Both the position numbers and the translations under genes were made by a program. From the NCBI GenBank assembly GCA_004299845.1, contig CP036201.1, positions 2,728,001 to 2,792,000 of the forward strand: a stretch of DNA of 64,000 nucleotides, written 5' to 3'. The notes beneath the pieces are model-generated. The model ran no database searches and was not told the origin of the DNA. It worked only from the letters and a program-made list of their open reading frames with translations. Origin of the DNA: Verrucomicrobia bacterium S94 (lineage in GTDB: Bacteria > Verrucomicrobiota > Kiritimatiellia > Kiritimatiellales > Pontiellaceae). Shown piece by piece: positions 1 to 64,000 of this stretch. Every line of letters starts with the position of its first letter. The first letter of the stretch is position 1.

Positions 1-90
1 GCCCGAAGCCGTCGAAATCCCCGCCCCCGTAAGCACCGCCATTTTATTAGCGTCACGAATCCATTCGCCTAACTGCTGAACCGGTTTCAT
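1..90 (-). CDS. Sirtuin (Sir2 family NAD-dependent deacylase), N-terminus only
   Basis: The first 30 residues of a minus-strand gene run off the left edge of the window. They read MKPVQQLGEWIRDANKMAVL followed by TGAGISTASG. The GAGIS-x-x-SG block is the NAD-binding signature of Sir2 deacetylases (usually continuing IPDFR), normally found near residue 25-35 as here. Sirtuins remove acyl groups from lysine using NAD and act in the cytosol. The start is the only ATG in range. The spacer to the divergent trmO-like gene holds a palindromic repeat. The rest of the protein is outside the window, so completeness cannot be judged. Confidence 0.8.
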   Translation of the reverse strand, partial: MKPVQQLGEWIRDANKMAVLTGAGISTASG

Positions 91-101
91 ACTCCTCAGA
101 C

Positions 102-168
102 TACACAGATTTTCCGGATTAGACAGTCAGGAAAAAATCTATGTAATCCGTGTAATCTGTGGATACTG
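102..168. repeat. Palindromic intergenic repeat (type B)
   Basis: An imperfect inverted repeat whose arms read roughly ACACAGATTTTCCGGATTA and TAATCCGTGTAATCTGT. The same family occurs twice more in the nitrogenase island at 53439-53516 and 53661-53738. It fills the spacer between the divergent sirtuin and trmO-like genes and probably folds as a hairpin in either transcript. Confidence 0.65.
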
Positions 169-174
169 TTTGTT

Positions 175-870
175 ATGAATTTTGAGTTTAAACCAATTGG
201 AATCATCCGTTCTTGTTATACAGACAAGTTCGGCATACCACGACAGCCGGGCCTGGTGAAAAGTGCGACAGCAACACTGGAGCTGCTTCCTCCGTTTAAT
301 CAGCCCGAAGCCTTCCGGGGACTGGAGGATTTCTCCCATCTCTGGATTCTTTTTGCATTTCATCAATCTCCGTCCAAAGGCTGGAAAGCCACCGTACGCC
401 CGCCGCGGCTCGGCGGGAACGAACGCATCGGCGTTTTTGCCTCACGCTCCAATTTCCGACCGAATCCAACCGGTCTTTCCGCCGTTAAACTGCTGGAGGT
501 GAACGGAACGGTTTTAAAGCTCGGCGGCGGCGATTTTCTCGACGGCACACCCGTACTCGATATTAAACCCTATATCCCCTACTCCGACTGCATTCCCGAT
601 GCAGAAGGCGCCTTTGCATCGGAAGCCCCCGAACCCGGAAATTCGGTCGTATTCCTGCCGGCGGCTGAACGCCAGCTTCACGCACTGGAAACCGGAAACC
701 GGCCGAACCTCAAACAACTGATTTCCGATATGCTGGCCTACAATCCGCGCCCGGCATATCTGCAGAATGATCCCGAGCGAATCTTCGGCACGACCGTTTT
801 TGACCTGGAGGTTAAGTGGAAACAAAGCGGGCAAACCGTTGAAGTTATCTCCATGAAAAAGAAAAAATGA
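175..870 (+). CDS. trmO: TrmO-like tRNA m6t6A37 methyltransferase (UPF0066/TsaA family)
   Basis: A 231-residue protein with the UPF0066 (YaeB/TsaA) fold. The N-terminus carries the IGIIRS strand, then GLEDFSHLWILFAFH, the FASRSNFRPNPTGLS block and LDGTPVLDIKPYIPYSDC, all in family order. E. coli TrmO (about 235 residues) uses SAM to N6-methylate threonylcarbamoyl-A37 of tRNAThr in the cytosol; the length here matches the full bacterial form with its C-terminal extension. Its stop overlaps the start of the next gene by 4 bp (ATGA), implying translational coupling with the AraC regulator. A shorter paralogue lies in the nif operon at 59390. Function is assigned by family, not by residue-level proof. 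Confidence 0.88.
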   Translation: MNFEFKPIGIIRSCYTDKFGIPRQPGLVKSATATLELLPPFNQPEAFRGLEDFSHLWILFAFHQSPSKGWKATVRPPRLGGNERIGVFASRSNFRPNPTGLSAVKLLEVNGTVLKLGGGDFLDGTPVLDIKPYIPYSDCIPDAEGAFASEAPEPGNSVVFLPAAERQLHALETGNRPNLKQLISDMLAYNPRPAYLQNDPERIFGTTVFDLEVKWKQSGQTVEVISMKKKK

Positions 871-1622
871 ACAACGATCCGTTCCAGCTTCGTGAAGCGT
901 TTCTTGCTGAGCTGCAGACCGGTCAGCTTGCACAGCTTTTTAATCTGCTGTCCGACGTCTATTTTGTCGTAAAGGACCGGAACGGAAAAACCATGATGGC
1001 CAATGAGCTGGCCGTTCATCTGTGCGGACTTTCGAGCGAAGAGGAGATGATCGGGAAAACAGATGATGACCTGTTTTCCCCCGACCGCGCCGAAGCCTAC
1101 ACGAAAGATGACCGCCAGGTGCTGGAAACCGGCAAACCGGTCATCGACCGCGTGGAACTGGCTCCGGATCCACAGAATTCCATCAACTGGTTTCTGACCA
1201 CAAAAATACCGCTTTTCTCAACATCAGGCGAGGTTATCGGAATCGCCTGTATCGCCCGGAACTCCAGCAATTCGTACAACAAACTACATCCCTATATCGA
1301 AATGAACGATGTACTGGAATTCATCCGCGAACATTACGCCGAAGCCATTACCATCGAAATGCTGGCCCGGCGGCTCCATCTTTCCAGCAGCCAGTTCGAG
1401 CGACGGTTTAAGAAGATTTTCAAAATCACACCGGCCCGGCACATCAAAAATGTACGCTTAAAAGCGGCCTGCCACCTTCTTTCAACCACCCGGGATACCA
1501 TTGCATCCATTGCCCAGGAATCCGGCTTTTATGACCACAGTCATTTCGCCCGCGCTTTTAAGAGCGAATTCGGGATATCCCCGGGCGATTACCGTAAGCG
1601 TAAAACACAGGGATTGCGGTAA
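867..1622 (+). CDS. PAS domain-containing AraC family transcriptional regulator
   Basis: A 251-residue cytosolic regulator. Residues about 20-135 form a PAS-type sensor (VYFVVKDRNGKTMMAN, then a GKTDDDLF motif typical of PAS folds). Residues about 150-250 form an AraC double helix-turn-helix, with the conserved second-helix run GFYDHSHFARAFKSEFG-S-P-Y-R. There is no signal peptide or membrane span, so the ligand is intracellular. The start overlaps the trmO stop by 4 bp. The next genes on the same strand (DUF1080 and a Gfo/Idh/MocA oxidoreductase) start 77 bp later and are plausible targets, as this arrangement is common in sugar-degradation loci of PVC bacteria; the target is an inference. 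Confidence 0.88.
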   Translation: MNNDPFQLREAFLAELQTGQLAQLFNLLSDVYFVVKDRNGKTMMANELAVHLCGLSSEEEMIGKTDDDLFSPDRAEAYTKDDRQVLETGKPVIDRVELAPDPQNSINWFLTTKIPLFSTSGEVIGIACIARNSSNSYNKLHPYIEMNDVLEFIREHYAEAITIEMLARRLHLSSSQFERRFKKIFKITPARHIKNVRLKAACHLLSTTRDTIASIAQESGFYDHSHFARAFKSEFGISPGDYRKRKTQGLR

Positions 1623-1698
1623 TTTACACGCGCATGCCTGATATTTACAAGACGTTGCGGTCTCGCCCTGATAGCGTCGCTATTCAACTGGAGAATTT

Positions 1699-2334
1699 AT
1701 GAAACATACAGCGTTCATCACTGCACTGTTTATTACCGTATCCGGATGGGCTGCACCTCAGGGTTTTACAGCCCTTTTCGATGGTCATTCCGCCCGGGGA
1801 TGGAAAGGCGCTCTGGATGGCTATCGTTTTGAAAACGGAACCATTCAATGCCGAAAAAACAGCGGCGGGGTGCTCTTTACGGAAAAAGAATACAGCAATT
1901 TTATCGTGGAATTCGAATTCAGGCTTCCGCCCGGCGGCAACAACGGGCTGGCTATACGCTATCCCGGATATGGAGATACCGCCTATGTCGGTATGTGCGA
2001 ACTGCAGATTCTCGACAATTCGGCCAAACGGTATGAAAAACTGGATCCGCGGCAATACCATGGATCGGCCTATGGAATGGCTGCCGCCAAACGCGGCTAT
2101 CTGAAACCGGCCGGAGAATGGAATTTTCAGCGCGTCGAAGTCATCGGCTCCACAATTAAAGTGATCCTTAACGGCACCTTAATTCTCGACACCGATCTTT
2201 CGCAGATTACCGAATACCAAAACAACAAACCGCATCCCGGAAAAAACCGCACATCCGGCCACTTCGGCTTTGCCGGACACCGCAGCCCGGTTGCATTCCG
2301 GAATATTTACATTAAGGATTTAACGCATGAATAA
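1699..2334 (+). CDS. Secreted DUF1080 protein (3-keto-glycoside hydrolase-like)
   Basis: A 211-residue protein with a signal peptide (cleavage probably after the GWA at about residue 18) and one DUF1080 concanavalin-like domain. Diagnostic features are GFTALFDGHSARGWKG at the front, the central GGNNGLAIRYPG block and the ending GHFGFAGHRSPVAFRNIYIK. DUF1080 proteins are reported to act on 3-keto-disaccharides produced by Gfo/Idh/MocA-type oxidoreductases, and such an oxidoreductase is encoded immediately downstream with an 8-bp overlap. The pair is likely co-translated and exported. Substrate is unknown. Confidence 0.88.
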   Translation: MKHTAFITALFITVSGWAAPQGFTALFDGHSARGWKGALDGYRFENGTIQCRKNSGGVLFTEKEYSNFIVEFEFRLPPGGNNGLAIRYPGYGDTAYVGMCELQILDNSAKRYEKLDPRQYHGSAYGMAAAKRGYLKPAGEWNFQRVEVIGSTIKVILNGTLILDTDLSQITEYQNNKPHPGKNRTSGHFGFAGHRSPVAFRNIYIKDLTHE

Positions 2335-3652
2335 TCGCCGCACATTTTTAGGTCAATCCGCCGCAGGCACCGCAGCGGTTTCCCTGTTCAACATCCGGAA
2401 AGCCGGAGCCGCTCCAAGTGAGACCATCAACCACGCCAGCTTCGGTGCAAACGGTATGGCCTTCGGCGATATCAAAAGTCTGACCAGAAGCGAACACGTA
2501 AACCTGGTCGCAGTGGCGGAAGTGGATGACAACCGCTTAAACAGGCTTCTTGAACTGTTTCCCGATGTCCGGGTCTATAAAGACTGGCGCGTGCTGCTCG
2601 AAAAGGAACATAAAAATCTGGATTCGGTGAATGTCTCCACCCCCGATCACATGCATGCCCCCATCGGCATTTCCGCAATGAACCTCGGCTTGCACGTCTA
2701 TGGACAGAAACCGCTCGCACACGATTTATATGAAACCCGGCGTATGGCGGAAATCGCCAAAAACAGTGGTGTGGTTACCCAGATGGGGGTTCAGCTTGCC
2801 TCCAGCACCTACGAACGCCTCGCGGTTAAAATGATTCAGGACGGCCTTATCGGAAAAATTAAAGAAGTTCACATTTTCAGCCATAAAACCTGGGGCGATC
2901 CCTCGCCGCGCCCCGATCGGTCCGATCCGGTGCCGAAGGGGCTCGACTGGGATCTCTGGTGTGGTGCAGCCCCGAAAGTTCCATACCTTGGAAACAAATA
3001 TTATCATCCCGGAGGATGGCGCTGCCGCCTGGATTACGGCACCGGCACCCTCGGCGATATGGGATGCCACATTTACAGCCCGATGTTCCAGGCGCTGAAG
3101 GTGACCGCCCCCCTTTCGGTGCGCTCTCTGGGCGGAAAACCGAATGCAGCCAACTGGGCTGTAAATGAAAAATTTGAATATATTTTCCCGGGCAACCAAT
3201 TAACGGCCGGAAAAACCATTAAAGTGACCTGGACCGACGGATCGCTCCGGCCGCCTGGAAAATTCATTCGGATGTTCGGCGAAAAAATGCCGAAACAGGG
3301 CGGTATTTATGTCGGAACCGAGGGTATTCTGCTTGCCCCGCACATGGAACTGCCCGTTCCCTACCCCCGCGAAAAATTCGCGGATTATCGCTACCCTAAA
3401 TTCCCGGCACGTAATCACTACAGGGATTTCATCAATGCCGTCCGCGGCGAAGCGGTTAAACCGATTGCCGATTTCCATGACTATGGCGGCCCGCTGACCG
3501 AAACCGTACTGCTCGGCGCGCTATCCTCGCATTTCCCGAACGAAACGCTGGAATGGAATGCGGCCGAGTTGAAATTCACCAACCATGAACAGGCCAACCG
3601 GCTCATCCGGAGAAGCTATCGTTCCGGCTGGGAAGTTGACGGTCTCTCTTAA
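2327..3652 (+). CDS. Tat-exported Gfo/Idh/MocA family oxidoreductase
   Basis: A 441-residue NAD(P)-dependent dehydrogenase-like protein. The N-terminus MNNRRTFLGQSAAG has the twin-arginine motif, followed by a hydrophobic stretch, so it is probably folded with its cofactor and exported by Tat. The Rossmann half follows, with the conserved SVNVSTPDHMHAPIGISAMN and HVYGQKPLAHDLYETR segments (the EKP-like catalytic lysine appears here as QKPLA). The C-terminal half has the family end YRDFINAVRGEAVKPIADFHDYGGPLTETVLLG, close to the tail typical of periplasmic PVC members. Coupled to the DUF1080 gene by an 8-bp overlap, consistent with a keto-glycoside pathway. Confidence 0.9.
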   Translation: MNNRRTFLGQSAAGTAAVSLFNIRKAGAAPSETINHASFGANGMAFGDIKSLTRSEHVNLVAVAEVDDNRLNRLLELFPDVRVYKDWRVLLEKEHKNLDSVNVSTPDHMHAPIGISAMNLGLHVYGQKPLAHDLYETRRMAEIAKNSGVVTQMGVQLASSTYERLAVKMIQDGLIGKIKEVHIFSHKTWGDPSPRPDRSDPVPKGLDWDLWCGAAPKVPYLGNKYYHPGGWRCRLDYGTGTLGDMGCHIYSPMFQALKVTAPLSVRSLGGKPNAANWAVNEKFEYIFPGNQLTAGKTIKVTWTDGSLRPPGKFIRMFGEKMPKQGGIYVGTEGILLAPHMELPVPYPREKFADYRYPKFPARNHYRDFINAVRGEAVKPIADFHDYGGPLTETVLLGALSSHFPNETLEWNAAELKFTNHEQANRLIRRSYRSGWEVDGLS

Positions 3653-3755
3653 TTGCCGACACCTGTGCCGTACGCTGTTCATGAATCGTACTCGACAAAA
3701 CACGCTGTCAGTAGTTTATCGGGACGGATACAGTTCAGTCAACCGGAACAGTTTA

Positions 3756-5822
3756 TTATTCTGTCGGGATTGCAAAACGACTGAAATAATCCAGACAGGT
3801 TCTACGCCAATGGCGGGCATATTTCTGTTCCTCTTTCAGCTTGCCTAAAACAGATGCATGAATTTCCGGATCGACTTTACCTTCGAGCGTTTTCCATGTT
3901 TCGACCATCTGATCCACATAGCTGACACCGCGGTTATATCGATTATTCAATTCCTCCCAAAGTGTACGACCGGACGACAGCTCTGTATCCCATTCAACAC
4001 GATGGAACCATAGTAAATATTTGAGAGGAGTTTGATCGATATCATTAAACTGAACTTGGAGGTCGGGAGAATATTGTCCTGCATAATCCGTTCCCCGTTT
4101 TGTACGATCAATTCCCACAGCCTTTTTATCAGCATGATGATACATCGGCCATGCAGCCGGCCCGGGACCGTAATGACTCCCTTTTTCAAAAATATGCGTT
4201 AAGCCCAACGGCATAGAATAATCAACATTGGCATCATACGATCCCTGCATCATTTGATTGATGGTTTTTCGGGTTTCAGCGTCGCAGTTAAACGTCATAG
4301 AAATCCACTCATCTGCAATTTCCTCTGACGTCAGCCGGGGATTCCATGCCAAACGGCCAAAGGCATACCAGTTGGCCTGATTAAAAACATTCCCGCACCA
4401 ATCATATCCATCGCCGGTATTGGCAACACCCGCCATACAGGTCCTTTCCTGCCCGAGCGTTCCGTCAACCACATCGGCAAGTACTGATTCGCCATGACCA
4501 TAGATATCTGCATCCAACACATCTCGCCACATCGGGCCCAGGTATGTCAGTGTGGTTGACTGCCCTAAATACTCTTTTGTAATCTGCAGCTCCAAAGCGA
4601 GTTGTGTTTTAGGTACTGCGCCGAAGAGTGGAGAAAAGGGCTCGCAGGGCTGGAAATCGATCGGCCCGTTTTTAACCTGCAAAAAGACGTTCTCCCGGAA
4701 CATTCCGTCTAAGGGTTTAAACTCACGGTAAGCATCTTTTGTCCGGTCGTTGCTACCACCATATACAAACGCCCGCCACAATATAATGCCGCCATACGGT
4801 TTAAGAACATCGGCAAACATATTTGCACCGTCAACGTGACTACGCCCATAGGTTTTCGGACCAAGCATTCCCTCCGAATTGGCTTTCACCACAAAGCCTC
4901 CAAAGTCAGGAATTAATTCATAAATATCCGCCACTTTCTTTTTCCACCAGTCCTGCACAATTGGATCCTGCGGATCTGCAGTGTCCAGATCGCCAATTCC
5001 TGTCCCCCGGATTCCATGTCGTCCCAGCGAAGGCTTAACCGGTGCAGAAAAGTTGGCGGAAAGATATAGCGTAATCCCCCATTCCCTGAAGACATCAGCC
5101 AGAACTTTAATTTTCTTCAGATTTTCATCCGTCAATATCGTGGCATCGGCATTTACATTATTAATCGCCGCTCCATTGAGGCCGAGCGATGCGCAATAAC
5201 GGGCATAATCAGTGTAACGCGGATCCTTGTTCTCCGGAAGCTCTTCAAACTTCCACAGACTGCGGCCGGCATAGCCCCGTTCCACCGACCGATCAAGATT
5301 GTCCCAATGATTCAGCATCCTAAGATCAATCTTCGGCTCCTCAATTATACTCAGAGAATCTATCGACCGCTGTGTCTGCATTAACCGGATAAAATGAAAT
5401 ACCCCATACAGCACACCGACATCCGTTTTCGATACAATCAGTGTAACTTTTTTATCCTTGATATCCGTCGTCTGAAGTAGAAACCCTTCGCCATTCAACA
5501 CGCTTACCTTTTCTGCAACCGTTGAGGACAGAAGCCCTTTAAGCTCGCCGAACGTACCCAGCACAACCGCTCCATCAACCATCATTTTCTGAACCGGTGG
5601 CCGATGCCCAGTCAAACCCGCAACAGCAGAAAGCAGTTCATTTCGTGCATTGATTAAAACAGCAGATGCATCGGAACCGCTGATAGCGGCAATGACATAT
5701 TTTTTCGCAACAGTTTCCGGAAGTCGGTCATATGAGAGCCAGAGTCTGGAATAATCCGCAATGGCCGGCACCGCACCGGATACGGCCAACAAGCCCAACA
5801 ACACACTCAACATCTTCTTCAT
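3756..5822 (-). CDS. aguA: Alpha-glucuronidase, glycoside hydrolase family 67
   Basis: A 688-residue secreted enzyme, the usual length of GH67. A signal peptide (MKKMLSVLLGLLAVSGAVPA) precedes an N-terminal domain, then a barrel with the conserved run FGGFVVKANSEGMLGP that carries the catalytic acid glutamate, and LWRAFVYG. The C-terminal part has TWKTLEG and the WRR-x-CLDYFSR end typical of the family. GH67 removes (4-O-methyl)glucuronic acid from xylo-oligosaccharides, so a periplasmic role in glucuronoxylan use is likely. It lies upstream of nothing on its own strand but faces the TRAP and KduI locus across a 540-bp gap, fitting a uronate theme. Confidence 0.93.
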   Translation of the reverse strand: MKKMLSVLLGLLAVSGAVPAIADYSRLWLSYDRLPETVAKKYVIAAISGSDASAVLINARNELLSAVAGLTGHRPPVQKMMVDGAVVLGTFGELKGLLSSTVAEKVSVLNGEGFLLQTTDIKDKKVTLIVSKTDVGVLYGVFHFIRLMQTQRSIDSLSIIEEPKIDLRMLNHWDNLDRSVERGYAGRSLWKFEELPENKDPRYTDYARYCASLGLNGAAINNVNADATILTDENLKKIKVLADVFREWGITLYLSANFSAPVKPSLGRHGIRGTGIGDLDTADPQDPIVQDWWKKKVADIYELIPDFGGFVVKANSEGMLGPKTYGRSHVDGANMFADVLKPYGGIILWRAFVYGGSNDRTKDAYREFKPLDGMFRENVFLQVKNGPIDFQPCEPFSPLFGAVPKTQLALELQITKEYLGQSTTLTYLGPMWRDVLDADIYGHGESVLADVVDGTLGQERTCMAGVANTGDGYDWCGNVFNQANWYAFGRLAWNPRLTSEEIADEWISMTFNCDAETRKTINQMMQGSYDANVDYSMPLGLTHIFEKGSHYGPGPAAWPMYHHADKKAVGIDRTKRGTDYAGQYSPDLQVQFNDIDQTPLKYLLWFHRVEWDTELSSGRTLWEELNNRYNRGVSYVDQMVETWKTLEGKVDPEIHASVLGKLKEEQKYARHWRRTCLDYFSRFAIPTE

Positions 5823-6360
5823 AATTATTCACGTCCTATCTTAGGAACCCCGGAACCGATCTCCAGCAAAACACAGCCTCAGAAAAATCTATAATGCATA
5901 TTCAATAATAAAAAATGCATTAAAGCGAAGAAGCACAACCACTGAAACGAGAGACAGGTCATGCATAATACCAAACGTTAAAACTATCCGGTATAAATTT
6001 GATCTCTCGCAGAGACGCTGAGGACGCAGAGAAATTCAGTCATAAACGGCTCCGCGCGCTCTGCGTCGCTGCGCGGAATAACGCTGTCGTTAAGACCGGA
6101 ATGTTTTAGTAAATGGTATAAATCACGATCTGATACACAACATATTTTCCGCCCATCAACGGACTGAATGCAGACAGTGCAGCAATTCGGATGATATCCC
6201 CACCGCAGTTTTCCAGCATCACCACAACTACCGAAACATAGGAAAAATGATGACATTCCACGCGCTCCGACCGGTCACCCGGAAACGCTGAAACATATCA
6301 ACCGATCTCGTTTACCGGTTATGGATATCCCCATGCAGCAAAATGCACAGAGAATTTACT
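5823..6360. other. Gene-free spacer with one palindromic repeat
   Basis: No convincing gene. Positions about 6001-6078 contain an inverted repeat built from CGCAGAGACGCTGAGGACGC and its partner GCTCTGCGTCGCTGCGCG, related in style to the CACAGAG-type repeats of the nif island. The words GGTATAAAT and GATC recur on both sides of it (about 5990-6005 and 6113-6130), which may mark an element edge. An ORF of 90 codons on the minus strand crosses the repeat and lacks protein-like composition. The left part probably carries the aguA promoter. Confidence 0.55.
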
Positions 6361-7890
6361 TTATTCCTCTGCTTCCGAATCCCCGGTCCGAACAGCCCCT
6401 GCCGAATCTGGGGTAGCCGACCGCTTCATAAATTCACACTTCTGCACATCTTCCGGTTTGAGCTGTTTGGTGGCAACCGGCAGCCAGAGCGAGGTGGCCG
6501 GGACATAGGTAATCACCAGTAGAGCAGCAATCATGGCACCGAAAAACGGCAGCAGCGTCGGCGTTACCTTCGCAATGGTGGATCTGCCCACACCGCAGCC
6601 GATAAACAGACAGGTGCCCACCGGCGGTGTGCAGAGGCCGATGCAGAGATTGGCAATCATCATGATCCCGAAATGAACCGGATGCATCCCGAGCTGCGAA
6701 ACCACCGGCAGAAAGATCGGTGTAAAAATCAGGACAGCCGGTGTCATATCCATGAATGTGCCAACGATGATCAGCAGCAGATTGATCGTCAGCAGAATAA
6801 CCACCGGATTTTCAGAAAGCCCCAGCAGCGCGGCACTGACGGTCTGCGGGATATTGGCCATGGTCATAATCCAGCTCATGCCGGAGCTCGCCCCGATCAG
6901 CAGCATCACCACCGCGGTCGTGATTCCGGTATCGAGCAGAATCTGCGGGAGTTCCTTTATGCTTATTTCGCGGTAAATCACGACCGACAGCAGAAAGGCA
7001 TACACCACGGCAATGGCCGCAGCTTCCGTTGCGGTGAAAATACCGCCCAGAATACCGCCGATAACAATGACAATCAGCAGGAGGGTGAAGTAGGCCCGCC
7101 GAAACGTCGTGAAGCAGGCACAGCAGACTGCCGACCAGATCAGGAACCAGACGATACCGTTTGAACACTTCCAGAACCCGATATCCACCCAGCCTTTCTG
7201 CGAAAGGAGGGTGGAGACCAGCATCCCCGCAATGATTCCCGTCGCGGCAATCGGTTTCCACGCCGGCATTTCAAGTGCTTCCCCCTGATATCCTTTGATC
7301 ACCGAAATGATCCCGCCGACCAGCATGATAAAGAGGCCGGTAATCAAACCGGGGAGAAAGCCCGCCATAAACATGGCGGCAATCGAAACTGAACCCGCCG
7401 CCACCGAATAGACAATCATAATATTACTGGGCGGAATCAGCAGGCCGGTGGTCGCCGCCGTAGTGGTTACCGCCACATTGAACTCACGGCCGTAGCCTTT
7501 ACGGTTCATCTCGGGAATCATAAAACCGCCGACGGACGAAACCGCGGCCGCGGCCGATCCGGAAATCGATCCGAACAGCATACAGGTGAGCGTATTCACA
7601 TAGGCCAGTCCGCCGGGCAGACGTCCCACAAGCGTGGCGGCAAAATCAATCAGACGCCGGGCAAGCCCCCCTTTACCCATCAGATGACCCGACAGAATAA
7701 AGAAAGGAATAGCCAGCAGAGCAAAAGCATTAACCCCGTTGGCCATTTTGGCGGCCACAACCAGAGTCGGGTCCGAACCCTCCGCCAGAATCGCAAAGAA
7801 TGTGGCCAGCGCAATCGCGACCGCAATCGGCACATTCATGACCAGCAACAGAACAAAAACCGCAACCAGAATCAGCGCAACCACGCCCAT
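6361..7890 (-). CDS. dctM: TRAP transporter large permease (DctM family)
   Basis: A 509-residue inner-membrane protein with about twelve hydrophobic segments, such as GVVALILVAVFVLLLVMNVP at the start. It carries the TRAP DctM signatures FFILSGHLMGKGGLARRLI, SGSAAAAVSSVGGFMIPEM and the late NLCIGLCTPPVGTCLFIGCG. DctM is the sodium- or proton-coupled transport subunit. At about 509 residues it is longer than the usual 425-430 because of an insertion around residues 215-270 and a polar C-terminal tail. It follows dctQ with a 1-bp stop/start overlap, so the order is dctP-dctQ-dctM. Given kduI, galM and unsaturated uronyl hydrolases next door, the cargo is probably a uronate or ketouronate. Confidence 0.95.
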   Translation of the reverse strand: MGVVALILVAVFVLLLVMNVPIAVAIALATFFAILAEGSDPTLVVAAKMANGVNAFALLAIPFFILSGHLMGKGGLARRLIDFAATLVGRLPGGLAYVNTLTCMLFGSISGSAAAAVSSVGGFMIPEMNRKGYGREFNVAVTTTAATTGLLIPPSNIMIVYSVAAGSVSIAAMFMAGFLPGLITGLFIMLVGGIISVIKGYQGEALEMPAWKPIAATGIIAGMLVSTLLSQKGWVDIGFWKCSNGIVWFLIWSAVCCACFTTFRRAYFTLLLIVIVIGGILGGIFTATEAAAIAVVYAFLLSVVIYREISIKELPQILLDTGITTAVVMLLIGASSGMSWIMTMANIPQTVSAALLGLSENPVVILLTINLLLIIVGTFMDMTPAVLIFTPIFLPVVSQLGMHPVHFGIMMIANLCIGLCTPPVGTCLFIGCGVGRSTIAKVTPTLLPFFGAMIAALLVITYVPATSLWLPVATKQLKPEDVQKCEFMKRSATPDSAGAVRTGDSEAEE

Positions 7891-8387
7891 TATTCCGCCT
7901 CCACTTTTCCGGTAAGGGTCTCGACCAGATTTTCAATGGTGTAAAGCATCATAAACAGCCCGGCAATCGGGAGCGCGAGATAAACATGCCCCATTTTCCA
8001 GCCGAGAGCCGGCGTCGTCTGCTCCATTGCAAGCGCATCGAACACCACCCGTCCCCCACCGTAGATAAAAACGGACCCCGCAAAAAAGAGGACCACCCCA
8101 TGCACCACAACCGCCATGAGTTTCTGTACTTCGGGATCGAATTTACCCACAAAATAATCAACCCCCAAATGCCCCTTTGTACCGAAAGCCACCGCCCCGC
8201 CCAGCAGTGATACCCAGACGAGAAGAAAACGCGCCAGCTCCTCCGTCCATTTTGCCTGTTCACCCATCACAAAACGGGTGAATACGCCCCAGCAGACATC
8301 CAGTACCAGCAGCGTTACCGCAACGATGAGTGTCCAGTTCAGCATGGCACTCATTCCCCGTTTAAATTTAAGCCATCCCTCCACCAT
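7890..8387 (-). CDS. dctQ: TRAP transporter small permease (DctQ family)
   Basis: A 165-residue membrane protein with four predicted spans (about residues 15-35, 48-70, 88-110 and 130-152). The motif FLLVWVSLLGGAVAFGTKGHLGVDYFV is the DctQ signature. DctQ pairs with DctM in the inner membrane and docks the loaded binding protein DctP. The start and stop each overlap the neighbouring TRAP gene by one base, so the three genes form a tight operon. Confidence 0.94.
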   Translation of the reverse strand: MVEGWLKFKRGMSAMLNWTLIVAVTLLVLDVCWGVFTRFVMGEQAKWTEELARFLLVWVSLLGGAVAFGTKGHLGVDYFVGKFDPEVQKLMAVVVHGVVLFFAGSVFIYGGGRVVFDALAMEQTTPALGWKMGHVYLALPIAGLFMMLYTIENLVETLTGKVEAE

Positions 8388-9406
8388 TATTCGACCTCTG
8401 AAATCTGTTTAAGCAGTTCCCGGACTTCAGGGTTTTCAATTTCGGCCAGCATCGGAGCAACCTTGGCCGCAAATGCGGCCGTATCCACTTCATACACCGT
8501 GACCCCTTCGACTTTGGCCTGTTCAAGCGATTCCTGTGTTTTTTCCTTCCACAGCTTACGCTGGAACATGACCGATTCTTCCGCCGCCTGCTGCACCCAG
8601 GCCCGCACCTGCGGATCGAGTTTGTTCCAGACTTTGGTACTCATCATCAGCATGTCCGGAATACGGGTGTGACCGTCCAGCGAAAAATGCTTACAGACTT
8701 CATAATGTTTATTCGAAGTGAAACTCGGCGGATTATTCTCCGCGCCGTCAACCGTTCCCTGAGCCAGGGCGGAATAAAGTTCACCCCAGGCAATCGGCGT
8801 CGGAGCTCCTCCCAGCGCTTTAACCATATCCATAGCCGTCTTCGACGGCATGACCCGGATCTTCAGCCCCTTGAGATCATCCGGCGTCCGGATCGGCGTA
8901 TCCTTGGTATAAAAGTTCCGGCTGCCGGCATCATAGTAGCAGAGACCGCGCAGGAATTTAGATTCCCCCTTTTTCAGCATGGCCTTTCCGATCTCCCCGT
9001 TGAGCACATTCCAGTAGTGATCCGAATCCCGGAAGACATAAGGCAGCGCAAAAACCGACATCGCCGGAATAAAACTTTCCATCGCCGCCGCCGAGGTTTT
9101 CGTCATGGCCAGAGATCCGTTCTGAAGCTGTTCAATACACTGAATCTCGGAACCCAGCACGGAACTCGGATAAATGTCGATGGAGACCGAACCGGACGAC
9201 AGTTCCTCCAGCCGCTCTTTCATATAGACCATGGCTTTGTGCACCGGATGGCCGGTATCCAGACCGTGTCCCAGTTTCAGCACCAACTGAGAAGTGCCCC
9301 CTTTTCCCGCAGCTTTCTGCCCGCGTAAAAAGATGGAAAAACCGGCCGTAGCCAGCAGACTGCCCACCAGAACTCCACCGATAAAATAGGAAAGTCCCCT
9401 ATTCAT
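8387..9406 (-). CDS. dctP: TRAP transporter substrate-binding protein (DctP family)
   Basis: A 339-residue periplasmic solute receptor. A membrane-spanning signal (SYFIGGVLVGSLLATAGFSI) is followed by the DctP fold: LVLKLGHGLDTGHPVHKAM, the conserved LKGLKIRVMPSKTAMDMVKALGG containing the arginine that binds substrate carboxylates, and WGELYSALAQGTVDGAENNP. That arginine is seen in DctP proteins for organic acids and uronates. A LacI-like dyad sits about 36 bp upstream of the start, and the operon lies in a uronate-degradation cluster, which points to a uronic acid ligand; the exact sugar is not shown by sequence. Confidence 0.94.
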   Translation of the reverse strand: MNRGLSYFIGGVLVGSLLATAGFSIFLRGQKAAGKGGTSQLVLKLGHGLDTGHPVHKAMVYMKERLEELSSGSVSIDIYPSSVLGSEIQCIEQLQNGSLAMTKTSAAAMESFIPAMSVFALPYVFRDSDHYWNVLNGEIGKAMLKKGESKFLRGLCYYDAGSRNFYTKDTPIRTPDDLKGLKIRVMPSKTAMDMVKALGGAPTPIAWGELYSALAQGTVDGAENNPPSFTSNKHYEVCKHFSLDGHTRIPDMLMMSTKVWNKLDPQVRAWVQQAAEESVMFQRKLWKEKTQESLEQAKVEGVTVYEVDTAAFAAKVAPMLAEIENPEVRELLKQISEVE

Positions 9407-9441
9407 ATTTACCCCCTTGAAAACCTGTATTACTATATCTG

Positions 9442-9451
9442 CAAACGTTTG
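9442..9451. promoter_or_regulatory. Putative LacI/GalR-type operator upstream of dctP
   Basis: The perfect 10-bp palindrome CAAACGTTTG, in the context TGCAAACGTTTGAG, lies 36 bp before the dctP start. A-rich/T-rich dyads with a central CG are typical of LacI/GalR-family operators that control sugar operons. No LacI regulator gene is in the window, so the link to a regulator is an inference. Confidence 0.45.
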
Positions 9452-9477
9452 AGATCAACCTTTTCCTCACCACTCCA

Positions 9478-10506
9478 CTAAACATCTAAACCATCAGCTC
9501 CAAAGCGGTAAACACAGGTATGGCGATATTCCCCACCGGGTTCCAACCGCGCTGATGGAAAGGTTCCGATATTCACGGCATTGGCATGATTCTGAGTTTC
9601 CAGACAGAATCCACTGTGCGGTCGATAAAGCTGACCACCTTTTCCTTCTCCGCCCACAAAATAGCCCTCATAGAAAACCAGACAGCTCTGATCTGTAAAA
9701 CACTGCATAAAGCGTCCGCTCCCGGGGTCCGTCACCTCGGCGGCCGGCGCAAATGTACCCGGCGCATGCAGCACGTAATACTCCCCGTGTCCGCCCTGCT
9801 GGCCTTCGGTGTATTCCCGGATCGGCCGGGCTATACGGAAATCATACACCGAACCGTCCACCGGTTCCGTTTCTCCCGTCGGAACAAACCGCTCATCAAT
9901 GAGCAGCCGTTCACAGGACTTGATGCTTAACCGGTGATCCAGCGTACTGCCGGTTCCGGCCAGATTAAAATAGGTGTGGTTGGTAAGATCACATACCGTC
10001 GGCCGATCTGCGGCCGCCCGGTACTCCAGCTTCAGCTCGTTTCCGTTCGTCCAGGTGAAAAGCACTTCCACCGACAACGTTCCCGGATACCCCTGATCGC
10101 CATCCGGACTCTCCAGGAACATCCGCACGGATTGCTCATCCACCACTTCCGCGTTCCAGAATTTCCGGTGGAAACCGCCGGGACCGCCATGAAGATGTGT
10201 CTCCCCTTCATTCGCCGGCAGCGAAAACCGCGTTCCATCCAACGTAAAGCAGCTTCCGCCGATCCGGTTGGCTACCCGACCAACGGTCATGCCGATATAA
10301 TGCGGATCCGCTTCATATCCGGACACGTCATCAAAACCGAGCACCACATCCGCCACCGCCCCTTTCGCATCGGGCACCTCAACCGAAACCACCGCCGCAC
10401 CATAGGCGGAAAGTTTAACCCGATACCCGTCTGCGTTCGTGATAACGAAGGCGGGTACCGTACGGCCGTCACTCAGTTTTCCGAATGCTGTCTGCTCAAC
10501 CGGCAT
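9478..10506 (-). CDS. galM: Aldose 1-epimerase (galactose mutarotase)
   Basis: A 342-residue GalM-fold protein without a signal peptide. Family blocks are visible in order: YGAAVVSVEVPDAKG, the Y-IGMTVGRVANRI block, the substrate-binding ETHLHGGPGGFHRKFW, the CDLTNHTYFNLAGTGS block with the catalytic histidine, and the late GFCLETQNHANAVN with the catalytic glutamate. It interconverts alpha and beta anomers of aldoses in the cytosol. It lies 13 bp downstream of the broken GH105 gene and is probably co-transcribed with the uronate genes. Confidence 0.94.
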   Translation of the reverse strand: MPVEQTAFGKLSDGRTVPAFVITNADGYRVKLSAYGAAVVSVEVPDAKGAVADVVLGFDDVSGYEADPHYIGMTVGRVANRIGGSCFTLDGTRFSLPANEGETHLHGGPGGFHRKFWNAEVVDEQSVRMFLESPDGDQGYPGTLSVEVLFTWTNGNELKLEYRAAADRPTVCDLTNHTYFNLAGTGSTLDHRLSIKSCERLLIDERFVPTGETEPVDGSVYDFRIARPIREYTEGQQGGHGEYYVLHAPGTFAPAAEVTDPGSGRFMQCFTDQSCLVFYEGYFVGGEGKGGQLYRPHSGFCLETQNHANAVNIGTFPSARLEPGGEYRHTCVYRFGADGLDV

Positions 10507-10519
10507 ACCTGTTCCGAAT

Positions 10520-12969
10520 TTACGGCCGCTCCAGAATCAGACCGACAGCATCGGTTTCATAATTCTGAAAATGACGCCACGGCGCACCGCCCAGCCACAT
10601 CAGCACTTTATAGCCCTCACCGGCCACCACGATCGGGCGGATGTTTTTATATTCCGAATCAAACGTCAGCTGTTTCCAGTCAATAGAAGAAACATCGTCG
10701 TTCGGACCGATTTCCGCAGTATAAATTTCGTGCACCCCGCCCGTCGGCTTTCCGGTTTTCGGATCCACATCGGTTGAAATATAGACCTGCTCCGGATTTT
10801 CCGGATCAAAGGCGAACAGTCCGGTGTAACTGCTTTCGATGTCATACAGACAGGTGCCGCCAAAGGCGATCTGGCGGTCGTTCCACTTTTCCCCGTCCCA
10901 GGACGCAATGCGGTAGTGATGATCTTGATGCGTATGATAAACCGTATAGCCGACATGCGGTCGTTTTTGAGAGTCACTCGCAATCGCTACCGTCCAGGCC
11001 GCATTGGAAACACTGTGCGTACGCCCTTTCCACTCTTTGATCTCGCTGCCTTTATACAGCTTTTCCGCCTGCACCGTCACCAGCGGACCTTCTGACAGAT
11101 CTTTGATCTTTGTTCCATCCACGTTGTAGAAAGAGCCATTACGGAACTCCGCATAATACAGACTGTTTCCATACTGGCGCGGATGCGCATCCGTAAACGA
11201 AATACCCACGGCATTCTCATCGATCTGCTGATACCGCGCATAGGGGCGCTGGCGGCTGCCTATGTCATGCGTGATAAAGTGCGTATACTCTCCCCACGTT
11301 TCGCCATCGTCAGTCGATGTGATAAACGCCGGATTAAAATGCTGCCCGTCGCGGAAGAAGCAATAGAGCTTATTTTCATCCTTCATGGTGTAGAGATTCA
11401 TATAAGTGACACCGCGCTTATCTTCATAAACGTGATGAAACTCTTTCCGCGGTCCCCACTTCAGATAATCCTCAGGATCGGAAATATGATAATGGTGAAT
11501 CTTTTCCTGACCGTGTTTGGCATAAACCGTCAGCAGACTGCCATCCGGACGAACATAGAAAACCGGCGAATCATGATCGTCACGCTGGAACTTCGGATAC
11601 AGCACCGTCGAACCCAGCGGTTTATCCGCCTTCAGATCATACACCCCGACCTTGACATCGCCGCTCTTCCCGCTGATCCCGCCGATAATCAGTTTTCCAT
11701 CATGAATAATCGCCCGGGGATCTTCATACCAGCACCACCCCGTATCCTTCATGAACGTGGTCAGTTTCCGCTTCTCGGCTTTTGCACGAACCGGCACATG
11801 CCCTCCAACCAGCCTGTACATTTCAGAACCCGCAGCCAGAAAAGCCCCGATGCCGTAAACCTCGGTTTTATCCGCAAACGAATCTCCGGGAGCCGCCCCG
11901 ACCGGCTGCACATAGCCCAGCATACCCTCTTCGGTTACACATTCCGTCAGTGCCTGCCAGGCGTTCAAAACCACCGGCTCATAAACTGCACGATCCAGCA
12001 GCCCGTTATTAATCCCCCACGCCAAACCGAAGGTAAAGAACGACGTGCCGCTGGTTTCCTTAACCGGATATGCATCAACTCCACCCAGCAGGCCCATACT
12101 CCACGTACCGTCCTCACGCTGGCAGTCCTTCAGACTTTCCGCCATCTGCTTAAAGAGCTCAATGTAAAACGGGCGACCTTCCCAGTCCTCCGGAAGATCC
12201 GGAATCATCAAAGCCAGTCCCCGAACACCCAGCCGTTACCCCGCGCCCAGTAGAGCTTGCGGCCGTTGGGCTCGCGTTTTTTGAAATAAGACGAATCGCG
12301 CCAGAACAGATGATCCTCTGTATCCCAGAGCAGATCATACGTGGCATGATATTCCTGATCCATGAAATCAAGATATTTCCGCTCACCGGTCACTTTAGCC
12401 AGCCGGGCCCAGACCGGCGGCGCCATAAACAACGCGTCGCACCAGCCCCAGCGGTAATGGCAGTCGGTCTTATTTCTGTCCTTTCCATATCCGCTCCATT
12501 CGAGCGAACCGGTTTTCGGATGCGCCAGAATCCAGTCAAAACGCTCCTGTGTCGGCCGGAGCATTGCCGGATCTTTTTTCTCCTCGTACAACGAAAGATA
12601 AAACTGACCGACCGTATGATCATCGGCATGATAGGGCCGGTGATGTAACTTCCAGCCGTTCCGCTCACCAATCATCATGAGAAACGCCTCAACCTCGGGA
12701 TCTCCCGACACCTTGCGCCACTCATTCATCCCGGCATACAAAGCGCCCATATGCCACGTCAGATCATGCCATTTCTTCGGCACTTCACCCTCCGGCAGCT
12801 TTCTCCAGGAGGAAATCGCACGGTATTTCCCCGAATCCTCAAAGGTTTTAATCTGCCAATCCGCTACCTTTTTCGTCAGTCCGGCTACCGCATCCGGCGA
12901 GGGTTTTCCTCCGGCCAGACAACCGACCGCCATGACGGCAGCCCCCAAAAACACACCATATTTCATCAT
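10520..12969 (-). pseudogene. GH88/105 unsaturated uronyl hydrolase fused to BNR-4 domain, frameshifted
   Basis: Two reading frames that together equal one protein like its neighbour at 13823. The first (12208-12969, 253 codons) has a lipoprotein-like signal and a GH88/105 alpha/alpha barrel with the YHADDHTVGQFYL aspartate region, and ends abruptly at GNGWVFGDWL. The second (10520-12211, 563 codons) resumes at LMIPDLPEDWEGRPFYIELF, completes the barrel and continues into a BNR-4 domain (WCWYEDPRAIIHDGKLIIGG). The paralogue reads GNGWVIGGLARLIPYL across the break. Adding one base to the CCCC run at 12219-12222 restores the frame. Either a young pseudogene or a sequencing undercall. Family role: removes the unsaturated uronic acid left by pectate or rhamnogalacturonan lyases. 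Confidence 0.85.
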
Positions 12970-12978
12970 CCGTTCTCC

Positions 12979-13806
12979 TTACTTCAGGTCGTCGACAGCA
13001 ATATGATCCATATCATCAAAACGCTGATTTTCCCCGCCCATGGCCCAGCAGAAGGTATACGCCTTCGTGCCGCAACCCGAGTGAATCGACCACATCGGCG
13101 AAATCACCGCCTGTTCATTGGAAACCACGATATGCCGCGTTTCATCGCCCGGCCCCATCATGTGAAATACCTTCGATGAATCATCGAGTCCGAAATACAT
13201 ATAGACTTCCGTCCGGCGTTCATGCGTATGGCACGGCATCGTATTCCAGACACTGCCCGGCTCGAGTGCGGTAAAGCCCATCACCAGCTGGCAGCTTTTT
13301 ATCCCGTTTTCATGGATATACTGATAAATCGTCCGCTTATTGGAATCCTCCAGCGATCCCAGTTCCAGCGCATTGGCATCCACCTTTTTCGCCTGAGTCG
13401 TCGGATACGCCGCGTGCGCCGGATAGCTGACCATGTAAAAACGCGCCGGGTCCCCGCCGTTGACCGAATCAAATGTAATGTCTTTCGAACCGCGGCCGAT
13501 ATAAAGACCATCCAGATTTTCCATCCGGTATTCCGTGCCGTCCACGGTCACCGTTCCGTTTCCGCCGATGTTCAGCACACCGACTTCCCGACGCTGGCAG
13601 AAATAATCCGCCGCAAGTTCCGCCCCGGCTTCCAGCTTCAGGCCTCCATCCGTCGGAACCGCCGCACCGATGATGCTACGTTCCACTTCGCAATAAAGCA
13701 GGTTCAGTTTTCCTACTTCAAAAAGGTCCGCCAGAAACGCTTCGCGCAGCTCATCCGTGGTCATCCGTTTATATTCATTTTTTCCTACCGTATATCGCAC
13801 ATCCAT
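12979..13806 (-). CDS. kduI: 5-dehydro-4-deoxy-D-glucuronate isomerase
   Basis: A 275-residue cytosolic cupin isomerase, full family length. The start MDVRYTVGKNEYKRMTTDELREAFL is typical KduI, and the metal site is visible as MPCHTHERRTEVYMYFGL (His-x-His, Glu) with the later SIHSGCGTKAYTFCWAMGGENQ carrying the last histidine. It converts 5-keto-4-deoxyuronate to 2,5-diketo-3-deoxygluconate, the step right after the unsaturated uronyl hydrolases encoded on both sides. kduD is not in the window. Spacing of 10-16 bp to its neighbours indicates one operon. Confidence 0.96.
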   Translation of the reverse strand: MDVRYTVGKNEYKRMTTDELREAFLADLFEVGKLNLLYCEVERSIIGAAVPTDGGLKLEAGAELAADYFCQRREVGVLNIGGNGTVTVDGTEYRMENLDGLYIGRGSKDITFDSVNGGDPARFYMVSYPAHAAYPTTQAKKVDANALELGSLEDSNKRTIYQYIHENGIKSCQLVMGFTALEPGSVWNTMPCHTHERRTEVYMYFGLDDSSKVFHMMGPGDETRHIVVSNEQAVISPMWSIHSGCGTKAYTFCWAMGGENQRFDDMDHIAVDDLK

Positions 13807-13822
13807 TGTCTTTATCCTTATT

Positions 13823-16213
13823 TTAAAATTCCATGCTCATCATGATTTCGCAGTCGTAGTCCTGATAACGCCGGTACTCCCCGGCAAACCAGAACAGCGC
13901 ATTGACTTCGCCCCGCACAATAACCGGGCGGAGCTGATTATTCACCGGATCGTGCGTCAGCTGTTTCCACGTCCAGCCCCCGGCGGTTCTGGTTCCTTTG
14001 AACAGCTGATAAATCCGCTTCGGCAGCGGCTTTCCTGTATCAGGATAAACATCGGAAGCAACGACCACTTCCTGATCATCCGCAGGATTCAGTGCAATAC
14101 CGCCGGCATAATGCTCTTCTTTCCGGTACAGATTGCTTCCCGCAAATGCAATCTCCTCACATGTCCATTTTCCATCCGCATACCGCGCCGTCCAGTAGCG
14201 CATATCGGTTCCCATCTGTCCGCTGGGCGATGAAATAAACGCGCCGAACGGCTTTCCCGCCTGATCGTATTCCATATCCCAAACCCAGCCGCGCCCATTC
14301 GCCGTGCCGCCATCAAAAACCAGCGTTCCATCGTCCGGCTTCATCGGATTACTTTTCAGTTCCTCCACCGTGCGGATCACCGTGCCGTCTGATTGATGGA
14401 ATGCGCCGTTTTCGTAGTACATGTGATACACATTATTCTGTTTGCATTTACGCGGATGTCCATCGGTATAGAGCAGATCAATGCGGTTCCGCCCATTGGA
14501 AACATATTTGATATAGGGCCGGTCATTGCCTTCGCCGATATTGATCAGCTGAATAGGTTCAGCCCAGGTTTCCGCATCGTCATCCGACGTGGTGAAATGC
14601 GGATTAAAATTATTTCCGCGGAAAAAGTTGTAGATCCGGCCGCTCTCATCCTCAAGCCGATGCAGGTTCTGATAGGTCACGCCACGTTTGCCATGGCTCA
14701 TCCTGAAACTCCGCTCCTCACCGGCCACCGCCTCTTTCCATTGTGACAGAGTCAGTTTGCGCTGATAAAAGTTTTTGTGCGTACCGTGCGTCGCATACGT
14801 CACCAGCAGACGTCCATCCTTCAGCGGCAGAAAAGCACCGACGTTATGATCATCCTTCTGTTCCCACGTACTGAGCACCATTTCCTTCCGGGCATGGGCA
14901 CTGGGCATTTTTTCCAGTCCGAATGCGGTCATCGCGGTTTTGCCGTCGCTTCTCACATAACTGGCATAGAACACATTGTTATGCAGAATCACCCGTTCAT
15001 CGTTATACCATGTCCATGCCCCGTCATCCGCCACCGAACGCGGCTGAAACGGATTCGCGATCTGCTCTTCCATTTTCTCCAGCGGCTGGAGTTTCAGCAT
15101 TTCCACGCCAGCCAGAATAAAAGCTCCGACGCCGTAATCCTTCGTATCTTCGGCCCGCGTTTCGTGCGGCGACCCCGCCACCAGCTGGCAATAGCCCAGA
15201 CGGCCTTCCGGCGAAACACAGTCCATCAATCCACGCCAGCCGCGCATCACCACCGGCTCAAAATAGTCGCGCGGCAGCCAGCCTTCGTTCACACCCTTCG
15301 CCAGCGCATACACAAAAAATGATGACCCGGTCGTCTCTTTGGTCGGCAGCCATTCCGGATCATTCACGCAGGCCCGCCACAGCCCGTCCTCGCCCTGATA
15401 TTTCGCCAGGCTGAAACTCAGGTCCGTAAAGAGGTCAATATACTTCTGCCGCATCGGATCGTTTTCATTCAGATACGGAATCAACCGGGCAAGCCCGCCG
15501 ATAACCCAGCCGTTGCCACGCCCCCAGAACACCTGTTTTCCATTCGGTGTCTTGAGCTTTTCGGTCTGCGCCTTGCTGTTGCGATAGAAGAGTTTTTCAT
15601 CCCGGTCATAAAGAAAGTCGACCGAATCCCAGTAAAGTTTGTGCAGCTGATCATAGTAGCGTTGATCGCCGGTTGCTTTTCCCATACGGGCATACACCGG
15701 CGGAGCCATATAAAGCGAATCACACCAGCTCCAGAGATTACGCCCGATAAACGGAACATCCTTTTTTGCCCATTGGTGCAGCTCACCCGGCTTAATCACG
15801 TCCCGATCCAGCAAAGCGCCCAGCTTCTTTTTCAGGTTGGCGATTTTCTCATCGCCGCCCTTCAGAAAATAAATATCCAGATAGGTCTGTCCCGGACAGA
15901 CATCATCCGCATGAAAATAATTATTGATATCCCACTCCGAAGCTTCGCCCCATTTCATGGTCTGTTCCAGATACCATTCATCGCCGGTCTGCTCATAGGC
16001 CGCAACAAACGCCGAAAAAAACGTACCGACCAGCCAGTTTCTGGTTGGAATATTTTCCCCGTACAGATTCAGCTGATATTCCGCCGCCGAACGGATGGTC
16101 GAATGGATCGTCTCCTGCCGGAAAGCATATTCATCCAGTTTGGAATACGGCTCCGCAGCGGCAGATACAGCCAGAAAAGCGGTAAGCCCATACAGTATAT
16201 TCTTCGTCATCAT
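13823..16213 (-). CDS. Secreted GH88/105 hydrolase with C-terminal BNR-4 domain
   Basis: A 796-residue intact fusion. After a signal peptide (ILYGLTAFLAVSAAA), residues about 20-380 form a GH88/105 barrel: NWLVGTFFSAFVAAYEQTGD, the NYFHADDVCPGQTYLDIYF segment with the catalytic aspartate, WCDSLYMAPPVYARMGKATGD and GRGNGWVIGGLARL. Residues about 390-790 form a BNR-4 (DUF4432-like neuraminidase-propeller) domain starting at GAWTWYNDERVILHNNVFYA. GH88/105 enzymes hydrolyse unsaturated glucuronyl or galacturonyl residues by a hydration mechanism. The tandem broken paralogue suggests gene duplication. The 3' end is 17 bp from kduI and the 5' end overlaps the DUF4861 gene by 4 bp. Confidence 0.9.
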   Translation of the reverse strand: MMTKNILYGLTAFLAVSAAAEPYSKLDEYAFRQETIHSTIRSAAEYQLNLYGENIPTRNWLVGTFFSAFVAAYEQTGDEWYLEQTMKWGEASEWDINNYFHADDVCPGQTYLDIYFLKGGDEKIANLKKKLGALLDRDVIKPGELHQWAKKDVPFIGRNLWSWCDSLYMAPPVYARMGKATGDQRYYDQLHKLYWDSVDFLYDRDEKLFYRNSKAQTEKLKTPNGKQVFWGRGNGWVIGGLARLIPYLNENDPMRQKYIDLFTDLSFSLAKYQGEDGLWRACVNDPEWLPTKETTGSSFFVYALAKGVNEGWLPRDYFEPVVMRGWRGLMDCVSPEGRLGYCQLVAGSPHETRAEDTKDYGVGAFILAGVEMLKLQPLEKMEEQIANPFQPRSVADDGAWTWYNDERVILHNNVFYASYVRSDGKTAMTAFGLEKMPSAHARKEMVLSTWEQKDDHNVGAFLPLKDGRLLVTYATHGTHKNFYQRKLTLSQWKEAVAGEERSFRMSHGKRGVTYQNLHRLEDESGRIYNFFRGNNFNPHFTTSDDDAETWAEPIQLINIGEGNDRPYIKYVSNGRNRIDLLYTDGHPRKCKQNNVYHMYYENGAFHQSDGTVIRTVEELKSNPMKPDDGTLVFDGGTANGRGWVWDMEYDQAGKPFGAFISSPSGQMGTDMRYWTARYADGKWTCEEIAFAGSNLYRKEEHYAGGIALNPADDQEVVVASDVYPDTGKPLPKRIYQLFKGTRTAGGWTWKQLTHDPVNNQLRPVIVRGEVNALFWFAGEYRRYQDYDCEIMMSMEF

Positions 16214-17079
16214 TTTCCCCGGTTAAATCCTTTCAGATAGGCATTCCAGTCATTGGAACTTTTAATTTCGCCGGCGCGTTCCCAGCCATAACCGGCCCAG
16301 TATTCCACCTGTCCGCTCCGATCGGTTTTCGTAATCAGCAGCGCATGGCTTTCATCTTTCCGATCCGAATTCACCGCTTTAAATGCATCAATGCGTGACG
16401 GCTCCATCACCACACCGGTCCCCAGACCGTCTCCGTCAATGGTTTCCCAGCAGGCCATCCAGCCCTCTTCCGTATTTTCCGATACCGCCGCCTTTCCATC
16501 ATGCGTGGTCAGGCCGACAGCAATCGGAAGACCTGCAGCAATTTCCCCGTTTTTCCGGAAGGTCGAGGTCGCTTTAAACAGGCGGTCGCCCAGCTTAATC
16601 GAAATCTGCTTCTCTTCGGTATAAACATCACCGTCATGCTCCCACTCATAGGAAAGCACAAAAACCGACTCCGCAGGTTCGCACTTAATAATCCGCCATT
16701 CCCGGTACACATTGGACGTAATCAGCCGGCCATCGATCCACAGCCCCAGACCGCCGCAACCGCGCGAAGAACCCACATGATACGGATCATATCCCTCGCC
16801 CCAGTCCCGGTGGTAGGTCTTCTCCTTCATCTGACCGTACCACGTATCAATCACCGGATAATCCACCCGCTTCAGCCAGCAATCGATTCCGCTGTCCTCC
16901 TTCCCCTTCAGAAAAGTCGGCCCATACATGCGGAACGCCGCTTTATCGTTCTCCCACGCGAAATCATCCGCGCGTTCCGGAACATACCGGCAGAATGTTC
17001 GAGGTTCCTGCGAGCCGGCGCATACAGACAATCCCACGCCCAGCATCACCGTCAGTGTTAATAATGGTTTTGTTTTCAT
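16210..17079 (-). CDS. Secreted DUF4861 family protein
   Basis: A protein of 289 residues from the chosen ATG (MKTKPLLTLTVMLGVGLSVC, a clear signal peptide); an upstream in-frame start would add 12 residues with no signal character. DUF4861 hallmarks are CRYVPERADDFAWENDKAAFRMYGP, GIDCWLKRVDYPVID and YHVGSSRGCGGLGLWIDG. DUF4861 proteins are repeatedly found in pectin and ulvan loci beside GH105 enzymes, but no activity can be stated from sequence. It is probably the first gene of the operon down to galM: the 3' end overlaps the GH105 fusion by 4 bp and a dyad operator lies upstream. A truncated copy of its 5' end recurs at 29522. Confidence 0.88.
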   Translation of the reverse strand: MKTKPLLTLTVMLGVGLSVCAGSQEPRTFCRYVPERADDFAWENDKAAFRMYGPTFLKGKEDSGIDCWLKRVDYPVIDTWYGQMKEKTYHRDWGEGYDPYHVGSSRGCGGLGLWIDGRLITSNVYREWRIIKCEPAESVFVLSYEWEHDGDVYTEEKQISIKLGDRLFKATSTFRKNGEIAAGLPIAVGLTTHDGKAAVSENTEEGWMACWETIDGDGLGTGVVMEPSRIDAFKAVNSDRKDESHALLITKTDRSGQVEYWAGYGWERAGEIKSSNDWNAYLKGFNRGK

Positions 17080-17141
17080 ATTCCCGTAATTTACGCGCAA
17101 CATGGAATTGCACAACGGGACGATTCAACTTTTGCAGAAAA

Positions 17142-17157
17142 TGTTCAAATATGAACA
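17142..17157. promoter_or_regulatory. Putative operator dyad upstream of the DUF4861-GH105-kduI operon
   Basis: The perfect dyad TGTTCAAATATGAACA lies 63 bp upstream of the DUF4861 start. The flank GATTCAACTTTTGC-GAAAATGTTCA is repeated upstream of the truncated copy at about 29820-29845, where the second arm has decayed (TATATAAACCG). Conservation of one arm plus flank suggests it is part of the original promoter. Confidence 0.45.
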
Positions 17158-17211
17158 AAAAAAGAAATCCCTGCACATATGCTCGCAGTTCTGCCGCGTT
17201 CGGTCGTTTAA

Positions 17212-17245
17212 TAAAACAGGGTGCCCCGTAGACGGGACACCCTGT
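17212..17245 (-). terminator. Rho-independent terminator of the PEP-CTERM gene
   Basis: Read on the minus strand, CAGGGTGTCCCGT, a short TCT loop and ACGGGGCACCCTG form a 13-bp stem followed by TTTTATT. It lies about 85 bp after the stop of the PEP-CTERM gene. Confidence 0.75.
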
Positions 17246-17330
17246 CCATGCGAAGACGCATGAGATGATGTTTTTAGGTCATACGCCGCCCGACCCGAAA
17301 CCATACGGGCCGAACCACAAACCTGAATAT

Positions 17331-18041
17331 TCAGATGTTGAAATTCCGGCGGACAAAGATCACGCAGATACCAAACGATGCAATTAAACCGAGCGTGGCC
17401 GGTTCCGGGATTGAAGTCATGGAAAATCCGCTCAGCGCAGCCGTTGTACCATTGGCAGTACCCCAGTTAATGTCAACGGAATCAACTCCATCAACTTTTG
17501 TGAAAGTGAATGTTTTATAAACATCGCCAGAATCGTAATCCGTCGTCTGAATCGCAGACTGAACCCCGTTATATGTGATCGCCAGCTGACTTTCCTGATC
17601 AACCCCGTCACCAACACCGTATATTGTTAATTTAACAGTTTGTCCGGGATCTATTTCCTCAAAACCGGAAATTCTAAAATAACGGCTCACATCAATATCA
17701 GTACTGGTGTAGTAGATATAAGAATCCAGAATCGGTGTCTCTGCGAAATTTCCGCCGGATGTATTCCAGTCATTCCAGTTAGCGGTGTTAGCCGAAAAAG
17801 TTATACCGGAAAGACCTACTGCAAAAACCGTTCCACCGGTAACATCGCCCCCTCCGCTGACCAGATTCACTACGGCTGATCCGTTAACATCCGCATCATT
17901 CACTTGATAATCCGCAGCGGTGACGGAGGTCAGGTTCGCCGTGTTATCGGCATTATGGAAATTAACCAGCAAAGTTGATGCAATATCCGCCTGAACAGCC
18001 AGAACGCCTCCGACAACCGTCAATGCAATTACTCTTTTCAT
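17331..18041 (-). CDS. PEP-CTERM sorting domain protein
   Basis: A 236-residue exported protein of unknown function. It has an N-terminal signal peptide (MKRVIALTVVGGVLAVQA) and a C-terminal PEP-CTERM signal: SIPEPATLGL, a hydrophobic span (IASFGICVIFV) and a basic end RRNFNI. PEP-CTERM proteins are processed by exosortase and usually end up on the cell surface or in exopolysaccharide of biofilm-forming Gram-negatives, including PVC bacteria. The middle (residues about 25-205) is rich in T, D, G and N, looks like a beta-sandwich and shows no recognised catalytic motif. It is monocistronic, with its own terminator downstream and an AGGAGAGATAAC ribosome site. Confidence 0.85.
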   Translation of the reverse strand: MKRVIALTVVGGVLAVQADIASTLLVNFHNADNTANLTSVTAADYQVNDADVNGSAVVNLVSGGGDVTGGTVFAVGLSGITFSANTANWNDWNTSGGNFAETPILDSYIYYTSTDIDVSRYFRISGFEEIDPGQTVKLTIYGVGDGVDQESQLAITYNGVQSAIQTTDYDSGDVYKTFTFTKVDGVDSVDINWGTANGTTAALSGFSMTSIPEPATLGLIASFGICVIFVRRNFNI

Positions 18042-18170
18042 GTTATCTCTCCTTGTTTTTTCATTAATTCATACTCCCCGATAGCCGGCCCTATGAAAGC
18101 GCACGCCTAATACTGAATTCTTTTTGTATCTCAAACCAGAAATCTGGACCACTGTCAAAACCACAGATAC

Positions 18171-19270
18171 GGCAATTAAATATTGAGATCACGAAACGGT
18201 TTCTGATATGATCTCTCTCATGGAAAAGGAAGATGCGAGAAAGAATCCGACCTCCCTTCATGAACGGCGCAAGCAGGTGATCCGACTTCACCGCAAAGGA
18301 TACCGACCCATGAAGATTGCGGCTCTGACGGGCTTAAGCTGGGGCGCTGTAAACACCGCCATAACCCTCTATGAGGAAGGCGGGATGTCTGCCCTGAAAC
18401 CCAGGACACGCGGACGCAGGAACGGCATGTGCAGAAGACTGGGAGTGGAAGAGGAAAAGCGAATTCAGCAGCTCATCTGCGAAAAGCGTCCGGAGCAGTT
18501 GAAAATGGACTTTGCTCTGTGGACAAGGACGGCGGTCAGGGAACTGATCCGGCATGAATTCGGTATTGATTTACCGGTCCGGTCGGTCGGCGAATACCTG
18601 CGGCGATGGGGGTTCACGCCGCAGAAACCCGTCAAACGCGCTTATGAGCAGCAGCCCGAAGCCGTACGGAAATGGCTTGATGAGGAATACCCGGAGATTG
18701 AAAAGAGAGCCCGTCAGGAAAGGGCGGAAATCCATTGGGGAGACGAGACCTCCATCATGAACACGGATGTCAGGGGCCGCAGCTGCTCCCCCGCGGCAGA
18801 ACGCCCGAAACCTGTGCCGTCTGGGGCAGACGTGAAAAGTTCTCCATGATTTCCACCGTAACGAACCGGGGCAGGTGCCGCTGGATGATGATTGACGGGG
18901 CCTTCAACGCAGACCGGCTGATCGAGTTCATGGAACTGCTGGTAAAGGATGCCGGGCGGAAGGTGTTTCTCATTCTGGACAATCTCCGGGTTCACCATAG
19001 CAAGCCGGTGAAGAAGTGGCTGGCGCAGCATACGGATAAAATCGAGGTGTTTTTCCTGCCGAGCTACAGCCCGGAACTCAACCCGGACGAACAGTTGAAT
19101 GCCGACCTCAAACACCGGATTACAACCTCGGTCCCAGCGCGCACCCGCCGCAGACTGAAGGCCATAACCATAGAACACATGCGGCTGATCGAATGTTCAC
19201 CCGCCAGGGTCATCAAGTACTTTGGAGACCCGCATGTCAGCTATGCCGCAAAGCACAACATTTAATTGCC
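18171..19270 (+). mobile_element. IS630-family insertion sequence
   Basis: A 1.1-kb element of typical IS630 size. Imperfect terminal inverted repeats are visible: GGCAATTAAATATTGAG at the left and GGCAATTAAATGTTGTG (reverse complement) at the right, 15 of 17 identical. IS630 elements duplicate a TA target; a TA lies close to the left end (GATAC) but a clean pair of TA flanks cannot be assigned, so the ends may be off by a few bases. It sits in the spacer between the PEP-CTERM gene and a large BNR protein and disrupts no recognisable gene. Confidence 0.8.
18208..19265 (+). pseudogene. IS630 family transposase, split by a frame change
   Basis: Two frames make one transposase. The first (from 18208) has the N-terminal helix-turn-helix (MKIAALTGLSWGAVNTAI, then a winged-helix part to RRWGFTPQKP) and the first catalytic aspartate in IHWGDETSI. 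The frame is lost just after, at RGRSCSP. The second, one base back, continues RGRTPETCAVWGRREKFSMI, then the second aspartate in VFLILDNLRVHHSK and the glutamate in SPELNPDEQLNADLK, completing the DDE set. The switch falls on the CCCCC run at 18788-18792: a -1 slip, or one missing base. Some IS630 relatives use programmed frameshifting, so it may still be functional. Confidence 0.82.
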
Positions 19271-19497
19271 AGAGCAATAACACTCCAAAATCTCTATTCT
19301 GACACGCCCTGTCAGCGCCATACCGCATCAGTGAAATTCCGCCTGCAGTCACCGGATTCACTTCGGGAACAAAACAAACCTGAACAACAAAAATTTCGGA
19401 ATCCGATTAAATCTGATCTCCTGGCGACAACAGCACATAAACAGATGCTTCCGAAAGACCATTCCGGATTTTCGGAACAGCATCCGGCCCCCATTGA

Positions 19498-22400
19498 TCA
19501 GTTCCGTTCAACCTTAAAAAATCTCTGCGACCGGTCCATTTTTTCTGAAAAAGTCAAGGAGGCATCCACACCAGGATAATTGCTCACCGAAATCCATTCT
19601 GCTTCGGCGAGGTTTGTACAGCTGTAAAGGGTATAATTTTCAGCAATTGAGGTGGAATCCCACTGCAGAACTAAATTAGACCCGGAAATTCTCCCGGTGA
19701 GCCGATCTGATGGCGGGTTCTGGATTACGGCATTATTAAATACTGCTTCACATAACTGACCGTCATTATGTGAAGTCACAGCAAGCCCGGCGAAAACATC
19801 GGCAGTCATGGAAACCGTCTGTTCTGCAATGAGAGTCCAGCTGAATCCATCGGTCGAGTAATAACCGCTGAAACGGTCTCCCGAACGAATCAGCCGAACA
19901 GATTTGATACTGCCCGAATCGCCAACAGTGCCGACATAGCTGCTTGCAGCCCCCGCAGATATCCGCCACTGCATACTAACCCGCCCATCCGGACGGACTA
20001 TGACAGCAACATTTGCAGCATCCGCATCCTGCGTTTCCCGTATCATGACCCCGCCTTTCGACCATTCATTAACACTTTCAACTTCAGCTACGCGTACCCT
20101 GATATCACAATCCCCACTCCAGGACTGCGATGCAAAAAATCCTTCATCAGCCGTATTCCAGAGATCTGAACCACTCGCGGAAATAATCGTGGATCCGCCA
20201 ACCTGTGTAATTGCCCCTGCCGCCGCAACGTCTCCCAGATCCTGCATATCGGAAAAATGAACGGTCTGGTACGGAATATAGGTTCCTTTGAAAAAACCGG
20301 CCCCTACACAGGCCAGCCACAAGGTCGTTGGATCATGAATGCTGAATTCGACATCACGAATCCTCCAGTTAATAGAGACCGACCGATTATTCTTTGTCCA
20401 CGTCCGGCCCCGGTCCTCGCTCAGATACAAGCCGGGATTTTTTTGAAGGTTTCCGACGGTAACAACCACAAGATTGGAATCAAAAGGCGATACATCCACA
20501 CACTCAGTCAATGGACTGACAAATGTTTTTTCCCATGTGATGCCATAGTCATCACTATACCACAGCCCACCTGTGTTCGAATTCCGATATCCGGCGGTTA
20601 TCCAGATCCGCCCCGATTGATCAATTTTCACTTCATTCACACCGTCGACTTCCGGATCAATCGTTATTTCCGTCCAGGTCTGTCCACGATTCACCGAATG
20701 ATAAAGCCCTCCGTTGCTCGCTTCAGGAACATCGAAGGCTGCCCCTTCTACGGCAATGAACATCGACTGATATGTGGGATCCCGCGGATCCCATTCTATT
20801 TTGTTTACCCGTGGATTAGCGGGCAGACCGATATTCCGAGGGGCAAAGGTCCGGCCTCCATCGGATGAATAATAGAACCCACCTTCTTTGTCCCAGTCAG
20901 ATGCAGCCCTCCTCCTTATGCCGAAATAAAAATATTGCGGGTTGACGGGGTCTATGAGCAGAGATCGGGTCTCCATCTGGTAGGTTGCCGCCGTTGCGTC
21001 CCCCCATTTGCTGAACGTGGAACCCCCATCAGTGGAGCGCCAGATTTCATTGGCATGGGCCTGCCGGTAAGAAGTGACAAAAACGGTATCTGTGTCGTTA
21101 GGGTGAAGCGCAATAGCCGACACTGTATCCATGGTCGGCAGCTGTTTCATAGCCACCCGCCCGTTCATATCATCCAGGGTGGTTTTCCACAGACGATGTT
21201 CTCCGCTCCCAAGGTACAGCTCACCGGGACGCAAACGGGGGTCCTGTTTCATGGATTCACCGGGCAGATTGCTGTTTCCCCGCCCGACCAGATTACCTGC
21301 CGGGGTATAGAATTCATCAATCTGCTCAAAGGTTTCTGCGCGATTGGTACTGACCAGGGTACAATGACCGCTGATCAGCATCACATCACCACGCGAATTC
21401 ACATCGAACGAACGCATCGTCCGTTGTGGATAGCTACTGCCCCACTGCTGATTAAACGGTTCATGATTCCATACCATATTTTGGTTTACCGGATTACCGC
21501 GCGCCGACCAGAATTCAGCATCGTTAGCAAACGCCGGTCCATACCCGCGGGTCACCATCATCCATGTACCGCCCCCATCTGAGGTTTTCCATAAAGGCCC
21601 CATTCCAAACGAGGCCAGCAACCCCTGCGGATCACCAAGCCCGATATACACCGTATCCGGGGCACTTGGATCGACGCGCAGCAACTGCACCGGCTGCAGT
21701 GCGTCAACAGGCTTATCGGGATAAAGCGACTGAACGACTGCTTTATCGGTTTCAAACCATTTAGCCAGATAATTGTAATATCCATCACCAACAATCCAGC
21801 CCAGCCGGTTGATATCCAGATAAAGATTACCATTAATCTGCTGCCATGTTTCCCCGAGATCTATTGACCGGTAAACACCTCCCGAATTGGTCGTTGTTGA
21901 CCCGGAAGGGAAATACCGCACCTGATCAATAACATAGACTACTGTTGAACCGTTGCCGTCATCATACAGATCGAGACTGATAACAGTATTGTTCGGCAGC
22001 TTTCCTGAACCAATGTTTATCCACGAATCTCCACCGTTATCCGAACGGTACAATCCATAGTTTGATGCCGCAAAAATCTGTTGCGAATTATTTGGATTGA
22101 CTTGTATCCGGCAAAACTGCGCTGCCGGATCTATCCCATTACTGACTTCTGCCCAGTGGGTTCCGCCATCCACCGTTTTCCATATCTTTCCGGAAATCTC
22201 ACTGCTATCCCCTTGGGGATTTGCAGCCGTTGCTTCCTTCATCGAAGAGCTCCACAATTGTCCATGTCGATGGTTCCCTGCCCCGACATACCACACATTG
22301 TGATCGCCGGGGTCAATCGTTACCGCAGAAACCTTTGATTTCCAGCTACTCCGGTCGGTTCCATCGGAATCCAACTCATACCACGGACAATTCAACACTA

Positions 22401-22800
22401 TCGCCCAGCTCTGCCCCCGGTCCGTGGTTACTCTTAAATGCGAGCCTCCCAATGCAAGCCCCACATCGGTGTTGGAATGTGAGTACCAGACTTCGCGCTG
22501 ACGTCCGAATCCGCTATCCCCGTCATAATTCCGAGCATCAAACCAGGAGTGCCCATTGTTATCTGTCTGATAATTTCCCCCCATATCCGGACTGAGGAAT
22601 GCCGTATCCGGAAGCACCGGATGATACCGGACAAGGTCGCACATACCCGAATTACCCGGCCCTTCCTGGGTCCATATAATGCGATCCGCCGATGCAATAC
22701 GATGTGTTTGCATCTGACTGAAAAATGCCTGCTGTGCAACCCCTGCACAAACAATACTCCCCGAAAAAAAAATTAAGCTGGCCCCGGTTTTTATATTCAT
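19498..22800 (-). CDS. Large secreted BNR-repeat beta-propeller protein (GH74/sortilin-like)
   Basis: About 1100 residues. The ATG at 22800 is preferred because it begins the signal peptide (MNIKTGASLIFFSGSIVCAG). Residues about 35-790 are a double propeller rich in Asp-box/BNR motifs of the S-x-D-x-G-x-T-W type (TTDRGQSW, KTVDGGTHW, RSDNGGDSW, RSIDLGETW, KTSDGGGTW and more), the layout of GH74 xyloglucanases and VPS10 propellers. Residues about 800-1000 (SQSWSGDCDIRVRVAEVESV through GLAVTSHNDG) resemble a concanavalin-like DUF1349 domain. The last 65 residues (LVLQWDSTSIAENYTLYSCTNL) are a short beta domain common at the ends of verrucomicrobial secreted proteins. A carbohydrate role is likely; the specific enzyme is not. 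Confidence 0.8.
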   Translation of the reverse strand: MNIKTGASLIFFSGSIVCAGVAQQAFFSQMQTHRIASADRIIWTQEGPGNSGMCDLVRYHPVLPDTAFLSPDMGGNYQTDNNGHSWFDARNYDGDSGFGRQREVWYSHSNTDVGLALGGSHLRVTTDRGQSWAIVLNCPWYELDSDGTDRSSWKSKVSAVTIDPGDHNVWYVGAGNHRHGQLWSSSMKEATAANPQGDSSEISGKIWKTVDGGTHWAEVSNGIDPAAQFCRIQVNPNNSQQIFAASNYGLYRSDNGGDSWINIGSGKLPNNTVISLDLYDDGNGSTVVYVIDQVRYFPSGSTTTNSGGVYRSIDLGETWQQINGNLYLDINRLGWIVGDGYYNYLAKWFETDKAVVQSLYPDKPVDALQPVQLLRVDPSAPDTVYIGLGDPQGLLASFGMGPLWKTSDGGGTWMMVTRGYGPAFANDAEFWSARGNPVNQNMVWNHEPFNQQWGSSYPQRTMRSFDVNSRGDVMLISGHCTLVSTNRAETFEQIDEFYTPAGNLVGRGNSNLPGESMKQDPRLRPGELYLGSGEHRLWKTTLDDMNGRVAMKQLPTMDTVSAIALHPNDTDTVFVTSYRQAHANEIWRSTDGGSTFSKWGDATAATYQMETRSLLIDPVNPQYFYFGIRRRAASDWDKEGGFYYSSDGGRTFAPRNIGLPANPRVNKIEWDPRDPTYQSMFIAVEGAAFDVPEASNGGLYHSVNRGQTWTEITIDPEVDGVNEVKIDQSGRIWITAGYRNSNTGGLWYSDDYGITWEKTFVSPLTECVDVSPFDSNLVVVTVGNLQKNPGLYLSEDRGRTWTKNNRSVSINWRIRDVEFSIHDPTTLWLACVGAGFFKGTYIPYQTVHFSDMQDLGDVAAAGAITQVGGSTIISASGSDLWNTADEGFFASQSWSGDCDIRVRVAEVESVNEWSKGGVMIRETQDADAANVAVIVRPDGRVSMQWRISAGAASSYVGTVGDSGSIKSVRLIRSGDRFSGYYSTDGFSWTLIAEQTVSMTADVFAGLAVTSHNDGQLCEAVFNNAVIQNPPSDRLTGRISGSNLVLQWDSTSIAENYTLYSCTNLAEAEWISVSNYPGVDASLTFSEKMDRSQRFFKVERN

Positions 22801-22825
22801 TTTCTGTTCCACATACGGAAAGTGC

Positions 22826-22858
22826 TAAAAAGAACCCCGCCGAAAACCGCCGGGGTCC
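22826..22858 (-). terminator. Rho-independent terminator after the 1-kb secreted protein gene
   Basis: On the minus strand the stem GACCCCGGCGG, loop TTTT and CGGCGGGGTTC is followed by TTTTTAGC. It lies about 40 bp after the stop at 22898 and just before the BNR gene start region. Confidence 0.75.
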
Positions 22859-22897
22859 TGCCTTTTCACACAAGTTGAAAAAGCATTCTGTTGATAT

Positions 22898-25800
22898 TTA
22901 CAGATCAAGTTTAATGAATGTTTTCGGTTCAGTAGTCGGAACAAAGTTCGTAACCGCCTGCCACTGGTAATCAACATTCTCCACACCCATCACGGTGTGA
23001 TTATTCGTCGTCCATGTGCCGTTCACCAGATCATCTGTGGTGACCAGTTCATAAGCAAGATCATTGGCCGGATCGCGCGATTTCACATAAGTATAGATAA
23101 AACCCTCCATACCCAAGTGAGATGTACCTGCCGTATTCAATACGGGCAGAGCTCCCCGATCCGCTGCATCGTTCGGATCCCCCCCGTAGGCGAATTCTTT
23201 TTTATTGATTACACCATCCCCGTCCGGATCGGCGTTCTCTGCAGCATCTGCACCGGAAAGACCGTTATCGTCTGCCCAGAACTCGTACGGAAGCGTATTA
23301 CCCGTAACATTCACCTCGAATTTACTCAGACACATATATGACGCTTTATCTGCAAACCATCCAATGGCATTGATATCTGTTAATATCGAATTATCGGCCA
23401 GTGTACTGCCTGCAGTCATCAGTACATCCACCTGAGGATGGAGTTCATTCCAAGTTTCAGCCATAACATCGGATACTCTGATATCTTTCGCACCGCTACC
23501 TCCTTCCCCGAACCTGACACCGGTGTCACTGACATACCATTGCGAACCATTGCGTATGGCAGGATAGAGATATCCGCCGTTACCATCAGAATAGGATACA
23601 AGCCCCAGATAAATAGTCAGCAGCTGACTGGTTGCATCAATTCCCGACGGGATCGCATCCTCCCAGTCCATATCATCAATTTTGATGTACGCCAGTTGTC
23701 GCGGTGCAGAATCATTCCAGCCTCCCGAGAGATAATACCGCTGCCCCACTGATCCGGCATTCTCAATGAAATACCGGGAGGCAATGCCGTTTGTTCCCGG
23801 CATCTGAGTGAGTCCGTAAAGAGTATAACCATTATAGGTTACCCCTCCGCTGACTTCTCCATGCGCAATCATCGGAGTCAATTCCCGACGATCCAGATAG
23901 GTAATATCCGCACCGGCATTCGTTACCGCACCAACCTGACTCAAATAAAACGTAGACGAAGTGGAATCGATCAGGTCATTGCGGGAACCATCCATATCCA
24001 CAATCTCAACCAGGGATTGCGGCACTGCACTGGTGGGCATGGAATCCATGAAAAGCGGGTCAACATCCGCATCGAACAGCGCACGTACAATATAGGTATT
24101 AGTGACACCATTCCAGCGCGGAGAATCTTCCAGACTGACCGTTCCAAGAGGAACTTTTGACACATTTTCCGCCACTGTATACTCTTCTCCTCCTGTCATC
24201 ATGAAGATGTCATACCCGGAGGAATCCAGTACATCATCCCAGGAAAGAATAATCGAACGGTCCGCTGAAACAACACTTGTAATAACCGGGCCTGCCGGAA
24301 CCGGGAGGTTGTTCGTCGTATGTATCAGATTGACACTGTCAAAGACCGTATGCACTGGACCGTTTGTAGTCGAACGCTCGTCCAGAGCCTGAGGATGTAT
24401 GCCCATGGTAAAATAGCTGTATTCAGCAGTATACAAATCCGCTTTCAAATCGGTTGAATAGGGAATCCGGATCTGGGAGTGATTGATGGATGATGCACCA
24501 CTGACCAGATTAGACAGGCTTGCGTATGCCTGATAGACGTTTTCATCACGTGTTTTGCGTAGTTTGAATGAAATACGGATCGGATCCGTTGTTCTGCTTC
24601 CTCCATTTTTCGGGTCCCAGCCCAGATCATCTGCATCCAGTTTCGCTAAACGATTATTGTCGTTATCCAGCAACGGACTGTCAAATACGATAATAAGTTC
24701 GCCACCACCACGAGCAGTTAAATTAAACAGCGCCTGTGCAGCATGTCCCCATATGTGGTGCTTCTCCGTTGTAGAGGCTGTCAGTCCGAAAGTCATAATG
24801 GATTGATTTGAGAATTCGCTATCGCCGGGAGCGGGGCTTCCGGCTGTTATCATAACATCCAGATAACCTTCCAGAGCATCATCTTCGTTATTGCGGATCA
24901 GTCGGTCAAAATAGACCGCATTGCCGTTGTCGGTATCATAATTACTGTACGACGAAGCCGAGTCGGCCACATCAGAAACTGTAATAACATTAAAAGCGTT
25001 TGATCCACTGCCGGTCAGCGACTCCCAACCCTGCTGCCCTGCCAGATCACCATCGGTATACCCTTCAGCGGCTGTAAAACCGATATCGGCAACAGTTTCG
25101 CCTGCATAAATTTTGAGCGGTGACACCTCATCCGAATTTGCGGAGTTCCCATTGTAGTATACCGCCTGAACAGCATAATAGTAGGTCGTGCCAGCAACCG
25201 CTGTTGAATCCGTGTAAGAATCTTCGGCTACACGCGCAATGGGGGCTCCAAAAGATCCACTGGTTTCAGAGCGGAACACATCATACTCGGCTGCTCCGGG
25301 CATATGATCCCAGCTGAGCTCAACACTGCTTCCCGGCCAGATGGCAGTCAATCCGGTCGGGGCTTTGAAAGGGGCTGTTTTCTCGATTTTGATTCGGTCA
25401 ATCATCACCTCACAGTCATTGGCAACAGGCTCCATACAGCTGAGATGGAAATACAGATCGGAGGCATTCCATATATCCACATTACTCACAACTTCATAGG
25501 CTGACTCATTCACATTCGAAGCCGCATTAATGAAAGTCATCTCCAACCGGAATTCATTGGTTACATCCGATTTTGTAATTTCATAAATCATCTGCAGGTT
25601 ATCGGTATCCGGATCCGCAACGGGACCTACATTGGGTTTCGGATCAGCCCCCAGATCATCTACGCAGTCTGCCCAGACAGACGGTTCTCCCGACATCCAC
25701 CAATTTTCAAAGTCCGGGAAATACGTCACCCGGCCGTTTTCCCAGCCGTTATACGCTATCCACGATATGAGAGAACTGCCCTCCCCGACCGCATTCGTAT

Positions 25801-26128
25801 TCTGCAGTCCGCAGCTCCACAGAGTGTAGTTTGGGGTTTCCCCCCCTCGCATACTGTACCGATGGTCAATCGTGATTTTCACCGTATCACCGGGAATCAG
25901 AGAAACCGCATTTAAACCGCTCAACAGCAGTGAACTGTTATCAGCCGACATGGTCATCTCACTATTGGCATCGACAACAAAAGCATCGTTGACAGACGCA
26001 ACCCAATCGCCCTGTCCGTAAATATCTCCTGCGGGATATGCACTGAAATCGTCTTCAATAATCACCTGTGCATGAACGGCAATCGCCGCAAATAATCCGG
26101 CAGACAGTAGCCCAGTCTTTATCTTCAT
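22898..26128 (-). CDS. Large secreted multidomain protein with fibronectin type III-like domains
   Basis: About 1076 residues. The start is set at MKIKTGLLSAGLFAAIAVHA because a GGAG ribosome site lies just before it and it is a textbook signal peptide; an upstream in-frame start would add 40 polar residues. An N-terminal beta-sandwich (VIIEDDFSAYPAGDIYGQGDW) is followed by a fibronectin III-like unit (APTGLTAIWPGSSVELSWDHMP), a second jelly-roll-like domain and a second fibronectin III unit (PAGPVITSVVSADRSIILSW). Near the end DPDGDGVINKKEFAYGGDPND is the calcium-binding thrombospondin type 3-like motif typical of PVC surface proteins. No catalytic residues were recognised. It may bind or scaffold polysaccharide at the surface. 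Confidence 0.82.
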   Translation of the reverse strand: MKIKTGLLSAGLFAAIAVHAQVIIEDDFSAYPAGDIYGQGDWVASVNDAFVVDANSEMTMSADNSSLLLSGLNAVSLIPGDTVKITIDHRYSMRGGETPNYTLWSCGLQNTNAVGEGSSLISWIAYNGWENGRVTYFPDFENWWMSGEPSVWADCVDDLGADPKPNVGPVADPDTDNLQMIYEITKSDVTNEFRLEMTFINAASNVNESAYEVVSNVDIWNASDLYFHLSCMEPVANDCEVMIDRIKIEKTAPFKAPTGLTAIWPGSSVELSWDHMPGAAEYDVFRSETSGSFGAPIARVAEDSYTDSTAVAGTTYYYAVQAVYYNGNSANSDEVSPLKIYAGETVADIGFTAAEGYTDGDLAGQQGWESLTGSGSNAFNVITVSDVADSASSYSNYDTDNGNAVYFDRLIRNNEDDALEGYLDVMITAGSPAPGDSEFSNQSIMTFGLTASTTEKHHIWGHAAQALFNLTARGGGELIIVFDSPLLDNDNNRLAKLDADDLGWDPKNGGSRTTDPIRISFKLRKTRDENVYQAYASLSNLVSGASSINHSQIRIPYSTDLKADLYTAEYSYFTMGIHPQALDERSTTNGPVHTVFDSVNLIHTTNNLPVPAGPVITSVVSADRSIILSWDDVLDSSGYDIFMMTGGEEYTVAENVSKVPLGTVSLEDSPRWNGVTNTYIVRALFDADVDPLFMDSMPTSAVPQSLVEIVDMDGSRNDLIDSTSSTFYLSQVGAVTNAGADITYLDRRELTPMIAHGEVSGGVTYNGYTLYGLTQMPGTNGIASRYFIENAGSVGQRYYLSGGWNDSAPRQLAYIKIDDMDWEDAIPSGIDATSQLLTIYLGLVSYSDGNGGYLYPAIRNGSQWYVSDTGVRFGEGGSGAKDIRVSDVMAETWNELHPQVDVLMTAGSTLADNSILTDINAIGWFADKASYMCLSKFEVNVTGNTLPYEFWADDNGLSGADAAENADPDGDGVINKKEFAYGGDPNDAADRGALPVLNTAGTSHLGMEGFIYTYVKSRDPANDLAYELVTTDDLVNGTWTTNNHTVMGVENVDYQWQAVTNFVPTTEPKTFIKLDL

Positions 26129-26806
26129 CTCATCGTTCTCCTTATTTGTTCTGCTGACGGGCAGATAATACCCGATATAAAGCCTATGCTTTACTGATTC
26201 CGGAAGGGGTTTCCCTGAGGATATCATCCAAGAATGTTCAGCCTCCACATATAGGAAATAAACAGAATACAGAATTACGTCTACTGTTATAAAACAGAGA
26301 AAAAAGTCTCACTTATGACACTGTCCGGACGAAAACGCGCTCCTTAACAGGGTCCCCTCCCGGCATCTGATTTTCTCCGGCAGAATGTTTGTTTTTTCTT
26401 TTCGGATGTTCGGCGATTGATGCCCCGGCTCGCAGGCTGCATTTCTCCAGCAGATTTTTGTATTTTAAAATCAAGGCCTCCCCGTAATTTTGAGATACTC
26501 CGACTCGAAGTCTAGAGAGAACAATCAGCCTGCATGGCTTCAGCGAAAATGGAAACCAGGTCATATATTTCCGGCCACGAGAGCACCTGGAACATTACGC
26601 AAAAGCGCAAGTGGACCGGCTTCCGGCAGCGTATATTCCCGCCGGATGGCGTCTCTGCTTCCGAGGGTTTCTTTCATCTGAAAACCGGTTGCCTGCTTTC
26701 AGGAAATCAGCCATTTCCAAAAGATTTATTTAATCCGATTCAGCTAAGAAGCGATACCGAATTGCATGATATGATCAATTGCAGTATAGGTGAAGCTTAG
26801 GTCTGC
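26129..26806. other. Gene-free divergent spacer
   Basis: About 680 bp between the divergent secreted-protein and histidine-kinase genes. Short open frames exist on both strands (for example around 26313-26564 and 26534-26800) but their composition is unlike neighbouring proteins and none has a convincing ribosome site. No hairpin or repeat was recognised. The promoters of both flanking genes should lie here. Confidence 0.5.
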
Positions 26807-28861
26807 ATGAGAAAACAATTAACCCAGTTCATGTTCTCCATACTGCTTCTCGGAAGAGCTGTCGCCGCGCTCACTCCGGAAGCGGCTGAAAATGTGCCTT
26901 TTTATCACATTCCATCCACAATAAAATACGCCGACAGGGAAATCGAACGACTCAATAAGAACATACAGACAAAACCCCGGCTTGAAGACAGCATTCAGTT
27001 CAAAGCATTCGGATTTCACAGCGACTATCTCCCGGTTCTCTCCGAAATTCCGGATCAGCCCAGATGGACTTTGGATCTCACCTTCGAAACATACACCGGG
27101 ATTGAGGAGCTTTTTCTGGTGCCAACCATGGAACGCAGAATCGGCCGAAACTACAATAAGAATGCTCCCTATGGTTTTCCAAGCCACTTCCGGGTTTCCC
27201 AGGTCTTTCCGGACGGGCGGATACAGCCTGTTTATGAACACAACGGAAAACCGCACCTATCCCGCATGCCTTTATTCATCGCCTTTCCTGAGCCACGTTC
27301 CTCATCGGTCCGACTTGAGATTTTCAAAGGCGCAGTAGAAGAGAACCGGGAGTTTTTTGCGCTCGAGGAGATCTATGCCACTTCATTTTCCTACATTCGT
27401 CGCGCTCAATCCGTTAAAGTCAGCTCCGCCATTGAATCTCCGCCGTTCTGGGGGTTGAATTATCTCTTTGACCAGCAAACCAACCTCGGCCAGCCACTGG
27501 GGCCTAAAAACCCGTCATTGTCCCCGAAACAGCAGAAAGATTTCTCCGCAAATTTCGGGCATACGCCTCCCGGCTGCGCTGAAATTGAAATCGATTTCGG
27601 AGAAAACCGGCCTTTCGGCTGGCTCATATTGTATCCCGCCCTCTGGCCCGAAGGCATCCTGATTCCAGGTTACGGATTCCCCGGGAAAATATCCGGCACA
27701 ATAATTCCGGAAAACCAAGACGGATTGCGGGGATCCTCCTCTGAAATCGAAAACTGGACGGGAGGTTCCCCGGGCAACAATCCGGTACGCCTCCATGGAA
27801 AAGGCCATATCGGACGCTGGCTTAAGCTTAAACTCAGCGATTTCCCTCAGCATAACGGCGATTATATTTTTGCAATGGGAGAAATCAGAATGTACGGAAA
27901 CGGCAGACTCTATCCCGTTTCCGGCATCCGACTTGAAGGATTCCCGAAAACAGAATTCGCAGATCATATGTTCGACGGTTATGTCGGAGGCCAGCCGGTT
28001 CTGTTTTTTAAAGACTGGTTTTTTAAAACCATAAACGGAAACACAGCAAGATATGAGAAACAGAAATGGGAGTATACCAGACAGGCACTTGAACAACGCC
28101 TGGACACACTGCTTCGATCCACCGCTATGTCAATCGCGGTTACCACAGTTATATCGCTTGGGATAAGCATAACCGTTATCCGGAAAAACCGTCGAAAAAA
28201 AATCATTGAACTGCGCCGGCAGATCAGTTCCGACCTTCATGATGATGTCGGCGCTCTGCTCGGGTGCAGTATGCTTGCAGCCCGCCACCTGGAAGAGACC
28301 CTTTCAAACGAAACGGATATCCTGAAAGTACGACGAATCATCGATTCAACCACAAAAGCCATTCAGGCCATGCGGGATATTGTCTGGGTAAGCAGCGACA
28401 ATCAGGACTCCGCCCGGCAGCTTGCAGAAAAATTAGAAGAAACGCTGGAAATTTATTCCGGGAAATATGAGGTGTCCTGTAAACATGATCACCTGCTGAA
28501 TCTGGCGGATTACCGCCTGCAGTTTTCCGAAAAACGGGATCTTCTCCTTTTCATCAAAGAAGCACTTCACAATATCGATAAACACGCCAATGCAACACGG
28601 ATCAACCTTCAGATAACCGTTAAACAGAACCGTTTGAAAATCATTATAACCGATGACGGGTGCGGCTTCGATTTCAGACAGGCACCCGGACAGACCACCG
28701 GACAGGGACTAATCAGCATGCGGGAACGTGCAAATCACATGCGTGGCATCTTCACCATAAAAACCTCACCGGGAAACGGCACCGAAATAACACTGGAACT
28801 CCCCGTGAAAAAGAAGCCGTCTCCACTAAAACCAAGGGAAACCACAAATGAATCCAATTGA
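26807..28861 (+). CDS. Membrane sensor histidine kinase, NarL/DegS type (HisKA_3)
   Basis: A 684-residue kinase. A signal peptide (residues 1-22) exports a large sensor region (about 23-430) with beta-rich segments such as FALEEIYATSFSYIRRAQ and GCAEIEIDFGENRPFGWLILYP, resembling a discoidin-like carbohydrate-binding fold. One membrane span follows (MSIAVTTVISLGISITVI, about 443-460). The HisKA_3 box ISSDLHDDVGALLGC carries the phospho-acceptor histidine at about 477. The HATPase_c domain has FIKEALHNIDKHANAT (N box), DDGCGFDF (G1) and GQGLISMRERA (G2). It overlaps the response-regulator gene by 14 bp. The divergent secreted proteins suggest it senses extracellular polysaccharide, an inference. 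Confidence 0.92.
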   Translation: MRKQLTQFMFSILLLGRAVAALTPEAAENVPFYHIPSTIKYADREIERLNKNIQTKPRLEDSIQFKAFGFHSDYLPVLSEIPDQPRWTLDLTFETYTGIEELFLVPTMERRIGRNYNKNAPYGFPSHFRVSQVFPDGRIQPVYEHNGKPHLSRMPLFIAFPEPRSSSVRLEIFKGAVEENREFFALEEIYATSFSYIRRAQSVKVSSAIESPPFWGLNYLFDQQTNLGQPLGPKNPSLSPKQQKDFSANFGHTPPGCAEIEIDFGENRPFGWLILYPALWPEGILIPGYGFPGKISGTIIPENQDGLRGSSSEIENWTGGSPGNNPVRLHGKGHIGRWLKLKLSDFPQHNGDYIFAMGEIRMYGNGRLYPVSGIRLEGFPKTEFADHMFDGYVGGQPVLFFKDWFFKTINGNTARYEKQKWEYTRQALEQRLDTLLRSTAMSIAVTTVISLGISITVIRKNRRKKIIELRRQISSDLHDDVGALLGCSMLAARHLEETLSNETDILKVRRIIDSTTKAIQAMRDIVWVSSDNQDSARQLAEKLEETLEIYSGKYEVSCKHDHLLNLADYRLQFSEKRDLLLFIKEALHNIDKHANATRINLQITVKQNRLKIIITDDGCGFDFRQAPGQTTGQGLISMRERANHMRGIFTIKTSPGNGTEITLELPVKKKPSPLKPRETTNESN

Positions 28862-29525
28862 AAACACCGCCTCCGATGAACCTATTAAAATATGGATTGT
28901 AGAAGACCTCGATGACTATCGGGAGGACCTGGTCAGTTACTTTGAAACCACCCCGGAAATTGACTGCCGGGAAAACTTCCGCACTTTTGAAGCCGCAGAA
29001 AAAGCAGCCGAATGTTGTAGATACAGCCATTGGCCGGACGTAATTCTCATGGATATCCAGTTGCCGGGAAAAAACGGCATAGACGCCATTCCCGAACTTC
29101 AGCGACTGATTCCCGGAGTCGATATTATTATCCTGACTTCGTTCGGGGACAAACGCAGAATCTTCGATGCCATCTGTGCAGGTGCCTCCGGATATCTCCT
29201 TAAAACCGATGGACTTGCCGACATCGTAAAAGGCATTCAGGAAGTCCATGCCGGCGGTTCGCCTCTCAACAGCAATGTTGCGGCCATCGTCCTCACTATG
29301 TTTTCCCACTTTAAAAAACCGGAACCGGATACGGAACTCAAAGAAATTGAACTTGAGATTCTTAAACAGCTTGCAGATGGCTCGTATACCAAGGAAATTG
29401 CCGCCGCCCTGGATATGAAAACGCACCAGATCAATTACCACGTTCGGAATATTTACCGGAAACTGCACACCAATTCATTGAGCGGTGCTGTTGCACGGGC
29501 TCTGCGCCGGGGGCTCATCAGTTAA
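28848..29525 (+). CDS. NarL/FixJ family response regulator
   Basis: A 225-residue two-domain regulator. Residues about 12-135 are a receiver domain: acidic pair in WIVEDLDDYRED, phospho-acceptor aspartate in VILMDIQLPGKNGID, the switch threonine in IIILTSFGDKR and lysine in YLLKTDG. Residues about 160-225 are a LuxR-type helix-turn-helix (LADGSYTKEIAAALDMKTHQ then NYHVRNIYRKLHTNSLSGAV). The recognition-helix region has HQINYHVRNIYRKL where most relatives have TVKNHVSNI, a mild divergence. Partner of the overlapping histidine kinase. Targets unknown; the adjacent large secreted proteins are candidates. Confidence 0.93.
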   Translation: MNPIENTASDEPIKIWIVEDLDDYREDLVSYFETTPEIDCRENFRTFEAAEKAAECCRYSHWPDVILMDIQLPGKNGIDAIPELQRLIPGVDIIILTSFGDKRRIFDAICAGASGYLLKTDGLADIVKGIQEVHAGGSPLNSNVAAIVLTMFSHFKKPEPDTELKEIELEILKQLADGSYTKEIAAALDMKTHQINYHVRNIYRKLHTNSLSGAVARALRRGLIS

Positions 29526-29776
29526 TTCGCCTTCTGCCAGATGCGGACATAATCCACCCGCTTCAGCCAGCAATCGATTCCGCTGTCCTCCTTCCCCTTC
29601 AGAAAAGTCGGCCCATACATGCGGAACGCCGCTTTATCGTTCTCCCACACGAAATCATCCGCGCGTTCCGGAACATACCGGCAGAACGTGGCCGGAGCAA
29701 AGGTTGAAGCACAAGCCACAGACGAGAAGCTCATCATAAACAAAGCCACCAACGATAAAAGAGTTCGTTTTTTCAT
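29522..29776 (-). pseudogene. Truncated DUF4861 gene fused to a foreign C-terminal tail
   Basis: The first 85 codons encode a new signal peptide (KKRTLLSLVALFMMSFSSVA) and then CRYVPERADDFVWENDKAAF through GIDCWLKRVDY, nearly identical at DNA level (about 130 bp) to the intact DUF4861 gene at 16850-16990. After GTGGATTAT the frame switches to VRIWQKAN and stops. DYVR-[VI]-[WY]-Q is the usual end of GH16-type laminarinases, so this looks like a deletion joining the head of one gene to the tail of another at a shared GTGGATTAT. The promoter flank is also duplicated. It converges on the response regulator with a 4-bp overlap. Unlikely to make a folded enzyme. Confidence 0.8.
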
Positions 29777-29922
29777 AGTCCCGTAATTTACTCCGCCGGC
29801 ATTCAAGCACAACCGACCGATTCAACTTTTGCTGAAAATGTTCATATATAAACCGTTCAATAAGAATAATCCGACAAGCATCCTGTTCGAACTTAAGTGC
29901 ATCTTCTGTAATAAGGCGGGAA

Positions 29923-30102
29923 TTAGTCCGCAGAAATATAACTCCGAATGGCTTTGAGCCCCTTCACCGTTGAGAAACCGCCATTACAAAGAACTGTTAA
30001 AGCCTTGAACGTTTCAGCATCCTTTCCTTCATTTCCATCTTCTCCAACAAACAACACCACATTGGGCACGTCCATTAACCCTGCTTCCCTCTGACTTTCC
30101 AT
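29923..30102 (-). CDS. Small hypothetical protein (59 aa), possible gene remnant
   Basis: An open frame of 59 codons with protein-like composition: MESQREAGLMDVPNVVLFVG then EDGNEGKDAETFKALTVLCN and GGFSTVKGLKAIRSYISAD. The hydrophobic strand and amphipathic helices suggest a short alpha/beta fragment. An in-frame stop lies 15 bp before the ATG and there is no clear ribosome site, so it may be the tail of a decayed gene. No family recognised. Confidence 0.3.
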   Translation of the reverse strand: MESQREAGLMDVPNVVLFVGEDGNEGKDAETFKALTVLCNGGFSTVKGLKAIRSYISAD

Positions 30103-30817
30103 GGAATTCCATTTTTTCTACCCGAAAGGCTCCTGATTACCTGCTTTAGACGACTGAATTGCAGAGTTTTCCGTTGATCAGCCGCCGGTCCGGCTGCCGA
30201 AATTCCGGTTTTCACCGCTGTTTTCCGTATTCCCCATCTCAGTACACACTGGCGCCCAGCTGCTGCACTTGGAACAGGTTGCAGGCCGCGGATTGCCCTG
30301 ATCGATCCGACAGCTCCCTTAACAGCCATACCGTGTTCTATCCGGCACCTTCGAGGAGACGTCGGGTCCGGGGAAATACCGGAAACTGAAACATCGAGAA
30401 TCCGAAACCCGGTCCCTGATAATCAAAGTCCGCCGCCGCTGTTGTACTTTCTGTATTTCATAAGTATAGGCTCATCTTTGTATCAGGCCTGCAACGGCAG
30501 GTTTTTAGATGCGCCCAACAGATAAAAACAACTCCCATAATGAATAGTCCATAAGGACTATTATCAAAAACCTTAATTACTGATATATAATAACATATTT
30601 CATAAAATATGACATGCTTCATAATGCCGGGCTTCGTCATCAGAAACATGCCGCTACAGGAGGTTGCCTGAGTTGCTTTAATCAGATGAATAAGAATTGA
30701 TAAAGAGAGTTTTACGCAGAATAACCCGATCAGGAAAGACCATGATAATATTGCGTATAACGCTTTTTTTACCAGCCGGTTATTAAACAGACAAAACAAC
30801 CGAACAAAGAGGAAATA
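30103..30817. other. Gene-poor spacer
   Basis: About 700 bp before the beta-helix gene. The left half is GC-rich with scattered short frames that do not look like protein; the right half (about 30450-30800) is AT-rich and contains a long minus-strand frame of hydrophobic residues that I regard as chance. No repeat or hairpin of note was seen. The right end should hold the promoter of the gene at 30818. Confidence 0.45.
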
Positions 30818-32860
30818 ATGATGAATGGCAGAATACAGGGCGTGTACGCCCTTTTAATATCATTGGCACTTACTTCAGCCAGCAATGCCGCAACCTACTA
30901 TCTTGATGCAGACGGCGGAAATGACAATAACACAGGAACATCGCAAAGCGCCGCCTGGAAATCGCTGGACAAAGCCGGTTCGCACACCTTCACTGCCGGA
31001 GATACACTGCTGCTTCAGCGGGGCGATACGTTCTGGGGAAAACTGGAGCTGAAGGACGACAGCGGTACGAGTTCAAGCCCTGTTACCATTGGCGCTTACG
31101 GTTCCGGCGACCGCCCTTTCATCGGGGCCTACAGCCGGTACTGCGGAATCTATATTTATAATTCCAGCCATATCTCTATCCGTGATATTGAGATTAAAGC
31201 GAACGGCGGCGATGCCATTGACGGAATGTCTAACTCCAAACGCTACGGGGTTTATATCGGAGGAAATTCCTCGAATATAACGATCGATAATCTCTACGTG
31301 CACGATATCTATCCGTATGAAGCGACGGAGAGTGAAGGGATAAATCCGACGACCTATATGGGAAATGCATTCGGACTGTTCGGAACATCCTCCGCACCAT
31401 TAACAGATATCACGGTCAAAAACTGTCAGATCGATAATGTCGGATTTAAAGCCTTCGATATGAAATACGTCGACTCTTCAAAAGTGGTCTGGAATCAGAT
31501 GGAAAACATCGGCGGACCGGCCATCGTCCCAAATACCTGTAATGATTTGATTGTACGGGGAAATGTGGTCGACGGTTCCGGCCAGTATACCGATCCGCGC
31601 ATGCACGGTCGCGGCAGCGGAATCTGGCCGATATGGTGTGAAGATGTGCTGATCGAAAAGAATACTTTTATGCATGCACGCGGCAAATATGACTCATGCG
31701 GTGCACACATCGATATGGGCAATAAAAATGTGGTTATCCAATACAACCTGAGTATCGATAATGAAGGCGGTTTTGTCGAAATTCTCGGAGGGAATGAAAA
31801 CTGCGCATACCGCTATAACATCAGCATCAATGATGGTGCCCGTATAAAAGGTGAAGACGGGGCTCTGGGCGACGGACACGTTATTGTTTTCAGCGGTCAT
31901 TATTCCGGCGAGCGCACAGCCTCCCAGTACAGCTATGTCTACAACAATACCATCTACGTCAAAGAGGGTCAGCACTGTTCGTTTGGACTGGAAGCTCCGA
32001 TGGGAACGGTGCTTGTCGCCAACAACCTTTTTTATATTGAAGGAGATGCCCTGGACGGAACGCCTAACTGGTATAAAGACTATGCAGCAGGTGCAGAGGA
32101 TGGGGTATACTGGAAAAACAACGTATACCAACGGGCGGATATCTTCCCGACAGACTGGATCTTTTATGAAACGGATCCGGTTATCGGTGATCCGGAACTG
32201 GCGAATCCGGGCGGACTGACAGCGACCGATTATATTCCGGCAGCAGGTTCTCTGGTTACCGATCGCGGCATTACAATTACCAAGATTCCGGGAGATACAG
32301 TTGGACTAAACGTCGGCCTGGAAGTCAGCACAGATTATTTCGGCAATCCGATTGAAGGAGCTCCGGATGTGGGAGCGATAGAGGTCGGCACAACGTCGGT
32401 CCCCGTCGGAAGTACAGTTATCGTGAGCGCATCCGGCAACGGAATGAACGTCTGGGCCAACGGTGGAACAGGAGGAAGCTCGGAAAACTGGCCCTTGCAG
32501 GCCGCTTCAACCGGAACCGGCGATTGGGTCCGTTATACCGTTGTTGATGCAGGCGGCGGTTATATCGCTCTGAAGTCCAGTGCAAACGGGAAATACGTCT
32601 GTGCGGACAAAGGTCTGGACTCCTCTCATTGGCCGCTGGCTGCCAACCGCACAGAAATCGGAAACTGGGAAAAATTCATCTGGATAAATAACAGCGACGG
32701 CACTTTTTCTTTAAAATCCAAGGGCAGTGGCAAATATGTCTGTGCAGACAGAAACCTTGATGCCAATCGTTGGCCGCTGGTCGCAAACCGCACGGAAATC
32801 GGTTCGTGGGAAAAGTTTTACTGGATAGATCCCGCGCTGAGTCTGTGGGTAAAAAATTAA
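30818..32860 (+). CDS. Secreted right-handed beta-helix protein with C-terminal beta-trefoil
   Basis: A 680-residue exported protein. After the signal peptide (about residues 1-26, SLALTSASNA) comes the start YYLDADGGNDNNTGTSQSAAWKSL, the common front of PL/GH-type parallel beta-helix proteins (DUF1565-like). Repeated N-rich coils such as SHISIRDIEIKANGGDAI and NVVIQYNLSIDNEGGFVEI fill residues about 100-430. The last 145 residues repeat a unit ending in ALKSSANGKYVCADKGLDS and SLKSKGSGKYVCADRNLDA, a fascin-like or CBM-type beta-trefoil with at least two clear lobes. Polysaccharide lyase or hydrolase activity is plausible, with the trefoil binding sugar; catalytic residues were not identified. 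Confidence 0.82.
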   Translation: MMNGRIQGVYALLISLALTSASNAATYYLDADGGNDNNTGTSQSAAWKSLDKAGSHTFTAGDTLLLQRGDTFWGKLELKDDSGTSSSPVTIGAYGSGDRPFIGAYSRYCGIYIYNSSHISIRDIEIKANGGDAIDGMSNSKRYGVYIGGNSSNITIDNLYVHDIYPYEATESEGINPTTYMGNAFGLFGTSSAPLTDITVKNCQIDNVGFKAFDMKYVDSSKVVWNQMENIGGPAIVPNTCNDLIVRGNVVDGSGQYTDPRMHGRGSGIWPIWCEDVLIEKNTFMHARGKYDSCGAHIDMGNKNVVIQYNLSIDNEGGFVEILGGNENCAYRYNISINDGARIKGEDGALGDGHVIVFSGHYSGERTASQYSYVYNNTIYVKEGQHCSFGLEAPMGTVLVANNLFYIEGDALDGTPNWYKDYAAGAEDGVYWKNNVYQRADIFPTDWIFYETDPVIGDPELANPGGLTATDYIPAAGSLVTDRGITITKIPGDTVGLNVGLEVSTDYFGNPIEGAPDVGAIEVGTTSVPVGSTVIVSASGNGMNVWANGGTGGSSENWPLQAASTGTGDWVRYTVVDAGGGYIALKSSANGKYVCADKGLDSSHWPLAANRTEIGNWEKFIWINNSDGTFSLKSKGSGKYVCADRNLDANRWPLVANRTEIGSWEKFYWIDPALSLWVKN

Positions 32861-33009
32861 TGTGTATGACTCCGGAAACTTCATGCTGAAAATTTTATGC
32901 GACTGATAGACAGCCATATGATTGCAGGCAGACAGCGACCGATTCCGGCACAAGAAAGTGTATGCATCGCCGGATTGAGTCCCTCGTATGGATATCATAC
33001 ACTTTCATC

Positions 33010-33759
33010 ATGAAATTCAGACCCTGTATAGACCTGCATAACGGCAAAGTGAAACAGATCGTCGGCGGATCGCTGACCGATGACGCGGAACCGGAAACCA
33101 ATTTTGTTTCGGAAAAACCGCCGGCGTGGTATGCCGAACTTTACAAAAAGGACGGACTCACCGGCGGCCACGTCATTAAACTCGGGAAAGGCAATGTCGA
33201 TGCTGCGAAAGAGGCCCTGGCCGCATGGCCGGGCGGTCTGCAGATCGGTGGCGGTATTGCGGTCGATAATGCCGGACTGTGGATTGATGACGGAGCCTCC
33301 CATGTCATCGTTACCTCCTATCTTTTCCAGAAAGGACAGCTTGATCCGGCACGTCTTGATCAGCTGCAGGAAGCGGTCGGGGCTGATAAACTGGTCATCG
33401 ACCTGAGCTGCCGGAAAAAGAATGGAAACTACTATGTGGTCACCGACCGCTGGCAGACTTTTACCGACTTCATCGTCAATGAACATTCATTGAAAACGCT
33501 GGGCAGACAATGTGCCGAATTTCTCATCCACGGCGTGGATGTGGAAGGTAAGCAGCAGGGCATGGATGAAGAGCTGATCAAACTGCTGGCCGATCACTGC
33601 CCCATTCCCTGCACCTATGCCGGCGGCGTGCGGAATTTTGATGATCTCGAAAAACTGGAGGAAGCAGGACAGGGTCGCATCGATGTCACCATCGGCTCGG
33701 CGCTCGATATTTTCGGAGGCCCCATGTCCTACGAAAAAGTCGTCAGCTTTTGCAGATAG
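33010..33759 (+). CDS. hisA: Eukaryote-type HisA (ProFAR isomerase, HIS6-like)
   Basis: A 249-residue TIM barrel from the ATG chosen at MKFRPCIDLHNGKVKQIVGG; an upstream start would add 16 unlikely residues. The first strand FRPCIDL with its catalytic aspartate, GLQIGGGIAVDNA, LVIDLSCRKKNGNYYVVTDRWQ and the second aspartate in HGVDVEGKQQGMDEEL are the HIS6 pattern rather than the usual bacterial HisA. The enzyme opens the ring of ProFAR to PRFAR in histidine synthesis (cytosol). It stands alone, not in a his operon. The last 31 bp overlap the convergent wbuC-like gene. This HIS6 form is known in some bacteria, so recent transfer from a eukaryote is not required. Confidence 0.9.
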   Translation: MKFRPCIDLHNGKVKQIVGGSLTDDAEPETNFVSEKPPAWYAELYKKDGLTGGHVIKLGKGNVDAAKEALAAWPGGLQIGGGIAVDNAGLWIDDGASHVIVTSYLFQKGQLDPARLDQLQEAVGADKLVIDLSCRKKNGNYYVVTDRWQTFTDFIVNEHSLKTLGRQCAEFLIHGVDVEGKQQGMDEELIKLLADHCPIPCTYAGGVRNFDDLEKLEEAGQGRIDVTIGSALDIFGGPMSYEKVVSFCR

Positions 33760-34241
33760 GTTTCGGCCTCTGCAGAAAATTCTCCGGGAGCCCAGTGGGC
33801 GAATTCCTTATCGCTTTCCGGATTGTACGGTCCGGATTTAACTTCAAACAGAACCGTGTCAGGCTCGAGAGCCAGAAAACTGTGCCAGACACCGCCCTCG
33901 AAATCGATTCCCGGCATGGAGGAACCTGCACGGACTTCCTGTGCCTGAAGAATTTCACCCTCATTGCTGAAAACCAGACAGCGGATTGCTCCCTGCAGCA
34001 CGATAATACTTTCCGCCCGGTCTCGGGCATGGCGGTGCGGTCGAATGTAGGTACCGGGCTGAACGGCATTCAGCATACGCTGCAGCAGTGCCTCCCCGGA
34101 TTTATGCAACGGGAGGATCATCCGCTTTCGCGGACTGATCCGCGCTCCGTCCACCACCTTCCGGATCAGTTCCTGATTGATTCCGGTCACCGGTTGTTCC
34201 GGAGCATTCAGTGCCATATTGAATTGCGGCGTCCCCGACAT
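33729..34241 (-). CDS. WbuC family cupin-fold metalloprotein
   Basis: A 170-residue protein. The start at 34241 is chosen because AAGGAGG lies 5 bp before it; a start 6 codons upstream would cover that site. It shows the WbuC/DUF6016 layout: SPRKRMILPLHKSGEALLQR, then the cupin metal motif MLNAVQPGTYIRPHRHARDRAES with two histidines and a glutamate, and GVWHSFLALEPDTVLFEVKSG with the last histidine. WbuC proteins are usually found near O-antigen and polysaccharide biosynthesis genes and have no settled activity. Convergent with hisA, sharing 31 bp of 3' end. Confidence 0.88.
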   Translation of the reverse strand: MSGTPQFNMALNAPEQPVTGINQELIRKVVDGARISPRKRMILPLHKSGEALLQRMLNAVQPGTYIRPHRHARDRAESIIVLQGAIRCLVFSNEGEILQAQEVRAGSSMPGIDFEGGVWHSFLALEPDTVLFEVKSGPYNPESDKEFAHWAPGEFSAEAETYLQKLTTFS

Positions 34242-34263
34242 TGCAACCTCCTTAAACAAACAT

Positions 34264-34309
34264 AAAAAAGCCGCCTGTCCCGGAGAAACGGGAATAACAG
34301 GCGACTTTT
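34264..34309 (-). terminator. Rho-independent terminator of the DUF481 gene
   Basis: On the minus strand GTCGCCTGT, an inner CCCG/CGGG pair and ACAGGCGGC form a long stem followed by TTTTTT. It starts 15 bp after the DUF481 stop and also separates it from the wbuC-like gene. The A-run on the other side makes it potentially bidirectional. Confidence 0.85.
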
Positions 34310-34324
34310 CCGAAGCACGGAATC

Positions 34325-35089
34325 CTAGAAATCGTAGGACAGACCGGCCAGTACCGTAATATCGTTGTGTTCTGCGACTCCCGCATCCGGAAGATTGTCA
34401 TACTCATCGCGCAGTTCAACAAATACAGACAGCGTTTCAAAGATCTGACTGCGCACACCGGTCACCAGCAGACCGTTGTTATCGGTATCAAACTCTTCCA
34501 TGTTGGCGTTGTATTCGAGATTCAGATAGTAGCTTGCGGTTTCGGTAATGTTCCACAGATAGTTCAGCGCGGCACGGTATTCTCCGAACGTATCCTCCCC
34601 GGATGCTGTGCGTTCGTAGACATAGTTAAGACCGATGGAGGCATCGAGCTTCATATTGTCCTTATCGATGAAATAATAACCGACGTTCGGACCGACTTTG
34701 CCACGGAACCGGATACGTTTAATCGTGTCATTCAATGCTTCGGCAAATACACCGGCGAACATTTTCGAATCGCCGAATTTATGCCGGTACTCAGTCTGAC
34801 CGCGCACCTGGCCTTCAGTCTGCTCTTTCGGCGTGGTCGGCGTTCCGGTTTTTCCGTATTCCGCATACAATGAGCCGATGACATCATTATGCTCTCCGTA
34901 CCGCTCCCCTTTCAGATTCATAGTGAACAGCGATTTTTCCGTATTGCCGTCACGATAGGTGGCACCCAGCGACAGATTACGTTCCCACTTAACCGCAGGT
35001 TCGTCCGCAGACCCCGCCTCATCCTGAGCCAGGCCGGCTAACGGAGCGGCAAAAAGTGCTGCAAAAACAACTCCCTTAATCAGTTTCAT
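34325..35089 (-). CDS. DUF481 family outer-membrane beta-barrel (YdiY-like)
   Basis: A 254-residue protein with a signal peptide (MKLIKGVVFAALFAAPLAGLA, cut before QDEAG). The rest alternates polar and hydrophobic residues in strands, such as WERNLSLGATYRDGNTEKSL and TASYYLNLEYNANMEEF, and ends in a C-terminal aromatic residue (LAGLSYDF), the outer-membrane insertion signal. DUF481 proteins resemble salt-induced E. coli YdiY. It is a single gene with its own terminator. Role unknown. Confidence 0.88.
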   Translation of the reverse strand: MKLIKGVVFAALFAAPLAGLAQDEAGSADEPAVKWERNLSLGATYRDGNTEKSLFTMNLKGERYGEHNDVIGSLYAEYGKTGTPTTPKEQTEGQVRGQTEYRHKFGDSKMFAGVFAEALNDTIKRIRFRGKVGPNVGYYFIDKDNMKLDASIGLNYVYERTASGEDTFGEYRAALNYLWNITETASYYLNLEYNANMEEFDTDNNGLLVTGVRSQIFETLSVFVELRDEYDNLPDAGVAEHNDITVLAGLSYDF

Positions 35090-35202
35090 ATTACATCTCT
35101 CCTTAACGTGTTAATTTAGGAATATGAGTATAAATTAAGTATTTTCATTCCGCAATATCTATAAGGAAGAAGTCACCGCCTAAAAAATTCCCCGAAATAC
35201 GC

Positions 35203-37044
35203 CTATTTTCCTGAGGGAAGCAGATAATCCATTCTGCGCCGGCTCTGTGATTTTTCATGCTGTACCCACGGGGCATTTTTAAATTCGGAGAGATCAAATG
35301 CCAGGCCTTTGGCATCCCGCAGCAGCACCACCGAATTCAGCATCAGATTGGCCTCAACCGGATCTGCGGTTTCCCGCAGCGCCTGCATGATCACCGGCAC
35401 CGGATCGCCGACACCGGTCAGCCCCAGAAATTCCGCGGCGCGAACCCGAACCAGACCTTCCGGATCGGACGTGGCCAGCTCGCTCGCCTTATCACTGAAA
35501 CCACCGGCCTTCCGGCCGAACGAACTGCAGACCACCAGCCCCCAGTACCGCTTCCAGGGATTAGAGGAATCCAGCGCCGCACGCAACGGTTCCCGGATTT
35601 CAGGAAACGGCCGCAGACTCAGATCCGCAATATCAACCAGCTCGGCAATTTCCTGCTGATGCTCCTGCCCGTACTGCACGGGGTTACCGGATCCTTCTTT
35701 CAGAAACTGCGATTCAGGAATAAAGCTGAGATCCGGCATGGACTTCACCTGCTCCCGCAGCAGCTCACGCAATTCAACCAGTTTGCTGTAATATTTCGGA
35801 TCGCCCGCCAGGTTGTACAATTCATCCGGATCTTTGCTCAGATCATACAGGCATTCCGCCGGCCGCGGCTCAAAGAACCGGCTCTGGAGCGGATTCAGAT
35901 CTCCGGCGAGATACAATTCCCGCCACTCTTTATAGGCCAGCATTTTATAGCGATAGAAATTATACAGACCGTCAAAATTGAAGGGTTGATAATTGCGCAT
36001 ATATTTAAAATCACCTTTGCGCACCGTGCGGACCAGATCATATTTTTCGTCAAAGCGGTCGGCGTAACCGAACGCCGTATCCCGCGCATTCAGCTCAGCA
36101 AGCGTTACCCCCTCCCCAAGAAACGGACGCCCGTCAATCTCCTCCGGAATCTTTACCCCGGCCAAATTCAGCACCGTCGCGGAAAGATCGACAAACTGCA
36201 CAAATCCGCCGATACGGCTGCCGCGAGCGGCCGGAACCAGATGCGCCCAGTTTTTCGGCACATAAACGACCATCGGCACATGCAGTCCATTATTGTAAAC
36301 ATAACCCTTGCCCCGCGGCAGCACACCGCCGTGATCGCCATAATAGAAAATAAAGGTATCATCCAGCAGCTCGTCGTCCTCCAGCATCTGAATAAATTCC
36401 CCCATCTGCTCATCCAGTTTCATATGGTTGTCGAGGTAGCGGGCATAGGTGTAACGGAATGTTTCCGTGTCGGGATGATACGGATACAGCTTCACCTGTG
36501 CCGGATCCGTTTCGGTTTTCTGTGTCAGGTCTTTAAAATGGAGCTGGCCCTCATGGGTGATGTAATAATTCTGCACATGGAAAAAAGGCTGCCCGGCAGC
36601 ACGCTTACGGTAACTCGCCTTGCCGGACGACTCATCCCAGACCCCCTCCTTCTCGGATGGAAGAAAGTTATAATCCTCTTTCGCGTTGTTTGAGGTGTAG
36701 TAACCGGCCTGCCGCAGATACCACGGAAACATCTTCAGATTTTCCGGCATCGGCACCGGTTTTTCGTTGCGGTGATACTGCACCCCCAGGCGCGGAGCAT
36801 AACAACCGGAAATAATCGTGCTGCGAGCCACCGAACAGACCGGTGCACAGGAAAAAGCATGGTTGAAAACCAGCCCGTGTCTCGCAAGCTTTTCCACATT
36901 CGGCATCGCTGCGCCGTTGGGATTATAGAGCCGCAGCCAGTCAGCCGAATTGTCCTCGCTTACAAGCCATACTATATTCGGCCGATCCGTCTTCCCTAAG
37001 ACCGAAACCGCCGCCAGCATCAATAATACAACCACCCGCCTCAT
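35203..37044 (-). CDS. Secreted sulfatase with C-terminal HEAT-like repeats and atypical active-site motif
   Basis: A 613-residue S1 sulfatase. The ATG at 37044 is used because AAGGAG precedes it by 7 bp. After the signal peptide come RPNIVWLVSEDNSADW (metal ligands D-N region), the activation motif CAPVCSVARSTIISG with the formylglycine cysteine at about residue 70, and FYYGDHGGVLPRGKG with the DH metal pair. The C-terminal 120 residues (LVRVRAAEFLGLTG, VPVIMQALRE) are HEAT-like, as in heparan-N-sulfatase-like S1_8 proteins. The +2 position of C-x-[PA]-x-R is valine here (CSVAR), so recognition by a formylglycine-generating enzyme or anSME is uncertain. It would remove sulfate from marine glycans. 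Confidence 0.9.
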   Translation of the reverse strand: MRRVVVLLMLAAVSVLGKTDRPNIVWLVSEDNSADWLRLYNPNGAAMPNVEKLARHGLVFNHAFSCAPVCSVARSTIISGCYAPRLGVQYHRNEKPVPMPENLKMFPWYLRQAGYYTSNNAKEDYNFLPSEKEGVWDESSGKASYRKRAAGQPFFHVQNYYITHEGQLHFKDLTQKTETDPAQVKLYPYHPDTETFRYTYARYLDNHMKLDEQMGEFIQMLEDDELLDDTFIFYYGDHGGVLPRGKGYVYNNGLHVPMVVYVPKNWAHLVPAARGSRIGGFVQFVDLSATVLNLAGVKIPEEIDGRPFLGEGVTLAELNARDTAFGYADRFDEKYDLVRTVRKGDFKYMRNYQPFNFDGLYNFYRYKMLAYKEWRELYLAGDLNPLQSRFFEPRPAECLYDLSKDPDELYNLAGDPKYYSKLVELRELLREQVKSMPDLSFIPESQFLKEGSGNPVQYGQEHQQEIAELVDIADLSLRPFPEIREPLRAALDSSNPWKRYWGLVVCSSFGRKAGGFSDKASELATSDPEGLVRVRAAEFLGLTGVGDPVPVIMQALRETADPVEANLMLNSVVLLRDAKGLAFDLSEFKNAPWVQHEKSQSRRRMDYLLPSGK

Positions 37045-37171
37045 CGTCACTCTCCTTCAAATCCCTAATTTTCACTATGCCTTAAAACACCGGATATGAT
37101 ACATACATCCGCTCGTGTTTGAGGCGCAATCAAACAAAAGAATAGATTTTATATTAACCAGGGAGCCACAC

Positions 37172-38791
37172 ATGAGCAATTATACGTATACTCCGACGTT
37201 CCAGCACAGCGGCGACAACACGCCCTACCGCCTGATTACCAAAGACGGCGTCCGCACCGAATCCTTCAACGGCAAAGAAGTTCTTATCGTTGAGCCCGAA
37301 GCCCTCGAACAACTCGCCTACGAAGCCTTCTGCGATGTCTCCTTCTACCTCCGCCCCGGCCATATGAAACAGGTCGCCGCCATTCTCGAGGACCCGGAAG
37401 CCAGCGAAAACGACATCTTCGTGGCCCGCTCCTTCCTCGAAAACTCAATTATTGCCGCACACGGCGAACTGCCCACCTGCCAGGATACCGGCACCGCCAT
37501 CGTAACCGGCACCAAAGGCGGCTATGTCTGGACTGATTTCGACGAAAAAGAAGCCCTCTCCAAAGGCGTCTTCAAAGCCTATCAGGAACGCAACCTGCGC
37601 TATTCCCAGATTGCGCCCCTCTCCATGTTCGAAGAAAAAAACACCGGAAACAACCTGCCCGCACAGATCGACCTCTACGCCGGAAAAGGTGCCGAATACA
37701 ACCTCACCTTCATCGCCAAAGGCGGCGGATCGGCCAACAAATCCTACCTCTACCAGAAAACCAAATCGCTGCTGAATGAAGAAACGCTGACCGAATTTCT
37801 CAAAGCCGAACTCTTCACCGTCGGCACCGCCGCCTGCCCGCCCTACCACTATGCAGTCGTCATCGGCGGCACTTCCGCCGAAGCCACCATGAAATATGTC
37901 AAAATGGCCTCCATCGGCGCCCTCGACGACCTGCCCACCTCCGGCGATGAAACCGGCCGCGCCTACCGCGACCTCGAATGGGAGGAAAAAGTACTCAAAA
38001 TGGCACAGGACTCCAAAATCGGTGCCCAGTTCGGCGGAAAATATTTCTGCCACGACGTCCGCGTCATCCGCCTGCCCCGACACGCCGCCAGCTGCCCCGT
38101 CGGCATCGGCGTCTCCTGCTCGGCCGATCGCAACATCAAAGCCAAAATCACCAAAGACGGCGTATTCCTCGAACAGCTCGAATACGACCCGGCCATGTAT
38201 GCCCCGGAAAATCTCGGTAAAGAAGCCGACACCGCACCGGTCATCGACCTCAACCGTCCGATGGAAGAAGTTCTCAAGGACCTTTCACAGTATCCGGTCC
38301 TCACCCGCCTGCGGCTCAACGGCACCCTGATTGTGGCACGCGACATCGCCCACGCCAAAATCAAGGAAAAGCTCGATGCCGGTGAACCGATGCCCGAATA
38401 CTTCAAAAACCATCCGGTCTACTACGCCGGTCCGGCCAAAACCCCCGAAGGCAAACCCTCCGGCTCCTTCGGCCCCACCACCGCACAGCGCATGGACCCG
38501 TATGTCAAAGAATTCCAGTCGAAGGGCGGCTCCATGGTCATGCTCGCCAAAGGCAACCGCGCGCAGGAAGTCACCGACAGCTGTCAGGAACACGGAGGAT
38601 TCTACCTCGGTTCCGTCGGCGGTCCCGCCGCCCTCCTCGCCGAGAAAAACATCAAAAAAGTCGAAATTGTCGATATGGAAGAACTCGGCATGGAAGCCGT
38701 CCGCAAAATCGAAGTCGAAGACTTCCCAGCCATCATCCTCGTCGACGACAAAGGCAACAACTTCTTCGCCGATATCCTGAAAGGGAAATAA
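37172..38791 (+). CDS. fumA: Fumarate hydratase, class I (4Fe-4S)
   Basis: A 539-residue enzyme from the ATG at [25 protein letters not shown] precedes it by 7 bp. The alpha part contains [15 protein letters not shown] (first cluster cysteine), [18 protein letters not shown] and [18 protein letters not shown], supplying the remaining cysteines. The beta part starts near [20 protein letters not shown] and has [15 protein letters not shown]. Class I fumarase hydrates fumarate to malate in the TCA cycle or reductive branch and is oxygen-sensitive, which fits an anaerobe. The fused FumA/FumB length is as expected. A hairpin follows the stop. Confidence 0.95.
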
Positions 38792-38799
38792 GAATTCAC

Positions 38800-38837
38800 G
38801 ATAAAGGGCTGGTGTATTTCAGCGCCGGCCCTTTATC
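38800..38837 (+). terminator. Probable terminator hairpin after fumA
   Basis: GATAAAGGGCTGG and CCGGCCCTTTATC form a 13-bp stem with a 12-nt loop starting 8 bp after the fumA stop. No uridine run follows, so it may terminate weakly or protect the 3' end. Confidence 0.5.
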
Positions 38838-38980
38838 TACGATTTCCCGACGTCCTCGATGCCGGCGAACTGAAAGGCATCAACAACGTCACCCCCGCCG
38901 AATCCCTGCTGAGGACCCTCGCACACAAAGCAAAAATGTTCGGCGAAGCCTTCAAATCCATGCACTATAAGCAGAACTGA
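38837..38980 (+). pseudogene. Orphan 3' end of an unidentified gene
   Basis: An open frame with no start codon that reads RFPDVLDAGELKGINNVTPA then ESLLRTLAHKAKMFGEAFKS and MHYKQN, then stops. Codon use matches the neighbouring genes and a strong terminator follows 27 bp later, as expected for a real gene end. The 5' part is missing, replaced by the fumA tail and its hairpin. I do not recognise the family. Confidence 0.45.
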
Positions 38981-39006
38981 CCCAACCGGCAAACCTCTGC
39001 CGGTCC

Positions 39007-39036
39007 GGCGTTTCCATTTCCTGGAAACGCCTTTTT
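39007..39036 (+). terminator. Rho-independent terminator
   Basis: GGCGTTTCC, loop ATTTCCT, GGAAACGCC and TTTTT: a 9-bp perfect stem with a uridine tract. It follows the orphan gene tail and touches the stop codon of the convergent HEAT-repeat gene. Confidence 0.88.
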
Positions 39037-40057
39037 ACTCAACCAGACTTCGTTTGCTCAATGACGTGCTCGCAATCTTTGAAATACGCTTATCACGGGA
39101 AACTGAGAGGGATTCTAGAAGGGCGATATCTTCTTCGGAACCGATTTCGCCGAGAGTGGCGATGGCGGCACAGCGAAGTATGGTTATGTCCGAATTATGA
39201 GCCAGGTCGCGGGCGGTTTCCAATACATGTATATTTTTGCGTTCACCGCAAAGACGAATGGCAGTAACTCGGTTCGCCAAAGAAGCTTGTTCATCCTGAG
39301 CCAAGTTGAGCATCGCGGCATTAATGTCACCCTTATCAAACTCATCATGATCACGAGAAAGCTTATCGAGCGCCAACAGCGCCGCCCCTGCATTCGAATT
39401 GTCGCGTTCCCCCAGCGCATCCCAGAGTGTGTCCTGAATTATCTGCAGTTCTTGTGGAGGGACAGCGGCCTCGCTGTCCGCGGTTGATGAGACCAGCGCC
39501 TCTCGGCTCCCAGTTTCAGACTCAAAACTTAAAACTTCAGACTGTCTTTCATAGAACGGCTGCATGAACTGGATACAATAATTGCGCCACGTATCATCCT
39601 GATTGGGGTTGTTATATCCATTCACCAGCAATTCACCCATACCATCCGGAAGTTCCTTCTGACGAAGAAGAATTTCATAGGCATCATTTCGAATGGAGTT
39701 GTAAAAAAGATTCCCCAACTTTGCATCTTCCGGCATTGGCTCATTTAGGAAATCCATCAGAACTGCAATATCATTGGTCGACATCTCCTGCCCAAGTTTC
39801 CGCATGGCTTCAAGCCTAGTCTGGTAGCCGGATTTCGGATCAACCACAGTAAATACCGGATGGTTCTCACTCAAACCAGACTCGATTTCCGATTCAGCCA
39901 TTGGAACTTCCTGGGCGTGCTGCGGACGCGAAACTTCTATCGCAGACATGTTAATCTGTGACTCAGGCTGATCAGCCTGAGTCACAGGACTTCTCGACAA
40001 AACATATACAAGTCCGAATACACCAATAACTGCAACTACAAGAATAATTTTTTTCAT
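39035..40057 (-). CDS. Membrane-anchored HEAT-repeat protein, function unknown
   Basis: A 340-residue protein. It begins with an uncleaved-looking signal anchor (KKIILVVAVIGVFGLVYVLS) and then has a polar, glutamate-rich linker. Residues about 225-335 contain HEAT/PBS-lyase-like repeats: LANRVTAIRLCGERKNIHVL, HNSDITILRCAAIATLGEIG, SEEDIALLESLSVSRDKRIS. Such repeats usually mediate protein binding. Its ATG overlaps the stop of a RAYT remnant by 4 bp, and the upstream GGGGTCAG REP-like motif falls within its leader, so its original promoter may have been displaced by the mobile DNA. No catalytic role is apparent. Confidence 0.8.
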   Translation of the reverse strand: MKKIILVVAVIGVFGLVYVLSRSPVTQADQPESQINMSAIEVSRPQHAQEVPMAESEIESGLSENHPVFTVVDPKSGYQTRLEAMRKLGQEMSTNDIAVLMDFLNEPMPEDAKLGNLFYNSIRNDAYEILLRQKELPDGMGELLVNGYNNPNQDDTWRNYCIQFMQPFYERQSEVLSFESETGSREALVSSTADSEAAVPPQELQIIQDTLWDALGERDNSNAGAALLALDKLSRDHDEFDKGDINAAMLNLAQDEQASLANRVTAIRLCGERKNIHVLETARDLAHNSDITILRCAAIATLGEIGSEEDIALLESLSVSRDKRISKIASTSLSKRSLVE

Positions 40058-40341
40058 GAGGGGTCAGTCCTATGATTTAATGTTTTTATAATTCGATCCA
40101 ATGCATCCCCGCCGAAATCACCCGATTCCATACGCTTCAGAAATGTAGCAAAATTCGTTGCCTTACCCATCCTTAAACGCTCTTTAATCCACTGATTTTT
40201 CACACACGTATTCCGGCGCACCAGCCAAGCCACCGCATACTTCTCCGGACCGTTCTTTTTCAGCGCATCCAGATCGGAATCGGCCAATCCGAGAACCTCA
40301 AGCCCAAGCTTAACCAGCCGTTCCGCCTCCGCCTCATCACG
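40054..40341 (-). pseudogene. RAYT transposase remnant (C-terminal part)
   Basis: The frame reads DEAEAERLVKLGLEVLGLAD, then KNGPEKYAVAWLVRRNTCVK and NQWIKERLRMGKATNFATFL. The intact RAYT at 40886 has DEVEAERLLQQGIECLQLDE, then KALLAWLIRRHTVVSNAWIA and ERLHMGRADCLSRY in the same place, so this is a diverged copy. It begins exactly where the 407-bp inverted repeat begins, which cut away its N-terminal two thirds. It ends at a GGGGTCAG motif like the other copies. Confidence 0.75.
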
Positions 40342-40746
40342 TAGGAAAGGGGTCAGTCCCGTAATTTAGTAACTTCTCTCAACCGTTCACGCTTCTTTAT
40401 TAACAGTTCATCCTCAGTCTCATCAATCCGTCTAGGGTATCTCGACAGACAATCCGCCCTCCCCATATGCAGCCGCTCCGCAATCCAGGCATTGGAAACC
40501 ACCGTGTGCCTCCTGATCAGCCAGGCCAGCAGCGCCTTCTCATCCGCCCCTTCCGCATCCCGTACAGAGACTGCTCATCAAGCTGAAGGCACTCAATACC
40601 CTGTTGCAACAACCGCTCCGCTTCAACTTCATCATGCTGCCTCACCTCTTCCCCGCAAAATGATTCCCGTTTCCCTGAAAGCCGGTCAATTCTTTCAAGC
40701 ATATCAGCTTTGAACTGATCCGCCCCGAAGCACCATCCTCTGCGGA
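40340..40746 (-). repeat. Left arm of a 407-bp inverted duplication (RAYT 3' half)
   Basis: Reverse complement of 41508-41915. I found one difference: a four-base run at 40547-40550 against five at 41704-41708, which breaks the reading frame in this arm. It carries the C-terminal 130 codons of the RAYT gene plus its 3' REP-like motif. The two arms flank the 5' half of the intact RAYT gene, so the segment between them could invert or extrude a cruciform. Confidence 0.88.
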
Positions 40747-40750
40747 AAAA

Positions 40751-40856
40751 GGGGTCAGAAAAAGGGGTCAGGAAAAAGGGGTCAGTCCCGTAATCTAGTA
40801 AAATGACTTTTCCGAAAAAGGGGTCAGTCCCGTAATCGAGTAAAATGACTTTTCCG
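40751..40856 (+). repeat. REP-like motif array upstream of RAYT
   Basis: Four copies of GGGGTCAG. The last two are complete 42-bp tandem units, GGGGTCAGTCCCGTAATC-AGTAAAATGACTTTTCCG, differing at one base. The core GGGGTCAGTCCC can fold on itself, as REP sequences do. This motif recurs in reverse at 41895-41992 and near 40060 and 40349, always at RAYT ends. Confidence 0.8.
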
Positions 40857-40885
40857 ACCGTGCTGTTTTCGGTATAAAACTCTCC

Positions 40886-41902
40886 ATGCCAAGGAAACCT
40901 AGAATTGAATATGAAGGGGCCATCTATCACGTAATGAGCCGGGGAAATCACCAGGAGGCAATTTACAAAGACGATAAGGACTGCGAAGTATTTTTAGATA
41001 CGCTGGGTGAGGCGTGTGACCGCACGGGCTGGCGGATACACGCCTTCGTTCTTATGGGGAATCATTACCACCTTTTACTGGAGACTCCTGAAGCGAATTT
41101 GGTGGCTGGAATGAAGTGGCTGCAGGGGACGTATACGCAGCGTTTTAACAGTCGGCATAAGTTTTGGGGACATCTATTGCAGGGGCGTTACAAGGCGCTG
41201 CTGGTGGATGGGACGGGCGGAGACTATTTTTTGACGGTAAGTAATTATATCCATCTTAATCCGGTGCGGGTGAAAGGATTTGACCCGCGGAAGAGAACTC
41301 TGGCGGATTACCGCTGGAGCAGTTTCCCGCTTTATGGACGGCCTTCAAAACGCCCAGACTGGCTTTGTGTGGATCGTACGTTGGGCTGCATGGAACTTGA
41401 GGATTCGGTGGCCGGCCGACGGAACTACCGGAGAATTATGAATAAACGGGTTGCTGAAGTCGCCGCAAGTGACAATCCCGTGGAGTTTGATTCGCAATGG
41501 AACCATATCCGCAGAGGATGGTGCTTCGGGGCGGATCAGTTCAAAGCTGATATGCTTGAAAGAATTGACCGGCTTTCAGGGAAACGGGAATCATTTTGCG
41601 GGGAAGAGGTGAGGCAGCATGATGAAGTTGAAGCGGAGCGGTTGTTGCAACAGGGTATTGAGTGCCTTCAGCTTGATGAGCAGTCTCTGTACGGGATGCG
41701 GAAGGGGGCGGATGAGAAGGCGCTGCTGGCCTGGCTGATCAGGAGGCACACGGTGGTTTCCAATGCCTGGATTGCGGAGCGGCTGCATATGGGGAGGGCG
41801 GATTGTCTGTCGAGATACCCTAGACGGATTGATGAGACTGAGGATGAACTGTTAATAAAGAAGCGTGAACGGTTGAGAGAAGTTACTAAATTACGGGACT
41901 GA
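40886..41902 (+). CDS. REP-associated tyrosine transposase (RAYT, Y1 HUH family)
   Basis: A 338-residue protein with the Y1_Tnp domain in its first 150 residues. The HUH pair is His60 and His62 in VLMGNHYHLLLETPE, and the catalytic tyrosine is Tyr102 in GHLLQGRYKALLVD. RAYTs nick single-stranded REP hairpins and are usually domesticated and single-copy. The C-terminal half (from about residue 180: GWCFGADQFKADMLERIDRL) is a helical DNA-binding extension with DnaA-like character. Its gene is bracketed by GGGGTCAGTCCC arrays that are probably its substrates. The reading frame is intact. Confidence 0.92.
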   Translation: MPRKPRIEYEGAIYHVMSRGNHQEAIYKDDKDCEVFLDTLGEACDRTGWRIHAFVLMGNHYHLLLETPEANLVAGMKWLQGTYTQRFNSRHKFWGHLLQGRYKALLVDGTGGDYFLTVSNYIHLNPVRVKGFDPRKRTLADYRWSSFPLYGRPSKRPDWLCVDRTLGCMELEDSVAGRRNYRRIMNKRVAEVAASDNPVEFDSQWNHIRRGWCFGADQFKADMLERIDRLSGKRESFCGEEVRQHDEVEAERLLQQGIECLQLDEQSLYGMRKGADEKALLAWLIRRHTVVSNAWIAERLHMGRADCLSRYPRRIDETEDELLIKKRERLREVTKLRD

Positions 41903-41915
41903 CCCCTTTCCTACG
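41508..41915 (+). repeat. Right arm of the inverted duplication, within RAYT
   Basis: Positions 41508-41915 match 40340-40746 in inverted orientation over their whole length apart from one extra G in a G run. This arm is the functional 3' end of the RAYT gene plus the first 3' motif. The near identity implies a recent duplication or ongoing gene conversion. Confidence 0.88.
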
Positions 41916-41992
41916 GGACTGACCCCTTTCCCGTGACCCCTTTCCCTGACCCCTTTCCCTGACCTTTCCCCGGGACTGACCCCTTTCCCAGT
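41895..41992 (-). repeat. REP-like motif array downstream of RAYT
   Basis: GGGACTGACCCCTTTCC appears three times in full (41895, 41915 and about 41972) with shortened GTGACCCCTTTCC and CTGACCCCTTTCC units between. It is in inverse orientation to the array on the 5' side, giving the RAYT gene mirror-image flanks. Confidence 0.8.
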
Positions 41993-42032
41993 CATTCAAC
42001 AGCCCAGCGTGTAACTGTCTGATGGATCTTTA

Positions 42033-42677
42033 TTATGGAATTATCCCCGTTTTCTTCTGTTCCTTCTTCCATTCCTCCCAAGACTGCTTTCTCTGATAAG
42101 GAACAACATGTACCGGAGATTGAACTACTGGAGGAACTCGCACGTTGATCTTCTCATATTCCGAGACCTTCATGTGTAAGACCGCCTCGCTTTGGATCCG
42201 TGTAAACACTTTTCCAGTAGATCTGAATGGCGCAAATTTCCGAGCATCAATCTTTGGAGCTTTGATCCTTGCACATATACCCGTTTGCATTTCAATTAAA
42301 CTTCCTGAACGGTCAATTTTAAAACTATAAGACATCGACGTTTTAGGAAAAAGCTCTGCACTGAACAATAAGGGGATCTCTGCATAAGCATATTCCTTTT
42401 GTATATTATGCATGTACAATACCGGATACACATCCCGAACACTTATTTGATCCGGCAGTATTGTTCCCGAGGGAATCCCTGGAAACCATATTATAGACTC
42501 GCCGGTATTAACAAAAACAACTGATCCAACGATCTTCTCCTCTGTTACCTTGAAGATTTCAACATGAACCTTCAAACCCGACACTACAGAACCACAATCA
42601 GCCCCCTCAGGGATCGTTGAAAAAACTTGCGTTACCCCGGAAAAGAACAAAATTAAACTAATCACCCTCATCTTCAC
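42033..42677 (-). CDS. Hypothetical secreted protein
   Basis: A 214-residue protein with a signal peptide (MRVISLILFFSGVTQVFS) and one beta-rich domain: VSGLKVHVEIFKVTEEKIVG then SVVFVNTGESIIWFPGIPSG, a pattern like an immunoglobulin-type fold. The C-terminal 30 residues are charged (RKQSWEEWKKEQKKTG). I recognise no family. The start lies inside the tail of an RHS-like fragment (20-bp overlap), so it was probably co-translated with it and may have served as a partner. Confidence 0.65.
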   Translation of the reverse strand: MKMRVISLILFFSGVTQVFSTIPEGADCGSVVSGLKVHVEIFKVTEEKIVGSVVFVNTGESIIWFPGIPSGTILPDQISVRDVYPVLYMHNIQKEYAYAEIPLLFSAELFPKTSMSYSFKIDRSGSLIEMQTGICARIKAPKIDARKFAPFRSTGKVFTRIQSEAVLHMKVSEYEKINVRVPPVVQSPVHVVPYQRKQSWEEWKKEQKKTGIIP

Positions 42678-42887
42678 AACAACACCTCATCTCCTGAGCC
42701 TGTTGATCCCAATCATCGGCATCTGCCTGTTGCGGTAAATACACCAACGGTAAGGCCCCTGGCATTTCAGACCATCCCGAAACGGAACACGAACTTGTCA
42801 TGGCATGAAGGTCGCCCCCGTTTCCAACATCCCATGGATCCTCAAAATTATTATTGCTACCTCCATAAAATAAACTGTCTCATTATT
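42658..42887 (-). pseudogene. Orphan RHS-like C-terminal fragment
   Basis: An open frame without a start reading LFYGGSNNNFEDPWDVGNGG then DLHAMTSSCSVSGWSEMPGA and ending RCCCEDEGD. Just upstream TTGGAGAGGTGTGAATAATG matches the ribosome site and start of the other RHS-tail gene at 46357, but its signal-peptide frame (MRQFILW) does not join the tail. This suggests an internal deletion that fused head and tail out of frame. No specific toxin family recognised. Confidence 0.4.
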
Positions 42888-42908
42888 CACACCTCTCCAA
42901 AATAACAG

Positions 42909-43292
42909 TCAACGACTTGTGCCACACCTTTCCTCCTCTGCCTCATTATTCAGTTCGGAATGAAAAGCCTTTAAAAGGGCAAATGCCATATCTTCAGTTC
43001 TCCACGTTCCATCTTCCCGAAACTTTTGGTGTAATACGGAATCATCATCCAGCCAGTTTTCATAAATCCATAACGCCAGCCATTTATGATAAGTTAACAA
43101 AAATCCATCAGGACATGCCCGGATTTCCTGTTTGGCCTTGCTGCTAACTATACGATCCAATTCATCCACAGCTTGATTTATATTATCTACCGTAATGGAC
43201 TCAGAGGCGCCGTTTCTCAAAGTTATCACCTGCTGGTAGTCCTGCGGTTTTAAACAGTTGTTACTGAAATAGAAAACGCATGGTAGCGCCAC
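42909..43292 (-). CDS. Hypothetical protein, possibly 5'-truncated by IS3
   Basis: Up to 127 residues, starting at a GTG only 14 bp from the left end of the IS3 element, so the natural start may have been lost. The sequence is soluble and acidic (TVDNINQAVDELDRIVSSKA, then LLTYHKWLALWIYENWLDDD), mostly helical, and does not resemble a known enzyme. Its size, acidity and place between RHS-tail debris would fit an immunity protein, which is only an inference. Confidence 0.5.
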   Translation of the reverse strand: MALPCVFYFSNNCLKPQDYQQVITLRNGASESITVDNINQAVDELDRIVSSKAKQEIRACPDGFLLTYHKWLALWIYENWLDDDSVLHQKFREDGTWRTEDMAFALLKAFHSELNNEAEEERCGTSR

Positions 43293-43358
43293 TGTTTTGC
43301 CTCAGATGGAATTGGACAAAACCTTCGTTCAAGTTAGATAGTACGAATGGAGGACAGA

Positions 43359-43664
43359 ATGCCAAAGAGAAGACACTTCACGGCCGAACAGAAGGCCGAC
43401 ATTGTTATGAGTCACCTGGTCGACCAGGTGCCGGTTTCCGATATCTGTGTAAAGCATGATATTCAGCCGAATATGTTTTACCGATGGCAGGCCGAATTCA
43501 GAGCGAATGCCTCTGCCGCCTTCGAGAAAACGGACACGCGTAAACAGAAGGCCCGGCGAAGACAGACCGAGCAGCTCGAAGTGCAATTGCAGAAGAAAGA
43601 CAGCATTATTGCCTATGTGACAACAGAGCTGATGAAATCAAAAAAAAAGAATGGGGAGATTTAA
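43359..43664 (+). CDS. IS3 family transposase OrfA
   Basis: A 101-residue DNA-binding subunit from the ATG at MPKRRHFTAEQKADIVMSHL, preceded by GGAGG. A transposase_8 helix-turn-helix (VSDICVKHDIQPNMFYRWQA) and a leucine-zipper-like coiled coil (EQLEVQLQKKDSIIAYVTTE) are present. Near its end the AAAAAAAAAG run allows -1 frameshifting to make the OrfAB fusion transposase. OrfA alone usually represses transposition. Confidence 0.9.
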   Translation: MPKRRHFTAEQKADIVMSHLVDQVPVSDICVKHDIQPNMFYRWQAEFRANASAAFEKTDTRKQKARRRQTEQLEVQLQKKDSIIAYVTTELMKSKKKNGEI

Positions 43665-43672
43665 AAGGTTGG

Positions 43673-44629
43673 GTGGAGCCGGATCTGCGGGATCGAATTA
43701 TTGATGACGTATTTGAAATCCGGGAACAGACCGGGCTGGCCCTGAGCTGGCTTCTTGCTAAAGCATCTCTTGGTAAAAGCCGGTTTTATGACTGGCGTAA
43801 ACGATACGGAAAACTCAATGAGCACAATGGTAAAATACCTCGGGACAACTGGTTGCTGGCGAATGAAACCGAAAAGATTGTTAACTGGTATAAAGAGCAT
43901 CCGTTTGATGGATATCGCAGGTGCTGCTATATGATGATGGATGCGGATGTTGTTGCGGTCAGTCCGGCCACGGTGTACAGAGTCCTTTCAAAAGCAGGGA
44001 TGCTGAACAATCGGAACGTACGCCCGTCCAGGAAGGGAACCGGCTTCACTCAGCCATTAAAAGCCCATGCTCATTGGCATATTGATATTTCCTACATCAA
44101 CTGTGGCGGCACCTTTTATTATCTGTGCACGGTACTCGATGGATTCAGCCGGTTGATCGTTCACTATGAGCTCAAGGAACAGATGAAAGAGGCCGACGTA
44201 GAGCTGATTCTTCAGCGTGCGAGAGAAAAATATCCTGATGCGGCTCCGAGAATTATAAGTGATAACGGCCCGCAGTTCATCGCCCGGGATTTCAAGGAGT
44301 TTATTCGTCTGACAGGCATGACGCATGTGAGAACCAGCCCGTATTATCCGCAGAGCAACGGTAAGCTTGAGCGTTATCATAAAAGTCTGAAAACCGAATG
44401 CATTCGTCCCAGAAGTGCAGAAACTCAGGATGAAGCTCGTCGGAATATTGATGAATATGTTACCTATTACAACACGATCCGCTTACACAGTTCGCTTGGA
44501 TTTATCACACCCGGGCAAATGCTGGATGGGAAGCAGAAAGAAATATTTGAAGAGCGGGAAATGAAGTTATCGAAAGCCCGGGAAGAGCGCCGAATAAAGC
44601 GGAGCAAAATCCGGGAGTTAACCAACTAA
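43673..44629 (+). CDS. IS3 family transposase OrfB (integrase core)
   Basis: A 318-residue DDE recombinase. An HTH_21 region (SLGKSRFYDWRKRYGKLNEH, then HPFDGYRRCCYMM) precedes the rve core with Asp138 in HWHIDISYI, Asp197 in IISDNGPQFIARDF and Glu233 in SNGKLERYHKSLK, giving the D-D-35-E spacing of IS3. It is normally produced as a fusion with OrfA by -1 frameshifting 25-33 bp upstream of this ATG. The gene is intact, so the element may be active. Confidence 0.93.
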   Translation: MEPDLRDRIIDDVFEIREQTGLALSWLLAKASLGKSRFYDWRKRYGKLNEHNGKIPRDNWLLANETEKIVNWYKEHPFDGYRRCCYMMMDADVVAVSPATVYRVLSKAGMLNNRNVRPSRKGTGFTQPLKAHAHWHIDISYINCGGTFYYLCTVLDGFSRLIVHYELKEQMKEADVELILQRAREKYPDAAPRIISDNGPQFIARDFKEFIRLTGMTHVRTSPYYPQSNGKLERYHKSLKTECIRPRSAETQDEARRNIDEYVTYYNTIRLHSSLGFITPGQMLDGKQKEIFEEREMKLSKAREERRIKRSKIRELTN

Positions 44630-44665
44630 AATCGAACCGAGGTTTTTCCAATTCCCGGTGAACCA

Positions 44666-45100
44666 TTACACCACGATGACGAACTTACTGATTGTAATCC
44701 ATCGAGTACGGCATTTCTGTTCTGTGCCGGAAAATTTTACTGCTCTAATTGCAACCACTGATGAAAGGCAGGCGAACAGAATTCCAGAGAAAACCAGTGT
44801 AAACAAAAGGATCAACACTACATGTGCACTCAGCCCTGATCGGTAGGCAATATGCTCCACCAGATTAATTCCATGGTCTGGAATCGGGTAATAATGCTGC
44901 GCAGGGCTAAATAACGGATAGTTTGGAACGAGGTTTCTAAACAGCCCTGCCGGCAGAAGAGATAACAGAATGATCAGCAGACTCCTCTGCAACATGACAA
45001 TAGAGCTTTGGCAGGACGAACATAAAACATGAACCAACAGAAATCCTGCAATAATGAACATTAGGGCCGGAGGGAAAAATATGAGAAAATTATACAGCAC
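44666..45100 (-). CDS. Hypothetical membrane protein (144 aa)
   Basis: Three to four hydrophobic segments: FLIFFPPALMFIIAGFLLVH, SLLIILLSLLPAGLF and VVLILLFTLVFSGILFACLS. The loop between spans 2 and 3 is polar (NYPLFSPAQHYYPIPDHG). No family recognised. It begins 1 bp after the previous stop, so it is translated with the gene before it. Its stop lies only 10 bp from the right end of the IS3 element, so the C-terminus could be altered. Confidence 0.55.
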   Translation of the reverse strand: MLYNFLIFFPPALMFIIAGFLLVHVLCSSCQSSIVMLQRSLLIILLSLLPAGLFRNLVPNYPLFSPAQHYYPIPDHGINLVEHIAYRSGLSAHVVLILLFTLVFSGILFACLSSVVAIRAVKFSGTEQKCRTRWITISKFVIVV

Positions 45101-45101
45101 A

Positions 45102-45545
45102 TCATCCTCCCGTTTTTTGACCGGATTTTTTACGCAATATTGTTCTTACACACAAATACTGCCCGCCAGCACACAGGACAACGCTTGTTATAAACAGATA
45201 AAAAGCAACACTCTCCAAAACCGGAAGCGCATTATTGCTCGGAGAGACTTCTCTGAACACATATTGTCCCACGCTCGAAGAACGGTTACTACCCCATGAT
45301 GGATTGTAATAGCCGTAAAATTGCCATTCAGTCTCCCTATCCTGATAATCACGCATTACAGGCTCTGGAATCAACAGGGCCGTTGCCCAGATAGAAGCAA
45401 CCAAAAGACTTCCAGCAATAGAAACATTCGAGAGCACAAAGAGTGCTATATTTGAACGAAATTTGCCGATGCCTGCATTTAAGGCAAGAACTGCCCCAAG
45501 CGTTGTCAGCATTACTGTTAATATGATTAACAAAATCAACATCAT
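45102..45545 (-). CDS. Hypothetical membrane protein (147 aa)
   Basis: Three spans are visible: LILLIILTVMLTTLGAVLAL, FVLSNVSIAGSLLVASIWAT and SVAFYLFITSVVLCAGGQYL. A tryptophan- and tyrosine-rich loop (WQFYGYYNPSWGSN) lies between spans 2 and 3, and the tail is basic (RTILRKKSGQKTGG). Shares layout with its downstream neighbour, perhaps as a pair. Lies directly after the RHS-tail pseudogene; a role in its export or immunity is speculation. Confidence 0.55.
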   Translation of the reverse strand: MMLILLIILTVMLTTLGAVLALNAGIGKFRSNIALFVLSNVSIAGSLLVASIWATALLIPEPVMRDYQDRETEWQFYGYYNPSWGSNRSSSVGQYVFREVSPSNNALPVLESVAFYLFITSVVLCAGGQYLCVRTILRKKSGQKTGG

Positions 45546-45590
45546 CGCCAGCTACAAAGTTGTTTTCACAACCCCTCGGTAAAGAAACCA

Positions 45591-46357
45591 TTATTTATCA
45601 CAACAGAACTCATCACATCCAAGCACATCATCAAGAAAACCTAGATAGGTAAAGTGCTCGTCCCCGGGCTTTTTATGATGCACCCCTCCCTTTTCCAGAA
45701 CTAAATCGTCTCTACCTGAAGGGGCCTTATCCGGATCTGAAGGTCCGTAAGGATGTGGACCATACCACTTACCTTCTCCGGGATCCTTCAAATCAGGATC
45801 GGGATGCGTATGCCAATAGATGTCCAAATCATTTTTAGAGCCGCCCACATCATCAATAAAACAGGGAATCTGTCCTCCATAATCATAATACCGCTCATTT
45901 TCGGGACCCCACCTATTCTTAATACTCTGCCACCAGCTCGGATCCTCATTATTCCCGGGAGGAACAGCGCTTGCAAATGGCTCACCTTCCCCATAGGGAG
46001 GACCTACAGCAGGGCCGCTTTGAAGCCGATGTTCATTTCCTTCAGGCCCTGTATATATCCCCCCGACCGTTCTTTGTTTTCAGGATCATTGAACGTATCA
46101 GCAGCACAGCATAACCTTTGTCGATCCTCCTCAGACAATCCGCCCAGAAAATCCCTCATTTATCGTGTGCTCATTAACCCCAGCACATCAATTTTAGAAA
46201 TCGTCTGATTTCGAACGACTGCATTCAGATTTTTTCCACCCTGCTCCCGAACCGGATCTCGGCTGGTCCAGCGACCCTGCTCCGCCTGATAGTAGGCATC
46301 GCTGCAAACCGGGAGAAGGGCTCACAACAATGTGACAAAAATAAATGCTTTCATCAT
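45591..46357 (-). pseudogene. Secreted orphan RHS-tail protein, broken by stops and a frameshift
   Basis: From the ATG the frame gives a signal peptide MMKAFIFVTLL-stop-ALLPVCSDA, then the RHS core motif YYQAEQGRWTSRDPVREQGG (family form: YD-x-E-x-GR-x-x-SRDP-x-x-E-x-GG) and IDVLGL, a TAA, then MRDFLGGLSEEDRQRLCCAA. At the C6 run 46059-46064 the frame changes; adding one base joins NDPENKERSGG to IYTGPEGNEHRLQSGPAV and runs on through PSWWQSIKNRWGPENERYYD and DLDIYWHTHPDPDLKDPGEG to CDEFCCDK. So a signal peptide led directly to an RHS core and a variable tail rich in Gly, Pro, Asp and His. Repeat domains are absent, hence an orphan tail. Function of the tail is unknown. Confidence 0.6.
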
Positions 46358-46374
46358 TCACACCTCACTCAATA

Positions 46375-46908
46375 TCATTGGATAATTTTAACGAGCACTA
46401 TTGCAAACCAAATAAGCAGGATGACATAGCCCGCGCACATCTTAAGGGTAAGTATTCGTGTTCTCTTTTCATTTTCGCTGTAGTTCCCGGCATTCAGAAG
46501 CCCATTGCGTAACTGCCTGGAAAGAGAGATTCGAGTCAGGTATTGCACAGCAAATGTAATCACCGATAAAATAAGCCAAAGCATGCCGACCCATCCCTGC
46601 AGAAACTTTTTCTCCTCGGCTCCAGCAGAAAACAGAATATCCCATATTGGGTATTTGAATTCTATCGACGGAGTCGCCGATACCGTCGCATTCAGAACAG
46701 CAATCAACAGAAAGCTGAAAATGCACATCAAAAGGACTTCATACGAGCGATAGCTTAACTGAAGCGTATCGGACACATCAGCTGACTGTTGACGCCCTCC
46801 CGGAAAGCCATGTCTATGCCGCCAAAATCCCCTTACAGTGCGTACCACAAAAATGCCGGAGAATAGGACAAACGCAGTATAGATAATCTGGAACACTACT
46901 GACAGCAT
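46375..46908 (-). CDS. Hypothetical membrane protein (177 aa)
   Basis: Four spans: VFQIIYTAFVLFSGIFVVRT, LLMCIFSFLLIAVLNATVSA, WVGMLWLILSVITFAVQYL and MCAGYVILLIWFAIVLVKII. Loops are short and basic, with a SLRSYEVL-like stretch before span 2. No family recognised. First gene of the minus-strand string that leads into the RHS-tail pseudogene 18 bp later. It is transcribed away from nifH. Confidence 0.6.
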   Translation of the reverse strand: MLSVVFQIIYTAFVLFSGIFVVRTVRGFWRHRHGFPGGRQQSADVSDTLQLSYRSYEVLLMCIFSFLLIAVLNATVSATPSIEFKYPIWDILFSAGAEEKKFLQGWVGMLWLILSVITFAVQYLTRISLSRQLRNGLLNAGNYSENEKRTRILTLKMCAGYVILLIWFAIVLVKIIQ

Positions 46909-46982
46909 GAGCGATATGTATCCCGGTTGTCTCCCAGAGTGTCGTTCAATTGATCAACCATGTCGTCTAGACTTTGAAAAGG

Positions 46983-46998
46983 CGGAAATTTGTTTCCG
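46983..46998. promoter_or_regulatory. CGGAAA-N4-TTTCCG dyad, distal copy upstream of nifH
   Basis: The perfect dyad CGGAAATTTGTTTCCG differs by one central base from the dyad upstream of nifE at 54211. It lies 232 bp before the nifH -24 box, a distance acceptable for an enhancer-type site. Confidence 0.55.
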
Positions 46999-47013
46999 TC
47001 GGCCTGAATGCAT

Positions 47014-47028
47014 CGGAAAAAAATGTCG
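47014..47028 (+). promoter_or_regulatory. 15-bp nif upstream motif
   Basis: CGGAAAAAAATGTCG occurs identically upstream of nifE at 54130-54144, and in both places sits exactly 81 bp before a GGAAA-N4-TTTCC dyad. It resembles a dyad with one degenerate arm. Confidence 0.6.
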
Positions 47029-47094
47029 CCATTTTTTGTAACCCTCTGTTTTTTCGCGGGTTGGAAAGGCACTGATTCTGAAGCATGGTCGGGG

Positions 47095-47110
47095 TGGAAA
47101 TTTTTTTCCG
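47095..47110. promoter_or_regulatory. GGAAA-dyad, proximal copy upstream of nifH
   Basis: TGGAAATTTTTTTCCG, 14 of 16 identical to the nifE dyad, starts 120 bp before the -24 box (119 bp at nifE). Position and symmetry fit a binding site for the activator of the sigma54 promoter. Confidence 0.6.
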
Positions 47111-47214
47111 ATTAAGTCCCCTCCCCGCGCCCCTCCCGAACCGGCTCCGACATTTATTTCTATTCACTGGCTTCAAACACCTTACAACTTAACGAATTCT
47201 CCGTATTTCTGCGG

Positions 47215-47230
47215 TGGCACACCTGGTGCA
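47215..47230 (+). promoter_or_regulatory. Sigma54 (-24/-12) promoter of nifH
   Basis: TGGCACACCTGGTGCA matches the TGGCAC-N5-TTGCA consensus at 15 of 16 defined or free positions; the GG and GC doublets are at the correct spacing. Transcription would start near 47241, giving a leader of about 68 nt before nifH with an AAGGAG ribosome site. Confidence 0.85.
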
Positions 47231-47266
47231 ATAGGGGCTGTCACCATTTGGGAAGATAGAAACTGA

Positions 47267-48133
<867 letters not shown>

Positions 48134-48143
48134 CGGTACTGTT

Positions 48144-48237
48144 TAACCACAGAGCGCACAGAGGCCTCGGAGCACGGCTTCATTAAGTCCTGCACAATCC
48201 CATCTCTGTGAACTCCGTGTCCTCTGTGGTGAATATA
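48144..48237. repeat. Palindromic intergenic repeat (type A)
   Basis: An inverted repeat with arms AACCACAGAGCGCACAGAGG and CCGTGTCCTCTGTGGTGAAT. It fills the nifH-nifI1 spacer. Related copies lie at 52443-52525, 52951-53103, inside nifN (56021-56097) and before modB (62938-63007). As RNA it would fold into a hairpin just after nifH, which may raise nifH transcript stability relative to downstream genes. Confidence 0.75.
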
Positions 48238-48279
48238 TAAGAGCCTCTAACACACCAATTAACTACCAGGAGAAAACCC

Positions 48280-48612
48280 ATGTCAAAACTGCTCGTACGT
48301 TCCATTGTCCGCCCGGAAAAGGCGGATGAAGTAATGAAGTCCCTGCTCGAAGCCGGTTACCCGGCCGTCACCAAAGTTCCGGTATTCGGGCGCGGCAAAC
48401 AACGCGGCCTGAAGGTCGGTGAAGTGACCTATGACGAACTGCCGAAGGAAATGCTGATGACCGTGATTCCGGAAACCGATAAGGATTTCGTGGTCAAAAC
48501 GGTTCTGGGCGCGGCCAAAAGCTGCGAGGCCGGAAACTTCGGCGACGGCAAAATCTTCATCTCCCCTGTCGAGGACGTTTACACCATCAGTTCCGGTCTG
48601 AAGGAGGATTGA
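48280..48612 (+). CDS. nifI1: Nitrogenase PII-like regulator NifI1
   Basis: A 110-residue GlnB-family protein. It has the PII core LLVRSIVRPEKADEVMKSLL, a T-loop region starting GRGKQRGLKVGEVTYDELPK, and the C-terminal GDGKIFISPVEDVYTISSG that lines the ATP/2-oxoglutarate site. In methanogens NifI1 and NifI2 form a complex that binds NifDK and shuts off nitrogenase when ammonium is present (low 2-oxoglutarate). Its place right after nifH defines the nifI1 subtype. Confidence 0.95.
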   Translation: MSKLLVRSIVRPEKADEVMKSLLEAGYPAVTKVPVFGRGKQRGLKVGEVTYDELPKEMLMTVIPETDKDFVVKTVLGAAKSCEAGNFGDGKIFISPVEDVYTISSGLKED

Positions 48613-48676
48613 TGCAATCAATTCTCCTCCATTTCAAATCTGAAATCTCCAATTTCAAATCGAGCGGAGTGCGTTT

Positions 48677-49087
48677 ATGAAAGAAGTAATGGCAGTCATT
48701 AGAATGAACAAGATCAACGACACCAAGCGTGCGTTGAATGAAGCGGGCATCAGCTCCTTCACCGCAACCGGCCGGGTGCAGGGTCGCGGTAAAGGAATGG
48801 TCGATTACCGCATCCTCCACGGAGCGGAAGAAGGTGCTCCTGAAGCTATTGCCCAACTGGGCGAAGGCCCCCGCCTTGTCCCGAAACGTCTGATCACCGT
48901 AGTGGTGTCCGACGACTGGGTCGAAAAAACCGTAGAAACCATCATCAAAACCAACCAGACCGGCAGCTCGGGCGACGGAAAGATTTTCGTCCTGCCGATT
49001 CTGGAAGCAACCCGTGTTAGAACCGGCGAAACCGCAGAAGGCCCTTCCGGCGGTAACGTCCTCGACTCCTCAGGAGGTTTGGAATGA
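48677..49087 (+). CDS. nifI2: Nitrogenase PII-like regulator NifI2
   Basis: A 136-residue GlnB-family protein with the longer NifI2 T-loop: VQGRGKGMVDYRILHGAEEG then LVPKRLITVVVSDDWVEKTV and the GDGKIFVLPILEATRVRTGE end. It partners NifI1 in post-translational switch-off of nitrogenase. A 17-residue serine- and glycine-rich tail follows the PII core. Its stop overlaps the nifD start (ATGA), and the nifD ribosome site AGGAGG lies within its last codons. The spacer before it contains a small ATTTCA/TGAAAT hairpin at about 48638-48653. Confidence 0.95.
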   Translation: MKEVMAVIRMNKINDTKRALNEAGISSFTATGRVQGRGKGMVDYRILHGAEEGAPEAIAQLGEGPRLVPKRLITVVVSDDWVEKTVETIIKTNQTGSSGDGKIFVLPILEATRVRTGETAEGPSGGNVLDSSGGLE

Positions 49088-50721
49088 GTGAAGAAAAAAA
49101 ACTACCCGACCCGTCTGGCCTGAAAGAAGAAATCCTGGCCAAATATCCGCCGAAAATTGCGCGTAAGCGTTCCAAGGCGATGGTGATTAACGATCCGGAA
49201 CTGGATCAGCAGATTCAGTCCAACGTCCGTACCATCCCGGGCATCATCACCCAGCGCGGCTGCACCTATGCCGGCTGTAAAGGGGTGGTGCTCGGTCCGA
49301 CACGTGACATCGTCAATCTGGTTCACGGTCCCATCGGCTGCAGCTTCTATGCATGGCTGACCCGCCGGAACCAGACCGATGCCGATGAAATTGTGGAGGG
49401 CGGCGCTAACTATATGACCTACTCCTTCTCAACCGATATGCAGGACGACAACATCGTGTTCGGCGGCGAGAAAAAACTGGCGCAGGCCATTCAGGAAGCC
49501 TATGACATCTTCAAACCGAAGGCGATCGGCGTTTTCTCCACCTGTCCGGTCGGTCTGATCGGCGATGACGTTCATGCGGTTTCGCGGCAGATGAAGGAAA
49601 AGCTCGGCGACTGCAATGTGTTCGGATTCAGCTGTGAAGGGTATAAAGGGGTTTCGCAGTCAGCGGGGCACCATATTGCCAACAATCAGCTCTTCCGCCA
49701 TGTGATTGGTCTGGACGATTCGCAGCCGGAACATAAATACAATGTAAACCTCCTGGGTGAGTACAACATCGGCGGTGACGGATTTGAGATCGACCGTATC
49801 TTCAAGAAGTGCGGCATCAACATCATCTGCACCTTCTCCGGAAACTCCACCATGGACAAGTTTGCCAATTCGCATATGGCCGACCTCAACCTCGTCATGT
49901 GTCACCGCTCCATTAACTATATGGCGGAAATGCAGGAAACCAAATTCGGTATTCCCTGGATGAAGGTGAACTTCATCGGTGCCGAGTCCACAGCCAAGGC
50001 CCTGCGCAAAGTCGGTGAATATTTCGAAGATGAGGCGCTCAAGGCCAGAATCGAAGAAGTGATTGCCGAGGAAATGCCCTCCGTCAAAGAACGCGTAGCC
50101 AAAGCCCGGAAAGTGACTGAAGGAAAACTGGCCATGCTGTTTGTCGGCGGTTCACGTGCACATCACTACCAGGAACTCTTCAGCGAACTCGGTATTAAAA
50201 CCGTTTCCGCCGGCTATGAATTCGGTCATCGCGATGACTACGAAGGCCGCAAAGTGCTGCCGACAATCAAAGTGGATGCCGACTCCCGTAACATTGAGGA
50301 AATCAAGGTGGAGAAGGACGAAACCCGCTACAAACCGCGTGCTTCCGAGGAAAAACTCAAAGCGCTCGACGAAAAGGGGCTGGAAGTCAGCGACTATAGA
50401 GGCATGATGCCCGATATGGCCGATCAGTCTCTGATCGTCGACGACATCAGCCATTGGGAAACCGAAAAACTGATCGACTTCTATAAACCGGATATCTTCT
50501 GCGCCGGCATTAAGGAAAAGTATGTCGTTCAGAAATCCGGCATTCCGCTCAAACAGCTGCATTCCTACGACTACGGCGGCCCGTACGCCGGATTCGAAGG
50601 AGCCAAGAACTTCTATGCGGACATCGAAAAGATTCTCAGCACCAGCATCTGGAAGAAGATCAAGGCACCTTGGCTGTCCCATGAAAACGACCCCTGCATC
50701 TGCGCTGAATATGTAGCCTGA
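49084..50721 (+). CDS. nifD: Nitrogenase molybdenum-iron protein alpha chain
   Basis: A 545-residue subunit that carries the FeMo-cofactor. P-cluster cysteines are in RGCTYAGCKGVVLGP, LVHGPIGCSFYAW and FSTCPVGLIGDD. The cofactor cysteine is in LVMCHRSINYMAEMQ, the homocitrate-side histidine in LHSYDYGGPYAGFEGA, and the substrate-channel histidine in SAGHHIANNQLF. The length and the insertion around residues 355-460 match the group III enzymes of anaerobes rather than Azotobacter-type NifD (about 490). Forms alpha2beta2 with NifK. Confidence 0.98.
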   Translation: MSEEKKLPDPSGLKEEILAKYPPKIARKRSKAMVINDPELDQQIQSNVRTIPGIITQRGCTYAGCKGVVLGPTRDIVNLVHGPIGCSFYAWLTRRNQTDADEIVEGGANYMTYSFSTDMQDDNIVFGGEKKLAQAIQEAYDIFKPKAIGVFSTCPVGLIGDDVHAVSRQMKEKLGDCNVFGFSCEGYKGVSQSAGHHIANNQLFRHVIGLDDSQPEHKYNVNLLGEYNIGGDGFEIDRIFKKCGINIICTFSGNSTMDKFANSHMADLNLVMCHRSINYMAEMQETKFGIPWMKVNFIGAESTAKALRKVGEYFEDEALKARIEEVIAEEMPSVKERVAKARKVTEGKLAMLFVGGSRAHHYQELFSELGIKTVSAGYEFGHRDDYEGRKVLPTIKVDADSRNIEEIKVEKDETRYKPRASEEKLKALDEKGLEVSDYRGMMPDMADQSLIVDDISHWETEKLIDFYKPDIFCAGIKEKYVVQKSGIPLKQLHSYDYGGPYAGFEGAKNFYADIEKILSTSIWKKIKAPWLSHENDPCICAEYVA

Positions 50722-50829
50722 AAAATTGCCGATGGCCGATCGATGATTGGCGGTTGAAAACAACGGGCCCAACGGCGACGGAGTTTCACAAAGCGGCAAT
50801 CGGAAATCTAAAATCGGCAATTAAAATTT
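50721..50829. repeat. Palindromic intergenic repeat between nifD and nifK
   Basis: Arms AAAATTGCCGAT and ATCGGCAATTAAAATTT enclose further GCCGATCGATGATTGGC symmetry. This family (GCCGAT/ATCGGC) is unlike the type A and B repeats but has the same design and position. The nifK ribosome site GGAG lies just beyond it. Confidence 0.65.
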
Positions 50830-50844
50830 AATGGAGAAAATCCC

Positions 50845-52227
50845 ATGTTACTACGACACACACCCAAAGAAGTAAGCGAACGCAAAGCGCTCACCGTTAA
50901 CCCGGCGAAAACCTGCCAGCCGGTCGGAGCCATGTATGCTGCTCTCGGCGTACACGGCTGCCTGCCGCACTCGCACGGCTCCCAGGGCTGTTGCTCCTAC
51001 CACCGCAGCACCCTCACCCGCCACTACAAGGATCCGATCATGGCCGGTACCAGTTCCTTCACCGAAGGTTCCTCCGTATTCGGCGGACAGGCCAACCTGC
51101 TCCAGGCCCTGGCCAACATGTTCACCATCTACAACCCGGATCTGGTAGCCGTTCATACCACCTGTCTTTCTGAAACCATCGGCGACGATATCGCGCAGAT
51201 CGTGAAGAAAGCCACGGACGACGGCAAAGTGCCGGAAGGAAAGAAAGTGATTTACTGCAACACCCCGTCCTACGTGGGTTCGCACATCACCGGATTTGCC
51301 AACATGTGCACCGGCATTGCCAAAGGACTGGCCGAGCATACCGGTGTGGCCAAAGATCAGGTCAACATTCTGCCGGGCTGGGTTGAACCTTCCGACATGA
51401 AGGAAATGAAGGAAATCGCAGCGCGCCTCGGCGCAAACATCGTAATGTTTCCGGATACCGACGGAGTCGTCAACACTCCGCAGACCGGCGAATTCAAGAT
51501 GTATCCCGACGGCGGAGCCAAAGTAGAGGATATCGCAACAGCCGGCGACAGCATCAAAACGCTCGCCCTGGGCAAATGGGCCTCTGAAGACTGCGCGAAA
51601 TATCTCGATGCCAGCTTCAAAGTCCCCTACGAAGTCCTCGATATTCCGTACGGACTCTCTGCAACCGACCGCTTCGTGCAGGCACTCGCCTCCGCGGCCA
51701 AGGTTGAAATTCCGGAGTCCTTTATCGCAGAGCGTGGACGCCTCGTCGACGTGATCTCCGATATGTCGCAGTATCTCCACGGTAAAAAGGTGGCCCTCTA
51801 CGGCGACCCCGATCAGCTGCTGCCGCTCACCGAGTTTCTGCTCGATCTCGATATGATCCCCACCGCAATTGTTTCCGGCACTCCCGGTAAAGCATTCAGC
51901 AAACGGATCACTGAAATGTGCGCGGAAAAGGCTCCGAACGTCAAAGTGGCAAATGGCGAACGGGCCGATATGTTCCTGCTGCACCAGTGGATCAAGAACG
52001 AACCGGTCGACCTGCTGATCGGCAACACGTACGGCAAATACATCGCCCGCGACGAAGACATTCCGTTTGTCCGTCACGGATTCCCGATTCTTGACCGTAT
52101 CGGCCACAGTTACTTCCCGACTGTGGGATATAACGGCGGCATCCGCCTGCTCGAAAAAATGCTCGGTGTCATCATGGACCGTCAGGACCGCGATGCTCCC
52201 GAAACCCGCTTCGAGCTCGTCATGTAG
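50845..52227 (+). CDS. nifK: Nitrogenase molybdenum-iron protein beta chain
   Basis: A 460-residue subunit that shares the P-cluster with NifD. Cysteine ligands are in NPAKTCQPVGAMYAALGVHG, LPHSHGSQGCCSYHRS and TTCLSETIGDD; the serine next to the last is kept. It lacks the N-terminal extension of about 50 residues seen in Azotobacter NifK, again as in group III enzymes. End: FPTVGYNGGIRLLEKMLGVI. Its transcript is followed by a strong GC-rich hairpin. Confidence 0.98.
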   Translation: MLLRHTPKEVSERKALTVNPAKTCQPVGAMYAALGVHGCLPHSHGSQGCCSYHRSTLTRHYKDPIMAGTSSFTEGSSVFGGQANLLQALANMFTIYNPDLVAVHTTCLSETIGDDIAQIVKKATDDGKVPEGKKVIYCNTPSYVGSHITGFANMCTGIAKGLAEHTGVAKDQVNILPGWVEPSDMKEMKEIAARLGANIVMFPDTDGVVNTPQTGEFKMYPDGGAKVEDIATAGDSIKTLALGKWASEDCAKYLDASFKVPYEVLDIPYGLSATDRFVQALASAAKVEIPESFIAERGRLVDVISDMSQYLHGKKVALYGDPDQLLPLTEFLLDLDMIPTAIVSGTPGKAFSKRITEMCAEKAPNVKVANGERADMFLLHQWIKNEPVDLLIGNTYGKYIARDEDIPFVRHGFPILDRIGHSYFPTVGYNGGIRLLEKMLGVIMDRQDRDAPETRFELVM

Positions 52228-52548
52228 AAAGGCGTTTGAGGTTGGAGGTTTGGAGCATATCGTCCGAGGGTTATTCCCGGCCCGCTCCGTCGGGCGTAGC
52301 TCCAGACTTCAAACCATCAACTCCGAACTGCACAATCCTTTGGAACCGGAGCGCGGATAGAGACCTCGCCTCATAACAGAAATCTCTCTCCTCCTCTGTT
52401 TACACTCCGCGCTCCGGTTCCGATCTTTAACGCATGATATATTTCACCACAGAGCTCACAGAGAACACCGAAGAAGTGCCTTTTAATATGCTCAATTTGA
52501 AATCAGGCATTGGCCCCTGTGGTTTAAAAGAAGTAAAAGGAGAATACG
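52228..52548. repeat. nifK downstream spacer: three stacked palindromes
   Basis: The first (about 52236-52330) pairs TTGAGGTTGGAGGTTTGGAG with TCCAGACTTCAAACCATCAA. The second is a perfect 16-bp inverted repeat, GGAACCGGAGCGCGGA at 52342-52357 and TCCGCGCTCCGGTTCC at 52406-52421. The third is a type A repeat (about 52443-52530) starting CACCACAGAGCTCACAGAG and ending CCCCTGTGGTTTAA. No gene. The second hairpin lacks a U-run, so attenuation or 3'-end protection of nifHDK mRNA is more likely than full termination. Confidence 0.7.
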
Positions 52549-52950
52549 ATGAGTGGCGAATTTAATACCGACTATCAGACCTTCATGAACGAAGGCGACA
52601 AATATCTCAAAACCGCACAGGGCGGTCTCAAACGTCCCGCAATCTTCACGAACGAGATTCTCTACAACATCATCGGCCTCGCCATCGAAAAACATGTGAT
52701 GGCCGCCCTCCTGGCAAAACATAAACTGGCCGACAACCACACGTTCACGGACCTCATCGACGCCGCCGATCAGATCGGCGGAATCGGTGACAACATCGCC
52801 GAACAGCTCCGCAAATTCGAATCCTACCAGAACATCTGCCCCGTATTCGCCGGCTACCACCGCACCGAACCGCCCGCCGAAGCCATCCCCGAAATGATCG
52901 CCACCGCCGAAGCCGTCCAGGCCTGGGCCAAAACACAAATCGCCGCATAG
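52549..52950 (+). CDS. nif-associated HEPN-like protein (133 aa), function unknown
   Basis: An all-helical acidic protein. Residues about 5-80 (FNTDYQTFMNEGDKYLKTAQ, then NEILYNIIGLAIEKHVMAAL and ADNHTFTDLIDAADQ) follow the HEPN pattern of a helix with Y-x-x-A, an N-x-x-x-x-A-I-E helix and a later polar helix. The HEPN nuclease motif R-x4-6-H is not evident, so a binding role is more likely. It has its own GGAG ribosome site and lies in the nifHDK transcription unit. Proteins with this fold are recurrent near nif genes of anaerobes in my recollection, but I cannot name a family. Maturation or nucleotide binding for nitrogenase is conjecture. Confidence 0.75.
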   Translation: MSGEFNTDYQTFMNEGDKYLKTAQGGLKRPAIFTNEILYNIIGLAIEKHVMAALLAKHKLADNHTFTDLIDAADQIGGIGDNIAEQLRKFESYQNICPVFAGYHRTEPPAEAIPEMIATAEAVQAWAKTQIAA

Positions 52951-53103
52951 TTTAACCACAGAGGACACGGAGTACACAGAGACTCAGCACCCTTGGATTT
53001 AGATTGTTTAATGAAAGAACTTCCCCTGCGTGCTCTGCACCCTTGCGTGAAAATTTATTCGCCTAAGATCTATTAAACCATCGAAGACCCGCCTCCGTGG
53101 TAA
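52951..53103. repeat. Type A repeat, long version
   Basis: Begins TTTAACCACAGAGGACACGGAGTACACAGAG (arms split here for length) and ends GCCTCCGTGGTAAATAA. The centre carries CTGCGTGCTCTGCACCCTTGCGTG. Fills the spacer before the 53124 gene. Confidence 0.65.
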
Positions 53104-53123
53104 ATAAAAATACAGGACCAGCC

Positions 53124-53429
53124 ATGACTGAAGTAATTGCAAGACCCCTCGGAAAAATCACCGCCATCCTGGCCGACTGCGGTTTCGAAGTAACCTATGC
53201 CTACGACGACCTCGTCTTCATCGAACACTCCGCCTTCATGCTGCAGTTTACCGATGATCCAACCGTCCTGAAAATCTTCCGCCACGTCGATGCTGAGCCC
53301 GAAGCGGCCGGCGAAGCTGAAAAAACCATCCTCGAAGAACACGCCAAGCAAGGGTTCTCCATCTTACCTTCAGGCAACTACAACATCACTGAAAACGAAG
53401 ACGAAACTATCAACATCGAATTCGTTTAA
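53124..53429 (+). CDS. nif-associated hypothetical protein (101 aa)
   Basis: Starts at MTEVIARPLGKITAILADCG; an earlier GTG would add 9 residues derived from the repeat. A compact alpha/beta protein: CGFEVTYAYDDLVFIEHSAF reads as two strands, FTDDPTVLKIFRHVDAEPEA as strand-helix, and AEKTILEEHAKQGFSILPSG as helix-strand, with an acidic end. No known family recognised. Present between nifK and the rubredoxin-like gene in the same direction, so probably a nitrogenase accessory. No signal peptide: cytosolic. Confidence 0.75.
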   Translation: MTEVIARPLGKITAILADCGFEVTYAYDDLVFIEHSAFMLQFTDDPTVLKIFRHVDAEPEAAGEAEKTILEEHAKQGFSILPSGNYNITENEDETINIEFV

Positions 53430-53438
53430 ATCTCATTG

Positions 53439-53516
53439 ATCCACAGATTTCACGGATTATCAGGATTCAGACAAAACACCACAGCAAATCCCCATCATCT
53501 GTGTAATCAGTGGATA
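53439..53516 (+). repeat. 78-bp perfect direct repeat, copy 1 (type B palindrome)
   Basis: Identical over 78 bp to 53661-53738. Internally palindromic: ATCCACAGATTTCACGGAT at one end and ATCTGTGTAATCAGTGGAT at the other. Lies between the 53124 gene and the rubredoxin-like ORF. Confidence 0.9.
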
Positions 53517-53542
53517 GACAAATACGGGCACGGGAGAAAAGC

Positions 53543-53656
53543 ATGAAAACATGGGTCTGTTCAATTTGCGGTCATGTGCACGAGGGCGAAGAAGCACCGA
53601 AATTCTGCGAGGTATGCAAAGCCGCCGGTTCAAAATTTATGAGCTCCGCCGTATAA
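53543..53656 (+). CDS. Rubredoxin-like metal-binding miniprotein (37 aa)
   Basis: A 37-residue protein, MKTWVCSICGHVHEGEEAP followed by KFCEVCKAAGSKFMSSAV. The two C-x-x-C knuckles (Cys6, Cys9, Cys22, Cys25), the first tryptophan and the short P-x-x-C spacing match the rubredoxin-like domain that ends rubrerythrins. It would bind one iron or zinc. AGAAAAGC precedes the ATG, a weak GGGAG lies slightly further up. Flanked on both sides by identical 78-bp repeats, and in line with nif genes, so it may pass electrons or guard against oxygen in nitrogen-fixing cells. Confidence 0.8.
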   Translation: MKTWVCSICGHVHEGEEAPKFCEVCKAAGSKFMSSAV

Positions 53657-53660
53657 ATCA

Positions 53661-53738
53661 ATCCACAGATTTCACGGATTATCAGGATTCAGACAAAACA
53701 CCACAGCAAATCCCCATCATCTGTGTAATCAGTGGATA
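53661..53738 (+). repeat. 78-bp perfect direct repeat, copy 2 (type B palindrome)
   Basis: Second copy, beginning 4 bp after the rubredoxin-like stop. Offset from copy 1 is 222 bp. Identity without a single mismatch suggests recent duplication or gene conversion. Confidence 0.9.
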
Positions 53739-53754
53739 ACACCCGACTGAAAAC

Positions 53755-53949
53755 ATGAAAAAACTCATCTTCTACGAAAAGACCGGCTGTAAGGGTAAGC
53801 TGGCCATGAAGTTTGCGACGTTTATGCGGCTGGTAACACTTCCAAGGGTTGGAGATAATGGCAACAATTGTCCCGTAAAACCCTTCCCCGCACCCCATCC
53901 CGCTAACGAAACGCCCGGATTTTCCAGTGCCCCATATTATTTGCCCTGA
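53755..53949 (+). pseudogene. Remnant of an ArsC-like nitrogenase-associated protein
   Basis: The first 15 residues, MKKLIFYEKTGCKGK, match the start of ArsC/Spx-type nitrogenase-associated proteins (IFYEKPGC-x-x-N). The thioredoxin-like strand and its cysteine are present but the following helix and the rest of the fold are missing; after residue 20 the frame is proline-rich and unlike the family. So a 3' deletion is likely. The remaining sequence to 54100 is non-coding. Confidence 0.45.
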
Positions 53950-54129
53950 AGCTGTAGAGACGCCGTCCTCGGAGTCCGCATTTCTTCCTCGGAACAGTTT
54001 CAACACACAAACGGACAGCGGGGACGTTATCCCGCCAATTCCTTCCTCCTCGCGTCTTTATACCTTTCGGAATTGAAAAATGATTCCCGACATCATTGTA
54101 GAACAATTTTAGTGATCGGCCCCAAAAGC

Positions 54130-54144
54130 CGGAAAAAAATGTCG
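54130..54144 (+). promoter_or_regulatory. 15-bp nif upstream motif, nifE copy
   Basis: CGGAAAAAAATGTCG, identical to 47014-47028 upstream of nifH and again 81 bp before the dyad. Confidence 0.6.
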
Positions 54145-54210
54145 AAACTTAAGTTAAGTCGTTGTTCTTCTATGAGTTGGAAGAACGCCTCTATTCAGCG
54201 TTCGGTTACG

Positions 54211-54226
54211 CGGAAATTTATTTCCG
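54211..54226. promoter_or_regulatory. CGGAAA-N4-TTTCCG dyad upstream of nifE
   Basis: The perfect dyad CGGAAATTTATTTCCG starts 119 bp before the -24 box. The equivalent site at nifH is 47095-47110; a third close copy is at 46983-46998. Confidence 0.6.
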
Positions 54227-54329
54227 TAATACGAAGCCGGCTCACCGTCACCTATCCACAGCGCCACAGCCTAATTAATTTCTTATAATCAACAACTTAC
54301 AAACACACCGCACCTGCATAACACTGCGC

Positions 54330-54345
54330 TGGCACACCTGTTGCA
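54330..54345 (+). promoter_or_regulatory. Sigma54 (-24/-12) promoter of nifE
   Basis: TGGCACACCTGTTGCA is a full match to TGGCAC-N5-TTGCA. The first 10 bases are the same as at nifH. Transcription would start near 54356, about 20 nt before the nifE ATG, leaving a very short leader. Confidence 0.9.
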
Positions 54346-54375
54346 ATAAGGGTACGCACTTACCGGAACAGGATA

Positions 54376-55737
54376 ATGGCTGAAGAAAAAATCAATCTAC
54401 TCGAAAAGCGCAAAGCCCAGGTGCATGAAGGCGGCGAATTTGCCATGGAGGCGGAAAAGCAGAGCCTCGCCGGATCGGTCAGTCAGCGCTCCTGCAGTTT
54501 CTGCGGATCCCGCGTGGTGCTTTATCCGATTGCCGATGCGATCCATATCGTGCACGGGCCGATCGGCTGCGCATCCTATACCTGGGACATCCGCGGCGCC
54601 CTTTCCTCCGGTCCGGAGCTGCATCGGTTGAGTTTTTCGACCGACATGCAGGAAAAGGATGTCATCTATGGCGGCGAAGGCAAACTTTATAACGCCATCA
54701 GCGAACTGATTGATGAATATAAACCAAGCGCGGCATTTATTTATTCCACCTGCATCATCGGCGTAATCGGCGACGACGTGGAGGCCATCTGCAAAAAGGT
54801 GCAGAATGAAAAAGGTATCCCGGTCATCCCTGTTGATTCCGAAGGCTTCAAGGGCTCGAAAAAGGAAGGCTACAAGGCCGCCTGCGATGCCCTGTTTAAA
54901 ATTGTCGGCGAAGATGAACCCGATGCACAGAAAGTTCCCAAGTCGGTCAATATTCTCGGTGACTTCAACCTGGCCGGCGAAATCTGGATCATTAAGGACT
55001 ATTACGAACGCATGGGCGTCAAAGTGGTCTCCACGGTTTCGGGCGATGGACGGGTCGATGAAATCCGCAAAGCCGGTCGCGCTCACCTCAATATTGTGCA
55101 GTGCTCCGGATCGGTGAGCAATCTGGCGAAGATGCTCGAAACAGAATACGGCACGCCGATGATCCGGGCATCATATTTCGGCATCGAAGATATGTCGAAG
55201 GCCCTCTATGACGTGGCCGATTTTTTTGATGACGATGAAATGCGTATGGGTGCACAGCGCGTGATCAAAGAAGAAGTAGCCAAACTGATGCCTCAGCTTG
55301 CGCCCTACCGGAAAGATCTTACAGGGAAAAAGGCCGCGGTCTACACCGGCGGCGCCTTCAAGGTCTTTTCGCTGGTACGCTCGCTGCGCACGCTCGGTAT
55401 GGATGTGGTGGTGGCCGGCTCGCAGACCGGATCGGTGGATGACTATAAACTGCTGACGGAACTCTGCGATCCGGGAACCGTCATTCTCGATGACACCAAT
55501 CCGCTGGAACTGGCGAAGTATGTAAAGGAAAAGGATGTAGACCTGTTTATCGGCGGCGTAAAGGAACGCCCCATCGCCTACAAAATCGGCGTCGGTTTCT
55601 GCGACCACAACCACGAACGTAAGGAAGCACTCGCCGGCTTCATCGGCATGCTCAACTTTGCCAGGGAAGTTCACTCCTCCGTCATGAGCCCGGTCTGGCA
55701 GTTCGCACCAAGACGCGCCGGAAAGAAATTAGATTAA
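54376..55737 (+). CDS. nifE: Nitrogenase FeMo-cofactor scaffold subunit NifE
   Basis: A 453-residue NifD homologue. The cluster cysteines are in RSCSFCGSRVVLYPI, VHGPIGCASYTWD and IYSTCIIGVIGDD; the late FCDHNHERKEALAGFIGMLN and the ending WQFAPRR match NifE. The cofactor cysteine of NifD is represented by VQCSGSVSNLAKMLE. With NifN it forms the scaffold where the NifB product is turned into FeMo-co. First gene of the second nif transcription unit. Confidence 0.97.
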   Translation: MAEEKINLLEKRKAQVHEGGEFAMEAEKQSLAGSVSQRSCSFCGSRVVLYPIADAIHIVHGPIGCASYTWDIRGALSSGPELHRLSFSTDMQEKDVIYGGEGKLYNAISELIDEYKPSAAFIYSTCIIGVIGDDVEAICKKVQNEKGIPVIPVDSEGFKGSKKEGYKAACDALFKIVGEDEPDAQKVPKSVNILGDFNLAGEIWIIKDYYERMGVKVVSTVSGDGRVDEIRKAGRAHLNIVQCSGSVSNLAKMLETEYGTPMIRASYFGIEDMSKALYDVADFFDDDEMRMGAQRVIKEEVAKLMPQLAPYRKDLTGKKAAVYTGGAFKVFSLVRSLRTLGMDVVVAGSQTGSVDDYKLLTELCDPGTVILDDTNPLELAKYVKEKDVDLFIGGVKERPIAYKIGVGFCDHNHERKEALAGFIGMLNFAREVHSSVMSPVWQFAPRRAGKKLD

Positions 55738-55779
55738 CCACAGATTGCGGAAGCAATCGCAACAACGAGGACGAAGAAG

Positions 55780-55920
55780 ATGATTGCGAAAAAACACGAC
55801 AACTCAATCAACGAAATTCTGACCGCCATGTGCATTAAGGATGTCAAAAGAAAGCTTCCCTCGAAAAAGAACCTTAACGATCTCCGTATTTTTACGGGAA
55901 GCAAAGGATTCAGGTCATGA
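55780..55920 (+). CDS. Possible 46-aa basic protein coupled to nifN
   Basis: A short frame, MIAKKHDNSINEILTAMCIK then DVKRKLPSKKNLNDLRIFTG and SKGFRS, lysine-rich and soluble. GAGGACGAAG precedes the ATG, and its stop overlaps the nifN ATG by 4 bp, so at least its translation would assist nifN initiation. No family known. Composition is protein-like but the length allows chance; it could be a leader that couples nifE to nifN. Confidence 0.4.
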   Translation: MIAKKHDNSINEILTAMCIKDVKRKLPSKKNLNDLRIFTGSKGFRS

Positions 55921-57455
55921 GCTGCAACTGCGGAAAAACCTGTGCTCCGGTCGACGATGCGGCCCATGCCTGCACAGCAGATGATAAAGCCAAATGCGGC
56001 TGCGGTCCCAGCGGCGGGAATTTCACCACAGCGGGCACGGCGGAACACAGAGACAGTACCTCCGTGCACTCGGTGTCCTCCAGCGAAGCGGGTGGTAAAA
56101 AACTTACCGGCGAAAATTTTACAGCCACCCGCAATGCGTGCAAACTGTGTGCTCCTCTCGGCGCCTGCCTTGCGTTCCGTGGAATCGAAGGCTGCCTCCC
56201 CTTCCTCCACGGTTCGCAAGGATGCGCCACCTACATCCGGCGCTACATGATCAGCCACTTCCGCGAACCGATGGATATTGCCTCCTCGAGCTTCGGTGAA
56301 GAGAGCGTGGTCTTCGGCGGACGCCGGAATCTGTTCGACGGCCTGAACCACGTGATTGAAGGCTATGAACCCGCAGTGATCGGCATCGCCACCACCTGCC
56401 TGGCGGAAACCATCGGCGACGATGTGAACATGTATGTGAAGGAATATATTTCCGCCGATGCCAAGCGGGTGAATCTGCCGCATATCCTGCGCGTTTCCAC
56501 CCCGAGCTATGCCGGCTCGCACGCCGACGGCTATCAGTGGGCGGTGCGCGCTATTGTGGACCAGCTGGCAGTCGACGGACCGAACGAAAAATTTATCGGC
56601 ATCTTCCCCGGCATGGTTTCCCCGGCCGATCTGCGCCATCTGCGCGAACTGATGGAAGATTTTGAAATGGATTTTTCAATTGTTCCCGATTATTCCGATC
56701 CGCTCGACGGACCGGTCTGGGGCGACTACCACAAGATCCCGGCCGGCGGCACTCCGGCCCGCGAGATCGCCAAACTCGGCCGCGCCTCAGCTGTGATTGA
56801 ACTGGCCTCAACCATTGCCGACAAACAGTCTGCGGCATCGCTGCTCGACGAAAAATTTTCCACGGCCGTTTTCCGCGTCGGCCTTCCCATCGGCATTCGC
56901 CAGACAGATAAGTTCTGCAACGTGCTCGAACAGATTACCGGCCGGCCGCTGCCCGCCAAACACGACGCCGAGCGCGGGCGCCTTATTGACTGCTATGTCG
57001 ACGGCCACAAATACACCTTCGGCAAGGAAGTCGTGATTTACGGCGAAGAGGACTTTGTGGTCGGCATGACCGCCTTCTGCTGCGAGATCGGCCTGAAACC
57101 CGTTCTCTGCGCTTCCGGTGGCAAGAGCGGCAAACTCAGCGAATGCATCCGCGAAGCCGCTCCGGAACTGGATCCAGAAACCCCTATCCTCGAAGGCATT
57201 GATTTTGCCGAAATCGAGGTAGCCGCTTTCAATCTGAAGCCCGACCTGCTCATCGGCAACAGTAAGGGTTTCAGCCTCAGCCGCAAAACCGGCATCCCGC
57301 TGATCCGTTTTGGATTTCCTATCCACGACCGGATCAGCGGGCCTCGTACCCTCCACCTGGGATACCGGGGCGCCCAGCGGCTTTACGACACCATCGTCGA
57401 CAAACTTATGGAAATGAAACAGGAAAGCAACGACATCGGATACACCTATATTTAA
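55917..57455 (+). CDS. nifN: Nitrogenase FeMo-cofactor scaffold subunit NifN with repeat-derived insert
   Basis: A 512-residue NifK homologue, longer than usual (about 440-460) because of its first 65 residues. The core starts at TATRNACKLCAPLGACLAFR, with cluster cysteines there and in LPFLHGSQGCATYIRRY, and ATTCLAETIGDDVNMY follows. The N-terminus is cysteine-rich (MSCNCGKTCAPVDDAAHACT, then KCGCGPSGG), a possible metal-binding lead. Residues about 36-60 (FTTAGTAEHRDSTSVHSVSS) are encoded by a copy of the type A intergenic repeat, read in frame. Pairs with NifE. The start is fixed by the ATGA overlap and the uninterrupted frame. Confidence 0.96.
   Translation: MSCNCGKTCAPVDDAAHACTADDKAKCGCGPSGGNFTTAGTAEHRDSTSVHSVSSSEAGGKKLTGENFTATRNACKLCAPLGACLAFRGIEGCLPFLHGSQGCATYIRRYMISHFREPMDIASSSFGEESVVFGGRRNLFDGLNHVIEGYEPAVIGIATTCLAETIGDDVNMYVKEYISADAKRVNLPHILRVSTPSYAGSHADGYQWAVRAIVDQLAVDGPNEKFIGIFPGMVSPADLRHLRELMEDFEMDFSIVPDYSDPLDGPVWGDYHKIPAGGTPAREIAKLGRASAVIELASTIADKQSAASLLDEKFSTAVFRVGLPIGIRQTDKFCNVLEQITGRPLPAKHDAERGRLIDCYVDGHKYTFGKEVVIYGEEDFVVGMTAFCCEIGLKPVLCASGGKSGKLSECIREAAPELDPETPILEGIDFAEIEVAAFNLKPDLLIGNSKGFSLSRKTGIPLIRFGFPIHDRISGPRTLHLGYRGAQRLYDTIVDKLMEMKQESNDIGYTYI
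56021..56097 (+). repeat. Type A repeat inside the nifN coding sequence
   Basis: TTTCACCACAGCGGGCACGG to CAGCGAAGCGGGTGGTAAA matches the repeat at 62938-63007 block by block (ACCACAG, GAACACAGAG, ACCTCCGTG, AGCG-AGC-GGTGGTAA). Length is compatible with an in-frame insertion of about 25 codons near the nifN start. Confidence 0.75.
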
Positions 57456-57552
57456 TTAAGAATGAGGAACTAAGAATTAAGAATGCATATAGGCGTCGCA
57501 GACCGACCATTCTACATTCTAAAATCTTAAATCTTCATTCTCCAAAGGAGAC
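57456..57552. repeat. Palindromic intergenic repeat between nifN and nifB
   Basis: Left arm words AAGAATGAGGAACTAAGAAT and AAGAATGC; right arm words ACATTCTAAAATCTTAAATC and TTCATTCTCC. A further unrelated family with the same design. Ends at the AAAGGAG ribosome site of nifB. Confidence 0.6.
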
Positions 57553-57557
57553 ATAAA

Positions 57558-58817
57558 ATGGCTTTAGATTTTACAAAACACCCGTGCTTTAACCCCGATG
57601 TCAAAGGCAAATACGGTCGCGTCCACCTTCCGGTCGCACCGAAATGCAACATCCAGTGCGGCTACTGCAACCGTAAATACGATTGCGTCAACGAATCCCG
57701 CCCGGGGGTAACGTCCAACGTCCTCTCCCCCGGCCAGGCGCTCTACTACGTCAACGATCTGGTGGAATCCGGCAAACCGATTTCGGTAGTCGGCATTGCA
57801 GGCCCCGGCGATCCCTTTGCCAATCCGGAACAGACCATGGAAACGCTGCGGCTGATCCGTAAACGCCACCCCGACATGCTGCTCTGCGTCTCCACCAACG
57901 GCCTGGGCGTCGGCCCCTACATTGCCGAACTGGCCGAACTCAATGTGAGCCACATCACCATCACCATGAATGCCATTGATCCGGAGATCGGTGCTGATGT
58001 TTACAGCTGGGTACGTGATCATAAAAAACCGCTGCGCGGCATCGAAGCCGCCAAACTGCTGCTCGAACGCCAGATTCAGGCCATGAAATCCATCAAGGCA
58101 CACGGTCTGACACTGAAGATCAACACCATCCTGATTCCGGGCGTCAACGATCACCACATCGATGCCGTTGCGGCCTTCGCAAAATCCGAAGGTGCCGATC
58201 TGCATAACATTATCCCGATGTGCCCGGTGGAAGGAACCATGTTCGAAAATCTGGATGAACCGACCCCGGCCATGATCCACGAAGCGCGCGATATTGCCGG
58301 AAAATATATGCCGCAGATGACGCACTGCCAGCGCTGCCGAGCCGATGCCTGCGGCCTGCTCGCCGAAGGTACCACACAGGATACGCTCAAGAAACTGGAA
58401 GCCGCCGCCAACGCGCCGATCAATCCGGACGAAGAACGCCCCTACGTGGCCGTCGCCACCCGCGAGGGCGTACTGGTTAACGAACATCTGGGCGAAGCGG
58501 CCGAACTGAGTATCTTCGGCGAAAAAGACGGCACCTTCCAGTGTCTGGAAACCCGTGCCACACCGGATCCCGGCAGCGGTTCCGAACGCTGGATGGATCT
58601 GGCAAAGAATTTGAGTGATTGCCGTGCAATCCTCGTCTCAGGGGTGGGACCCAAACCAACGGCCTTTCTCCGTCAGGCCGGACTCAAGGTGATTGTCATG
58701 GAGGGACTGATCGATGAAACACTGCGCCGGATTTATACCGGTGAAGAAGTTCGTTCTCCCCTTCGGAAAACCAAGTGCGGAGAAAAATGCACCGGCACGG
58801 GAGCCGGTTGCGGGTAG
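57558..58817 (+). CDS. nifB: Nitrogenase cofactor biosynthesis protein NifB (radical SAM + NifX-like domain)
   Basis: A 419-residue enzyme. The radical-SAM cysteines are Cys30, Cys34 and Cys37 in APKCNIQCGYCNRKYDC, with the SAM-binding GIAGPGDPFANPE and NTILIPGVNDHH. The cluster-binding cysteines near TMFEN and MTHCQRCRADACGLL are present. Residues about 295-395 (YVAVATREGVLVNEHLGEAA to MEGLIDETLRRIY) are the NifX/NafY-like domain, so a separate nifX may be dispensable and none is seen. A short cysteine-rich end (KCGEKCTGTGAGCG) may bind a further cluster. It makes NifB-co from two 4Fe-4S clusters and SAM carbide. Confidence 0.98.
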   Translation: MALDFTKHPCFNPDVKGKYGRVHLPVAPKCNIQCGYCNRKYDCVNESRPGVTSNVLSPGQALYYVNDLVESGKPISVVGIAGPGDPFANPEQTMETLRLIRKRHPDMLLCVSTNGLGVGPYIAELAELNVSHITITMNAIDPEIGADVYSWVRDHKKPLRGIEAAKLLLERQIQAMKSIKAHGLTLKINTILIPGVNDHHIDAVAAFAKSEGADLHNIIPMCPVEGTMFENLDEPTPAMIHEARDIAGKYMPQMTHCQRCRADACGLLAEGTTQDTLKKLEAAANAPINPDEERPYVAVATREGVLVNEHLGEAAELSIFGEKDGTFQCLETRATPDPGSGSERWMDLAKNLSDCRAILVSGVGPKPTAFLRQAGLKVIVMEGLIDETLRRIYTGEEVRSPLRKTKCGEKCTGTGAGCG

Positions 58818-58820
58818 AGG

Positions 58821-58879
58821 GAAACCTGAAATTTGAAATTGGGAATGCGAAAAAGTTCAAGTTTCCGGTTTCAGGTTTC
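58821..58879. repeat. Palindromic intergenic repeat between nifB and the ferredoxin gene
   Basis: A clean hairpin: GAAACCTGAAA at 58821-58831 and TTTCAGGTTTC at 58869-58879, extended by AAATTTGAAATT on one side and TCTATTTCAAAAC on the other. Confidence 0.7.
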
Positions 58880-58911
58880 TATTTCAAAACATAACTAACC
58901 AGGGGAAAATT

Positions 58912-59220
58912 ATGCCAATAGCAAAACCGGAAAAACACTTCTTCATCTGTAACTCCTATCGCGTCGCAGGCGAGGCTAAAGGCGCGTGTAACGCCAAGGA
59001 AGCCGGCGATCTGCTCGCTTATCTCGAAACCGAAATTCTCGACCGCGGCATGGATGCCCAGGTCTCCGGATGCGGCTGTCTTAAACTCTGCACCGAAGGG
59101 CCGGTAATGGTCGTTTATCCGGAAGCCAAATGGTTCGGACAGGTGGATGAAGAAAAACTCGACGCTATTCTCGATGCTATGGAAGACGGCGAGGATACCA
59201 GTGAACTCGAACTCGCATAA
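58912..59220 (+). CDS. Thioredoxin-like [2Fe-2S] ferredoxin, nif-associated
   Basis: A 102-residue ferredoxin of the Clostridium pasteurianum/Aquifex 2Fe-2S type. The cluster cysteines are in HFFICNSYRV, GACNAKEAG and SGCGCLKLCTEGPVMVVYP. This family is known to interact with nitrogenase MoFe protein in clostridia and to be expressed with nif genes. GGGG lies before the ATG after the palindrome. Probably an electron carrier or a conformational protection partner for nitrogenase. Confidence 0.92.
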   Translation: MPIAKPEKHFFICNSYRVAGEAKGACNAKEAGDLLAYLETEILDRGMDAQVSGCGCLKLCTEGPVMVVYPEAKWFGQVDEEKLDAILDAMEDGEDTSELELA

Positions 59221-59389
59221 CTGTCACCATCGAGATGAATCCAACGGCGCATACTGCGGAACGCAGGATGGCCGTTGGGTTAAATCCGTGAAAAAATATG
59301 TAAAGAGCCTGGACTATGGCGAAGTGACACTTACCGTCCACAACGGTCAGGTGGTCCAGGTTCAGAAAACAGAAAAGATCCGTTTTTAA
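59201..59389 (+). CDS. YezD/DUF2292 family small protein
   Basis: About 62 residues. The family core is at the end: WVKSVKKYVKSLDYGEVTLT then VHNGQVVQVQKTEKIRF, matching the YG-x-V-x-x-x-VH-G-x-VVQI-x-x-TEK pattern of DUF2292. The start is uncertain: a GTG at 59201 (used here) overlaps the ferredoxin stop by 20 bp; an ATG in the same frame at 59147 is further into it. YezD-like proteins occur near sulfur and molybdenum metabolism genes and have no assigned activity. Ends 1 bp before the next gene. Confidence 0.75.
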   Translation: MNSNSHNCHHRDESNGAYCGTQDGRWVKSVKKYVKSLDYGEVTLTVHNGQVVQVQKTEKIRF

Positions 59390-59908
59390 ATGAAAACAGA
59401 AACCGTAGAGCTCACTTTAATCGGCACCATCCGTACGCCGCACACACGCGCTGACAATATTCCGGTGCAGCCGGTCGGCAGCGCGGATGAAGGCGTGGCC
59501 GAGCTCTATCCGGAATTTGCCGAGGGACTGAAGGATGTCGACGGCTTTTCCCATGTCATGCTGCTCTTCCATCTGCATGAAATGAAGAAGGACTTCAAGC
59601 TGATCATTACGCCGTTCATGGACAAAAAAGAGCATGGCGTTTTTGCCACACGCTCGCCCGCGCGGCCGGCGGCCATCGGACTTTCGACCGTAAAGGTTAA
59701 AAAGGTGGAGGATAATAAACTCTATTTTGAGGGCGCGGACATGCTCGACGGCTCACCGCTGATCGACATTAAACCCTTTTTCCGCAATGTGGATAACCGC
59801 CCCGATGCAGTCAGCGGATGGCTGGAAGGAAAAGAGGAGGACATCGCTTCGAAGCACCGCTCCGACGATCGCTTTATGGAGCGCAAAGCCATTCACGGAA
59901 TGAACTGA
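59390..59908 (+). CDS. UPF0066 (TrmO/TsaA-like) SAM-binding protein in the nif operon
   Basis: A 172-residue short form of the family: LIGTIRTPHTRADNIPVQPV, GLKDVDGFSHVMLLFHLHEM, GVFATRSPARPAAIGLSTVK and MLDGSPLIDIKPFF. It lacks the C-terminal domain of E. coli-type TrmO and resembles the archaeal form. Members of this short type are often found near nif and molybdenum genes of anaerobes in my recollection, so its substrate may not be tRNA. A full-length paralogue exists at 175-870, leaving this copy free for another job. Starts immediately after the yezD-like stop. Confidence 0.85.
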   Translation: MKTETVELTLIGTIRTPHTRADNIPVQPVGSADEGVAELYPEFAEGLKDVDGFSHVMLLFHLHEMKKDFKLIITPFMDKKEHGVFATRSPARPAAIGLSTVKVKKVEDNKLYFEGADMLDGSPLIDIKPFFRNVDNRPDAVSGWLEGKEEDIASKHRSDDRFMERKAIHGMN

Positions 59909-60009
59909 TTTTCAGATCAGAAACGCCAACCGGAAAACCGGCGGCAGATAGAAAACAAATACAGGTCTACGCTTCCTGACATACAGGTGTCGCAGCCGGA
60001 GACCGAAAA

Positions 60010-60657
60010 ATGAAAGTAAATGTAACGGCCGCACTGCTGGGTGCCGCCATGACGACCCTCGCTTGGGACAGCGCTGAAAATGCTGTCTGGCTGGAAGGAA
60101 CCCTTAAAGGAAATCTCACAGAAAAGCTGTCTGTTTCACTCAAGGAACAGATCCGCTATAGAGAAAACGATGGCTTTTTCTATTGGCGCTACACCGACGT
60201 CGGCGTCGGATGGAAATTCTCCCGAGCCTGGAACCTTGCCGGCAACTATCGTTACATCACCACCCGGAAGCGAACCGGGGACTGGTATGCCAAACCGATG
60301 CTGCACGCCAACCTGACCAACACCCTGCCGCTGGACTTTCTCCGCCTGAAAAGCCGGATGCGGCTGGCGCATGTGGATATCCCCGACGGGGATGATCAGG
60401 TGCTCCTCTGGCCGCGGATCACCCTCAGCTTTTCCAGGGGATGGAAAGGCCTGAATCCCTACGGAGCCTGGGAGGCGATCTACGACATGGCCGACAACCT
60501 CGTTTACTGCAACCGGTTTGAGGGCGGTTTTTTGTATACTCCTCTGGACAACCTATCCCTGAAAGCCTTTCTCATGCACCAGCTCAACCGAACGGACTCC
60601 ACCTCCGAGTGGACGGAGTCGTATAATATGGGCATCGGCGCGACGCTTAAATTCTGA
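60010..60657 (+). CDS. DUF2490 family outer-membrane protein
   Basis: A 215-residue beta-barrel: a signal peptide (VTAALLGAAMTTLAW) then alternating strands with many aromatics (AVWLEGTLKGNLTEKLSVSL, FYWRYTDVGVGWKFSRAWNL, AWNLAGNYRYITTRKRTGDW) and a terminal phenylalanine (MGIGATLKF). DUF2490 barrels have unknown cargo. It lies between the nif accessory genes and modA, so it could be an outer-membrane pore for molybdate; this rests on context alone. The modA start follows 10 bp after the stop. Confidence 0.8.
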   Translation: MKVNVTAALLGAAMTTLAWDSAENAVWLEGTLKGNLTEKLSVSLKEQIRYRENDGFFYWRYTDVGVGWKFSRAWNLAGNYRYITTRKRTGDWYAKPMLHANLTNTLPLDFLRLKSRMRLAHVDIPDGDDQVLLWPRITLSFSRGWKGLNPYGAWEAIYDMADNLVYCNRFEGGFLYTPLDNLSLKAFLMHQLNRTDSTSEWTESYNMGIGATLKF

Positions 60658-60667
60658 GGGCATACAG

Positions 60668-61402
60668 ATGAACATATGGTTTATACTCCTATCCTCCCTG
60701 CTCACCGTTAACATGACGCATGCCGGCCTCTCCGTTTTCGCTGCGGCAGGCACAGCGCCGGCCATGAAGGAAATCGCAGCGGACTATACCCGCAGAACCG
60801 GTACAGCAGTGGTCTTCAACTTCGCCAACTCGGGTATTCTTGCCCGGCAGATTGCCGCCGGAGCAGACTTCGACCTCTTTTTTTCCGCCAATGAAAAGTG
60901 GATGAATTACATTGAGAGAAAAGGGTTGATCAATCCCGCCACCCGAACTTCGCTGCTCAGCACGGATATGGTGATTGTCGTTCCGGAAGGCGCGTCAACC
61001 GACTTCAACCTGTCAGCACCGGAAATCGGCCGCCTTGCAGTCGGCGACCAGGCCACCCCCATCGGTATCTATACCAAACAGGCCTTCACCAGACTGGGTT
61101 GCTGGGATGCCCTGCAGCCGCACCTCTGTGTCGGTGATACGGTGAATAAAGTGCTGAACTATGTCGCCCTCGGCGAAGCCGATGCCGGCGTGGTTTTCCG
61201 ATCGGTCGCCTTCTACGCCTCCAACCGGGTCGATATCGTTGAAACCGTTCCGCCGGAACTCCACGCACCGATCCGTTTCCCCGTTGCCGCCTCCACAGCA
61301 GATGCGCCCGGAAGCCAGGACTTTATCGCCTTTCTTCAGTCCCCCTACGCCACATCAACCTTCAGAAAATACGGATGGACCCCATGCATAATCAAAAAAT
61401 AA
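60668..61402 (+). CDS. modA: Molybdate ABC transporter substrate-binding protein ModA (copy 1)
   Basis: A 244-residue periplasmic protein with a signal peptide (IWFILLSSLLTVNMTHA). The binding segments are LSVFAAAGTAPAMKEIAADY, FNFANSGILARQIAAGADFD with LFFSANEKWM, VGDQATPIGIYTKQAFTRLG and YVALGEADAGVVFRSVAFY, all in ModA order with the serines that hold the oxyanion. Supplies molybdate for FeMo-co. A second modA follows after one gene. Confidence 0.95.
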   Translation: MNIWFILLSSLLTVNMTHAGLSVFAAAGTAPAMKEIAADYTRRTGTAVVFNFANSGILARQIAAGADFDLFFSANEKWMNYIERKGLINPATRTSLLSTDMVIVVPEGASTDFNLSAPEIGRLAVGDQATPIGIYTKQAFTRLGCWDALQPHLCVGDTVNKVLNYVALGEADAGVVFRSVAFYASNRVDIVETVPPELHAPIRFPVAASTADAPGSQDFIAFLQSPYATSTFRKYGWTPCIIKK

Positions 61403-62121
61403 CCGAACGGCTCAAAGACGAACTCAAAACCGTTGCCCGGAAAAATAACCGGGAACACACCGCGCTCGAAGTCAAATGCGCCGCCCTCACGCCCGAAGAG
61501 GCCATCGGCACGCCCGAAGAAATGGACTACCCGATTCAGAAAGGCCGCGAAACCATGCTCGAAGTCACCTTTATGCAGCACCGCGGCCAGGCCTTTACCC
61601 GCGAAATCGTCCGCGACCGAAGTTACACCCTGGCCGAAGTACTCGAGCTGGCGCTGGATTCCGACTGGAAACGCGCGGTTCTCGTGGCCACCGCTAACGC
61701 GGTCTTTGCCCATACCGGCCTGATTGAAAATACGGTTCACTGCAGAAACCGGGGACCTGCAGAATGCGCCGGGTATCTGCCCGGCATTACAATGAACGAA
61801 AAGGTCGCGCTCTTCGGTCTGCAGCCGCGCTTTCTGGAAAAACTCAACGCGCTCGGCTCCGTCCGTTGTGTGGACATTGATCCCGACCTGATCGGCACGA
61901 CACCTTCCGGTATTGAAATCGAACCACCGGAAAAAACCGCCGAGCTGATTGCCTGGGCCGATCGTATTCTGGTCACCGGCTCTGCGTTGGTAAATGACAG
62001 TTTCGACCGCTTTATCGACACCGGAAAACCGACCCATGTATTCGGCACCACCGGCGCCGCCGTCAGCTATGTCTGCAAACTCCCGCGCTACTGCAATGCC
62101 GACCGGGTCCGTGCAGCCTGA
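61384..62121 (+). CDS. DUF364 Rossmann-like protein between two modA genes
   Basis: A 245-residue protein from MHNQKITERLKDELKTVARK (another ATG 3 codons earlier is equally possible); it overlaps modA by about 19 bp. Residues about 95-235 match the DUF364 heavy-metal-chelation domain: VALFGLQPRFLEKLNALGSV, RCVDIDPDLIG and ILVTGSALVNDSF ending in GTTGAAVSYV. The N-terminal part (EALDSDWKRAVLVATANAV) fits DUF4213. DUF364 proteins appear in molybdenum, nickel and nif neighbourhoods and may bind a metal chelate or pterin; no reaction known. Cytosolic. Confidence 0.85.
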   Translation: MHNQKITERLKDELKTVARKNNREHTALEVKCAALTPEEAIGTPEEMDYPIQKGRETMLEVTFMQHRGQAFTREIVRDRSYTLAEVLELALDSDWKRAVLVATANAVFAHTGLIENTVHCRNRGPAECAGYLPGITMNEKVALFGLQPRFLEKLNALGSVRCVDIDPDLIGTTPSGIEIEPPEKTAELIAWADRILVTGSALVNDSFDRFIDTGKPTHVFGTTGAAVSYVCKLPRYCNADRVRAA

Positions 62122-62197
62122 CGCCGTGGCACACTCCATGCGTCATAACGACTAACGGACTGATTTAAGATCTATTTTGAACAGGAAACCTACAAAC

Positions 62198-62913
62198 ATG
62201 AAATTAATACCCACGCTTTTGTTTATTCTGTCGCTCACTGCATCAACGCATGCCGGACTCTCCGTTTTTGCGGCGGCCAGCACCACCGACGCCATGAAAG
62301 AACTGGCCGCAGCCTATGAAGAAAACGGCGGGGAAACCGTGCGCTTTAACTTTGCCTCTTCCGGCGCACTTGCCCGGCAGATCGAAGCCGGAGCTCCCGC
62401 CGATCTCTTTGTCTCCGCCAACGTCAAATGGATGGACTGGCTGGAAGAGAAATCGGCCGTACAGAACGGCACCCGCTTCAACCTCGCGGCTAATTCGCTG
62501 GTCTTAACGGCACCGCCCGTCAGTACCGTCAAATTCGACGGCACAGTGCCCGGCAAAGTGGCCGTCGGCGAACTTAAAAGCGTACCGGCGGGCATGTATG
62601 CCAAAGAGGCACTGGAACATCTGGGCTGGTACAGGGAATGGAAGCCGCAGCTGGTGCAGGCTTCCAGTGTCCGCACCGCCCTGCTCTATGTCCAGCGCGG
62701 TGAAGTCAGCGCCGGCATCGTCTATGCCACCGATGCCAAAGCTGCCGGCCTTCCGGTCGTCGGCATCTTTCCCCCGAATCACACAGTCCGATTATCTATC
62801 CCGCCGCAGCGGTTTCGAAAAATCAGTCCGCTGTAACATTCCTCAATTTCCTGAAATCCGATGAAGCCAAAGGCATTCTGAAGAGCCACGGATTTATAGA
62901 AGCAGCAGAATGA
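62198..62913 (+). pseudogene. modA: Second ModA, frameshifted near the C-terminus
   Basis: From MKLIPTLLFILSLTASTHAG, the frame gives a ModA with the same ligand segments as copy 1 (LSVFAAASTTDAMKELAAAY, ASSGALARQIEAGAPADLFV, VGELKSVPAGMYAKEALEHL, YVQRGEVSAGIVYATDA) but then reads RLSIPPQRFRKISPL and stops at 62836. One added base in the CCCCC run at 62771-62775 gives FPPESHSPIIYPAAAV then SKNQSAVTFLNFLKSDEAKG and ILKSHGFIEAAE, the normal ModA end. So the lesion is a single missing C: recent mutation or undercall. If intact, this is the modA next to modBC and likely the main one. About 40% alike to copy 1 by eye. Confidence 0.85.
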
Positions 62914-62937
62914 ATCCCTTAAATTCAGTCGGGATAC

Positions 62938-63007
62938 GTTTCACCACAGAGGTCGCAGAAGAACACAGAGCAAGGACCTCCGTGTTCTCTAGCGCAGCAG
63001 GTGGTAA
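62938..63007 (+). repeat. Type A repeat before modB
   Basis: GTTTCACCACAGAGGTCGCA through GCGCAGCAGGTGGTAATA. The closest relative is the copy inside nifN. Its final AGGTGG lies 7-8 bp before the modB ATG and appears to act as the ribosome site. Confidence 0.7.
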
Positions 63008-63012
63008 TATAC

Positions 63013-63717
63013 ATGTTTAATTTATCCCCATCCGAATGGAGTGCGGTGGGACTTTCGCTGAAAGTCGCCCTGGGCGTTGCCGCAGTCACCGCCGTTCCGG
63101 CCGTGCTCGTGGGCTGGCTGTTTGCTCGGAAGAATTTCCGGGGCAAACTGCTGCTCGAAAGCCTGGTGCATGCGCCGCTGGTCATTCCGCCGGTGGTGAC
63201 CGGTTACCTGCTGCTGGTAACGTTCGGCCGGAACGGTTTTATCGGAAAATGGCTGGCCGATACATTTGATATCCGACTGGTCTTCACCTGGCAGGGCGCG
63301 GTACTGGCCTCGGCCATTGTGGCCTTTCCGCTGGCCGTCCGCTCCGTACGCCTGGCCGTTTCGATGGTCGACCGGCGGCTCGAAGAAGCGGCGCAGACCC
63401 TGGGCTATAACCGTGTGCGCGTTTTTATGAAAATAACACTTCCGCTGGCGTGGCCGGGTATTCTCGGCGGCATCCTGCTCGCCTTTTCCCGCAGCCTGGG
63501 CGAGTTCGGCGCCACAATCACCTTTGCCGGAAATGTGGAAAGCTCAACCCAGACCCTGCCGCTGGCCATTTATTCCGCCCTGCAGGTTCCCGGCGAAGAA
63601 ACACTGGCGATGCGGCTGGTGATTGCCTCGCTGATTCTCTGCTTCGCCTCGCTGCTGATTTCCGAACTTTTAACACACAAAGCCAAACGAAAGATGGGTC
63701 GTGAATCTCGACGTTAA
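63013..63717 (+). CDS. modB: Molybdate ABC transporter permease ModB
   Basis: A 234-residue inner-membrane protein from the ATG at MFNLSPSEWSAVGLSLKVAL. Five or six spans are visible (GLSLKVALGVAAVTAVPAVL, VIPPVVTGYLLLVTFG, AVLASAIVAFPLAV, LRLVIASLILCFASLLISEL). The EAA loop EEAAQTLGYNRVRVFMKITL-PLAWPG-G couples to ModC. FARSLGEFGATITFAGN is typical of ModB. Last gene before modC, overlapping it by 17 bp. Confidence 0.95.
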   Translation: MFNLSPSEWSAVGLSLKVALGVAAVTAVPAVLVGWLFARKNFRGKLLLESLVHAPLVIPPVVTGYLLLVTFGRNGFIGKWLADTFDIRLVFTWQGAVLASAIVAFPLAVRSVRLAVSMVDRRLEEAAQTLGYNRVRVFMKITLPLAWPGILGGILLAFSRSLGEFGATITFAGNVESSTQTLPLAIYSALQVPGEETLAMRLVIASLILCFASLLISELLTHKAKRKMGRESRR

Positions 63718-64000
63718 TATCTATTACAGGCAGGGCAGTTTCCTGCTTGATGCCGCATTCAGATGTTTTGAATCTGCCCTGGGTATATTCGGTCATTCGG
63801 GCTGCGGAAAAAGCACCCTGTTCCGCGCCATCGCCGGACTGATCCGGCCTGACGGCGGGCATATTGCGCTCGACGGGGAAACGTTTTTCGATGCCGACCG
63901 CCACCTCTTTATTCCACCGCATCGCCGCGGCATCGGCCTGGTTTTTCAGGATGCGCGGCTGTTTCCGCACTGGTCGGTAGAGCAGAACCTGCGGGCCGGT
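63701..64000 (+). CDS. modC: Molybdate ABC transporter ATP-binding protein ModC (partial)
   Basis: The first 100 codons of ModC, cut by the right edge. The start is a GTG overlapping modB by 17 bp; no in-frame ATG lies nearby. It reads NLDVNIYYRQGSFLLDAAFR, Walker A as GHSGCGKSTLFRAIAGL, then RPDGGHIALDGETFFDA and the Q-loop RGIGLVFQDARLFPHWSVEQ. The ABC signature and Walker B lie outside the window. Powers molybdate import for cofactor synthesis. Confidence 0.95.
   Translation, partial: MNLDVNIYYRQGSFLLDAAFRCFESALGIFGHSGCGKSTLFRAIAGLIRPDGGHIALDGETFFDADRHLFIPPHRRGIGLVFQDARLFPHWSVEQNLRAG

Follow-up and report, generated by a model that had tools for sequence, protein, structure and literature searches.

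The locus and its protein

The window analysed here is a stretch of 64,000 nucleotides (nt) from Verrucomicrobia bacterium S94, the genome of which (4,107,983 bp) is assembled as a single contig; its near named relatives are Pontiella and other Pontiellaceae and Kiritimatiellales. The part under study contains a HEAT-repeat gene, a gene of the TIRYT type bounded by terminal inverted repeats (TIRs), and a number of truncated copies of the ends of such elements. The names TIRYT (the gene) and TIRtron (the unit), and the TIR consensus GGGGWSAS, are those of Di Nocera et al. 2013 (PMC3733652), in which TIRtrons are treated as relatives of REPtrons; the text of Quentin et al. 2018 (PMC6006769) equates TIRYT with TnpA_REP subclass 2.1, which carries a C-terminal HTH or Bac_DnaA_C-like extension. 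The following features were mapped (L- and G-numbers below denote loci and genomes, respectively):

39035..40057, minus strand: HEAT-repeat gene, with its start codon 2 bp from the right end of F2
40054..40341, minus strand: F2, an older 3' fragment of another TIRYT, with the right-end motif at 40060 distal
40337..40746, minus strand: left arm (F1), a right-end-anchored copy comprising codons 208-338, the right TIR and ~9 bp beyond, motif distal
40747..40816, plus strand: left-end ladder of truncated left-end copies, with motifs at 40751, 40764 and 40778 and unit lengths of 13, 14 and 42
40817..40843, plus strand: left terminal inverted repeat, AAAGGGGTCAGTCCCGTAATCGAGTAA
40886..41902, plus strand: TIRYT gene, 338 aa, with its TGA stop inside the right TIR
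41508..41918, plus strand: right arm, covering the 3' portion of the intact gene together with the right end; F1 derives from this sequence
41883..41909, minus strand: right terminal inverted repeat, overlapping the gene end
41910..41990, minus strand: right-end ladder, TACGGGACTGACCCCTTTCC, CGTGACCCCTTTCC, CTGACCCCTTTCC, CTGACCTTTCC and CCGGGACTGACCCCTTTCC, with a common outer edge and differing inner ends

The 338-aa protein matches PF01797 (Y1_Tnp) with an E-value of 7e-11, which confirms the RAYT-family assignment made in an earlier, sequence-only reading of this DNA. Residues 1-165 form the Y1/HUH nuclease, in which H60, H62 and Y121 are invariant in 37 sequences. In the AlphaFold model (pLDDT 86.7), residues 1-209 align to the REP transposase 4er8 (Z 15.8), and residues 248-338 align to the DnaA DNA-binding domain 3pvp (Z 11.2, rmsd 3.0, 90 residues). 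A Pfam sequence search with the C-terminal region gave no match at E 0.01, and a PDB sequence search using the family alignment returned no match. On sequence and predicted structure taken together, the protein is a TIRYT, that is, a Y1 HUH nuclease with a C-terminus resembling DnaA domain IV.

The motif GGGGTCAGTCCC is found at 40349, 40778 and 40820 on the plus strand and at 41895, 41915 and 41972 on the minus strand, in opposed orientations around the gene, with a one-mismatch copy at 40060 (plus strand); seven motif matches were seen at the locus versus a mean of 0.35 in shuffles. This motif is the start of the TIRs, which are 27 bp long, identical at 25/27 positions, and contain GGGGTCAG. 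The opposed repeats are the terminal inverted repeats and truncated copies of them. The sequence-only reading had described these opposed arrays correctly, but had interpreted them as REP arrays. This interpretation is ruled out by the copy number, because the exact 12-mer occurs six times in the whole genome and always within the locus, and by the lack of a stable hairpin: the motif folds as single-stranded DNA with -1.9 kcal/mol (z -1.0), compared to -11.3 (z -3.6) for an E. coli REP sequence that served as a yardstick. The sequence before the left TIR is GAAAA, not GTAG. It should be noted that the absence of the exact motif elsewhere in the genome, which the sequence-only reading had named as a ground for refutation, speaks against its dispersal but does not refute local activity. 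The locus is a TIRtron by its arrangement, with terminal inverted repeats of ~25 bp on either side of the TIRYT gene.

The inverted duplication of the 3' part of the gene, previously put at 407 bp, is real and measures 410/411 nt, with arms at 40337-40746 and 41508-41918 that flank the 5' half of the RAYT-like gene; the duplicated part consists of the last 131 codons and the right end, which over the stop codon reads ...TTACGGGAC TGA CCCC. Apart from one substitution at the extreme outer edge and one G (GGGG vs GGGGG, near 40547 / 41705), the left arm being short of one G in its G5 run, the arms are identical. Recombination between them could invert the 761-bp segment, and in the flipped isomer the missing G of the left arm would cut the protein to 283 aa from 338. 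In the two closest relatives (L055 and L057) the gene points toward a HEAT homologue, whereas at the S94 locus it points away; this orientation fits arm inversion, but F2 intervenes, and inversion is therefore not claimed. F2 lies beyond the left arm, beside the start codon of the HEAT-repeat gene, with an amino acid identity of 45-67% to the C-termini of other TIRYTs and 44% to the main gene. An IS3-like two-ORF element that adjoins the locus (43347-44629) has no end ladder, this being one control only. As a separate observation, the coding sequence of the HEAT-repeat gene contains a perfect 32-bp palindrome of two 16-nt arms, spacer-free, at 39956-39987.

End-anchored copies in the family and in the genome

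The family survey comprised 83 distinct loci, which were selected for resemblance to a single protein and lack phylogenetic independence. Most of them have TIRs of ~20-32 bp, in which the outer GGGGTCAG is common, and the inner half is locus-specific yet matches between both ends. The left TIR is ~57-68 bp upstream of the start codon in most loci, and the right TIR contains the TGA stop at the same offset in 28/67 loci. Similarity of the inner TIR correlates with C-terminal similarity when the N-terminal part is held (partial r 0.20, 0/2000 permutations), and with N-terminal similarity when the C-terminal part is held (partial r 0.12, P 0.0065), both correlations being modest and confounded by relatedness.

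Extra motifs up to 1 kb outside the ends are oriented motif-distal in 83 cases versus 4 opposite, with ~3.7 per class expected by chance; counted by locus, the ratio is 41 versus 3 (p=1.6e-9). Each ladder unit is a prefix of the element end, between 6 nt and more than 800 nt long, and a short leader separates it from the next motif. The start point of the copies is mostly ~5-6 nt (up to ~13) outside GGGTC, and the leader is commonly 4-7 nt, its length not being strictly constant (2-13 nt, with ~13 in L125). Long units include those of 221 bp (L035), 194 (L047), 197 (L070), 331 (L151) and 425 bp at a right end (L018), as well as three tandem 836-bp copies in IMCC26134 (L125); clearly inverted long copies are rare, namely the S94 arm and a mini-element in L057. 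Of the duplications that contain element sequence and measure 50 bp or more, 13/14 have one end at a terminus, although not all of the counted events are independent, some loci contributing more than one; one duplication, in L027, is not anchored at the TIR itself. Random placement (200,000 trials) gave a mean of 0.4 terminus-anchored duplications and a maximum of 6, and never 13; a stricter null, under which the outer breakpoint was free to lie at any position beyond the gene, gave about 10^-14.6. The product of probabilities from a first phase test was set aside because short-leader units had been preselected, which biased it, and the unbiased placement test was used.

Copies are also found apart from their parents. 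At 3464006 the S94 genome has a left-end copy of 755 bp (99.6%); in addition, 621664-624692 and 2895771-2898800 (L023, L024) share a segment of 3,029 bp (99.7%) that ends at a right TIR. An orphan ladder at 2946.3-2946.6 kb of the same genome consists of four left-end units and no gene; some of its units run past the left-end fragment into host DNA, so that the template was local and a gene in cis is unnecessary. In G005, a 393-bp right-end fragment (L141) on another contig has its own ladder, whereas the parent has none. The dispersed one-ended repeats of G015 (L173, L174, L175, L176) have the same TIR start; three copies begin 5-6 nt outside GGGTC and have inner ends at 129-160 nt, and one copy is only ~25 bp. 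Between the siblings L130 and L131, the genes of which are 97.6% identical, the left end differs by one unit of 16 bp and the right end by one unit of 19 bp, and this difference of one unit per end points to recent growth in place.

Comparison at the sequence level shows that the copies have one near-fixed boundary and one free boundary, with the motif distal, that both ends are competent, and that a gene in cis is unnecessary. The left arm of the S94 locus is, by the same comparison, one such right-end copy, sited beyond the left end.

A candidate mechanism and its alternatives

The ladders, the arm and the remote fragments probably have a single kind of source, in which the TIRYT nicks outside the motif, and the end is partly recopied and rejoined. 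In such a process the TIRYT, as a Y1 HUH nuclease, would nick at an outer point just beyond GGGTC; the freed 3' end would prime, or the displaced 5' strand would carry, a partial copy of the sequence inside the motif; and the enzyme would rejoin the motif strand, through its 5' end, to the newly formed 3' end, so that a truncated copy is added on the outer side. The inverted arm would result if joining took place at the opposite TIR, and the remote fragments if it took place at a distant target. The 410-bp arm would then be a right-end copy joined at the left end, the sole requirement being that the two TIRs are interchangeable. Recent end-processing by such an enzyme, as proposed in the sequence-only reading, fits the family-wide pattern of end-anchored copies, so that this reading holds for the gene family, the opposed motifs, the duplication and the recent end-processing, but fails in the REP identity.

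An origin independent of the enzyme, through template switching or replication slippage at the G-rich ends, would produce tandem duplications, among which selection keeps those with an intact gene. We consider this unlikely, although most copies are adjacent and in direct orientation, and some joints have short microhomology (AAAA at one remote junction, L141) or short filler bases (L074), features expected of repair or template switching. Slippage predicts an arbitrary phase; however, one breakpoint is constant outside the motif even in units of 190-836 bp, and the stricter null has already conceded a free outer breakpoint. Furthermore, 4/5 of the inspected AAGGGGTCAG sites that are not TIRYT-linked have no ladder (the fifth resembles a decayed TIR with two units), and slippage leaves the remote copies and the orphan ladder unexplained.

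The remaining alternatives concern the arms. Homologous recombination between TIR copies or duplicated segments could have reshuffled the locus, with perfect arms resulting from gene conversion or repeated inversion; the essentially identical arms and the gene direction, reversed relative to L055 and L057 as arm inversion would give, are in line with this. It is nevertheless an improbable account, because recombination presupposes repeats, cannot make copies in which one end is fixed while the other is unconstrained, and would have to act on ladder units that are too short. A role of the 761-bp centre as a functional invertible switch, altering the TIRYT C-terminus, is very improbable: the 410-bp arms do flank the 5' half, and the flipped isomer (283 aa vs 338) would lose most of the DnaA-like domain, but the difference between the isomers is one homopolymer G, a possible sequencing error, and the other loci examined have no comparable inverted pair around an intact gene. 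Misassembly of the arms, the doubt that accompanied the sequence-only reading, is hardly credible. Fold-back chimeric reads can yield inverted repeats; however, the genome is a single contig, the arms have asymmetric boundaries (just one side bears a ladder) and a one-base difference, and many independent assemblies show the pattern again, among them that of IMCC26134, which is titled a complete genome.

Extending the nick-and-recopy reading to the family, it is possible, on the evidence of the copies, that TIRYTs are active one-ended copy-and-join enzymes with a nick at a fixed distance outside the TIR and repeated end recopying and rejoining, in which the DnaA-like domain would read the locus-specific inner TIR. 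If true, the copy-and-join activity would keep both ends alike and seed repeat families, and would thus be a candidate origin of REP-like repeats. The nested copies in this sister family bear on the way in which RAYTs generate and disseminate repeats: they point to a single nick site and to a step of copying and rejoining, which would explain why the two TIRs of one locus are alike and the TIRs of separate loci are unlike.

Relation to known systems

TIRtrons are already known, and the S94-type loci share with them, and with TnpA_REP subclass 2.1, the Y1 gene, the flanking GGGGWSAS TIRs, and the HTH or partly DnaA_C-like C-terminus. According to the accessible text of the two papers (PMC3733652, PMC6006769), TIRs may build small repeat families, and TIR dimers and clusters are reported; unlike in the loci described here, this text reports no ladders or one-ended truncated copies, and neither a fixed outer start nor inverted 3' copies. 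The end-copying pattern appears to be undescribed in the literature searched, which consisted of papers outside subscription, and a literature search for GGGGTCAG together with transposase found no relevant title. REPtrons, i.e., RAYTs with REPs and BIMEs (Nunvar 2010, PMC2817692; Bertels and Rainey 2011, PMC3116915), involve the same enzyme family, with inverted repeats that flank the gene and co-vary with it, and local repeat multiplication near the gene has been proposed for them; RAYT genes are described in these papers as single-copy and non-mobile. The S94 locus differs from a REPtron in that it has no GTAG-headed stem-loop, the motif of its main gene is not dispersed as REPs are, and gene fragments are copied together with the ends.

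IS200/IS605 insertion sequences share the Y1 HUH catalytic domain and, by prediction for the S94 protein, the single-strand chemistry of the family. Those elements have no TIRs, and they transpose as a whole, between subterminal hairpins, whereas the S94 locus has clear TIRs and no stable hairpin, and S94-type copies are mostly truncated. In the one-ended rolling-circle transposition of IS91 and Helitrons, which also use an HUH nuclease, one end is fixed and the other is variable; S94-type elements differ from these in belonging to the Y1 family, in having two equivalent inverted ends, and in copies that are stacked beside the parent.

Several minor observations were made on the same loci. In an uncontrolled count, 35/58 loci have, within 60 bp of the right TIR, a position at which an ORF of 60 codons or more could start, and the right TIR is often a few bp from a downstream start codon (right ends of L032, L037, L051, L078, L089 and others). 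The inner ends of independent right-end fragments are near codons 197-209, close to an invariant GW, at the S94 locus, in L141, in L018, in the second RAYT and at the contig edge G015:C178; a cryptic GGGG end near these codons was rejected as the cause of the shared inner ends because its strand orientation misfits. The 3,029-bp segment of L023 and L024 contains RHS-type sequence and an intact second TIRYT, and one of its copies has a left-end ladder joined to RHS sequence. The mini-element L057:3050-3290 has a TIR at each end and the last ~60 TIRYT codons between them, and resembles an internal-deletion derivative.
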